A DNA stretch of 39,604 bases from a virus. The stretch spans positions 1-39,604 of IMG/VR virus record IMGVR_UViG_3300042197_000463, one strand, 5' to 3'. Under the pieces are notes generated by a model, which was not told where the DNA came from, made no database searches, and worked only from the letters and a program-made list of their open reading frames with translations. How positions within the stretch are numbered: the stretch's first letter is position 1; each line of letters starts with the position of its first letter. A program made the translations under genes and the position numbers. Shown here piece after piece: positions 1 through 39,604 of this stretch.

Positions 1-145
1 CGGGCGCTGAACATCAACAGTTCGTCGGTGGCGCGCTGGCGCATGCCTGCTGATAAGCGTGGGCTGGATGGCCGGGTGCCGTCTGTGCATCAGGCTGTCA
101 TCCTGCGGCTGGCGCGTGAGGCTGGCCTGGATATCACGGCGGCTG
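1..145. repeat. Left copy of the 145-bp end overlap
   Basis: Bases 1-145 match 39460-39604 at 144 of 145 positions. The only difference is C at 127 versus T at 39586, a synonymous Leu change (CTG/TTG) in the cro-like gene. The repeat lies inside one open reading frame that continues seamlessly when the copies are merged, which is what a circular or circularly permuted genome gives after linear assembly. Confidence 0.93.
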
Positions 146-162
146 ACCTGATCCATGTTTAA
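1..162 (+). CDS. Cro-like DNA-binding protein, C-terminal part (joins 39406-39604 across the circle junction)
   Basis: This is the last 53 codons of a 71-aa protein whose first 18 codons lie at 39406-39459; base 1 is in frame with the 39406 ATG once the duplicated end is merged. The joined protein has a short helix-turn-helix (residues about 10-30, V-R-A-T-A-R-A-L-N-I-N-S-S-S-V-A-R-W-R), like the YdaS/Cro-type small regulators that sit opposite a CI repressor. It is the first gene of the rightward operon and divergent from the repressor at 38706-39299, so the inferred role is the Cro-like switch toward lytic growth. Its stop (160-162) overlaps the next gene's start at 155. The fold is inferred from the helix pattern and position; target operators are unproven. 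Confidence 0.8.
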   Translation, partial: RALNINSSSVARWRMPADKRGLDGRVPSVHQAVILRLAREAGLDITAADLIHV

Positions 163-370
163 GTGCCGCTGCGGGCAGTGCTGCCCGGATGATCCTGATC
201 CGCGTGCAAGCGAGGCGTTTCGTCATGCTTGCGAGGTACGGATGGTTGTGTCGATGCCATCGAATGCGCATCGGCGTGGCTATCTTGAGGGCGTGGCGAA
301 AGTTCGGGGCGATGCATCGGCGCAGCGGTTGCGCGCTGATGCCTGGGCGATGATGCAGGGGCGCGTGTGA
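155..370 (+). CDS. Small conserved-type phage protein, Cys-rich N-terminus
   Basis: This 71-aa protein opens with C-R-C-G-Q-C-C (Cys at residues 4, 6, 9 and 10) followed by a basic, helical body. No enzymatic motif is recognised. The ATG at 155 overlaps the stop of the cro-like gene, and its own stop overlaps the GTG start of the helicase (GTGA at 367-370), so it is embedded in a coupled early operon. The Cys cluster could bind a metal, but only four closely spaced Cys are present and no second pair follows. Function unknown; coding status is supported by tight packing and reading-frame continuity. Confidence 0.75.
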   Translation: MFKCRCGQCCPDDPDPRASEAFRHACEVRMVVSMPSNAHRRGYLEGVAKVRGDASAQRLRADAWAMMQGRV

Positions 371-1737
371 CATTCGCCTTACGTCCCTATCAATCCGACA
401 TCATCACCCAGGCGCGTGATCTGATCCGCGAGGGCGAGACTTCGATTCTCCTGCAGGCACCCACCGGCGCAGGCAAGACGGCGCTGTGCGCGCACATGCT
501 GGGCACTGCGGCTGCGCGTGGGCAGCAGTCCTGGTTCGTCGTGCATCGTCGGGAACTGATCAAGCAGTCGGCGCGCACGTTTCGCGCGGTGGGCATCCCC
601 CACGGAATCGTTGCGGCAGGGTTTGTAGGTGATTCTTTGCAGCCTGTCCAGATCTGTTCTGTGCAGACCCTGGCGCAGCGGCATCACCGGATGCGGCGTC
701 CGAAGCTGATCGTTTGGGACGAGTGCCACCATGTGGCGGCTGCGTCCTGGGCGAAAATCCACGAGGCGTATCCGGACGCCATTCACATCGGGCTGTCTGC
801 CACACCGGAGCGCCTGGATGGCACCGGCCTGGGGCGTTGGTTCCGGCAGATTGTGCTTGGCCCGTCCGTGTCCTGGCTGATCGAGCAGGGCTATCTGGCG
901 CGCTACCGGCTGTTTGCCCCGTCGCGCCCTGACCTGGGCGGCGTGCACACCCGCATGGGCGACTTCGTTCGCTCCGAGTCGGCGGCGGTCATGGATCGTC
1001 CGTCGATCACCGGTGACGCGGTGCTGCACTACAAGCGGCTGGCGGCTGGCAAGCGGGCGGTGGTGTTCTGCACCTGCGTCGAGCACAGCCAGCACGTGGT
1101 GGCGATGTTCCGGGCTGCTGGCATCCCTGCCGAGCACGTCGATGGCGAGACTGACCCGCGTGAGCGCGATGCGGCGCTGGGCCGGTTTGAGCGTGGCGAG
1201 ACGCTGATCCTGTCGAACGTGGAGCTATTCGGCGAGGGCGTGGACATTCCTGGCATCGAGGTTGCCATCCTGCTGCGGCCCACCCAAAGCCTGAGCCTGT
1301 TCTTGCAGCAGGTTGGGCGGGCGCTGCGGCCTGCGCCTGGGAAGCTGGAGGCGATCATCCTGGATCACGCTGGCAATGCTCTGCGCCATGGCCTGCCCGA
1401 TGATGACCGGCTGTGGAGTCTGGACGGGGCGAAGGCAAAGCGGCGCAAGGTCGATGAGGATGTGGCCGTCAAGCAGTGCCCATCATGCTTTGCGGTGGTG
1501 CGCGCCAATGTTCAGAAGTGCGCCTGTGGGCATGTCTGGATTCCGCAGGGCCGCGTAATTGATGAGCAGGCCGGTGAGCTTGTCGAGGTCGATCCGTCGC
1601 AGATGCGGCGTGACCGGATGCGGGAGCAGGGGTCAGCGAAGTCTCTTGACGAACTGATCAAGCTGGGCGTGGCGCGTGGCTACAAGAACCCGCGCGGATG
1701 GGCGCTGCACGTTTTCCAGGCCAGGGGGACGCGCTGA
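367..1737 (+). CDS. DEAD/DEAH-box superfamily 2 helicase with C-terminal zinc ribbon
   Basis: This 456-aa protein starts at a GTG overlapping the previous stop. Motif I is A-P-T-G-A-G-K-T (residues 31-38), motif II is D-E-C-H (118-121), motif III is S-A-T (144-146), and motif VI is Q-Q-V-G-R-A-L-R in the second RecA domain. These make it an ATP-dependent SF2 helicase of the type that ends phage early operons (compare type I/III restriction or RAD25-like helicase cores). After the helicase core, C-P-S-C then C-A-C-G form a four-Cys zinc ribbon around residues 375-395. It probably acts in phage DNA replication or recombination with the primase-helicase at 3259-5400. Length is normal for the family. 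Confidence 0.9.
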   Translation: MTFALRPYQSDIITQARDLIREGETSILLQAPTGAGKTALCAHMLGTAAARGQQSWFVVHRRELIKQSARTFRAVGIPHGIVAAGFVGDSLQPVQICSVQTLAQRHHRMRRPKLIVWDECHHVAAASWAKIHEAYPDAIHIGLSATPERLDGTGLGRWFRQIVLGPSVSWLIEQGYLARYRLFAPSRPDLGGVHTRMGDFVRSESAAVMDRPSITGDAVLHYKRLAAGKRAVVFCTCVEHSQHVVAMFRAAGIPAEHVDGETDPRERDAALGRFERGETLILSNVELFGEGVDIPGIEVAILLRPTQSLSLFLQQVGRALRPAPGKLEAIILDHAGNALRHGLPDDDRLWSLDGAKAKRRKVDEDVAVKQCPSCFAVVRANVQKCACGHVWIPQGRVIDEQAGELVEVDPSQMRRDRMREQGSAKSLDELIKLGVARGYKNPRGWALHVFQARGTR

Positions 1738-2171
1738 TGGCGAAGGCTGGCGAGTTTCGGCCTGCCGAGGATCGCTTCCTCGAGAAGGTCGTCATGGTGC
1801 CGTTTGCTGGGTGCTGGCTGTGGACGGGTGGGCGGGTGTTCCGCTTGGGCAACAAAGACGCGCCTTGCATCGAGCCTGGGCGCGCGGCCTTCGAGCTATT
1901 CGTGGGCGAGATTTTCGATCTGCACGCGCTGAACGTGTGCGGCTGCGACGGGTGCGTGAACCCAGAGCATGCTGTGCTGGTGACGCGCTCCGTGAAGCAT
2001 GCGGAGCAAGTGCGGCGGATCAACAGGGACATGACGCCAGAGGAAAAGCGTCAGCAAGGTGCCAGGGCTGGTCGTGCGTCGAATGCAAAAATGACGCGAG
2101 AACAGATCCAGGCGAAGATGCGCAAAATGCGCGAGGCTCAATCACCAAGGAGAAATCGTGGCAACACGTAA
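1737..2171 (+). CDS. HNH-like zinc-binding nuclease-type protein
   Basis: The chosen start is the ATG at 1737, which overlaps the helicase stop (TGATG), giving 144 aa; an upstream in-frame ATG at 1698 would overlap the helicase by 40 bp. Residues about 20-30 contain G-C-W-L-W-T-G, and about residue 65-80 C-G-C-D-G-C-V-N-P-E-H, a pattern typical of small phage HNH/homing-endonuclease-like proteins where N-P-x-H forms part of the beta-beta-alpha metal finger. The C-terminus is basic and helical. Catalytic competence is uncertain because the first histidine of a canonical HNH is not obvious. It lies in the early DNA-metabolism operon and overlaps the next gene's GTG start by 14 nt. Confidence 0.65.
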   Translation: MAKAGEFRPAEDRFLEKVVMVPFAGCWLWTGGRVFRLGNKDAPCIEPGRAAFELFVGEIFDLHALNVCGCDGCVNPEHAVLVTRSVKHAEQVRRINRDMTPEEKRQQGARAGRASNAKMTREQIQAKMRKMREAQSPRRNRGNT

Positions 2172-2448
2172 ACTGTACGATCTGGCTGTCAAAACCGGCA
2201 GCTACACCGACCGCAACGGCGAAGAGAAGGCCCGTTGGAAGAACATTGGTTCCGTCTTGCAGATGGACGATGGCGGCAAGGTCATTCTGATTGACCGCAG
2301 CTTCAACCCGGCAGGCGTGCCGTTCCGCGAGGGCAGCGACCAGATCATGGTGTCGATGTTCGAGCCGAAGGAGGCCGAGCAGGCTCCTGCACCGGCCCAG
2401 CGGCGCGCACCAGCACCAAAGGTTCAGCACGATGACATCCCGTTCTGA
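2158..2448 (+). CDS. Putative single-stranded DNA-binding protein (SSB-like acidic tail)
   Basis: This 96-aa protein starts at GTG 2158, with A-A-G-G-A-G upstream as a strong ribosome-binding site. The body (residues 1-70) is beta-rich, with an aromatic and basic face (K-L-Y, K-A-R-W-K-N). A Pro/Ala linker follows, and the protein ends D-D-I-P-F. This acidic tip ending in Pro-Phe is the hallmark C-terminal interaction peptide of bacterial SSB and several phage ssDNA-binding proteins. The inferred role is coating ssDNA at the phage replication fork and recruiting host proteins through the tip. The body does not resemble the classical SSB OB-fold closely by eye, so it may be a divergent family. 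Confidence 0.7.
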   Translation: MATRKLYDLAVKTGSYTDRNGEEKARWKNIGSVLQMDDGGKVILIDRSFNPAGVPFREGSDQIMVSMFEPKEAEQAPAPAQRRAPAPKVQHDDIPF

Positions 2449-2698
2449 CGTCCTGTCGACTGCCGAGCGTCTGGTCAACGGCGACCGTGACCAGACCCAC
2501 GGCTCGCCCGCGCTGACCTTTGGGCGCATTGCTGCGCTGTGGTCTGCCCACCTTGGCGTCACGATCACGCCTGCGCAGGTCGCGCAGATGATGATCTTGT
2601 TCAAGGTGGCCCGCTTGGGTGGGAACCCGGCGCACATGGACTCTTGGGTCGATGTGTGTGGCTACGCGGCTTGCGGGGGGGAACTGTCCAATGCGTAG
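2432..2698 (+). CDS. Small conserved phage protein (DUF6378-like)
   Basis: The ATG at 2432 overlaps the SSB-like gene by 17 nt and gives 88 aa; an earlier in-frame start would overlap it much more. The sequence has the pattern R-L-V-N-G-D-R-D-Q-T-H-G-S-P then F-G-R-I-A-A-L-W, a conserved signature of a family of phage proteins of unknown function (I recall it as DUF6378). It ends with a helix carrying K-V-A-R-L and a D-x-W-x-D-x-x-G-Y-A segment, reminiscent of small nucleotide-pyrophosphohydrolase-like helical proteins, though the acidic metal motif is not clear. It sits in the early DNA-metabolism operon. Confidence 0.7.
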   Translation: MTSRSDVLSTAERLVNGDRDQTHGSPALTFGRIAALWSAHLGVTITPAQVAQMMILFKVARLGGNPAHMDSWVDVCGYAACGGELSNA

Positions 2699-2828
2699 AA
2701 AACTGAAATTTGAGGTGGAGTTTTTCCGCCACAGATGGCCGGTGTTTGCGTTTGGATTTATGCCCCACGGCCCCGAGTTCATCCTTGCCTTGTGGGTGGT
2801 CGAGTTTCGACTTTCTTTGGGCTACTGA
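2691..2828 (+). CDS. 45-aa hydrophobic small protein
   Basis: The ATG at 2691 overlaps the stop of the upstream gene (ATGCGTAG), and the stop TGA at 2826-2828 overlaps the ATG of the nuclease gene at 2828. A basic N-terminus (M-R-R-K-L-K) is followed by alternating aromatic and hydrophobic residues and ends V-E-F-R-L-S-L-G-Y. It looks like a small beta-strand protein or a membrane-associated peptide; no family is recognised. Coding status rests on double start/stop coupling and the absence of any other reading frame filling the gap. Confidence 0.55.
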   Translation: MRRKLKFEVEFFRHRWPVFAFGFMPHGPEFILALWVVEFRLSLGY

Positions 2829-3148
2829 TGCGTGAGGCATCGGTGCTGCGCCAGTGCATGCTGGCGCTGTCAGACGCAGGCTGCGCGGTGTTCCGCGCGA
2901 ATGTCGGCCTGTTTTATACCCGCGATGGCAGGCCGGTGCAGACCGGCTTGCCGCGTGGGTTCTCCGACCTGTTCGGCTTCCGGCCCGATGGGCGCGCGTT
3001 CTTTGTCGAGTGCAAATCGGCAACGGGGCGGCTGCGGCCCGAGCAGAAGGCCTTCCTCGATGCCATGCGTGCGCGTGGCGCGGTGGCGGTTGTAGCGCGC
3101 TCGGCTGACACAATCGTGGCGCAGGTGTTGGGATTTCCGCATCAGTGA
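2828..3148 (+). CDS. VRR-NUC domain nuclease
   Basis: The ATG at 2828 overlaps the preceding stop and gives 106 aa, the usual size of stand-alone phage VRR-NUC proteins. The PD-(D/E)XK-type core is visible: G-F-S-D-L (residues about 40-45, catalytic Asp) and F-F-V-E-C-K-S (about 58-65, the E-x-K pair), followed by R-L-R-P-E-Q-K, the conserved helix that contacts substrate. In established family knowledge VRR-NUC proteins cleave branched or structured DNA (holiday junctions, flaps). Here it precedes the primase-helicase, so a role in resolving replication or recombination intermediates is likely. Confidence 0.88.
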   Translation: MREASVLRQCMLALSDAGCAVFRANVGLFYTRDGRPVQTGLPRGFSDLFGFRPDGRAFFVECKSATGRLRPEQKAFLDAMRARGAVAVVARSADTIVAQVLGFPHQ

Positions 3149-3157
3149 TGCTAGAAT
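3128..3157 (+). promoter_or_regulatory. Candidate sigma70-type promoter for the primase-helicase
   Basis: TTGGGA at 3128-3133 (4 of 6 to consensus) and TAGAAT at 3152-3157 (5 of 6) are separated by 18 bp. A start near 3164 would give a leader of about 95 nt before the gene at 3259, the only intergenic gap in this part of the operon. The site is predicted by eye only. Confidence 0.4.
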
Positions 3158-3258
3158 TTCCGAGGGGCTTGATTCGACTGATCATCGGATGACGGAGCCT
3201 CAGTCCTGGCGCGGGGGCTGCCCCACCTTCATTTCGCGCCGTGTCTGCCAGGGGATAT

Positions 3259-5400
3259 ATGGACTTCGCATCTCTTTCATCCGAGCTACTTGCTCGCTCG
3301 GAGTCACTTTGCCGGGAGTGGTTCCCGGCTGGCAAGCGGCGCGGCCACGAGTACGTGGTGGGCGACCTGCATGGGTCTGAGGGCGAGTCGCTCTCGATCA
3401 ATCTCAAGACTGGCGTGTGGATGGATTTCGCGTCGGGCGAGGGCGGCGGCGATCTGATCGCGCTCTACGCTGCGGTGCATCGCATCGAGCAGGGTGACGC
3501 CTATCGGCAGCTTACGAACGGACATGCTCCTGTCTGCCTGTCTCGGCCTGCGCCAGCGAAACCCGCCCAGCCTGATCTGCACATTGTGCTGCCTGTGCCA
3601 CCGGATGCGCCTGCCTGCACGCTGCGGCATCCAACCTGGGGCAAGCCTGCCGCGTCGTGGGCCTACCGAGACAAACACGGCGCGCTGCTGGGGCATGTGG
3701 CGCGCTATGACCCGCCCGAGGGCCGCAAGCAGATTGTGCCGTGGGTGTGGGCTGATGGTCGTGGGTGGGTGATGAAGCAGTTTCCAGAGTCTCGCCCGCT
3801 GTACGGGCTGGATCGGTTGACCCTGAATGCGCGGGTGCTGGTGGTCGAGGGCGAGAAGTCAGCCGATGCAGCGCAGGCCATCGTGGGCGACCGCTACGCT
3901 GTGGTGACATGGCCGGGTGGCGCGCAGGCGCTTGGGAAGGCGGATTTCAGCCCGCTGCATGGCCGAAAGGTGTTGCTGTGGCCGGATGCCGATGCGGCTG
4001 GTGTCGAGTGCATGCGCAAGCTGGCAGACAAGCTGCTGCCGCACTGCCTCGAGGTGAAGATGCTCGGCATTGATGGCTTGCCGGATGGATGGGATGCGGC
4101 GGATTCTGGATTCGACTGGCAGGATTTTCTTGCGTGGGCGCGTCCAAGGGCGGAGCTAGTGGAGGCTGCTGCTTTGGTGGCCGCGCCATCGGTGCCAGCC
4201 AAAGTCGAGAAAAAACCGGCACCGACGCCCACAGGCTTTGGTCTGTGGGATCAGCTTGGCCTTGCTTTGACCGACAAGGGCGCTCCTGTGATGAATCTGG
4301 ACAATGTCGTCCGGGCCATTGAGGGAGATCCTGACCTGAAGGGCAAGATTTGGTACGACGAGTTTCTCGATACCATCGTCACCACTTGGCAGGGCCAGCA
4401 GCGTCAGTGGAAGGATGCTGACGATGTGCTGCTGCAGCTTTACATGCAGCGTCACATCGGCCTAAACCGCATCGGCGTGCAGACCTGCCATGACGCGGCC
4501 CTTGTGGCGGCTTTTCACGACACCCGCAATGAGTGTAGAGACTGGCTATCGAGCCACACCTGGGATGGCGTGTCGCGCCTTTCCTATCTCATGTCCGAGG
4601 GCTTGGGCACCGAGGAAAATTCCTACACCGAGGCTGTGGGCCGGTGCTGGGTCATCAGCATGGTGGCGCGCGTGTTCCAGCCTGGGTGCAAGGTGGACAC
4701 TGTGCCGGTGTTGGAGGGTTCTCAGGGCGCAGGCAAATCGACCGCGCTGCGAATTCTTGGCGGGAAGTGGTTTACGGAGTGCCATGAGTCTGTGACGTCG
4801 AAGGATTTTTACGGCGTGCTGCAGGGCCACATGCTGGTCGAGATTTCCGAAATGCACTCTTTCACGCGCGCTGAGGTCGAGCGCATCAAGGGCATCATTT
4901 CCTGTCAGGTTGACCGCTACCGCAAGTCATACGGGCGCAACACCGAAGATCACCCGCGTCAGACGGTGCTGGCTTGCACCACCAACCGCGACGACTGGCA
5001 GCGCGACGACACAGGGGCGCGGCGCTTCTGGCCGGTGCGCTGCGGCGCTGTCAATCACGATTGGTTGACGCGGAATCGAGACCAGCTATTTGCGGAGGCT
5101 GTGCATCTCTACAAACAGGGCGCGCCGTGGTGGGACGTTCCTGTCGATATGCAGCAGCATGAGACGGAGGTGCGGCGCGATGTCGACTCATGGGAAAACG
5201 TGATTGGCGCATGGCTGTGGAACCAGCCCCGCCCGACAACATCCGAGATTTTGTCCGACTGCCTGAAGATCGAGGTTGGGCGGCATGACCAGATGGTTCA
5301 AAAGCGCGTTGGTCGCGTGATGCGGGTGCTTGGCTGGCGGCATGTTGTGATGAAGGCATCAAGTGGTCGCAGCTATCGGGCCTGGGTTAAGAACGAGTAG
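3259..5400 (+). CDS. Bifunctional primase-helicase (toprim plus VapE/D5-like ATPase)
   Basis: I choose the ATG at 3259 because A-G-G-G-G-A lies just upstream; a GTG at 3241 is the alternative. The 713-aa protein has an N-terminal primase-type module (residues 1-90, with G-x-x-x-D-F-x-x-G). A toprim domain follows, with V-V-E-G-E-K (195-200) and W-P-D-A-D (241-245) as metal-binding acidic motifs. The second half is a VapE/virulence-associated-E-like ATPase with Walker A E-G-S-Q-G-A-G-K-S-T at 486-495. Such proteins prime and unwind the origin in many temperate phages and phage satellites. The gene is immediately followed by the iteron region at 5395-5580, matching the rep-ori arrangement of those elements. 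Confidence 0.92.
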   Translation: MDFASLSSELLARSESLCREWFPAGKRRGHEYVVGDLHGSEGESLSINLKTGVWMDFASGEGGGDLIALYAAVHRIEQGDAYRQLTNGHAPVCLSRPAPAKPAQPDLHIVLPVPPDAPACTLRHPTWGKPAASWAYRDKHGALLGHVARYDPPEGRKQIVPWVWADGRGWVMKQFPESRPLYGLDRLTLNARVLVVEGEKSADAAQAIVGDRYAVVTWPGGAQALGKADFSPLHGRKVLLWPDADAAGVECMRKLADKLLPHCLEVKMLGIDGLPDGWDAADSGFDWQDFLAWARPRAELVEAAALVAAPSVPAKVEKKPAPTPTGFGLWDQLGLALTDKGAPVMNLDNVVRAIEGDPDLKGKIWYDEFLDTIVTTWQGQQRQWKDADDVLLQLYMQRHIGLNRIGVQTCHDAALVAAFHDTRNECRDWLSSHTWDGVSRLSYLMSEGLGTEENSYTEAVGRCWVISMVARVFQPGCKVDTVPVLEGSQGAGKSTALRILGGKWFTECHESVTSKDFYGVLQGHMLVEISEMHSFTRAEVERIKGIISCQVDRYRKSYGRNTEDHPRQTVLACTTNRDDWQRDDTGARRFWPVRCGAVNHDWLTRNRDQLFAEAVHLYKQGAPWWDVPVDMQQHETEVRRDVDSWENVIGAWLWNQPRPTTSEILSDCLKIEVGRHDQMVQKRVGRVMRVLGWRHVVMKASSGRSYRAWVKNE

Positions 5401-5580
5401 AACGTGTAGAAGCTCTACACGTACTAAGTTCTTGTTTCTATTGGGTTTCTACGCGTTCTACGGGTTCTACATGTTGTCTCTACTAATACACATGCACACG
5501 CACATGCACACACGCCAAGGGGGTTTTGCAGAAACGCGTTTTCTACGCGTAGCACGTGTAGAAACGTGTAGAACGCTTCT
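5395..5580. other. Candidate replication origin: iterons, inverted repeat and Z-DNA-prone tract
   Basis: This non-coding stretch directly 3' of the primase-helicase is packed with copies of TTCTACnnG and its complement. Direct 9-bp-spaced copies start at 5447, 5456 and 5465. The opposite orientation occurs as a perfect tandem 10-mer ACGTGTAGAA at 5554-5563 and 5564-5573, and around 5397-5411. ACGTGTAGA / TCTACACGT (5402-5410, 5414-5422) is a perfect 9-bp inverted repeat with a 3-nt loop; CTACGCGTAG (5543-5552) is a palindrome. Between the clusters lie a T-rich segment (5424-5450) and a 30-bp run of perfectly alternating purine and pyrimidine (5486-5515). The pattern resembles rep-proximal iteron origins of phage satellites; function is inferred. 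Confidence 0.65.
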
Positions 5581-5628
5581 CCCTGGTTCGTGCTGTCTTT
5601 TCCACATCACTGCTGCTAAGATTGCATC

Positions 5629-6924
5629 ATGCTGACCATCGACTACAAAACCCCATCCGACCTGCGGGCCTATGAGCGCAACAGCCGCACGCACTCGCGT
5701 GCCCAGGTTGAGACGCTGATGCGCTCGATCAGCGAGTACGGTTTCACCAACCCGATTTTGCTGGCCGAGGATGGCACCATCATTGCCGGTCACGGTCGCT
5801 TACAAGCGGCTCAGGCGCTCGGAATGGAGCGCGTGCCTACCATCACCCTCACCGGCCTGTCTGACGCGCAACGGCGGGCTTTGGTGCTGGCGGACAATCG
5901 CATTGCGCTGGACGCTGGCTGGGACGTTGAAATGCTGCGCGTGGAGCTTGCCGACCTGCGCTCCGATGGGTTCGACCTGTCCCTGACGGGCTTCAGCCTG
6001 GAGGAAATCGACGGGCTGCTTGACCCGGCCAAGGACGAGAAAGACCCGGACGATGCGCCTGCGCTGCCTGCCGAGGCGCAGTCAAAGCCCGGGGACATCT
6101 ACGTCATGGGGCCGCACCGGCTGATCGTGGGCGATGCCACCGATGTGACCGCGCTGCAGCGCCTGATGGATGGCGCGCTGGCCGACATTGTGTGGACTGA
6201 CCCGCCCTACAACGTGGGCTATGAGTCTGCGGCTGGGTCGATCAAAAACGACGACATGGGCGACCGCGAGTTCTACCAGTTCCTGCTTGGGTTCTACACG
6301 GCGACGTTCGCGTGGATGAAGCCTGGGGCTGCAATCTACGTGGCGCATGCCGACACCGAGGGGCTGAACTTCCGGGGCGCGTTCAAGGCTGCAGGGTTCA
6401 AGCTGTCGGGCTGCATTGTCTGGCGCAAGGACGCCTTGGTGCTGGGGCGCTCAGACTACCAGTGGCAGCACGAACCGATCCTCTACGGTTGGAAGCCGGG
6501 AAGCGCGCACCGCTGGTATGGTGGGCGCAAGCAGACCACCGTCATGGACTTGGGCGACGACGGTTCGCCGTTTGAGCGCCTGCCCGATGGCCGGTTCCAG
6601 ATCACGGTTGGCGACCGGGTGATGATCGTGGGCGGGGCTGAGACGGTTGAGGAGGTCGTGCCGTCCGTGATCCGGGCCGAGCGCCCGCGCTCGTCGGCGC
6701 TGCACCCCACCATGAAGCCCGTCGAGTTGATCGAGCGCATGCTGCGCCACAACGCGCGGCCTGGGGATATCGTGCTCGACCCGTTCGGCGGGTCAGGCTC
6801 GACGTTGATTGCGGCTGACCGGCTGGGCATGTGCGCCCGCTTGGTGGAGCTTGATCCGAAGTATGCCGATGTGATCGTCGGTCGCTGGGAGGCGTGGAGT
6901 GGACGCAAAGCCGAGCGAATCTAA
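5629..6924 (+). CDS. ParB/Srx-domain fused DNA methyltransferase
   Basis: This 431-aa protein has two parts. Residues 1-110 are a ParB-like nuclease/sulfiredoxin-fold domain (L-R-x-Y-x-R-N-S-R-T-H-S then I-I-A-G-H-G-R at about 52-58). The C-terminal part is an amino-methyltransferase of the N4-cytosine/N6-adenine type, with D-P-P-Y at 191-194 preceding D-P-F-G-G-S-G at 384-390, the beta-class motif order. No restriction endonuclease is adjacent, so this is an orphan methylase; the likely role is protecting phage DNA from host restriction or marking it for packaging, since it overlaps the small terminase by 26 nt. Recognition sequence cannot be predicted by eye. Confidence 0.92.
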   Translation: MLTIDYKTPSDLRAYERNSRTHSRAQVETLMRSISEYGFTNPILLAEDGTIIAGHGRLQAAQALGMERVPTITLTGLSDAQRRALVLADNRIALDAGWDVEMLRVELADLRSDGFDLSLTGFSLEEIDGLLDPAKDEKDPDDAPALPAEAQSKPGDIYVMGPHRLIVGDATDVTALQRLMDGALADIVWTDPPYNVGYESAAGSIKNDDMGDREFYQFLLGFYTATFAWMKPGAAIYVAHADTEGLNFRGAFKAAGFKLSGCIVWRKDALVLGRSDYQWQHEPILYGWKPGSAHRWYGGRKQTTVMDLGDDGSPFERLPDGRFQITVGDRVMIVGGAETVEEVVPSVIRAERPRSSALHPTMKPVELIERMLRHNARPGDIVLDPFGGSGSTLIAADRLGMCARLVELDPKYADVIVGRWEAWSGRKAERI

Positions 6925-7288
6925 CATCATCCCTGCGCGCCAGCCGACGACCGATGCTGGGCGCGATCCACTGACTGGCGAGATCGTGCCGCATGAGCGA
7001 AGCGAGAAGGTGGCGGGGCAGGTCGAGGCAATGGCCGCGCTGGGGTTCACGGTTGAAGAGGTGGCCGTGGCGCTCGACCTGCGGCCTGGGCAGGTGCGGA
7101 TGCACTACGCGCACGAGCTTGAGGCTGCGCCTGTGAAGGCCAACATGCAGGTCGCCAAGGCCTTTTTCGATGTGGCGAAGTCGGGCAAGAACTGGCAGGC
7201 GTCGGCTTCATGGCTGCGCGCTCGGGCCGGTTGGGACAGCACCGATGGCGCTTCTGGTGGTGGCATTTCGATTACGATTCATCTCTGA
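6899..7288 (+). CDS. Terminase small subunit (putative)
   Basis: This 129-aa protein starts at GTG 6899 inside the methylase end and finishes with a stop overlapping the ATG of the large terminase at 7288. A central helix-turn-helix-like segment (A-A-L-G-F-T-V-E-E-V-A-V-A-L-D-L, residues about 45-62) and a helical C-terminus ending W-L-R-A-R-A-G-W-D fit small terminase subunits, which recognise phage DNA and regulate the large subunit. Identification relies mainly on position and the HTH; sequence conservation in this family is poor. Confidence 0.75.
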   Translation: MDAKPSESNIIPARQPTTDAGRDPLTGEIVPHERSEKVAGQVEAMAALGFTVEEVAVALDLRPGQVRMHYAHELEAAPVKANMQVAKAFFDVAKSGKNWQASASWLRARAGWDSTDGASGGGISITIHL

Positions 7289-8715
7289 TGGCGACCAAAC
7301 GCAAAACCCGCAGCGAGCAGACGGCGGACGCCGCGATCCACTACCACCCGCCTGGGCCGGTGTCCAAGGCGTTCATGAAGTCGGACGCCTTCGTGCGCGG
7401 CATCATGGGGCCGTATGGGTCTGGCAAATCCACAGCCTGCGTGATGGAGGTCATTCGTCGCGCTCAGGAGCAGGCACCCGGCAAGGATGGGGTGCGGCGC
7501 TCGCGCTGGGCTGTGGTGCGCAACACCTACCCGGAGTTGAAAACCACGACGATCAAGACGTGGCACCAGTGGGTTCCGCCTTCGCTGGGGCGCTGGGTTG
7601 ACTCTGGCCCGCCGACGCACCGCATCGCGGATGACCGCATCGACCTGGAGGTGATCTTCATCTCGCTGGATCGACCGCAGGACATCTCGAAGCTGCTTGG
7701 TATGGAGTTGACCGGCGCGTGGGTGGACGAGGCGCGCGAGGTGCCCAAGGCGATCATTGACGGTCTGACCGGGCGCGTGGGGCGCTACCCTTCGGCGGCG
7801 ATGGGCGGGCCTACGTGGTCTGGCATCATCATGTCCACCAACCCGCCCGACTCAGATCACTGGTGGTACCGGCTGGCCGAGGATGAGCGGCCTGCGGGTT
7901 TTGAGTTCTTCCGCCAGCCCGGTGGCTTGTCGCCTGATGCGGAGAACCGCGACCACTTGCCTGCCGACTACTACGAGCGTCAGGTGGCGGGCAAAGACCC
8001 GGAGTGGATCAAGGTCTACGTGGACGGCGACTACGGCTTCGTGCTGGACGGGAAGCCGGTCTATTCCGAGTACCGCGACTCGGTGCATTGCGCCGAGTTC
8101 GACCTGAACCCGAAGGTGCCGATGCGCGTGGGCTTTGACTTCGGCCTGACGCCTGCGGCTGTGTTCGGGCAGCGCCTGCCGACGGGCCGGTGGCTGTGGC
8201 ACTCGGAGTTGGTGACTGAGGACATGGGCACAGTGCGGTTTGCCGAGGAAGTGCAGCGCATCATCAAGGAGCGCTATGCCGCGTTCCGGTTTGAGTCGTT
8301 CACTGGTGATCCGGCTGGCGATATCCGGGCGCAGACCGACGAGACGACGCCGTTCCAAATTCTGCGTTCGCGCGGCATCCCGGCTTCGCCTGCTGGGACA
8401 AACGACTTCATTAAGCGGCGCGAGGCTGTGGCGTTCTACCTCAATCGCATGGTGGACGGGCAGGCTGGGTTGCTGATTCACCCGCAGTGCAGGTATTTGC
8501 GCAAGGGCATGTCGGGCGGTTATCATTACAAACGGATTCAGGTCGCGGGTGACGAGCGTTACCGCGATGTTCCAGACAAGACCATCTATTCGCACGTCTG
8601 CGAGGCTGGTCAGTACCTGATGCTGGGTGCTGGCGAGGCGCGGACTGTGATCCAGCGTGAGCGCACTGCTGTGAGGCATGCGTCTGCGCTTTCTGACTAC
8701 GCAATCCTTGGATGA
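7288..8715 (+). CDS. terL: Terminase large subunit
   Basis: The ATG at 7288 overlaps the small subunit stop and gives 475 aa. Walker A is G-P-Y-G-S-G-K-S-T (41-49), Walker B with catalytic Glu is G-A-W-V-D-E-A (143-149), and the C-terminal RNase-H-like nuclease begins G-F-D-F-G (282-286) with a second acidic cluster at F-T-G-D-P-A-G-D. It is the ATP-driven motor and headful or cos-cleaving nuclease that packages DNA into the prohead through the portal. In T7 itself the terminase is at the end of the late region; here it opens it, as in many temperate podoviruses. Packaging type (cos, pac) cannot be read from the protein alone. Confidence 0.96.
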   Translation: MATKRKTRSEQTADAAIHYHPPGPVSKAFMKSDAFVRGIMGPYGSGKSTACVMEVIRRAQEQAPGKDGVRRSRWAVVRNTYPELKTTTIKTWHQWVPPSLGRWVDSGPPTHRIADDRIDLEVIFISLDRPQDISKLLGMELTGAWVDEAREVPKAIIDGLTGRVGRYPSAAMGGPTWSGIIMSTNPPDSDHWWYRLAEDERPAGFEFFRQPGGLSPDAENRDHLPADYYERQVAGKDPEWIKVYVDGDYGFVLDGKPVYSEYRDSVHCAEFDLNPKVPMRVGFDFGLTPAAVFGQRLPTGRWLWHSELVTEDMGTVRFAEEVQRIIKERYAAFRFESFTGDPAGDIRAQTDETTPFQILRSRGIPASPAGTNDFIKRREAVAFYLNRMVDGQAGLLIHPQCRYLRKGMSGGYHYKRIQVAGDERYRDVPDKTIYSHVCEAGQYLMLGAGEARTVIQRERTAVRHASALSDYAILG

Positions 8716-8724
8716 GGAGTTTTT

Positions 8725-8922
8725 ATGGGCGGTTTTCTTGCGCCGAAGGCACCAAACATTCCCCCACCCCCGCCGCCGCCGCCGACCATCGATCAGGCCC
8801 GCGCATCGCAGCAGTCGCGTGATGAATCGCGCCGCCGCCGTGGGGCTGCGGCTACAATTCTGACTTCGCCGGAGGGTGTGGGTTCCTCGCCTGTCGGCAC
8901 CAAGACTTTGCTAGGGGGCTGA
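8725..8922 (+). CDS. Small polyproline structural-type protein
   Basis: This 65-aa protein has a strong ribosome-binding site (G-A-G-G-A-G) 5-8 nt upstream. It contains eight consecutive prolines (residues about 13-20), then a basic R-R-R-R-G-A-A-A-T-I-L-T segment and a glycine-rich end with G-T-K-T-L-L-G. This proline-run plus R-R-R-R-G-x-A-x-T-I-L-T layout is seen in small proteins encoded next to terminase and portal genes in many phages of Proteobacteria; their function is not established. It is probably a minor head or packaging-associated protein. Confidence 0.8.
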   Translation: MGGFLAPKAPNIPPPPPPPPTIDQARASQQSRDESRRRRGAAATILTSPEGVGSSPVGTKTLLGG

Positions 8923-8923
8923 T

Positions 8924-9223
8924 GTGCCGAAGGTCTACATTTCCGAATACACCCGCATGCCGACTGACACGCGGGTTTCTGTTCCTGCTGGCGCGGAGCC
9001 TGCGATTGCCACCCATGTTGTGGCGATTGGCGCTGGGTCTGTGCAGTCGGCTGCGTTCAACACGAATGCCCGGTTCATCCGGTTGCACACGGACGCGATC
9101 TGTTCGGTGGCGTTTGGGGCCAACCCGACCGCCACGGCTGATTCCTGTCGGCTGGCTGCGAACCAGACCGAGTTCTTTGGTGTGCTGCCCGGTCACAAGG
9201 TGGCCGTGATCACAAACACGTAA
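8924..9223 (+). CDS. Small virion-region protein, beta-rich
   Basis: This 99-aa protein starts at GTG 8924, two bases downstream of the previous stop; the ATG at 8922 is out of frame. It is rich in Val, Thr and Ala with regular beta-strand alternation, and ends V-A-V-I-T-N-T. No motif is recognised. Position between terminase and portal with other small proteins suggests a head accessory or decoration protein. Confidence 0.7.
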   Translation: MPKVYISEYTRMPTDTRVSVPAGAEPAIATHVVAIGAGSVQSAAFNTNARFIRLHTDAICSVAFGANPTATADSCRLAANQTEFFGVLPGHKVAVITNT

Positions 9224-9233
9224 GGGGGCCGCG

Positions 9234-9737
9234 ATGCTGGCATCTATTCCACCCAGCGCGGATCGTGTGTCTGCGGCGCTGGATGTTCTTCTGACGATCC
9301 GTGATGCGCTCGATGTCGTGAAAGACGCCGACGCGATTCAGGCTGGCATTGCGCAGCTTGTGGCCGCAAAGGAGGCGGCGGACGCTGCCGAGGCAAATGC
9401 GAAGGCTGTGAGTGCTGAGTTGGCCTTGCACCGCGCTGATTCCGAGCGCAGGGCCGCTGATGCGCTGGATGCCGAGGCCAAGGCGCAGGCCCGCATTGAT
9501 CGGGCCGATGTTCGGGACAAGGCATCGAAGGAGCAGCATCGCGCAAGCCGCGAAGAGGCAAAGGCGCTTGATGCGCGGGCTTCTGAGCTTGACGCCGCTG
9601 AGGCTGCGCTGGTTGCCCGCGAGGCTGCTGTGGCTGCGCGTGAGGCGGCAGCAGATCAGATTCGTGGCGAGGTCGATGCGCTGCGCGATGAACTGCAGCG
9701 CAGGCTTGATGCGGTGAAGGCCGCTGCGGGAGTCTGA
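9234..9737 (+). CDS. Coiled-coil protein
   Basis: This 167-aa protein is almost entirely alpha-helical. From about residue 45 onward it is a continuous Ala/Glu/Arg heptad coiled coil with repeated A-x-x-A-E-x-x-A-x-A-R-E-A-A segments. It has no enzymatic motif and no membrane segment. A structural rod or chaperone role in the virion cluster is possible; the family is not recognised. Confidence 0.75.
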   Translation: MLASIPPSADRVSAALDVLLTIRDALDVVKDADAIQAGIAQLVAAKEAADAAEANAKAVSAELALHRADSERRAADALDAEAKAQARIDRADVRDKASKEQHRASREEAKALDARASELDAAEAALVAREAAVAAREAAADQIRGEVDALRDELQRRLDAVKAAAGV

Positions 9738-9738
9738 T

Positions 9739-10173
9739 GTGCCTGCATTCAACAAGTTCAACGACTTCACCGAGCAACTGATTCGCGGTGTCCACGATTG
9801 GGACGCGCACACGTTCAAGGTGGCGCTGACCAACACAGCCCCGACTGCCACTCAGACCACATGGAACACGACCGACCACCCGGCACCCGCAGCCGCAAAC
9901 GGCTACACAGCGGGGGGCACTGCCACCACGGTCAGCATTGCCGAGGCATCGGGCACGACCACGGTGTCGGGCACTCAGGTGGTGTTCACGGCAACTGCGG
10001 GCGGCATCGGCCCTTTCCGCTACGTCATCCTCTACAACGACACAGCCACTTCCCCGGCTGATGCTGCGGTGGGCTGGTGGGACTACGGCAGCTCAATCAC
10101 GCTCGCCGACACCGAGACTTTCACGGTGAAGTTCAACAACACCACTCCCGGTTCAATCCTGACGCTGGCGTAA
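9739..10173 (+). CDS. Virion-region protein of unknown function
   Basis: This 144-aa protein starts at GTG 9739 right after the preceding stop. The N-terminus F-N-K-F-N-D-F-T-E-Q-L and the pattern H-T-F-K-V-A-L-T-N-T-A-P are typical of a widely distributed phage structural-region protein; the rest is Thr/Ala/Gly-rich beta structure (A-G-G-T-A-T-T-V, W-W-D-Y-G). It is probably a capsid-surface or tail accessory protein. No catalytic residues are apparent. Confidence 0.75.
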   Translation: MPAFNKFNDFTEQLIRGVHDWDAHTFKVALTNTAPTATQTTWNTTDHPAPAAANGYTAGGTATTVSIAEASGTTTVSGTQVVFTATAGGIGPFRYVILYNDTATSPADAAVGWWDYGSSITLADTETFTVKFNNTTPGSILTLA

Positions 10174-10176
10174 ATC

Positions 10177-11016
10177 ATGGCAATCACCACCCGCGACAAA
10201 CTGATCGACGCGCTCGGCAACAACTCAAGCCGGATTGTCTTGGACAAAGCCAACATTGCTTCGGTCGCTGCGGGCAACTACGTCAGCTTGTGGCGGGCTA
10301 CAGGCCAGCCGGGGCAGGGCGCTATTCCCGCTGCGGCTGCTGTTTGCTCAGAGGCATTAGTCGGCTCGATTCAGTTCACGCAGCAAACCTCACCTGCCAC
10401 CAGCTACGGCGCGTGGATGAGTGCGCAGTGTAGTAACAGCGCCATGACGCTCGAAATCCACGACCGACTGATGCACATGGGCGGCTTGGTGGGCAATGTA
10501 ACCACGGTGCAAAACCCTCAACTTGACATAAACCCAAGCCTCGCTGTCAGCAACCTTGCAAACCGCATCGGCGATGCGAATTACTCCGACATTCAATGGT
10601 GGCTTGAGTGGTACACCGCAACTGGCGGAACTGCCGTCACCGCGACGGTGGCCGTGACCTACAACGATGGCACCACCGGGAGCCTGACGGGTGCATCGCT
10701 CGCAGCTACCCGGCCTGCCTCGTTCATGCTGCCCCTGAACAGGCAGATTCCTGCGGCGGCGTCCGGCAAATATATCCGAGCAGTCAACACCGTGACGCTG
10801 AACGCAACCACTGGCACCGCAGGCAGCTTCGGCGTGACAGCCACCCGCCTGCGCATGACTCTGCCTCTGCCCTTGGCGAACATGACGCAGGTAGCAGATT
10901 GGGCTGCGCTCGGCTTGCCTGAAATCTACAACTCGTCCTGCCTTTTCCCGATTGTCGTCACCAGCACCACTAGCACTGGTACGGTGCGCGGCGGCGGCAA
11001 GATCGCCCACGGGTAA
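10177..11016 (+). CDS. Putative structural protein (beta-rich, 279 aa)
   Basis: An N-terminal helix (T-T-R-D-K-L-I-D-A-L) is followed by a long Thr/Ala/Ser-rich body with many strands. There are no motifs of enzymes, no signal peptide and no transmembrane segment. The start ATG at 10177 is 3 nt after the upstream stop. In context it is one of a set of five small proteins between the terminase and the portal that I read as head decoration or accessory virion proteins. Confidence 0.7.
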   Translation: MAITTRDKLIDALGNNSSRIVLDKANIASVAAGNYVSLWRATGQPGQGAIPAAAAVCSEALVGSIQFTQQTSPATSYGAWMSAQCSNSAMTLEIHDRLMHMGGLVGNVTTVQNPQLDINPSLAVSNLANRIGDANYSDIQWWLEWYTATGGTAVTATVAVTYNDGTTGSLTGASLAATRPASFMLPLNRQIPAAASGKYIRAVNTVTLNATTGTAGSFGVTATRLRMTLPLPLANMTQVADWAALGLPEIYNSSCLFPIVVTSTTSTGTVRGGGKIAHG

Positions 11017-11019
11017 GTC

Positions 11020-11697
11020 ATGGCTTCACCTTGGCCGCAGGTTGACAGACCGCTCGGCCTTGGGGGCGGCGCTGATGCGTGGGATGACGGGCCTGCGGGT
11101 GTTGTCCTGCTGGATGACTATTTCCCGAGCAGCGCTGGTGGGGCCAGCTACAGCCTGGACGCGCAGCCCGGGGCGCTCACGCTCACCGGCGCTGCGTCCA
11201 CCACAGTCGCCACCCGCAACACGAATGCGCAGGCTGGGGCGTTCGTCCTCACCGGCTTTGCTGCTGACACCTCCTACGCTCCGGCATCGAGGGCGATTGA
11301 CGCACAGCCTGGGGCTTTTGCGCTTTCCGGCGTGGCGGCGACGACGCAGGCTGCACGCAGCACCAACGCTCAGGCGGCATCGTTCTCGCTCACAGGCAGG
11401 GCTGCGACCACCGCTGCCGCGCGCAGCACCAATGCACAGCCTGGGGCGTTTGCGCTGGTTGGTGTCGCTGCGTCCACTGCGCGCATGGCTGCGATGCTGG
11501 CAAGCCCGGGATCGTTTGCGGTTGGCGGCGCGGATGCGATGCTGGTTGGTGGTCGAGCCATGCGGGCTGATTTGGGCGTGTTTGTTGTTGGTGGTCAGGA
11601 TGCAAGTCTGGCCTACAATCCAGCCAGCGGTGGAGGCGGCGTAGTTCCTCCTGTCGCGCGCATGATGGCGTGCGGCGCAATGATGAACAGGATGTGA
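11020..11697 (+). CDS. Tandem-repeat virion-region protein
   Basis: This 225-aa protein carries about five degenerate tandem repeats of roughly 22-35 residues with a core A-Q-P-G-A-F-A-L-T-G-V-A-A-T-T and connector A-A-R-S-T-N-A-Q (residues about 45-190). Its C-terminus is Gly-rich, then V-V-P-P-V-A-R and a Met-rich end. The repeats suggest a beta-repeat fibre or surface array. It ends one base before the portal start. No family recognised. Confidence 0.75.
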   Translation: MASPWPQVDRPLGLGGGADAWDDGPAGVVLLDDYFPSSAGGASYSLDAQPGALTLTGAASTTVATRNTNAQAGAFVLTGFAADTSYAPASRAIDAQPGAFALSGVAATTQAARSTNAQAASFSLTGRAATTAAARSTNAQPGAFALVGVAASTARMAAMLASPGSFAVGGADAMLVGGRAMRADLGVFVVGGQDASLAYNPASGGGGVVPPVARMMACGAMMNRM

Positions 11698-11698
11698 C

Positions 11699-13339
11699 AT
11701 GGATTCACGCGCGAACGAGATTGTTTCTCGCCATGAGAGGTTCAAGTCAGAGCGATCCGTGTGGGATTCTCACTGGCAGGAGTTGGCCGAGCGCATCTGG
11801 CCTGATCGGGCGTTCTTCACTGCGAAAGACCGCACCCCTGGTGAGAAGCGAACGGAGCGCATGTTTGACTCCACGGCGGCGCTTGCGCTGACCCGGTTCG
11901 CTGCGGCGATGGAGTCGATGCTCACGCCTCGCACTGCGAAGTGGCACCGGCTGCGCGTGGCCGATGAAGAGTTGAACGAGTCGCCTGCTGTGCAGCGGTA
12001 TCTGGACTCGGTGACCAACATCCTGTTCCGCGTGCGGTATTCGGCAAAGGCGAACTATGCCTCGCAGATGCACGAGGCTTACATGAGCCTGGGGGCGTTC
12101 GGCACTGGCGGCATTCTGATCGAGGACATGCTTGGCTCTGGCATCCGGTACAAGTCGGTCGATCTGGCGAACCTGTATTTCACAGAGAACCGCCACGGCG
12201 TGATCGACACGGCGCACCGGGAGTTTCAATACACGGCGCGGCAGGCCATGCAGCACTTCGACGCTGACCGATTGCCAAAGAAAATCCGCGAGGCAGCGGA
12301 GAAGAACCCGGAGCAGAAGTTCGACTTCATCCACTGCGTGAAGCCCAACGAGGAACGAAAGGGCGGCGACCGCAGCTACCGTGGCATGGAGTTGGCGTCC
12401 TACTACGTGTGCCTTGATTCGCGCGATGTGGTGGAGGAAGGCGGCTATCGCACGATGCCCTACGCACTTGGGCGCTACATCACGACTCCTGGCGAGACCT
12501 ACGGGCGCTCCCCAGCCATGCTGGTGCTGCCGGATATCAAGATGCTTAACGAGATGAAAAAGACCATCATTCGGTCTGCTCATCTGGCGGTGTCGCCTCC
12601 GCTACTGCTGCAGGAGGATGGGGCGCTGCAGGCGTTTGACCTGCGGCCCAATGCGCTGAACTTTGGCGGCGTGGATGAGCGCGGCCAGCAGTTGGTGCAT
12701 GCTCTGAAGATCGATGGGCGACTGGACATTGGCATGGAGTTGCTGGAGGCGCAGCAGCGCATCATCAACGATGCGTTCCTCGTCACGCTGTTCCAGATTC
12801 TGGTTGAGCAGCCCAACATGACCGCGACCGAGGCGATGCTGCGGGCGCAGGAGAAGGGGGCGCTGCTGGCCCCGACGATGGGGCGGCAGCAGTCTGAAAT
12901 GCTCGGGCCTCAGATCGAGCGCGAGTTGGACATTCTGGCCCGCGCTGGGATGCTGCCGGAAATGCCAGACGAGTTGGTGGAGTTGGGCGGCGACGTTGAG
13001 ATTGAGTACGTGTCGCCCCTGAACCGGGCGCAGCGCGCCGAGGATGGCGTGGCGATTCTGCGCACCTTGGAGTCTATTGCTCCGCTGGCGCAGATCGACC
13101 CGTCCGTGATGATGGCGTTCGATCTTGCCAGGGCTGCGCGGGAGTTGGCGGACATCAACGGAATGCCTGCTAAGATTCTGCGTTCCGAGGATGAAATCAC
13201 AGAAATGCAAGGTGCCCAGGCAGAACAAGCGCAGGCGCAGCAGTTGCTGCAGGCTGCTCCTGTCGCGGCGCAGACTGCAAAAACCCTTGCTGAAACGCAG
13301 CAGCTTGCCTCGCAGGGCGCTCCTGGGATCATGCCATGA
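11699..13339 (+). CDS. Portal (head-tail connector) protein, T7 gp8-like
   Basis: This 546-aa protein matches T7-type connector length (536 aa). The N-terminus R-F-K-S-E-R-S-V-W-D-S-H-W-Q-E-L-A-E-R-I-W-P is the signature of the podovirus head-to-tail joining family, followed by R-M-F-D-S-T-A-A-L-A-L-T-R-F-A-A. The C-terminus is a Gln/Ala-rich helix. The portal forms the dodecameric ring through which terminase packages DNA and to which the gp11/gp12-like tail tube attaches. Its stop overlaps the Bbp19-like gene (ATGA at 13336). Confidence 0.95.
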   Translation: MDSRANEIVSRHERFKSERSVWDSHWQELAERIWPDRAFFTAKDRTPGEKRTERMFDSTAALALTRFAAAMESMLTPRTAKWHRLRVADEELNESPAVQRYLDSVTNILFRVRYSAKANYASQMHEAYMSLGAFGTGGILIEDMLGSGIRYKSVDLANLYFTENRHGVIDTAHREFQYTARQAMQHFDADRLPKKIREAAEKNPEQKFDFIHCVKPNEERKGGDRSYRGMELASYYVCLDSRDVVEEGGYRTMPYALGRYITTPGETYGRSPAMLVLPDIKMLNEMKKTIIRSAHLAVSPPLLLQEDGALQAFDLRPNALNFGGVDERGQQLVHALKIDGRLDIGMELLEAQQRIINDAFLVTLFQILVEQPNMTATEAMLRAQEKGALLAPTMGRQQSEMLGPQIERELDILARAGMLPEMPDELVELGGDVEIEYVSPLNRAQRAEDGVAILRTLESIAPLAQIDPSVMMAFDLARAARELADINGMPAKILRSEDEITEMQGAQAEQAQAQQLLQAAPVAAQTAKTLAETQQLASQGAPGIMP

Positions 13340-13629
13340 TTGATCGTTTGCAAAAGGTGCTGCTTCGTCGGCAAGCCTACCGTCGCTTGTTCCTGGGGGA
13401 TGATGGCAAGCTGACGCGCGAGGCCGAGATTGTGATCTCCGACTTGGCGCGGTTCTGTCGGCTGCACCGATCCACCACCGTGGTTTCCACAGTATCGAGG
13501 CAGACGGACGTGCCTGCCTCGTTTCAAGCCGAAGGGCGGCGGGAGGTCATCCTGCGCGTTCTCGGTCACTTGCACGTCGATGACGCGGACTTAGTCCGTC
13601 TAACCGAGAGAGAGGCTATCAATGAGTGA
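13336..13629 (+). CDS. Bbp19-family protein
   Basis: This 97-aa protein has a central helical segment (Y-R-R-L-F-L then E-A-E-I-V-I-S-D-L-A-R-F-C) and an end R-E-V-I-L-R-V-L-G-H-L, matching my recollection of the Bbp19 family of Bordetella phage BPP-1 and relatives, encoded between portal and scaffold. Function is not established; position implies a head-assembly role. Coupled by overlap at both ends (13336-13339 with portal, 13622-13629 with scaffold). Confidence 0.85.
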   Translation: MIDRLQKVLLRRQAYRRLFLGDDGKLTREAEIVISDLARFCRLHRSTTVVSTVSRQTDVPASFQAEGRREVILRVLGHLHVDDADLVRLTEREAINE

Positions 13630-14458
13630 TGCAGCGAACGGGTCTGCGAATGCAGGCAACCCGGCACCCGGTGCCGGTGATGGAGGTGCTGGGGGTGCTG
13701 CCGACTGGACGGCATCGTTTCCCGACGATATCAGGGGCGTGATCCAGACAAAGGGCTGGAAGTCGCCAGCAGATGCGATTGGTTCCTACGTGAACCTTGA
13801 GAAGCTGATGGGCGCTGACAAGGCTGGGCGCGGCGTGGTGCTGCCGAAGGATGACGCGCCTGCCGAAGAGTGGGCCGCGTTCCACAATCGCTTGGGCCGA
13901 CCTGAAAGCCCGGACGGGTACAAGATTCCGGTGCCAGAAGGAGACGCTGGCGCATTCGCCAAGCAGGCGTCGCAGTGGTTCCACGAGGCTGGACTGACCG
14001 CCAAGCAGGCCGAGACCCTGGCGTCGAAGTGGAACGAGCATGTTGGCGGCGCTACGCAACAGCAGCAGGCTCAGTTCGAGCAGCAGGCCGCGATTGACAT
14101 GCAGGACTTGCAGCAGGCGTGGGGCGACAAGTTCGAGGCCAATGCCGAGCTTGCCCGTCGCGCTCGACGCGAGGCTGGCCTGTCGGACGCGGAGGGGCAG
14201 GCCATCGAGCGTGCGCTCGGGCTGAAGAAGGCGGCAGAGGTGTTCTCGTTCCTTGGCAGGCAGTTCGCCGAGGCTCCGATCAAGGGTGGAGAGGGCGCGC
14301 AACGTGGCACGTTTGGCGGCACCCCGGAGGATGCTAGGGCGCGGATTTCGGCGCTCAAGGCGGACACTGGCTGGACTGCCAAGTACCTGTCTGGCGACAC
14401 TGATGCGCGTTCGGAGTTTGAACGTCTGCACAGGATTGCTTACCCTGCGGCGCAGTGA
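13622..14458 (+). CDS. Capsid assembly scaffolding protein
   Basis: This 278-aa protein has a Gly/Ala-rich disordered N-terminus, then a segment W-K-S-P-A-D-A-I-G-S-Y-V-N-L-E-K and G-R-P-E-S-P-D-G-Y, and a Gln-rich helical central coil (residues about 140-180). These are characteristic of podovirus scaffolding proteins, which line the prohead and leave before DNA fills it. Position directly before the capsid gene supports this. The stop is a tandem TGA TAA. Confidence 0.9.
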   Translation: MSDAANGSANAGNPAPGAGDGGAGGAADWTASFPDDIRGVIQTKGWKSPADAIGSYVNLEKLMGADKAGRGVVLPKDDAPAEEWAAFHNRLGRPESPDGYKIPVPEGDAGAFAKQASQWFHEAGLTAKQAETLASKWNEHVGGATQQQQAQFEQQAAIDMQDLQQAWGDKFEANAELARRARREAGLSDAEGQAIERALGLKKAAEVFSFLGRQFAEAPIKGGEGAQRGTFGGTPEDARARISALKADTGWTAKYLSGDTDARSEFERLHRIAYPAAQ

Positions 14459-14464
14459 TAAGAT
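14436..14464 (+). promoter_or_regulatory. Candidate extended -10 promoter for the capsid gene
   Basis: TAAGAT at 14459-14464 is preceded by TG at 14456-14457 with one intervening base, the extended -10 form. TTGCTT at 14436-14441 lies 17 bp upstream as a weak -35. It sits at the scaffold stop and would create a leader of about 210 nt for the capsid message. Confidence 0.4.
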
Positions 14465-14680
14465 AGCGGCATCGGTGGTGTGAAAGCCTCACTGATGCCT
14501 CCCCCCAGGGGTGGCTGTCGGTTTCCGATAGCCACCCGCTTGGGGAAGCGGACAAGCCATTGGCCCCGCTGACTGCATCCAAGATGCCGCTTGGCCTGGG
14601 CGAACCGGGCAAGAAGTCGGCCCCGCTTCGCGGACAAGCCCTTCGGAAAACTGACCTTTTCAATTTTCAGGAGGGACGTC
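14465..14680 (+). promoter_or_regulatory. Structured capsid-gene leader
   Basis: No convincing gene fills these 216 bp. A 13-bp hairpin with one G-U pair and a TTT loop spans 14509-14537. It is not followed by a T-run, so it is not a standard terminator and may be an mRNA processing or stabilising element. Downstream, GCGGACAAGCC occurs at 14548-14558 and 14630-14640, GGCCCCGCT at 14562-14570 and 14619-14627, and CCGCTTGG at 14536 and 14587. Translation reading through from 14591 in the capsid frame is possible but would add a basic, low-quality N-terminus. Confidence 0.5.
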
Positions 14681-15574
14681 ATGTCCGTGAATTTGACTAC
14701 TCATTTCGTGCAGCAATACAGCACGAACATCCAGCTTCTGCTCCAGCAGCAAGGCTCCAAACTCCGCAATGCTGTGACTGTCGGTTCGTACACCGGCAAG
14801 GCGGCATCCCCTGTTGACCAGATCGGCAAGATCGAAATGCAGGCCGTTTCCAGCCGCTTTGGCTCGATGGGCCGCGTGGATGCGCCGACCGACCGCCGCT
14901 GGGTCTACCCGAGCGACTTCGACCTGCCTCAGTTGATCGACACGTTCGACAAGCTGCGCCTGATCACTGATCCGCAGTCGTCCTACGTGCGCAATGCTGT
15001 GATGGCCGCTGGTCGCCAGTTTGACCGTCTGATCTGCTCTGCCTTCACTGGCACCGCAAAGACCGGCGAGACTGGCTCTGTCAGCACTTCGTTTGCCGCC
15101 AACAACGAGGTTGATGTGGCTGTCGGTGGTGCAAACTCGAAGCTGAACGTCGCCAAGCTGCGCGAAGTCAAGCGCATCATGATGGCGAACCACATTGACT
15201 TCGACATGGAAGAGGCATTCGTCGGCATCACCGCTGCTGACCATGACGCTCTGCTGGGTGAAATCCAGATCACGTCTGCCGACTTCAACGGCGGCGCGGC
15301 TGTGCTGCGTGACGGTAAGATCATGGAGTTCATGGGCTTTAAGTTCATCCACTGCGAACTGATCGAGACTCAGCTTGCTGGGACGAACGAGGTCACTCTG
15401 CCGGTGTGGGTGAAGTCTGGTATGCACCTGGGCCTGTGGAATGACATTCAGAATTCCGTTGATCAGCGTGCTGATCTGCAGGGCCGTCCGTGGCAGCTTT
15501 ACACCCAAATGACCGCAGGCGCGACCCGCCTGGAGGAAAACAAGGTGTACGCCATCGAGTCGTACCGCGCCTAA
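14681..15574 (+). CDS. Major capsid protein
   Basis: The ATG at 14681 is chosen because a strong ribosome-binding site (C-A-G-G-A-G-G) precedes it; this gives 297 aa, compact for an HK97-fold shell protein. The N-terminus T-T-H-F-V-Q-Q-Y and the segment R-W-V-Y-P-S-D-F-D are typical of podovirus capsid proteins, with a helix at residues 85-110 and a C-terminal beta domain ending E-N-K-V-Y-A-I-E-S-Y-R-A. It forms the icosahedral head around the scaffold. The codon use is smoother (more C-ending codons) than in its neighbours, as expected for the most abundant virion protein. Confidence 0.92.
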   Translation: MSVNLTTHFVQQYSTNIQLLLQQQGSKLRNAVTVGSYTGKAASPVDQIGKIEMQAVSSRFGSMGRVDAPTDRRWVYPSDFDLPQLIDTFDKLRLITDPQSSYVRNAVMAAGRQFDRLICSAFTGTAKTGETGSVSTSFAANNEVDVAVGGANSKLNVAKLREVKRIMMANHIDFDMEEAFVGITAADHDALLGEIQITSADFNGGAAVLRDGKIMEFMGFKFIHCELIETQLAGTNEVTLPVWVKSGMHLGLWNDIQNSVDQRADLQGRPWQLYTQMTAGATRLEENKVYAIESYRA

Positions 15575-15591
15575 TTGAAGGAGTCTGAAAA

Positions 15592-16092
15592 ATGGCAAAC
15601 GTAAATTCCACCTGGATTGCAAACGCGGTAGCGACCCCTCCCGCGCTCACGAACGCGAATGTGTCTGTTGGGCAGTTGCACGAGGCCGTTGGCGTGGCAA
15701 CCGTGGCGGCAAACCAGCCTGCTGCTGACACGATCCGCTTTGTGCGGGTTCCGTCGAATGCTCGCATTTCTGAGGTGCTGCTGACGACTGGCGATGCTGT
15801 GACCGCTGGCGCGATCAACATCGGCATTTGGCAGAGTGCCGAAAACGGCGGCGCTGTGGTGGATGCTGACTTGTTCGCATCTGCCCTGGCGCTGACTGGC
15901 GGGCCGTTCACCAACAGCGACCAGACTTTTGAGTCTGGCGAGTACACCTACGCCGAGTCTGCAAAGCCTCTGTGGGAAGTTCTCGGCCTGACCGCTGATC
16001 CTGGCCGCTACTACGATGTGGTGGCGGAAGTGTCCACGACCTTCAACGGCGCGGACACCACCCAGGTGCTGAAAGTTCGCTACGTGGCGTAA
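15592..16092 (+). CDS. Probable head protein following capsid (decoration-like)
   Basis: This 166-aa protein follows the capsid gene after a 17-nt gap with a good ribosome-binding site (A-A-G-G-A-G). It is beta-rich and Ala/Val/Thr-rich without catalytic motifs, and ends V-L-K-V-R-Y-V-A. It is immediately followed by an intrinsic terminator, so it shares the capsid transcript. A decoration or cement role is inferred from position and composition. Confidence 0.75.
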   Translation: MANVNSTWIANAVATPPALTNANVSVGQLHEAVGVATVAANQPAADTIRFVRVPSNARISEVLLTTGDAVTAGAINIGIWQSAENGGAVVDADLFASALALTGGPFTNSDQTFESGEYTYAESAKPLWEVLGLTADPGRYYDVVAEVSTTFNGADTTQVLKVRYVA

Positions 16093-16098
16093 GGATTG

Positions 16099-16122
16099 AC
16101 CGGGGCTTCGGCCCCGGTTTTT
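16099..16122 (+). terminator. Intrinsic terminator with TTCG tetraloop
   Basis: An 8-bp GC-rich stem (ACCGGGGC / GCCCCGGT) closed by a TTCG loop at 16107-16110 is followed by a T-run to 16122. It is a textbook rho-independent terminator that would cap the capsid plus head-protein transcript; downstream tail genes probably need partial read-through. Confidence 0.93.
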
Positions 16123-16136
16123 CCAAGGAGCAGGAC

Positions 16137-16331
16137 ATGGCAGATCGTTTTTATTCTGTGTCGAAGGGCGAGCATTTCCCGGTTCAAGTGACCGAGGGTG
16201 CATCGACTTCTGGTGAGGCTGTCGAGCTTCGCGTGAACGACACCATCTATGCAAGCAAGATGGACGTCATCCTCGGCCTTCGTGCGATTCTGATGTATTT
16301 GGAGACGCGCGAGACTAGCCCGATTGCGTAA
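16137..16331 (+). CDS. Small conserved head-tail region protein
   Basis: This 64-aa protein has a very strong ribosome-binding site (A-A-G-G-A-G) upstream and a stop that overlaps the next gene (TAATG). It consists of a short beta part (F-Y-S-V-S-K-G-E-H-F-P-V) and a C-terminal helix. No family motif is recognised; its place before the tail tube gene suggests a small structural or adaptor protein. Confidence 0.75.
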   Translation: MADRFYSVSKGEHFPVQVTEGASTSGEAVELRVNDTIYASKMDVILGLRAILMYLETRETSPIA

Positions 16332-16930
16332 TGGCCTCGCAGGTCGGAATCGCAAACCGCGCTCTTACCAAGGTTGGTGAGACGCGGATTCTTTCTTTGG
16401 CGGATGACGTTGAGGCTGCTCGCGTCATCTTTTCGCTTTGGGACATTGTTCGGGACGCGGAGTTGCGCGCCCGGAACTGGAATTTCTCAATTGCCCGAGC
16501 ATCGCTGGCCGCGCTGGTTGCTGCGCCTGCCTGGGGTTTTGTGCGGCAGTTCCAGTTGCCTTCCGATTGTCTGCGGGTGGTTCAGGTTGACGAGTTCTTC
16601 CCTGGCCCGTCCATGTCGGACTATCGCAACAAGAGCGAGGCCGTCTACCAGATCGAGGGTGGGCGGATTCTGACCGATCTGGCTGCGCCGTTGCCGATTC
16701 GCTACGTGTCGCGGGTTGAGGACACCGGATCGTGGGACGCGATGTTTGCGGAGGTGTTCGCCTGCAGGCTGGCCGTTGAGGTGTGCGAACGTCTGACGCA
16801 ATCGAACACCAAGCGGCAGATTGCCTGGGACGAGTATCAGCAGGCCATGCGCGCCGCTGTGCGCTCTGATGCCATTGAAAACCCGCCCGAGCCGCTGCCT
16901 GACGATTCCTGGATTCTGTCGAGGATTTGA
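16331..16930 (+). CDS. Tail tubular protein A, T7 gp11-like
   Basis: This 199-aa protein matches T7 gp11 (196 aa) in size and in signature: I-A-N-R-A-L-T-K-V-G, then V-I-F-S-L-W-D-I-V-R-D-A-E-L-R, W-N-F and a L-P-S-D-C-L-R-V motif. It forms the upper tail ring joining the portal to the gp12-like nozzle. The ATG at 16331 overlaps the preceding stop; the stop overlaps the next ATG at 16930. Confidence 0.95.
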   Translation: MASQVGIANRALTKVGETRILSLADDVEAARVIFSLWDIVRDAELRARNWNFSIARASLAALVAAPAWGFVRQFQLPSDCLRVVQVDEFFPGPSMSDYRNKSEAVYQIEGGRILTDLAAPLPIRYVSRVEDTGSWDAMFAEVFACRLAVEVCERLTQSNTKRQIAWDEYQQAMRAAVRSDAIENPPEPLPDDSWILSRI

Positions 16931-19167
16931 TGGCGAAGGCAAGCCCGATTCAGACGAGTTTCAACGCTGGCGAGTTTGGCCCGGAGTTGGATGGGCGGGT
17001 TGACATTGGCAAGTACGCCAATGCCTGCAGCCGGATGGAGAACTTCATTCCGCTGCTCCAAGGCCCAGCCCGACGCCGTGGCGGCACCAAGTTTGTGAAC
17101 GAGGTCAAGGATTCAGCCGACCGCACTTGGCTGGCGCGGTTCGAGTTCAACACCGAGCAGGCGTATATCCTGGAGTTTGGCGACCTGTATGTCCGGTTCT
17201 ACACGGACAACGGCATTTTGGAATCGTCGCCCGGTGTGCCTGTTGAGGTCGTCACGCCGTGGTCGTCTGCTGACATGCTGAATGCGGACGGGTCGTTCTC
17301 CCTGCAGATGGTGCAGTCTGGCGACATTCTCTACATCTGCCACCCCGACTACGCTCCGCGCAAGCTGGCGCGAACCGGGGCCACTACGTGGGTTCTGTCA
17401 ACGCTCGACCCGCAGGGTGGGCCGTTTGACGACTACGACTCGAACCAGACTGTGACTGTCTATGCTTCGGCTGCGACTGGCACTGGCGTGACGCTGACTG
17501 CCTCGTCAGCGACCTTTGCCAGCACTGATGTGGGGCGGCTGTTCTATCTCGAGCAGCGCAAGGCCAACGCGATCACCATGTGGGAGGTTGGCAAGTCGAT
17601 TACGGCTGGCGATTTGCGGCGCTCGGATGGCAAGACCTACAAGGCACTGAATACCGCGACCACTGGAACCGTGAAGCCGATTCACACTTCTGGCGCTGAG
17701 TATGACGGCAATGCAGGCGTGCAGTGGGAGTTTCAAGACCCTGGCTATGGCTGGGTGAAGATCACCGGGTTCACATCGTCCACGGTTGTCACTTGCACTG
17801 TGCTGTCGCGCTTGCCTGATCAGACGGTTCTGGTGGGGAATGCGACCACCCGCTGGGCCTTTGGTTCTTGGAATAGTGTTCCTGGGTATCCGAGCCATGT
17901 GACGTTCTTCCGTGGGCGGCTGGTGTTTGCCAGGGCGAGCGACCGGAGGATTTGGTTTTCGGTGGCCGCAGACTACGAGAATTTCAGCGACCGTGATTCT
18001 GGTGGGTTGGTGACTGCCGACATGGCGGTGACGCTCACGGTTGAGTCGGACGAGTCGAACCAGATTCAGTGGATTGTGCCTTCGGATGCGCTGCTCATTG
18101 GCACTGCAGCCGGGGAGCATTCCTGCATGGAGCAGACTGATTCCGACCCGTTTGGCCCTGCCAACGTGAAAATCGTCAAGTCGTCAGAGTTTGGTTCGCG
18201 GGCTGTTATGCCTGTGCGCGTGGCTGAGAGCATGTTGTTCGTGCAGCGATCTGGCAGGCGCTTGCGCGAGGCCAGCTATGACGCACTGGCCGATGGCTAC
18301 AAGTCGCTCGATATGTCGGTGCTGGCCCCGCACATGATTCCGAAGGGGCTGTCTGTTGTGCAGATGGCCTACCAGAAGGAGCCGCACTCGATTGTTTGGG
18401 TTGCTCGCTCTGATGGGTTGCTGGTGGGGTTCACTTTCAACCGGGAGCAATACTCGGAGCCACCGTTTGGCGGCTGGCATCGTCACCCGTTGGGTGGTGA
18501 TGGCGTGGTCGAGTCTGTGGTGTGTGTGCCTTCGCCGACCAATGATCGGGATGATCTGTGGATGATTGTTCGGCGCACAATCGACGGCGTGACTCGGCGC
18601 TATGTCGAGTTCATGCAGGCCGAGTTTGAGGCTGGCGATGATCAGGCTGATGCGTTCTATGTGGACTGCGGCCTTAGCTATGACGGGTCGCCTGCGACGA
18701 CGATTTCGGGCCTTGGGCACTTGGAAGGCAAGACGGTAGATGTGCTGGCCGATGGGGCTGCGCACCCGCAGCGGGTGGTGACGTCTGGCGCGATCACGCT
18801 GCAGCGCGCGGCTTCGGTGGTTCACATCGGCCTGCCATGCCCCGCCAAGCTGGCAACGATGCGGATCAATGCTGGCGCTGCTGACGGTACGGCGCAGGGG
18901 AAAACCAAGCGCATCAATCGCATGGTGGTTCGCCTGCTTGAAACCCTCGGGGGCCAAATGGGGCCGACCGAGACTGGCGTGGACGAGGTTCTGTTTCGGT
19001 CGTCTGGCGATGCGATGGATGCCGCCCCGCCTGTGTTCACTGGCGACAAAGAGTTGCCGTGGCGCGGAGGCTACGAGAAGGACGGATTTATCTGGTACGT
19101 CAACGCGCAGCCGCTTCCTGTGACTATCATTGCGATCATGCCCCAGGTAACTACGCAGGATCGCTGA
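16930..19167 (+). CDS. Tail tubular protein B, T7 gp12-like
   Basis: This 745-aa protein (T7 gp12 is 794 aa) starts at the ATG 16930. The N-terminus F-N-A-G-E-F-G-P-E-L-D-G-R and C-x-R-M-E-N-F-I-P-L-L-Q-G-P-A-R-R-R-G-G are the family signature of podovirus nozzle proteins. A central P-S-H-V-T-F-F-R-G-R-L-V-F motif is also conserved. It builds the tail nozzle below gp11 and carries the tailspike attachment sites. Confidence 0.96.
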   Translation: MAKASPIQTSFNAGEFGPELDGRVDIGKYANACSRMENFIPLLQGPARRRGGTKFVNEVKDSADRTWLARFEFNTEQAYILEFGDLYVRFYTDNGILESSPGVPVEVVTPWSSADMLNADGSFSLQMVQSGDILYICHPDYAPRKLARTGATTWVLSTLDPQGGPFDDYDSNQTVTVYASAATGTGVTLTASSATFASTDVGRLFYLEQRKANAITMWEVGKSITAGDLRRSDGKTYKALNTATTGTVKPIHTSGAEYDGNAGVQWEFQDPGYGWVKITGFTSSTVVTCTVLSRLPDQTVLVGNATTRWAFGSWNSVPGYPSHVTFFRGRLVFARASDRRIWFSVAADYENFSDRDSGGLVTADMAVTLTVESDESNQIQWIVPSDALLIGTAAGEHSCMEQTDSDPFGPANVKIVKSSEFGSRAVMPVRVAESMLFVQRSGRRLREASYDALADGYKSLDMSVLAPHMIPKGLSVVQMAYQKEPHSIVWVARSDGLLVGFTFNREQYSEPPFGGWHRHPLGGDGVVESVVCVPSPTNDRDDLWMIVRRTIDGVTRRYVEFMQAEFEAGDDQADAFYVDCGLSYDGSPATTISGLGHLEGKTVDVLADGAAHPQRVVTSGAITLQRAASVVHIGLPCPAKLATMRINAGAADGTAQGKTKRINRMVVRLLETLGGQMGPTETGVDEVLFRSSGDAMDAAPPVFTGDKELPWRGGYEKDGFIWYVNAQPLPVTIIAIMPQVTTQDR

Positions 19168-19592
19168 TGGAGATTGTCCCGTTTAAGTCTGCGCATCTGC
19201 GCGCTTTGGCATTGCAAGAGGCGCAGGCTTGGATGGGGCCGATGCTGCTGGATAATGGTTACGGAGTAGCGCTGAAGAACGGCGGGCCTTGCTTCACGCT
19301 TTTGGATGGGGATGACGTCATCATTTGCTCAGGCATCGTGCATGTGTGGGAAAATCGCGCACAGGCATGGGCGCTGATTTCAGGCGATGCGGGCCAGCAC
19401 TTTGTGCGGATTTTCAGGGCTATGCGTTCGTTTTTGGAATTGCAGGACACACGAAGGATCGAGGCGACCGTTGATCCTGATTTCGAGCAAGGACACCGAC
19501 TGATGCGAATGCTTGGGTTTCAGCATGAGGGGCTGATGCGCGCCTACCTGACAGATGGCCGGGATGCGTGTTTGTACGGGAGGGTGAAATAA
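19167..19592 (+). CDS. GNAT-fold protein, T7 gp13-like
   Basis: The ATG at 19167 overlaps the gp12-like stop and gives 141 aa (T7 gp13 is 138 aa). The C-terminal half has the acetyltransferase-like pattern R-R-I-E-A-T-V-D, H-R-L-M-R-M-L-G-F-Q-H-E-G-L-M-R-A-Y, typical of the gp13 / DUF2833 group of podovirus proteins that are needed for virion assembly. Whether acetyl-CoA is bound is unknown; the Q/RxxGxG/A loop is not evident. Confidence 0.85.
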   Translation: MEIVPFKSAHLRALALQEAQAWMGPMLLDNGYGVALKNGGPCFTLLDGDDVIICSGIVHVWENRAQAWALISGDAGQHFVRIFRAMRSFLELQDTRRIEATVDPDFEQGHRLMRMLGFQHEGLMRAYLTDGRDACLYGRVK

Positions 19593-20080
19593 TGGCGGCG
19601 TATGCAATCCCGCTTCTCGTTGCAAGCGTGGCGACGCAAGCAATCGGCCAAATACAACAGGCCCAGGTGGCAAAAAAAGCCGCCGATTATAACGCAGCAC
19701 TAGCGGAGCAGAATGCGGCGGTTCAACGTCAGCAGGCTGGTGCGCGCGAAGAGGCGCAGCGGCGTGAGGCGGGTCAGGTTCTTGGCGCACAGCGCGCTGC
19801 GTTTGCTCAGTCTGGCGGTGGCATGGGTGGCTCTGCTGCGGACGTCATGCAGCAATCTGCCACGAATGCAGAGCTTGACGCACTGACCTTGCGATACGAG
19901 GGCGAACTGCGGGCGCGCGGGCTTGAGGCTGAGGCTGCTGGAGAACGGTTTGCTGGCAAGGCCGCGCTGAGTCAGGGCTACTTTAACGCGGCACCCACAA
20001 TACTCAGCGGGGCCTCGCAATACGGCGAAATGAAGGCAGGCCAGAAGTACCGCGCCGAGCGGATGCGGAGGGGTTACTGA
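19592..20080 (+). CDS. Internal virion protein, T7 gp14-like
   Basis: This 162-aa protein has a hydrophobic N-terminal segment (residues 1-22, A-Y-A-I-P-L-L-V-A-S-V-A-T-Q-A) followed by a long Ala/Gln/Glu helix (Q-Q-A-Q-V-A-K-K-A-A-D-Y-N-A) and a glycine-containing hinge (S-G-G-G-M-G-G-S). This matches gp14-like ejection proteins, which insert into the outer membrane and start the DNA conduit. Start and stop overlap neighbours (TAATG and TGATG). Confidence 0.88.
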   Translation: MAAYAIPLLVASVATQAIGQIQQAQVAKKAADYNAALAEQNAAVQRQQAGAREEAQRREAGQVLGAQRAAFAQSGGGMGGSAADVMQQSATNAELDALTLRYEGELRARGLEAEAAGERFAGKAALSQGYFNAAPTILSGASQYGEMKAGQKYRAERMRRGY

Positions 20081-22266
20081 TGCCTCGCATTCCAATTTAT
20101 GAGCAGCAGATTGCTCCGAATGCATCCCCTGGCGTGGCGCGTATCAGCACTGGTGGCGTCGGGCAGGGGCTTGAGACTTTCGGCAGAAGTCTTGAGCGAG
20201 TCGCTGGGTCGCTGGAGCGCAGGGAACAGATGCAGTTCCAGCTTGACATGGAGCGTGTCGAAACCGAGGGCCGGGTCTGGTTTGCCAATGCTGCATCGCG
20301 GGCCGATTTGGACATGGCCGAGTTCCTGCAAAAAAAGCAGCAGGAGGCAGGGGCTGGTGCGCCTGGGTTCACGCCTGATTTCCTGAAGGGCTACGACGAG
20401 TACGCTGAGGGCGCTTTGAAAAATGCGCCGTCGAATTTTGCGCGTAATTTGTTGCAGGCGCACATGGCGCAGTCGCGCGAGGCGTATGGCAAGGGCGCGC
20501 TGACCTGGGAGGCTGGTGAGCGCACGCGCTACACAGGTGAGCAGATTGACGATGGTGTTGCCATGTCGGCAAAGATCGTCAACGGGAACCCGGCATGGTT
20601 TGACCGTGAAATGGGCAAGTGGGCCAGCACCATCAAGGGCGCGGCCATCGATGAGGCGGCGAAGTCTAAGCTGCGCGACATGGCCCGCGCTCAGTTGGTA
20701 AATGCTGCGGTGGTTTCTTGGATCGACCGCGACCCTGCGAAGGCTTCGGCGGTGCTGCAGGACATAGCAAAGACCGGCGCTGCCGATGGCGATGTGCAGT
20801 GGTCTGATGGCTCTGGCACCTACAACGTTCCGGTCAAGCTGGGCACGCTTGCGGAGCGGATGAAGTGGACGGAATACGCTGAGCGCAAGGTGAACGAAAT
20901 GCGCCAGGACATGGGCGTGACGTTGCGCTACGAGATTCAGAATGCCGAGGCGATGGCCCGCACCGGGGTTGCGCCGACCGGGCCTGCGCGCACGCGCGCG
21001 GACTTCTCGGTGGCGTTCAAAGACCCGCAGGTTGCGGACTACGAGTTTGCCCGGTACACCACGGCGCGGCAGACCGCATCGGCGGTGTCGTCGCTGCAGG
21101 GGCAGTCGTCGGCTGACCTGCTGGCAATCATGCAGCGCAAGCCAAATGCAAGCGACCCGAACTTTGCTGTCACTGCCGCGAACCAAGAGATTCAGTCGCG
21201 GGCTGCGGCTGAGATTGTGCAGGCGCGTCAGGCTGATCCTGTGGCCTATGCGCTGCAAACTGGCGACTTCAAACTGCAGGTTTTGAACCCGCAGGATCAG
21301 GCGGCTTTCTCGGAAGAGTTGAAGCGGCGCACTGCTGCGCTTCCTGGTATGGCTGGGAAGTATGGCACTGCCTCTGTGTTGTCGAAGCAAGAGGCGTCGG
21401 TCATGGCGCAGCAGTTGGAGTTGCTGCCTGCTGACCGCAAGGTTGAGCAGCTTGAAACAATCCGGCGCTCTGTGGGCGACGATGCTGTCTATGGCTCGGT
21501 GCTGAATGCCATCAGGCCGGATTCCCCGGTCACGGCGCTGGTTGGCAACATTGCCGTGGCTGGCTCCAAGGATGCCGCGCGCCTGATTGCAATGGGCGAG
21601 GACTTGCTGAACCCCACCAAGGGCGGGCGCAAGACGGACGGTGCTGGCTCGAAGTTTCCAATGCCGCAGGAGGCTCTCATTCGGCAGGCGTGGGTGGACG
21701 GTGTTGGCGATGCGTACCGTGGCTACCCTGATGCGGAGGCTACCGGGTACCAAGCGTTCAAGGCGTACTATGCTGCGGTGGCCTCGCAGAAGGGGTTGAA
21801 TGACCCCAAGGCCGCGCCTGATGACCAGATCGTGCGGGATGCTTTGAATGCTTCGACTGGCGGCGTGATGCGCTGGAAAACGGATTGGTTCGGCAATGAC
21901 ACCCCGGCTGCGAATATCGTGCTGCCCTACGGAATGCCAGAGGACTCGTTCCGCGACCGCGTGTCAGCGGAGTGGCTGCGCATCCGTGGTGGTCTTGGCT
22001 ATTCCAAGACGGACGTTGGCGACATTGGCCTCTACAACACCGGGGCGAATGGCGAATACATGGTGATGTCTGGATCGTCCTGGTTGCCTGACAAAAATGG
22101 CAGACCTGTGGTGCTTAGAATCACAGATGCAATGCCGACCGCTGCTCCGACCAAACCCGCGCCGAAAATCACCGATCTTCCTGCAAGCGGGCCTCCGAGC
22201 ATCTATGCCCCACCTGAAGTGTGGGCGGAATATCGCAAGCGGCAGGCAGAAAAGAAGGGCGACTGA
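20080..22266 (+). CDS. Internal virion / ejection protein (gp15 position)
   Basis: This 728-aa protein is mainly alpha-helical with a coiled-coil N-terminal part (about residues 30-110) and C-terminal region L-R-I-R-G-G-L-G-Y. In gene order it takes the place of T7 gp15, a core and ejection-tube protein. I see no lysozyme or transglycosylase motif. The N-terminus lacks a signal peptide. Start ATG at 20080 overlaps the gp14-like stop; the stop overlaps the next ATG. Confidence 0.8.
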   Translation: MPRIPIYEQQIAPNASPGVARISTGGVGQGLETFGRSLERVAGSLERREQMQFQLDMERVETEGRVWFANAASRADLDMAEFLQKKQQEAGAGAPGFTPDFLKGYDEYAEGALKNAPSNFARNLLQAHMAQSREAYGKGALTWEAGERTRYTGEQIDDGVAMSAKIVNGNPAWFDREMGKWASTIKGAAIDEAAKSKLRDMARAQLVNAAVVSWIDRDPAKASAVLQDIAKTGAADGDVQWSDGSGTYNVPVKLGTLAERMKWTEYAERKVNEMRQDMGVTLRYEIQNAEAMARTGVAPTGPARTRADFSVAFKDPQVADYEFARYTTARQTASAVSSLQGQSSADLLAIMQRKPNASDPNFAVTAANQEIQSRAAAEIVQARQADPVAYALQTGDFKLQVLNPQDQAAFSEELKRRTAALPGMAGKYGTASVLSKQEASVMAQQLELLPADRKVEQLETIRRSVGDDAVYGSVLNAIRPDSPVTALVGNIAVAGSKDAARLIAMGEDLLNPTKGGRKTDGAGSKFPMPQEALIRQAWVDGVGDAYRGYPDAEATGYQAFKAYYAAVASQKGLNDPKAAPDDQIVRDALNASTGGVMRWKTDWFGNDTPAANIVLPYGMPEDSFRDRVSAEWLRIRGGLGYSKTDVGDIGLYNTGANGEYMVMSGSSWLPDKNGRPVVLRITDAMPTAAPTKPAPKITDLPASGPPSIYAPPEVWAEYRKRQAEKKGD

Positions 22267-25200
22267 TGGCGATGTTCGGCACTCCTGGGCGCGAGACTTA
22301 CGACGCGCTCTATTCAACCCTGCAGCAACCAGCCGATGTTTCGGCGCTTGAGCGTGAGCAGGCTCCTGGCGCGTTTGAGGGCAACGGTGCAGCCGCACTT
22401 GGGACGGGCGCTTTTCGCGGCTGGTCGCGTGGCGCTGTGCTTTTGGGCGATGCGCTCACGCCAGTGTTGCGCCCGGTTGCAAAAGGCATCGATGAACTTT
22501 TCGGGTCATCGACGGACGAGTGGTTGGTTGGAGAGCAGCAAAAGGCGCAGCGGGCGCTTGCCGAGTCGAAGATCGACCCAAAGACTAACGGCACAGCGGC
22601 GCAGGTTCTGTATGGCCTTGGCGATGTATTGACCACGGTTGCGCTGACCCGAGGAAGCCCGCAGGCGGGTGGCATCGTGTATGGCTATGGGCAGTACAAA
22701 ATCGGGCTGTCCGAGGGTCTAGACCCTGCGACGGCTGGCCTGAAGGCTACCATCGAAGGCGGCGCGATGGGGGTGTCTGTGGCCCTGCCTGCTGCAATGA
22801 CTGGTGGGCTGGCCTATCGGATGGCAACAGGCGGCGCTCTGAACGTTGGCGTCGGCGTTCCTGAGCGTTTTGCTGTTTCGACTCTGCTGAATGCTCGCGG
22901 CTACCCGGAAATGGCGCGGCAGTATGCTCCGCTTGATTCCACGGCTGTGGTGACCGAGTTGGTGCTTGGCGCTGCGTTTGGTGGGCTGCTTGGCCCAATG
23001 GCGCAGGCCGCAAAACTTCCGCCACCGGAGGCTGTGCCACCGTCTGCCGTGGACGCTGCGCTGGTTGCCAATCAGCAGCGGCATGCCGAGATTGACACGG
23101 CTCCAGGCGTGCCGACCAACACCCGCACCCGGCAGGCGCACACCCAGGCGCTGAGTCAGGCTGTTGAGTCGATGGTGATGGGCCGCGATGTGAACGTCGA
23201 GGGGCTGCTGCGCGATGCCGGGTTTGTCGGCAAGCGAGCAGACTTCGACGCGCTGCGCGTGATTGCGGACGAGTTGGACAAGGCTGGGGCTACCGATCTG
23301 GTGGCCCAGGTGCGCGCAATCGAGGCCGAGGCTCGTGAGCGCGGGCTGGTGGTGGACGAGGACACGCTGGGCAGCGTGGTGCTGTCTGAGGCTCCTGTTG
23401 AGTCGAAGATGGCGCGCGTGGCCGAGCGCGATGGCATGGACGTTCGCATTGGTGAGGACAAGGTTCCCACCCGGCTGATGCTGGTCGAGGCCGCTGATGT
23501 GCAGGCCACGATGATGAAGGCCGACAACCAGTTCCGCGACCGCACCCGCGTGGCGTCTGAACAGCAGATTGCGGACATTGCGGCGCGGCTTGACCCGGCG
23601 TTGTTGGGCGATGCGCCTGTGATGGACTACGGCGCTCCTGTCCTGGCGGCGGATGGCACTGTGATCGGCGGCAATGGCCGCGCGGCGGCGGTGAATCGTG
23701 CCTACGAGCAGGGAACGGCTCAGGCGTACCGTGAGGCGCTGCGGGCCGAGTTTGGCGATGCTGTGGATGGCATGCAGGCACCGATGCTGGTGCGCGTGCT
23801 GCAGCGCGATGTGGATGTGCAGAAGGCGGCGATCCTGTCCAACGAGGGCGGGGGGCTGCGCATGTCGGCGCTGGAGCAGGCGAAGGTGGACGCCGAGCGC
23901 CTGGGCGACCTGCGCGGTGCGGAGTTCACTGAGGACGGTATGGCCGACATGACGACCATCCGTCAGTGGGTGGGCAACATGCCGCAGAACCAGCGCGCCT
24001 CGATCATGGACGCTGATGGGCGCTTGTCTGCCGAGGGCGCAAAGCGACTGCAGAATGCGGTGCTGTTCAAAGCCTACGGCGACTCTCCGACGCTGGCGCG
24101 GCTGGTGGAATCCACCGACCCAGGAAGCCGGAACATCGCGGCGGCAATGACCCGCGCGGCTGCGGCTGTGGCTGATGCGCGTGAGGCGATTGACCGTGGC
24201 GACCTGTATCCGATAGGCCTGCATGACGACCTGATTGCGGCTGTCGAGAAGCTGGATGGCCTGCGCCGGGATGGGCTGTCGGTGGACGACTGGTCAAAGC
24301 AGATTGATGCGTTTGGCGACAACATGACGCCAGAGGCGCGGCTGCTGGTGCAGTTCATGGATCGGAATATTCGGGCCAGCCGGGTGATGTCGGACGCGGT
24401 ACTGGGGTACTACGCGCGGCTGACCGAGGCGGGCAACCCGAAGCAGGGCAGCATGTTCGAGGCCGCGCAGCCCGACAAGATGCGGATGCTGACGCTGGCG
24501 CTGGATGGTGATGCGCCGATGTACGGGCGCGGCACCGGGGCGCGCTCCGTGGTGGCCGACCTGCAGGCTGGCTTCCGCGCGATGTTCGGGCGTGATGCAG
24601 ACCGGCTCATGGAAACGGGCCGGGTTCGCATCGTGCAGTCTGTGCGCGACCTGCCGGGTTCCGGGCATCCTTCCGATGTGGGCGGCATGTTCTGGCGCGG
24701 CGAGGCGTGGGTGGTGGCGGACAACACTGGCCTGTCGCAAATCCGGGGGCGGGTGCTGCACGAGGTTGGTGAGCATGCTGGCATGCAGCAGATGCTGGGC
24801 GACGCGCTCTATGCTGACGTGCTGGCGCGCATCGAGGCGAAGGTTGGAACCGACCCGGTGTTCGCCGAGGCGCGCGCGCTGGCCGAGGCGCGGGCAAACA
24901 AGCCAGAGCATGTGCCCGCCGAGACGCTGGCCTATCTGGTGGAAAACGCGCCGGAGCTACCGTTGGTGCGGCGCATCCTGGCGGCGGTTCGTCAGTGGGT
25001 CTACCGCACAAGCGGTGGGCGGTTTGTTGATCTGACGCAGGCTGACCTGCAGATGATGGCTGTGGCCTCGCTGCGGCGCTATGCGCGCGAGGCTGAGGTG
25101 GAGGCGAAGGGCGGGGATGCGCCGTGGTACATGACGCTGTTCCACGGCAGCCCGACCGTGTTTAAGCCGGAACCCGGCGCTCCGCTGGGGGCCATGCGCT

Positions 25201-26885
25201 GGAAGTACATTAACACTGGCGAGGGCGCGCAGGCGTACGGGTATGGGCACTATCTGGCGCAGCAGGAGTGGATTGCGCGGACGCGGTATCGGGATCGGTT
25301 GGTGAAGCAGCGGGCGGGGAATGCGTCCATGACCATTGAGCGGCCTGGGAAGGAGCCGATCACCATCACCGGGAAGGACGAGCCAGCATGGCGCATTGGT
25401 GACAGGTTGGTGCACATAGCAATGGGCGGCGATGAAATGGTGCTCGCCGACTCTGTGGCAATGGTCAAGCTGGAAGGTTACGAGGGTGCGCGCAAGAAGT
25501 TTGAGAACATTCTGCGTGGCAACGAATATTTTGTTGCCGAGCGTTTCAAGCGCATGGATGACTTCCTTGCAACGCTTGACGACCCAGCCGAGCGCGCGGA
25601 TTGGGAGCAGAGGTACGCCAAGACGCGGGCTGACCTGCAGGCCGAGGTAGATCTGGATCGGGCAAGGCTGCGCGCGCTGGATGAGGTGACGGTTGACGGA
25701 AAGCTGCGCCCCGACATTCAGGAAGTTCGCCCAGAGCCGCCGAAGGGCGCGCTGTACGGGAAGTTCATCCCGGACGAAACCTGGGGCCAGATGATGATCT
25801 GGGATGCTCCGCTGTCGAAGCAGCCAGAGAGTGTGCGGGCGGCGTTTCAGAAGCTGGGCATCAAAGAGCAGCCGCTGCCTGAGTGGACTGTGCGGGATGA
25901 TGGGGCTTGGGAGCTTGAGGCAGCGCGGAACATCCTGGTGATCAAGCACATCAAGGCCCCGGACTTGAAAACTGCGGCGCGAGAGCTTGGCTACAAATTC
26001 AAGGAAGTAGGCCCTGGTTGGCCTGCTCCGTGGGAGATCACCTGGAGGAATGGATCGAAGGCGTACTACAAGACTGAGGACGAAGTGCGGGCGGTAATCG
26101 AGCGCGAGTGGCTGCTTGAAGAGACGGGCATGGATGAGCCTGTGTTTAGCGTGTACCGCAATGGCAAACTTTCCTCAAACGAGCCAACACTTGAGGAAGC
26201 GAAAAAATGGGCGCTGGAGTTTGCAGGGATTCGAGACTTGGATGGCCAGGAGGCATACCGCAAACTGTCGCGCATGATCAGCGATGAGGATGCTGCCCCT
26301 GCTGAACTTCAGTCTGCGATGAAGACCGCAGTGGATGAGATTGTTGCGCGGCGCGATGGGGACGCAGCAGCCAAGTTTGCGAATGATGACGAGATCGCCT
26401 CCGTCATCCTGAACCAACTCGGCATTCCAGGCCATCGATTCCTCGATGGTGAAACCCGCGCGGCTGGCTGGGATTCGCCGGATGCGCGGTTTAACGTGGT
26501 GCTTTACTCAGACGATTTTGGCCGGGTGGCCTGGGAGGCAAAGGGCGAGGCGGGCCAGCAGCCGACAGAGTGGGTGACTGCGAATGGTCGCGCTCGCGTG
26601 ATAAAAACCGACGATGGAGCGAACGGTCGATTCGGGGTGGAGGTCGATGGGAAGGAGATCGACTATGAGCTATCCCTCGAACCTGCTTTGCGGGTTGCCG
26701 AGCAGGCGCTGGATGGACAGTTATATTCTCGCGGTGATACCATGCGGGCCGATCCCCTGGACGACACCACCATGCCCGACGCGCGTCTTTTGTCTGAGCA
26801 GGCCGATGCTGAAATCACATCGGCGCAGGAACTTTCGCAAGGCTTTATGCCTGCGGTTGAGTGCGCGCTGAGGGTTGGCGCATGA
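22266..26885 (+). CDS. Large polyvalent internal protein: DdrB-like, HExxxH and ADP-ribosyltransferase-like domains
   Basis: The ATG at 22266 overlaps the preceding stop and gives 1539 aa, the longest gene here. Residues about 90-260 are Gly/Ala-rich and hydrophobic, as in ejection proteins that cross membranes. A DdrB/ParB-like domain follows (about 400-570), with D-G-T-V-I-G-G-N-G-R near 463-472. H-E-V-G-E-H at 832-837 matches the HExxxH motif of phage polyvalent proteins. From about 955 an ART-PolyVal-like domain begins: F-H-G-S-P (His 960), G-E-G-A-Q-A-Y-G (985-992), W-D-A-P-L-S-K-Q-P-E, and a closing G-I-P-G-H-R-F-L-D-G near 1385-1395, with an extra segment of about 120 aa inserted before the last block. 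The likely role is a cargo enzyme ejected with DNA that modifies host targets. Activity is inferred, not shown. Confidence 0.87.
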   Translation: MAMFGTPGRETYDALYSTLQQPADVSALEREQAPGAFEGNGAAALGTGAFRGWSRGAVLLGDALTPVLRPVAKGIDELFGSSTDEWLVGEQQKAQRALAESKIDPKTNGTAAQVLYGLGDVLTTVALTRGSPQAGGIVYGYGQYKIGLSEGLDPATAGLKATIEGGAMGVSVALPAAMTGGLAYRMATGGALNVGVGVPERFAVSTLLNARGYPEMARQYAPLDSTAVVTELVLGAAFGGLLGPMAQAAKLPPPEAVPPSAVDAALVANQQRHAEIDTAPGVPTNTRTRQAHTQALSQAVESMVMGRDVNVEGLLRDAGFVGKRADFDALRVIADELDKAGATDLVAQVRAIEAEARERGLVVDEDTLGSVVLSEAPVESKMARVAERDGMDVRIGEDKVPTRLMLVEAADVQATMMKADNQFRDRTRVASEQQIADIAARLDPALLGDAPVMDYGAPVLAADGTVIGGNGRAAAVNRAYEQGTAQAYREALRAEFGDAVDGMQAPMLVRVLQRDVDVQKAAILSNEGGGLRMSALEQAKVDAERLGDLRGAEFTEDGMADMTTIRQWVGNMPQNQRASIMDADGRLSAEGAKRLQNAVLFKAYGDSPTLARLVESTDPGSRNIAAAMTRAAAAVADAREAIDRGDLYPIGLHDDLIAAVEKLDGLRRDGLSVDDWSKQIDAFGDNMTPEARLLVQFMDRNIRASRVMSDAVLGYYARLTEAGNPKQGSMFEAAQPDKMRMLTLALDGDAPMYGRGTGARSVVADLQAGFRAMFGRDADRLMETGRVRIVQSVRDLPGSGHPSDVGGMFWRGEAWVVADNTGLSQIRGRVLHEVGEHAGMQQMLGDALYADVLARIEAKVGTDPVFAEARALAEARANKPEHVPAETLAYLVENAPELPLVRRILAAVRQWVYRTSGGRFVDLTQADLQMMAVASLRRYAREAEVEAKGGDAPWYMTLFHGSPTVFKPEPGAPLGAMRWKYINTGEGAQAYGYGHYLAQQEWIARTRYRDRLVKQRAGNASMTIERPGKEPITITGKDEPAWRIGDRLVHIAMGGDEMVLADSVAMVKLEGYEGARKKFENILRGNEYFVAERFKRMDDFLATLDDPAERADWEQRYAKTRADLQAEVDLDRARLRALDEVTVDGKLRPDIQEVRPEPPKGALYGKFIPDETWGQMMIWDAPLSKQPESVRAAFQKLGIKEQPLPEWTVRDDGAWELEAARNILVIKHIKAPDLKTAARELGYKFKEVGPGWPAPWEITWRNGSKAYYKTEDEVRAVIEREWLLEETGMDEPVFSVYRNGKLSSNEPTLEEAKKWALEFAGIRDLDGQEAYRKLSRMISDEDAAPAELQSAMKTAVDEIVARRDGDAAAKFANDDEIASVILNQLGIPGHRFLDGETRAAGWDSPDARFNVVLYSDDFGRVAWEAKGEAGQQPTEWVTANGRARVIKTDDGANGRFGVEVDGKEIDYELSLEPALRVAEQALDGQLYSRGDTMRADPLDDTTMPDARLLSEQADAEITSAQELSQGFMPAVECALRVGA

Positions 26886-29386
26886 AGGCCCGTTGCATCC
26901 AGGCTGTCTCGCAGGCCATCGGGCGCGACCTGAAGGTTGCCGAGGCGCGCAATCTTGAGCAGCGCATCAAGGACGCCATGCGGCGCGAGGCTGGCAAAGA
27001 CCCGGCTGCGTGGCAGGCGCTCTCTGTTGGTGACCGGCTGCGGCTTGGTGCGCAGGCTGCGGGCAAGGAAATTGTCGAAGAGGCAAGCCTGAAAAAGACC
27101 CGCGTGGCCCGCCAGATCGAGGCGTGGGATCGCATGGATACCTACACCCACGAACAGGTTGCGAAGGGCTTTGATGACGACCGGCTGTCGGCGCTGGAGC
27201 GCACATTGGCCCCGGTCAACGATGGCAAGAACAACGTTGTCAGCATTGAGTCTGCTGCAAACGGCATTGAGGCCACGGCGATGGGGCGACTGGTCGAGGC
27301 GTGGGATTCGGTGTCGCCTCGCTTCATGGGTCTGTTCTCACGCAAGGATGCCGAGGACGCCTTTGTGCTTGAGGCGCATGGCATTGATTCTGGCAATGCG
27401 GAGGTCAAGGCCGGGGCGAAGGCTTGGGCCGACACGGTGGAAAGTCTGCGGCAGCGGTTCAACGCGGCGGGTGGCAACATCGGGCGGCTGGTGAATTGGG
27501 GCATGCCGCATTCGTGGTCGCAGCAACTGACGACGAAGCTGGGCCAGGATGCATTCATCACGGATTTCATGCAGTGGGTGGATCGGCGCGTCTACGTCCA
27601 TGAGGACGGGCGGGCCTACACCGACGACGAAATGCGCGCGTTCCTGGGTGAAGCGTGGCGCACCATCTCAACCGATGGGGCCAGCAAGTTGAAGCCAGAA
27701 CCGATGCCGGGGGGCGCTGTGAAGGCGAACCGTGGAGGGCAGCACAGGCAGATTCACTTCAAGGACGGGCGGACTGCGCTGGAGGCGTTCCGCAAGTATT
27801 CCGACCGAAATCTGTTTGAGGTGCTGTCTGGTCACGTCCGGGCGATGTCGCGCGACATTGCGATCATCGAGCAGTGGGGGCCGAATGCGGACTTTGCGTT
27901 TGAGACGATGCTGCGGCAGGCGTACCAGGAGGCCGCGCAGCCTGGGGCTGTGGCTGGCGCGAACGAGAAAGTGGCAAGGCTTGAGCGACTCTACGACCAT
28001 CTGTCGGGCAACGGTGCGCCACCGCTGGACAATTGGCTTGCGCGCGGCATGGCCGATCTTCGGGCCATCCTATCGTCTGCGCTGCTTGGATCGGCTGCGA
28101 TCACGTCGCTCTCGGACAACGGCACCCTCTACCTGACTGCGCGCGTGAACAAGCTACCGGCGCTGCAGGTGTTCTTTAACGCGCTGCGTGGCTACAACCC
28201 GGCAAACCGCACAGAGGCGCGGCTGGCTGCTCGGGCGGGGCTGATGGTTAAATCCATGCAGAATGATGTTGCCCGCTTTTCTGCGGACACAATGGGGCCG
28301 CGCTGGTCGTCGCGCATGTCGGCATTCTTCATGCGTGCGTCTGGCCTGAATGCGATCACCGAGGTTCGGCGGCGCGCGTTCTCTGCCACCATGATGGATG
28401 CCATTGGTGCGCTCACCCGCAATGTGGCGGACGTCACCAAGCTGGACGCGGACGACTACAGGTTCCTGGCATCCAAGGGGATCGACCAGCAGACCTGGGA
28501 TATTTGGCGCGCGACGAAGCCGGAAACCTGGGGCGGCAATCACACGGTGCTGACGCCAGAGGCGATCTACCGGGCGCAGGGGCCGTGGTCGCAGATCGAC
28601 CGTGATCGCGCTGCCTCGCGTCTGCTGTCGGTGGTGCTGGAAGAACAGAACATCGCGGTAATCGAGCCGGGTGCGCGTGAGCGTGCGTGGCTTGGCGCGA
28701 CCCAGGCAGGCACGTTCCAGGGCGAGTTGATGCGCTCGGTGTTCCTGTTTAAGTCGTTCCCCCATGCCATGCTGAAACGGCACATCGAGCGTGGCCTCAA
28801 AGCCTACGATGGCGCGACGGGCAAGGTTGGCTATCTGGCTTCGCTGCTTGCGCTGCAGACGCTGTTTGGCGCGATTGCGATGGAGACGAACGATCTGGTG
28901 TCGGGGCGCGACCCTAGGAACCTGAACCCGTTTGAGAAACACGGCGCGCGCAATCTGCTTTCGGCGCTGCTCAAGGGTGGGGCGCTCGGCATCTATGGCG
29001 ACTTCATTTTCAACGAGGCCAGCGCCAACGGGCGCAGCATGGTCGAGACAATGGCTGGCCCGGTTGCCAGTGCTGTGGCTGGAATTGATGCCGCAACACG
29101 CGGCAATCTAATACAATTCATGCGCGGCGACGAGACGAATGCTGGCGCTGAATTGACGCGGGTTGCGCGGGGTCTGATCCCTGGCGCTAACCTGTGGTAC
29201 GCGAAGGCTGCGCTGGATCATCTGATCTTCCAGGAATTGCAGGAGAACTTCTCGCCTGGGTACTTGGCGCGGATGCGCTCCAAGGCGCAGCGGGAATATG
29301 GCACCACGTATTGGTGGGCGCCTGGGCAGGACATTGATCGCGCTCGCGCGCCGAATTTAGGGAACATCGTAGGGGCAAGCAAATGA
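26882..29386 (+). CDS. Internal virion / ejection protein (gp16 position)
   Basis: The ATG at 26882 overlaps the previous stop (ATGA) and gives 834 aa. It is mostly helical with several hydrophobic or amphipathic stretches in the C-terminal half (around residues 400-420, 640-680 and 695-735), consistent with an ejected protein that spans the cell envelope. The order gp14-gp15-large-this-tailspike places it among the core proteins. Unlike T7 gp16 I see no lytic transglycosylase E-S motif, so peptidoglycan cutting must be done elsewhere or by a diverged domain. Its stop overlaps the tailspike ATG. Confidence 0.8.
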
Positions 29387-31782
29387 CGGTAGCGACGACC
29401 ACGAGTCGGGTTGAGTACGCTGGGAATGGCAGCACCACCGCCTTTTCGGTGCCGTTCTACTTTCTTGCCAATGCTGACCTGAAGGTCTACCAAGGCGGCG
29501 TTTTAAAGACGCTGACCACCCACTACAACGTGTCGGGCGCTGGCAATCCTGCGGGCGGGACTGTGACGTTTGTGGCGGCTCCCACGACCGGGCAGGCTGT
29601 CGTGATCTTCCGCGACCCGGCTCTCACGCAGAATGTGGACTACGTGCCGAACGATCCATTCCCTGCCACATCGCATGAACAGGCGCTGGATCGTCTGACG
29701 ATGATTGCGCAGCGCAATCGTGATCTGATTGGGCGGGCGCTTGTGTTGCCGGATGGTGATGCGTCTGGTGCCAGCACGACATTGCCGACGCCAGAGGCTA
29801 GTAAGTTGATCGGCTGGAATCTCGGCGCGAGTGCGCTGCAGAACTTCGGCGCAGCCGATCTGGCGTCTGTTCTCACCTATGCCAATTGGCGCGTGCAGAC
29901 ATTTACTGGCGATGGAGTAACGACTTCTTTTGCCTTGACTAATTCACCCGTCAACGTGGCGAACACGGATGTGTCTATTGATGGCGTGACGCAGGTGCCT
30001 GGGGCGGACTACTCCCTATCAGGCGACGGTCTGTCCATCGTGTTTGGCGCGGCCCCCGGCAACGGTACGGTGATCTGCTGTCGCTATGGGCAGGCTGCGG
30101 TGCAAGGTCGAGACGATGCGTCAATCGTCTACTACCAACCTGCAGGCACTGGCGCGGTGTCGCGGGATGTGCAGAGCAAGTTGCGCGAAACCATCAGCGT
30201 CAAAGACTTCGGCGCTGTTGGCGACGGGGTGACTGACGACACTGCTGCAATTCAAGCTGCGCTCAACGCTGCCGCTGGCCGCACTGTCTATGTGCCTGCT
30301 GGCACCTATGTTGTCACTTCGACGCTGACTGCGTACCCGACAGTATTCACTGGCATTTTTGGGTCAGGGATGCAACTTGTCGGCGACGGAATGCTGAACA
30401 CCAAGTTTGACAACCGGGTAGCCAATGGCCCGATGATCGAACTCGACACCGCGACCCACACCCCAGATTCATACAAGGCTGTGATGGGTGCGCGTCTGTC
30501 GAACTTTATGATCATGACGACAACCTCGCCTGCCAATTCGACAGGCATCCGGGTTGTGAATGCCTATGAGACTCTGATCTCTCAGGTGTACATCAAAGGC
30601 ATGACGCTCGACGGAATTGAACTGGCGAACGGACTTTACACCGATGACGGCTGGAGCATGGTTACTGTCAGTCAGTGCTGGATTGACACTTGTGCTCGAT
30701 GGGGCATCAAGGGCGACGGCACTCCTGGGCGGAATGAAGGCTCATACACTCATTTGCATGAAGTGTTTTTCCAGTCTTGCGGCACAGCAAGTGCAGCCGC
30801 CATTCCACCTAGCGGCGGGATGATTTGGAAAGGGCAAGACCTGACTCTTGATTCCAGTGCTTTTGCGAATGGATGCGAGAATGTCGGCTTGTTTATCGAG
30901 GGCGAGGCTGGCCTCGGCTTGCAAGTGGACTTGCGAAACACGACATTCGAAAATTGCAAGAAGCGCAGCTTGTACGTCACTGGCGTATCTAACCTCAAAG
31001 GTCGCAATGTTCAGTTCTACAACAATGACACGTTCACATCGACGGTTGCGTGTGAGTTTGATGCCTCATCTTATACGATACGGCAAGTCGATTTAGACGG
31101 CATGCAAATTCGCGCCACTGCTGGCAACAATGCATACACGGCATTTAAGATTAGCGGTGCTAATGCGGAGTTGATTAGCTGCCGGGTTCGCAATGTAAAT
31201 TGGGACAACTTCGATTACGCAGGCCAAGCTAGGTTTAGCGGATGGCAGTTTGATGAAGTGCCGATTTCATGTGACGCTGTGGCAGTCAGCACGACATCGG
31301 TTCTTTTGCGGCCTGTTCGCGCAAAGCCGCGCGGCTCTTCGATGCCTTTGCGTTTGCGCGGTGGGGGTGGAGGGACACCCTCGACCACAGGTGAATGGGT
31401 GCAGTATCAAGTGCCGAACGCAGGCATTGGCATTAGCAATTCGGGCTTGTCGGCAAGCACACGGTACTACCTATACCTGTATGACAATTCAGGCGCTCCA
31501 GCTTTGGAGTTGTCCACCACAGCATTCACCTACGACACGGCAACCGTGTACCCGATCAAAACCGGCGATGCGACCAGAACCTACTGCGGCAGCGTGATCA
31601 CAGATGGCTCGTCGCTGTTCGTGACCTCTGGCGGTGGTTGGCTGAATCCAGCGCTGGTGCCGGGATCGCAGACGGGTGTTTACAGCTTCATGTGGACGGA
31701 TAGCAGCGGGCGTTTGCGAGTTAAGTACGCAACAGCACCGACCAGTGATACTGACGGAACTGTAGTCGGAACGCAGACATGA
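29383..31782 (+). CDS. Tailspike / tail fibre with pectate-lyase-like beta-helix
   Basis: In this 799-aa protein residues 1-150 form a T7-fibre-type adaptor ([21 protein letters not shown], then [17 protein letters not shown]). A second module of the same strand type follows at about 165-245 ([12 protein letters not shown]). From about 265 [19 protein letters not shown] opens a parallel beta-helix, as in phage depolymerase tailspikes; the C-terminal 150 residues form a separate trimerisation or binding part. It determines host surface recognition, probably by cleaving capsule or O-antigen. Codon use in 30.4-31.3 kb is less GC-rich, a sign of host-range exchange. Confidence 0.93.
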
Positions 31783-32066
31783 TCCCCCGCGACAAAATTT
31801 TCCACTTCGCCGCTGGCTTTGCCGTGGCGCTCGTCACTGTCTCTCTGTGGGCCTTGCTCGGGTATTACGGCTTCGTTCGCACTCAAGATGCGGTGTTCGT
31901 GGCTGTGTGGGCTGCGGCTGTGGCGGGTGCAATCAAAGAAGTCTGCGACTGGATGGAGAATCGAGTGCGCCCAGGTTCGCATGGTGTTGAGTGGCTGGAC
32001 TTTGCGGCCACCGCTGCAGGCGCAGTGCCAATCGTTTTCCTTGTCTCTGTTTTGTCTAAACCATGA
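31779..32066 (+). CDS. Small membrane protein of the lysis cassette
   Basis: In this 95-aa protein I count three hydrophobic segments (about residues 8-30, 40-52 and 72-92) separated by charged turns, starting [10 protein letters not shown]. Such three-span proteins next to endolysin genes are often holins or holin-like; an alternative is a YfiM-like lipoprotein-type protein, but no lipobox Cys is present. ATG overlaps the tailspike stop (ATGA). Confidence 0.7.
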
Positions 32067-32419
32067 ATATCGACATGATTGACTCTCAAGCAATTATCGG
32101 GGGTGCTGGCGCTGCTGGTGCGGGTGTCTACATCTGGTCAAAGATGCGGCGGGTGCTTGCGCACGATGCCACCGACGCATCGGCGCACACCAGCATGAAG
32201 ATCGCCATGGAAAACCTGCGCGAAGAGAACAGCCGTTTGCATGAAGAGGTGAGCAGGCTGCGCACAGAGATCGACCGCCTGCGCGAGACCGTCACCTCTT
32301 TGACCACCGAGCTTGCCAACATGAGCACCGTGGTTTCCCGCAATGCCTTTGAGGATCAGATGGCCCGCGAGGGGCGCATTGATCGGCGCAAGAACCGCAA
32401 CGACGATTCCGGCAAATGA
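32063..32419 (+). CDS. Membrane-anchored coiled-coil protein, possible inner spanin
   Basis: In this 118-aa protein one N-terminal hydrophobic segment (residues about 8-27, G-G-A-G-A-A-G-A-G-V-Y) precedes a long heptad coiled coil (about 45-95, L-R-E-E-N-S-R-L-H-E-E-V-S-R-L). The C-terminus is basic. A single TM followed by a coiled coil in a lysis cassette matches i-spanins (Rz-like), although no outer-spanin lipoprotein is nested in it that I can find. It overlaps both neighbours by 4 nt. Confidence 0.7.
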   Translation: MNIDMIDSQAIIGGAGAAGAGVYIWSKMRRVLAHDATDASAHTSMKIAMENLREENSRLHEEVSRLRTEIDRLRETVTSLTTELANMSTVVSRNAFEDQMAREGRIDRRKNRNDDSGK

Positions 32420-32883
32420 ACTTCGACCAAGCATTCGACAAGCTCATCGGGCACGAGGGTGGGTATGTGAACCACCCGGATGACCCAGGGGGTGAGACCA
32501 AGTACGGCATCAGCAAGCGTGCATACCCTGGCGAGGACATCGCCAGGCTGACGCTTGAGCGTGCCAAGCAGATTTATCTGCGCGACTACTGGGGGCCAGC
32601 CGGGTGCGATGCGCTGCCGGATGCTGCGAAGTTTCAGGTGTTCGACATGGCTGTCAACAGCGGTGTGGCCACGGCAGTGAAGACGGTGCAGCGTGCTGTT
32701 GGCGTGAACGCTGACGGCAAGCTGGGGCCTGTCACTCTGCAGGCGATCCAGTCGATGCCAGCCCCCAGGCTGGTGGCCCGCTTCAACGGACACCGGCTGG
32801 CGTTCATGGCGCAGTTGAATACTTGGCCTTCTTTCTCTCGCGGCTGGGCGCTGCGCATTGCAGAAAATCTTTTGGAGGCGTGA
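32416..32883 (+). CDS. Endolysin, GH108-type muramidase
   Basis: The N-terminus of this 155-aa protein carries I-G-H-E-G-G-Y-V-N-H-P-D-D-P-G-G (residues 11-26) with the catalytic-type Glu14, then K-Y-G-I-S; this is the glycoside hydrolase 108 signature. The C-terminal half (G-V-N-A-D-G-K-L-G-P-V-T) matches the accompanying peptidoglycan-binding domain. It degrades murein at lysis. No signal peptide or SAR segment is seen, so export depends on a holin. Confidence 0.95.
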   Translation: MNFDQAFDKLIGHEGGYVNHPDDPGGETKYGISKRAYPGEDIARLTLERAKQIYLRDYWGPAGCDALPDAAKFQVFDMAVNSGVATAVKTVQRAVGVNADGKLGPVTLQAIQSMPAPRLVARFNGHRLAFMAQLNTWPSFSRGWALRIAENLLEA

Positions 32884-32885
32884 GC

Positions 32886-33275
32886 ATGATTCAGGCACTC
32901 ATTCCTGCGCTGGCCCCAATCTTGGGGCAGGTCATCAAGTCGAAGTTTCCAGACCCGGCAGAGCAGGCCAAGGTCGAGGCCGAAGTCACAGCGCAATTGT
33001 GGCAAAACGCGCACCAGTTAAACGCGGCGGCTGCGGAGATCATCAAGACCGAGGCGCAGTCGCAGCATTGGCTGGCGGCGATCTGGCGACCGATGGTGAT
33101 GTTGGTGTTTGCTGGCTTGATCGTGGCGCGCTGGTTTGGGTGGGCTGCGCCGAATCTGTCCGAGGCCGAGTACCTGAAGCTGTGGAGCATTGTGGAGTTC
33201 GGGCTTGGCGGCTATGTCGTCGGGCGCAGTGTTGAGAAAATCGCACCGTCGATTGCCGACGCGCTGCGCAAGTAG
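32886..33275 (+). CDS. Holin (3TM-type)
   Basis: The ATG at 32886 (129 aa) follows the endolysin by 2 nt. An amphipathic N-terminus is followed by a helix E-I-I-K-T-E-A-Q-S-Q-H-W-L-A-A-I-W-R-P, then hydrophobic segments at about residues 70-90 and 105-122. The motif W-L-A-A-I-W-R-P-M-V-M-L is typical of the phage 3TM holin family. The role is timed membrane permeabilisation releasing the endolysin. An upstream in-frame ATG at 32823 lies inside the endolysin gene. Confidence 0.87.
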   Translation: MIQALIPALAPILGQVIKSKFPDPAEQAKVEAEVTAQLWQNAHQLNAAAAEIIKTEAQSQHWLAAIWRPMVMLVFAGLIVARWFGWAAPNLSEAEYLKLWSIVEFGLGGYVVGRSVEKIAPSIADALRK

Positions 33276-33292
33276 AAAGGCTGGGCCGGGAT

Positions 33293-33949
33293 GTGGTCAC
33301 CAAGATTTCGGGGGCGATGATTGCAGACAGTGCTGTGGCGCACGTCAACATGGTCAACAATTCGGTGGGCCATGACGAAATGCGAAACGATGCCATCGGC
33401 ACGAATGAACTGCAGGATGCCGCAGTTACTGCGGTGAAGCTGGCGGCGGCTCTGGATTTGTCATCCAAGACGCTGACGCTTTCGGCTGCGCAAAAGGCGG
33501 CGGACTATATCGAAATTCGGGACGAGAAGGCGTCGGGGACAGATGGCGGCGGCTTCACTTCCGGGGCGTGGCAAAAGCGAGACCTGAACACCGAGCATTC
33601 GGATGTTGGCGGGCATGCGTCAATTGCGACCAGCCAGATCACGCTGGCAGCGGGCACGTACTTGGCTGAGATTGCGTGCCCAGCGATTGCGGTAAACGCG
33701 CACCAAGCAAGGCTCTACAACACCAGCGATGCCGCGACGACGCTGGTGGGCACTTCGAGCTACTGCGGCAACGGCTCGACGCAGGCGACGGTTTCTACCA
33801 TCACAGGCCGGTTCACCATTGCATCGTCCAAGGTGTTTGAGGTTCAGCACCGATGCGAGACGACCAAGGCGACCAATGGCTACGGGGATGCTAACAGCTT
33901 CGGCGAGGTCGAGGTCTACACCGTGGCGCGGTTCTGGAAGGTAGGATAA
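33293..33949 (+). CDS. Probable receptor-binding or fibre-tip protein (jelly-roll-like)
   Basis: This 218-aa protein starts at GTG 33293. The N-terminal 55 residues have short repeats typical of fibre shafts (V-A-H-V-N-M-V-N-N-S-V-G-H-D-E-M). From about 75 there is a beta-sandwich resembling C1q/TNF-like tips (E-I-R-D-E-K-A-S-G-T-D-G-G-G-F, W-Q-K-R-D-L-N-T, A-G-T-Y-L-A-E-I, G-E-V-E-V-Y-T). It is the last late gene, after the lysis cassette and before a terminator, a common place for secondary receptor-binding proteins. Likely a virion surface protein; receptor unknown. Confidence 0.8.
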   Translation: MVTKISGAMIADSAVAHVNMVNNSVGHDEMRNDAIGTNELQDAAVTAVKLAAALDLSSKTLTLSAAQKAADYIEIRDEKASGTDGGGFTSGAWQKRDLNTEHSDVGGHASIATSQITLAAGTYLAEIACPAIAVNAHQARLYNTSDAATTLVGTSSYCGNGSTQATVSTITGRFTIASSKVFEVQHRCETTKATNGYGDANSFGEVEVYTVARFWKVG

Positions 33950-33970
33950 TTTTTCTCCCTGGCAGGTTTT

Positions 33971-33995
33971 ACCCGGCTTAGGCCGGGTTTTTTTT
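33971..33995 (+). terminator. Late-operon terminator overlapping the integrase end
   Basis: The 7-bp stem ACCCGGC / GCCGGGT with TTAG loop is followed by eight T residues (33988-33995). It ends the rightward late transcript. The integrase stop codon (minus strand, 33978-33980) lies in its loop, so the two genes converge on it. Confidence 0.92.
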
Positions 33996-35075
33996 CATCC
34001 TCTCGAATTGCGCCCCCGCAGTCTCTGCGGCGATGCGTGCGGCGTTTTGCTGCAGGTATGCGTAGCCTCTGGTGGTGGCGATGCTGGCGTGGCCGACGAC
34101 TTGGCCGATCTGATCCAGCGGGACGCCTGCTGACAGGCTGGTGCTGACGTAGAGTCGGCGCAGGTCGTGGATGCGCAAGTCTGCGATTCCTGCCGCGTCC
34201 AGCAGTGCGCGCCATCGCTTTGCGGGCGATACGATCTGGCAGCGGCCTTGGCCTGCAATGATGTATGGGTTGCCGACAATTCTAGGGATGCGGGCCAATG
34301 CCTCGCGGGCGGGTTGATTCAGCGGTATAGTTTTGGCCCCTGTTTTGCTGTCTGGCAGGTGGATCGCATCGACTTGGAGCCACTCCCATCTAGCGTCTGC
34401 AATCTCTCGCAAGCGGCACCCGGTGAAGAGCAGCAGTTCGACCATGCCAACGAACCAGGGCTGGGTGGAGCGCATGGCCTCGGCGGCTGCAAACAGACGA
34501 CGCACCTCGTCGGCGGACGGCACGCGGCGGCGCTTGTGCTCGCGGTAACGCTCCACTTTGACCGGGTTGTCAGATCGCCATCCCCAGCGCACAGAAAGGC
34601 TGAATGCCTTGTGAAGCAGGGCTGCGACTCGGTTGGCCCGGTATGGGGTGGATCGCATTGCGTGGTGCAGGTCGCTGATGTCTGCGGTTGTCACCTTGGC
34701 AACGTCGCGGTGGCCGAGCGCGGGCAGGATGTGGTTTTCCCACATGGATGCGTCGTCGGCGCGGCTGCGTGGCTTCTTGCGCGGGGCGTGGGCCTCGTCG
34801 TAGCGGCGGCGTAAATCGGCCACTGTGCGGCGTTCTCGGTCTGGCTTGGGGTGTCGGCCTTGGCTGACTTCCGCGAGCCACTGGAGGGCGATCTGGCGGG
34901 CCTGCGGGCGGGTGATGATGCGGGAGTCTCCGATCTTGGGGCGGTGTTCTTTTCCGTCTAGCCGGTAGTACAGGTGCCAGCTTGACCGGGTGGCGCGGTG
35001 GCGCAGTTGCAGCCCTGGCACCTTTGGGTCGTGTTCGATGCTGGGTCGCGGCTGGGTCGCGCTGTCGCGTGGCAT
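33978..35075 (-). CDS. int: Tyrosine recombinase integrase
   Basis: I favour the start at 35075 (M-P-R-D-S-A-T-Q; G-G-A-G 8 nt upstream), giving 365 aa; an in-frame start at 35117 is also open. The N-terminal arm-binding part is followed by a SAM-like core domain (about 100-190) and a catalytic domain with the family residues: G-C-R-L-R-E-I (Arg I), S-K-T-G-A (Lys), H-D-L-R-R-L (His, Arg II), G-H-A-S (His) and the nucleophile Tyr in T-T-R-G-Y. It catalyses site-specific integration and excision at tRNA-Lys. It is transcribed from the attP side toward the late-operon terminator. Confidence 0.95.
   Translation of the reverse strand: MPRDSATQPRPSIEHDPKVPGLQLRHRATRSSWHLYYRLDGKEHRPKIGDSRIITRPQARQIALQWLAEVSQGRHPKPDRERRTVADLRRRYDEAHAPRKKPRSRADDASMWENHILPALGHRDVAKVTTADISDLHHAMRSTPYRANRVAALLHKAFSLSVRWGWRSDNPVKVERYREHKRRRVPSADEVRRLFAAAEAMRSTQPWFVGMVELLLFTGCRLREIADARWEWLQVDAIHLPDSKTGAKTIPLNQPAREALARIPRIVGNPYIIAGQGRCQIVSPAKRWRALLDAAGIADLRIHDLRRLYVSTSLSAGVPLDQIGQVVGHASIATTRGYAYLQQNAARIAAETAGAQFERMKKNPA
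35041..35061. repeat. Arm-like direct repeats left of attP
   Basis: CTGGGTCGCG occurs at 35041-35050 and 35052-35061, inside the first codons of int. The 15-mer GGCTGGGTCGCGCTG at 35050-35064 reappears at 35258-35272 on the other side of attP. The repeat falls in different reading frames of the genes it overlaps, so it is likely kept as DNA, for example as integrase arm-type sites. Confidence 0.6.
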
Positions 35076-35168
35076 GCTGGAGGCTCCATGATGGTGGCGT
35101 GGCCTAAGCCATTGCATGGATTGGAGCCGATGGCAAGTTGTCAGCAGCGATGAGACGAGAGCATCAGA

Positions 35169-35213
35169 CTCTTAATCAGCGGGTCGTAGGTTCGAGTCCT
35201 ACTGCGCCCACCA
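35169..35213 (+). other. attP: attP core: 3' part of a tRNA-Lys(CTT) gene
   Basis: The 45 bp reproduce a tRNA from the anticodon loop to the CCA end. Loop CTCTTAA at 35169-35175 has anticodon CTT at 35171-35173 (Lys), T-arm GTAGG-TTCGAGT-CCTAC is at 35186-35202, the acceptor strand is 35203-35209, the discriminator 35210 and CCA 35211-35213. The 5' anticodon-stem side (35164-35168, TCAGA) pairs poorly with 35176-35180 (TCAGC), and no D-arm or acceptor 5' strand follows upstream, so this is not a complete tRNA. Integration would restore the host gene using the phage copy of its 3' half. Confidence 0.9.
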
Positions 35214-35239
35214 CGGTTTCCTTGGGTTTTTCTCGGATA

Positions 35240-35404
35240 CTAAACTGGCGGATTTTTGGCTGGGTCGCGCTGGGGTCGCGGCGGCAGGTTCTGCTGCCAT
35301 TGCTCGACTGTGCGGAACCGATGACCGTTCGCGCATTCTCGGCGGCGGGTTTCGCCTCGCGTGTCGAGCACCTGGGTTGGCGTTCCGCATTTTGGGCATT
35401 TCAT
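35240..35404 (-). CDS. Small zinc-ribbon protein
   Basis: This 54-aa minus-strand gene starts M-K-C-P-K-C-G-T-P-T and continues V-L-D-T-R, R-R-R-E-C-A-N-G-H-R-F. The C-x2-C ... C-x3-H pattern is an NrdR/Ogr-like N-terminal zinc ribbon, common as stand-alone phage proteins; it probably binds DNA or RNA as a regulator. G-G-A-G lies 6 nt upstream of the second of two adjacent ATGs (35407 or 35404). The C-terminal codons contain the right-hand arm-like repeats. It is the last gene of the leftward operon before attP. Confidence 0.82.
   Translation of the reverse strand: MKCPKCGTPTQVLDTRGETRRRECANGHRFRTVEQWQQNLPPRPQRDPAKNPPV
35258..35280. repeat. Arm-like direct repeats right of attP
   Basis: CTGGGTCGCG at 35260-35269 is followed directly by CTGGGGTCGCG at 35270-35280, the same orientation as the pair at 35041-35061. 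With that pair it brackets the tRNA core at 35169-35213, 46 bp from its right end and 107 bp from its left end. Confidence 0.6.
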
Positions 35405-35499
35405 CATGCGCTCCGGTTGGGCGGCAGGCCCCGGCGCAAATCGGAGCTATTGAGCGCGAGGTGGTGTGGTGCGCTCTCACCGGGCTTCCGGCCTGCCAT
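35404..35499 (-). CDS. Possible 31-aa leader or coupled peptide
   Basis: An ORF from ATG 35499 ends TGA at 35404-35406, overlapping the ATG of the zinc-ribbon gene, and begins 7 nt after the preceding gene's stop. It is short, basic and Pro/Leu-rich with no recognisable motif and no clear ribosome-binding site. The tight spacing is the only support. Confidence 0.25.
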   Translation of the reverse strand: MAGRKPGESAPHHLALNSSDLRRGLPPNRSA

Positions 35500-35506
35500 G
35501 TAACTG

Positions 35507-35731
35507 TCAGAGGTAAATGGCAAGCAGAAAGACGCCAATCGCACACGCGGCCAGGATGACGACGCATTCCTGCAGTTGCCGTGACACGCGGTCGGTTTCT
35601 TCGTAGTCGCTGTCTGTGAAATTGCGCATTTCCATTCCTTCCATGAATGAGTTGATTTCGTCGTCGGTGAGTGTGATCTGCAAGCGTTCTGCGATGGCCC
35701 TGACGTTGGCGTGGGTGATCACCGATCCCAT
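35507..35731 (-). CDS. Small membrane-anchored protein
   Basis: In this 74-aa protein the first 50 residues are soluble and acidic, with a segment L-T-D-D-E-I-N-S-F-M-E-G-M. The C-terminus is one transmembrane helix (C-V-V-I-L-A-A-C-A-I-G-V-F-L-L-A-I-Y-L, about 55-74). Tail-anchored topology with the bulk in the cytoplasm is likely. It overlaps the end of the next upstream gene by 13 nt. Function unknown; superinfection exclusion is one possibility. Confidence 0.7.
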   Translation of the reverse strand: MGSVITHANVRAIAERLQITLTDDEINSFMEGMEMRNFTDSDYEETDRVSRQLQECVVILAACAIGVFLLAIYL

Positions 35732-35982
35732 AACTGCACCAGTTTGTTGCGTTGGTATTCAGCCGCATCGATGCACAGATTCTCAGATTTGCATTTGCCA
35801 TCTTGGTGGTGGAGGCATGTCCGGCAATCGGTCGCAAGCTCCCCCATCACCACTCGGCGCTGGATTTCGCCGTTCTCAGCGCGCAGCGATGCGTTTTCAT
35901 GCTTTGCTGCGCGGAGTTCGGCTTCCAGCGAGTGGATGATTTCGAGTGCCATTGGGATTGCTGTGTCAATCGAGATGTTCAT
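35719..35982 (-). CDS. Coiled-coil protein with four-Cys cluster
   Basis: In this 87-aa protein residues 10-45 form a heptad helix (I-I-H-S-L-E-A-E-L-R-A-A-K-H-E-N-A-S-L). The C-terminal part has C-R-T-C then C-K-S-E-N-L-C, a C-x2-C-x7-C-x5-C arrangement that could hold zinc. No named family is recognised. Its start is 4 nt from the stop of the upstream gene. Confidence 0.7.
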   Translation of the reverse strand: MNISIDTAIPMALEIIHSLEAELRAAKHENASLRAENGEIQRRVVMGELATDCRTCLHHQDGKCKSENLCIDAAEYQRNKLVQLWDR

Positions 35983-35986
35983 TGTC

Positions 35987-36229
35987 TTAGCGTGGTTGCC
36001 ACGACAGCATTGTGATGGCGAGGGCTTTTGCAGAGTCTCGCGTTCTCATGCCGCGTGATTGGTGGACGATTTCTCCAGCAGCGTTTTCAAGGACAAAGCT
36101 CCACGGCTTGTGTGCGCTGGCTTTGTTGAAAGCGATGCGGTATCGCACCGCGCCCATATCGATTCGAATTGATAGAGGCGGCGGTGGCAGTGCTGGGATA
36201 TCTTGCAGAATGTCTTGCATGTTGAGCAT
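35987..36229 (-). CDS. Small hypothetical protein
   Basis: The start at 36229 (M-L-N-M-Q-D) is favoured because A-G-G-G-G-G lies 4-5 nt upstream; an in-frame start at 36277 is less well supported. The 80-aa product has a Pro-run (P-P-P-P) after a short helix, then a beta-rich end with W-S-F-V-L-E-N-A-A-G-E-I-V. No family recognised. It lies in the leftward operon. Confidence 0.65.
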   Translation of the reverse strand: MLNMQDILQDIPALPPPPLSIRIDMGAVRYRIAFNKASAHKPWSFVLENAAGEIVHQSRGMRTRDSAKALAITMLSWQPR

Positions 36230-36273
36230 GTTTCCCCCTGTGTTTTTATTTATTCGGTCGTGTTTTGCGCCGA

Positions 36274-36438
36274 TCAAGGGATTTGCATGACGATGTAGGC
36301 TGTAATGCAGGCGATCAATGCGGCGTAGATGATGCGGGTGATGATTCTGTGGCGGCGCGTGGTCGGGATTTCTGGCGGATACACGGTGTCATCCGTGTAG
36401 GGGCCGAATGCCTCCTTCATCGTGCGGGGGTATTTCAT
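36274..36438 (-). CDS. Small single-span membrane protein
   Basis: The start M-K-Y-P-R-T at 36438 gives 54 aa; an in-frame ATG at 36459 has no visible ribosome-binding site. A polar N-terminus with Y-P-P-E-I-P-T-T-R-R is followed by one transmembrane helix (I-I-Y-A-A-L-I-A-C-I-T-A-Y-I-V). The positive-inside residues lie before the helix. Function unknown. Confidence 0.65.
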   Translation of the reverse strand: MKYPRTMKEAFGPYTDDTVYPPEIPTTRRHRIITRIIYAALIACITAYIVMQIP

Positions 36439-36623
36439 TGCTTGTGTTTCCTTTCCCATTCGAGAACATCGTCAAGTCGGTACATGGCGCGCGGGCGTGG
36501 GCCGCTTCCGAGGCGGATGAACGGCGGGCCTTTGCGCTCTCGTCGCCAGTTCGAGAGCGTTTCTGGCGTGATGCCGTAGCGCTCAGCGACCTGACGCGGG
36601 TGCAGCAGGTCGGTGGTGGTCAT
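36435..36623 (-). CDS. xis: AlpA/MerR-type HTH protein, probable excisionase
   Basis: The ATG at 36623 with A-G-G-A-G 7 nt upstream gives 62 aa. The pattern L-L-H-P-R-Q-V-A-E-R-Y-G-I-T-P-E-T-L-S-N-W-R then P-P-F-I-R-L-G and Y-R-L-D-D-V-L-E-W is the HTH_17/AlpA winged-helix signature of recombination directionality factors. Placed on the same strand as, and upstream of, int, it is the best excisionase candidate; a transcriptional regulator is the alternative. Its start overlaps the upstream stop (ATGA). Confidence 0.83.
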   Translation of the reverse strand: MTTTDLLHPRQVAERYGITPETLSNWRRERKGPPFIRLGSGPRPRAMYRLDDVLEWERKHKQ

Positions 36624-36970
36624 GCGGCGGCTCCTGTGGCTTTGGCGATGGCTGCGCGGGCCAAGAATGCCAGCCGATTGATTTGGTTGTTGCTGAACGT
36701 CACTGCGCCATCTGTGCTGCATTCCTCGGTGTGGACGTATTTTGTAAATTCTTGCAGCACCTCCAACAAATCAGGCGCGGCTGCAATCAGGCGGGCGTCA
36801 GCTTCAGCATCACCCGTCGCGCCATGCCCATACGCAAAGGCGATGCAGTTGCCCCGGCTCTCTGCTGGGCCGTAATGAACGGCAACTTCCGTTCCATCTA
36901 CGCCACCCGGGTGTTTGTAGCGGCGTGTTCTCCCGACCGACCAAGGCCCCGGTGTGTGTTTTGCTTCCAT
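36620..36970 (-). CDS. Conserved phage hypothetical protein (HTPGPW family)
   Basis: This 116-aa protein starts K-H-T-P-G-P-W and later has E-A-D-A-R-L-I-A-A-A-P-D-L-L-E-V-L, the two hallmarks of a very common phage and prophage protein family of unknown function. A central G-x-x-I-A-x-A-Y-G-H-G segment is also typical. It is coupled to both neighbours by ATGA overlaps. Confidence 0.85.
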   Translation of the reverse strand: MEAKHTPGPWSVGRTRRYKHPGGVDGTEVAVHYGPAESRGNCIAFAYGHGATGDAEADARLIAAAPDLLEVLQEFTKYVHTEECSTDGAVTFSNNQINRLAFLARAAIAKATGAAA

Positions 36971-37632
36971 CAGATCACCTCCCCGGTTTCGCCGTCGATC
37001 ACGGTGTTGGCGGGCTGCTGCAGGATGGCCTTGCGGCGATCCTTGGCGGCGGTGATCTTGGCGCGACTGTCGGCGTCGCGGTGCTTCTTGTTCAGGGCGT
37101 CGAATGCGGCCTTCAGGGCAGGCATGTCTGCGGCCTGTTCGATGCTTGCCAGATCCAGCGGTGCTGGCGCTGGCGCGTCATCGTCAAAGCCACCGGGTGG
37201 CACTTCCTCGGCAGGCGTGGTGCTGAGGCCCGCGTTCATCATCACCACCACATGGGCGAATGCCGACCGGCAGGCGCGGCTGATGGCGCGGGTCTGTGCC
37301 ATTGCGCGGCGGGCGTACTCGGGGCGCTTGGCCCACATGCTTTCGTCGTCGCCGACAAAGCCTTCGGCTGTCGAGATTTCCTGGCCGCTGTCCATGCGGA
37401 TCACTCGGCCAATGGCGCGGTAGCCGCCGTCGATGCGCTCGACGCTGCCTGCGCTGGCTACGCAGCCGTGGGCGATGGCGATGGCCTGCCAGCCTTCGAC
37501 CTGCACGTACTTGCGGCCCTGGATGTTGCGGGCGGTGGCGACCACGATTTCCCTGCAGAGTCCTGCCGCGTCGGTGCTGGCGCGGAAGAGGGCGGGGCCG
37601 TTGGCCTGGGTGGTTGTCAGTTCGTTGCTCAT
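36970..37632 (-). CDS. Putative recombination partner / ssDNA-annealing-type protein
   Basis: This 220-aa protein has a central Y-A-R-R-A-M-A-Q-T-R-A-I-S-R-A-C-R helix preceded by a beta-rich part (residues 40-100). The A-x-A-Q-T-R-A-x-x-R-A pattern occurs in phage Rad52/Erf-like and related DNA-annealing proteins; the C-terminus is a linker with acidic patch (F-D-D-D-A-P-A-P-A-P) plus a helical tail. Its position one gene downstream of a RecE-like exonuclease mirrors exonuclease/annealase pairs. The assignment is tentative, since the fold was inferred only from one motif and context. Confidence 0.6.
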   Translation of the reverse strand: MSNELTTTQANGPALFRASTDAAGLCREIVVATARNIQGRKYVQVEGWQAIAIAHGCVASAGSVERIDGGYRAIGRVIRMDSGQEISTAEGFVGDDESMWAKRPEYARRAMAQTRAISRACRSAFAHVVVMMNAGLSTTPAEEVPPGGFDDDAPAPAPLDLASIEQAADMPALKAAFDALNKKHRDADSRAKITAAKDRRKAILQQPANTVIDGETGEVI

Positions 37633-37814
37633 TATTGAATCTCCACTTTGAGTTCGTCGCCTTTGGCGAAGAGTTGGACGGTCACCGTGGTGCCGTTTTC
37701 CTTGCAGATGGTGATGTATCGCGCGGTAAATTCGCCGGTGGCTGTTTCGTGGGTCGTTGCTTTTTCGATGGTCACGGTTTTGACTTCGTGGACGCTGATA
37801 TCTGCTGCATTCAT
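37632..37814 (-). CDS. Small beta-rich protein between exonuclease and annealase
   Basis: The ATG at 37814 has G-G-G-A-G 6-7 nt upstream and overlaps the exonuclease stop, giving 60 aa. It is almost all beta strands (V-K-T-V-T-I-E-K-A-T-T-H-E-T, V-T-V-Q-L-F-A-K-G-D-E-L-K-V-E). No family recognised; a small OB- or barrel-type accessory to the recombination module is possible. Confidence 0.7.
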   Translation of the reverse strand: MNAADISVHEVKTVTIEKATTHETATGEFTARYITICKENGTTVTVQLFAKGDELKVEIQ

Positions 37815-38626
37815 TCTTCGCTCCCGGTGGTGGCCCACTTCGGGAGGGCCAGGGTTTGGATTTCGGCGGGGTAACCCGGCCACGTATTGAATTCGACGCA
37901 GCTTGCGTACTGGTCGAGGTCGCGCTCTCGCAGGGTGTGTCCCATGCGCAGGGTGTCGGCGTCGAGTTCGTAGACCGCGACGGCGTGGGGTGCTTTCTTC
38001 TCGACCGCGATGAACACGAACCGCTTGGCCTGCGTGCCGATCATGTAGTGGGCGGCTTGAACGTGGTAGCGGTAGGTGGCCACGCTGCGGGCGAAGGCTG
38101 CGGGGCTGGCGTCGTCGGTGGTCTTGAGGTCGACCACGATGCCATCGTTGCGCCACCAGTCCGGGCGGGCTTTGCATTCCAGCCGGGTGCCTGGATGCTG
38201 CCAGAACACGCTGCTTTCGGCGTGGCCGTCCATCAGCAAGCTGCCTGCGACCTTGTGCTGGCGGATTGCCATCGTCATTGCGGTAATCGCATCGTAGTCG
38301 GCGGCAGAAATAATGCTTGCGCCGGTTGCCAGCAGCGCCTCGTAGGCTTCCTTGCCTGCCTTGGTGCGGCGGTCACCTTCGAACACCTTGTACTCAGTGT
38401 CGAACCGTTCGGCTTCCAAAACCGCTGTGTGCAGGGCGGTGCCAAATGCCATCGCTGCGGTGGGTTCCTCGCGGGCGCCGTCGAGGTAGGCGCGGGCGTG
38501 GAGGGGCGACTTGCTGATCTTGTCGAGCAGCGACTTCGACACTGCGGGGTGCGCGTGGTATTCGGCGCTGGGCATGTTGTGGGCGATTTTCACGAAATTC
38601 TCCGGGTTGGTTGCCGTTGCGTTCAT
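37811..38626 (-). CDS. RecE-like PD-(D/E)XK exonuclease (YqaJ/DUF3799 type)
   Basis: This 271-aa protein has family motifs in order: S-K-S-L-L-D (about 30-35), F-G-T-A-L-H-T-A-V-L (61-70, His66), K-A-R-P-D-W (152-157, Asp156), V-D-L-K-T (165-169, Asp166 and Lys168), and Y-H-V-Q-A-A-H-Y (187-194, Gln190). These are the catalytic features of the E. coli RecE C-terminal nuclease family, which resects dsDNA 5'-3' to leave ssDNA for an annealase. It is the first gene of the leftward operon. The start codon has no good ribosome-binding site. Confidence 0.92.
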   Translation of the reverse strand: MNATATNPENFVKIAHNMPSAEYHAHPAVSKSLLDKISKSPLHARAYLDGAREEPTAAMAFGTALHTAVLEAERFDTEYKVFEGDRRTKAGKEAYEALLATGASIISAADYDAITAMTMAIRQHKVAGSLLMDGHAESSVFWQHPGTRLECKARPDWWRNDGIVVDLKTTDDASPAAFARSVATYRYHVQAAHYMIGTQAKRFVFIAVEKKAPHAVAVYELDADTLRMGHTLRERDLDQYASCVEFNTWPGYPAEIQTLALPKWATTGSEE

Positions 38627-38641
38627 CGCAGCGGTGATGTG

Positions 38642-38670
38642 ATTAGGCCACCACTAAACCCGGGTGTCAA
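38642..38670 (-). promoter_or_regulatory. Promoter of the leftward recombination operon
   Basis: On the minus strand TTGACA (complement of 38665-38670) is followed after 17 bp by CCTAAT (complement of 38642-38647, 4 of 6). It ends 15 bp before the exonuclease ATG, so the leader is short. The -35 lies in the 11-mer TGTCAAGCGAT (38665-38675) that recurs at 39331-39341, suggesting shared repressor control. Confidence 0.7.
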
Positions 38671-38684
38671 GCGATACGATGGGG

Positions 38685-38711
38685 AAAAGTGGCTAGGTGG
38701 TTTCCCTAGCC
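38685..38711 (-). terminator. Terminator after the repressor gene
   Basis: The minus strand reads a perfect 7-bp stem GGCTAGG / CCTAGCC with a 7-nt loop (38691-38711) followed by AC and four T residues. The repressor stop codon (38706-38708) lies in its 5' arm. It separates the repressor from the exonuclease operon. Confidence 0.75.
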
Positions 38712-39299
38712 GGTTTGGGTGGTGGTAATCGTCAGGGTGGGGACGAAAAGCTCGACCTCGACGTCTGTCAGCGCGCCTGCTGGGCCTGTCACGTTGTAGC
38801 GGCCTTTTTTGTAGCCCCGGCGCACAGTGCCAAGCACGCAGACGCCTTTCTTCAGTTTGACCGCGCCGAAGGTGTCTAGCGGCATCTTCTCTGGTGGCAT
38901 GTGCGGGCCGTTGAATAGCATCCACCCGTCCATGTGTTCGAGTTGGCTTCCTGCGGTGCGGCACTGAACGGCGGTTGATCCTGCGGGCATTGGCATCGGC
39001 GGCACGATTCGCTCACCGTCATAGCCGATGCAATGCACTTCGCCGTGGGTGTCGTAGTAGGCGGCAATGGGGATGGTCTGCTGGCCCTGGTCGACGGGCA
39101 CGCCTGCGTTCTTCAAGACTTCTGAGACCGGCAGGCCGATCAGGTGCGCGATTTCAGCGGCTTCTTTGAACTGCATGCGCCGCCTCCCTGAGAAGGTCAG
39201 GCTGATGGCGCTCTGGTCGAGGCCCAGCTTGCGGGCCAGTTGGCGCTGGCTCATGCCGCGTTCGGCCAGTTTGGCTTTGAACCATTTGGCGTCGATCAT
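38706..39299 (-). CDS. CI-like prophage repressor
   Basis: This 197-aa protein has an N-terminal XRE-type helix-turn-helix at residues 7-62 (M-S-Q-R-Q-L-A-R-K-L-G-L-D-Q-S-A-I-S). The C-terminal half (75-190) has the strand layout of a S24/LexA-type dimerisation domain: A-V-Q-C-R, G-S-Q-L-E-H-M-D-G-W-M-L-F-N, L-G-T-V-R-R-G. Ser118 sits where the autocleavage Ser would be, but the usual G-D-S-M is altered and the catalytic Lys position reads Thr or Arg, so RecA-driven self-cleavage is doubtful. No ribosome-binding site precedes the ATG, suggesting a leaderless message. It maintains lysogeny by repressing the divergent cro-like and leftward promoters. Confidence 0.9.
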   Translation of the reverse strand: MIDAKWFKAKLAERGMSQRQLARKLGLDQSAISLTFSGRRRMQFKEAAEIAHLIGLPVSEVLKNAGVPVDQGQQTIPIAAYYDTHGEVHCIGYDGERIVPPMPMPAGSTAVQCRTAGSQLEHMDGWMLFNGPHMPPEKMPLDTFGAVKLKKGVCVLGTVRRGYKKGRYNVTGPAGALTDVEVELFVPTLTITTTQTG

Positions 39300-39405
39300 G
39301 GCCGACTAGGTGATGCGATAAGGACAACATTGTCAAGCGATCCCCTTCACAGTTGGCTGTTGGTGTTATATCATCGGTGTTGTTCTAACCACAACGGATG
39401 CAATC
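39300..39405. promoter_or_regulatory. Immunity control region with divergent promoters and operators
   Basis: For the cro-like gene (+): TTCACA at 39346-39351, 17 bp, TATCAT at 39369-39374 (5 of 6 each). For the repressor (-): TTGACA complementary to 39331-39336, with only a weak -10 17 bp on (TCACCT), placing the start near the repressor ATG (leaderless, likely activator-dependent). Operator candidates: GACAA-CA-TTGTC at 39323-39334, overlapping the -35 of the repressor promoter; GTTGT-7-ACAAC at 39379-39395, downstream of the cro -10; a GGTGTT direct repeat at 39362 and 39376. Assignments are by eye. Confidence 0.7.
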
Positions 39406-39604
39406 ATGAGTCCTGCGGAGAAGGTGATCAGTGCGTTCGGCGGCGTTCGCGCAACGGCGCGGGCGCTGAACATCAACAGTTCGTCGGTGGCGCGCTGGCG
39501 CATGCCTGCTGATAAGCGTGGGCTGGATGGCCGGGTGCCGTCTGTGCATCAGGCTGTCATCCTGCGGCTGGCGCGTGAGGCTGGCTTGGATATCACGGCG
39601 GCTG
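39406..39604 (+). CDS. Cro-like DNA-binding protein, N-terminal part (continues at base 1)
   Basis: ATG 39406 opens the 71-aa Cro-like protein. Codons 1-18 are unique to this end and the rest repeats bases 1-145, so the frame runs off the linear end and continues at 146-162 to its stop. The ribosome-binding site is weak (G-G-A 8 nt upstream). See the entry at 1-162 for the domain and role. Confidence 0.8.
   Translation, partial: MSPAEKVISAFGGVRATARALNINSSSVARWRMPADKRGLDGRVPSVHQAVILRLAREAGLDITAA
39460..39604. repeat. Right copy of the 145-bp end overlap
   Basis: This is identical to bases 1-145 except T at 39586 versus C at 127. The first 126 positions match exactly. The copy should be counted only once in the circular genome. 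Confidence 0.93.

Follow-up and report, generated by a model that had tools for sequence, protein, structure and literature searches.

Why should a short sequence be repeated, at close and regular intervals, within the ends of two genes that read it in different frames? This question is raised by a stretch of viral DNA of 39,604 nucleotides (IMG/VR record IMGVR_UViG_3300042197_000463; the whole stretch is hereafter called the window), in which copies of the decamer CTGGGTCGCG lie on both sides of a tRNA-like sequence that adjoins an integrase gene. A first reading (the original prediction) had taken these copies to be the arm-type sites of an integrase, embedded in the ends of two genes and flanking a phage attachment site, attP. 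Here, we examine the repeats, the core between them, the integrase and a series of related integrase loci. From these sequence comparisons we conclude that positions 35040–35280 are very probably the attP of a temperate BcepC6B-like phage and that its tandem 11-mers are the integrase's arm-type sites. The relevant features are the following:

33978–35075, minus strand: int, a lambda-type tyrosine integrase of 365 aa (PF13356, PF14659/PF22022 and PF00589)
35040–35061, plus strand: putative left (int-proximal) arm pair, two tandem 11-mers GCTGGGTCGCG, in int codons 5–12 (SATQPRPS)
35167–35213, plus strand: 47-bp predicted common core of attP, identical to a bacterial tRNA-Lys(CTT) gene over that gene's 3' half
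35240–35407, minus strand: 55-aa NrdR-like zinc-ribbon gene, with the right arm pair near its 3' end
35259–35280, plus strand: putative right (int-distal) arm pair, GCTGGGTCGCG followed by CTGGGGTCGCG, in zinc-ribbon codons 43–50
36435–36722, minus strand: HTH_17/excisionase-like gene, a candidate recombination directionality factor (RDF)

The Repeats and the tRNA-Derived Core

Exact copies of the decamer were found at 35041, 35052 and 35260, and a fourth copy, CTGGGGTCGCG at 35270–35280, has one extra G. When placed in register, these become four tandem 11-mers, GCTGGGTCGCG at 35040, 35051 and 35259 and CTGGGGTCGCG at 35270, with units at 35040–35050 and 35051–35061 on the left and at 35259–35269 and 35270–35280 on the right; aligned on GGTCGCG, the spacing is exactly 11 bp in both pairs. 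The 15-mer GGCTGGGTCGCGCTG is also shared exactly by the two sides (35050–35064 and 35258–35272), and a search of the whole window gave no further match to it at fewer than three mismatches. Both the fourfold decamer, near-copy included, and the shared 15-mer had been announced by the original prediction, and both were recovered where it had placed them. The top family returned by a repeat finder consists of the same two blocks, 35040–35061 and 35259–35280, which are 22 nt long, 86% identical and 219 bp apart.

In GC-rich DNA (61.5% GC for the window) that here encodes proline, arginine and glutamine, such repeats might simply reflect chance or composition, and overall the near-copies of the decamer are indeed not over-represented (9 sites with one mismatch vs 6.5 expected, which is nothing unusual). 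The significance resides in the clustering of the copies and not in their total number. Elsewhere in the 39.6 kb there is one exact copy only (28696, minus strand; 0.31 exact copies are expected per shuffle, both strands counted). In shuffled genomes, a decamer of any sequence that is present three or more times without overlap inside 240 bp turns up at a rate of 0.01 per genome, and a 15-mer common to the 140-bp left and right flanks was seen in 0 of 2000 order-2 shuffles (maximum 14); for practical purposes these two values exclude chance. The copies are, moreover, read in different frames, and relatives have the same spacing and placement with unrelated words (see below). We therefore regard a fortuitous or compositional origin as extremely improbable.

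The frames are those of two genes: int reads the copies as ATQ and RPS, the zinc-ribbon gene as RDP and RPQ. The earlier phrase “conserved across three reading frames” holds only for a repetition within this genome in different frames; in the relatives collected, none of them close, the exact word is not conserved. The location of the sites in the ends of two genes is accurate. The left pair lies largely in the disordered N-terminal tail of the integrase, and the right pair encodes residues 43–50 of the zinc-ribbon protein, in which the domain match extends no further than residue 35; both pairs are consequently outside the recognized protein domains.

The sequence between the pairs includes the core GACTCTTAATCAGCGGGTCGTAGGTTCGAGTCCTACTGCGCCCACCA. 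Its 47 bp were found exactly in one of 398 sampled genomes of the phylum (G023), within a complete tRNA-Lys(CTT) gene, and with one mismatch in a second genome of the sample; the exact 47 bp are absent from the other viral contigs, and no complete tRNA was predicted in the window. As in lambda-type attP sites, the core is thus shared with the 3' half of a tRNA gene that is a candidate host attB, and it is flanked by repeated arm-type sites, two 11-mers on each side. On the 5' side of the 47 bp, the window diverges from the G023 tRNA gene within the anticodon stem, which is what would be expected if strand exchange occurs in or near the loop. The anticodon loop CTCTTAA (35169–35175) is the likely strand-exchange region.

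The Integrase

The int gene begins with an ATG at 35075 that has a good Shine–Dalgarno sequence, GGAG, 8 nt away; the longest open reading frame reaches 35117. The arm DNA-binding (PF13356), SAM-like and catalytic domains of its product all score above the curated cut-offs (for PF13356, 32.4 bits vs a cut-off of 27), and in the catalytic domain (PF00589) the residues R221, H303, R306, H329 and Y338 are conserved in the alignment. The PF13356 match does not include model positions 1–20, which correspond to the LTKR.. segment of relatives, and the alignment also shows the N-terminal LTKRxVE segment to be missing from the window's integrase; a search for another reading frame that could supply this N-terminus gave none. 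A structure model of moderate overall confidence (pTM) predicts an N-domain of beta-sheet and helix in which the first decapeptide is disordered. When this fold was compared with the PDB, complexes of full-length lambda integrase matched best, and by sequence the integrase matches the CP4-like integrase N-domains 3jtz and 3ju0.

Layout and Spacing in Related Integrase Loci

Relatives of the integrase (approximately 28–46% identical) were gathered from genomes and viral contigs, and direct repeats were counted for all spacings between 6 and 30 bp over the approximately 330 bp that precede the conserved N-domain. This was done for 28 non-redundant loci, the window itself among them, and the expectation was taken from control stretches of the same loci. 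A spacing of 11 bp stands out: at a match of at least 8/9, such tandem repeats are present upstream of int in 17 of the 28 loci (1.96 expected), and at 9/9 in 10 of 28 (0.33 expected). A spacing of 10 bp is also enriched at 8/9 (13/28 loci vs 0.73 expected). Six of the seven loci that were fetched after the 11-bp rule had been seen obey it; the exception, Aeromonas phage ST4 (L060), has no 11-bp repeat at the same threshold. This phage has a complete tRNA-Lys gene upstream of its related integrase.

The arm words of the relatives differ greatly (TTGGTGACAAT, TGCTTCCGTAT, ATGCTTACCTG and GCGGACACAGT are examples). The layout persists. Such differences between the words are to be expected when an integrase and its site co-diverge. 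Several relatives adjoin tRNA-Lys sequences and others the ends of different tRNAs, with cores that, read by eye, are Phe-like in L048 and Thr-like in L006. The repeats also recur across the core. The locus L047, whose integrase is 45–46% identical to that of the window, has TTGGCACCTCGCTGGCACCA and TTGGCACCTTGCTGGCACCA on the two sides of its tRNA core (19/20), and L048 has AGACACCACTGAGACACCAC on both sides (20/20); the integrases of these two loci, both on viral contigs, are 41–46% identical to the window's. The Burkholderia phage BcepC6B (NC_005887) has a two-sided pair at 18/20, and in each of these three cases the match was reached in 0 of 500 shuffles. The two-sided match of L049, a locus whose core was not identified, is weaker (16/20, reached in 1.8% of shuffles). 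The left-to-right arm distances of L047, L048 and L049 are about 210–230 bp, compared with 219 in the window.

This recurrence of the pair/core/pair layout and of its spacing, with a diverged word, is not explained by protein coding or by chance, and it upholds the original contention that coding does not account for the repeats. Together with the tRNA-Lys(CTT) core and the adjoining PF13356 tyrosine integrase, it matches the arrangement of integrase arm sites that had been proposed, and the integrase would be expected to bind there. A close relative of the integrase was found neither in the viral contigs nor in the genome collection (best 45–46%), nor in the order of G023, which carries the exact core (best 37–39%); the closest sister phages by tail protein (69–82%) are fragments without int. 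When the viral contigs were searched for CTGGGTCGCG pairs within 4 bp, four loci were obtained, and the one examined (L029), where no integrase was seen, proved to be a repeat within protein-coding sequence (QLATQLATQL). In the genome of L004 (G001), seven 3'-end copies that resemble tRNA-Lys(CTT) are present, and in that of L007 (G004) four; several of these copies adjoin integrases, and one tRNA gene has been used there repeatedly by many elements.

Alternative Functions of the Repeats

An excisionase, such as the HTH_17 protein encoded at 36435–36722, might bind the repeats instead of the integrase. The gene is nearby, and RDF sites are likewise direct repeats one helical turn apart. However, the relatives have the second, 10-bp-spaced class of repeat described above, and in the nine loci with a distinct 10-bp array this array is nearer to the core than the 11-bp pair is. 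In lambda, the excisionase sites lie on the core side of the arm sites. The 11-bp class, moreover, recurs on both sides of the core, and this recurrence on both arms favors integrase sites over RDF sites. Since the RDF sites of Apl of phage 186 can be 10–11 bp spaced (PMC7498355), spacing alone does not decide between the two proteins. On the present sequence comparisons, we judge excisionase sites to be an unlikely identity for the 11-mers.

A purely regulatory role is less credible still, and we attach very little probability to it. The left pair would then be primarily the operator of int and the right pair that of the divergent region, without any role in recombination. It is true that the relatives have their pair directly next to the int start region or overlapping it, and integrase autoregulation via att sites has been documented for KplE1 intS (PMC2951348). 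But the right pair of the window is far inside the 3' end of another gene, and recombination needs just such a symmetric succession of pair, tRNA core and pair; a sigma-70-like promoter was looked for near the arm pairs and not found, although this is a weak test. An operator role and an arm function are, in any case, not mutually exclusive.

Proposed Mechanism and Relation to Known Systems

If the 11-mers are arm-type sites, the N-terminal PF13356 domain of the integrase would bind two tandem 11-bp sites on each side (the P and P' pairs), and its central and catalytic domains would bind the tRNA-Lys core. By bridging arms and core, the integrase would give attP the folded form of an intasome, and this complex would recombine with the host's tRNA-Lys(CTT) gene in its 3' half; strands would be exchanged within or close to the anticodon loop, and the tRNA would regain its 3' end from the phage copy. 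Integrase bound to the left pair could hinder its own transcription or elongation.

The pair/core/pair layout is already known, and the window is a further example of it. In the attP of the Cluster J mycobacteriophages (Omega, BAKA), approximately 10-bp imperfect direct-repeat pairs, P1–P2 on the left and P3–P4 on the right, accompany a tRNA-derived core of 44 bp whose left end is in the anticodon loop, and arm-like sites are present at the int start codon (PMC3706429). Paired direct repeats that flank a tRNA-derived core are common to both; however, the Cluster J attP is 3' of int, with a tRNA Leu and a TGCATAC-type arm word, whereas that of the window is at the 5' end of int and has both arm pairs inside coding sequence. 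The IntS system of ICEMlSymR7A has a 283-bp attP beside int with five 10-bp arm motifs (consensus TGKTGGTATC) around the core (PMC11963761). It resembles the window in the position of attP and in its several arm-type motifs around a core, but it belongs to an ICE and has five motifs, in contrast to the four sites in two tandem pairs of this phage. BcepC6B is a podovirus-type relative by its structural proteins, and its int likewise follows the lysis genes. As in the window, tandem pairs, in BcepC6B of TAGCTACCC (CTACCC), flank the presumed attP on either side, but with a 12-bp spacing and another word; its integrase was not detectably similar to the window's by tblastn at the cut-off used.

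The unusual point is that the left pair is inside the int ORF, whereas in the relatives examined it is upstream of, or abuts, the int start. The tRNA-associated integrase IntS of KplE1 has arm-type sites of attL at the int promoter, and autoregulation through such an att overlap has been predicted for most tRNA-associated integrases (PMC2951348). By analogy with these sites, autoregulation would be expected in the window as well, although the KplE1 sites are in a promoter and those of the window are in int codons 5–12. A more specific scenario, which we offer tentatively and consider rather less probable than its negation, is that the attP arm pairs have been captured in coding sequence. The int start codon would have moved across the left arm, with a disordered, arm-site-encoding tail replacing the LTKRxVE.. 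segment, while the right arm would encode the tail of the zinc-ribbon protein; once bound, the integrase would form a block inside the ORF that encodes it. If this were true, it would be an autoregulatory att overlap of another form than promoter overlap. The use of the same DNA as arm site and as coding sequence would in itself be a small but concrete case of overlapping constraints.

With this locus, an uncultured BcepC6B-like phage would also gain a full attP that is open to experimental test. Across the integrase family, arm words appear to be free to vary, whereas their tandem spacing of 11 bp and their position next to int are retained. This suggests a simple rule for finding the arm sites of uncharacterized integrases and perhaps, through the 10-bp spacing, their RDF sites.

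Other Repeat Arrays

The 10-bp arrays of the relatives, the second repeat class of this integrase family, are candidate RDF sites. They were observed upstream of int, closer to the core than the 11-bp pair, in L040, L010, L004, L006, L020 and L048; in L040, CTCATTCAAA is repeated about five times at this spacing. Several relatives have such arrays between arm and core, and no comparable 10-bp array was found in the corresponding interval of the window (35062–35166). In L047 (approximately positions 1–170; 367–540 of the reverse complement), a long CCGGAG/CCGTCGCCGAAGCCGTAG array is directly beside the right arm pair. A further array within the window, at 5393–5573, has eight ACGTGTAGAA-like decamers (at most one mismatch) on both strands, where 0.83 are expected in the whole window. 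It occupies the gap between a primase/helicase ORF and a ParB/methyltransferase ORF and is possibly a set of origin iterons or a regulatory array.
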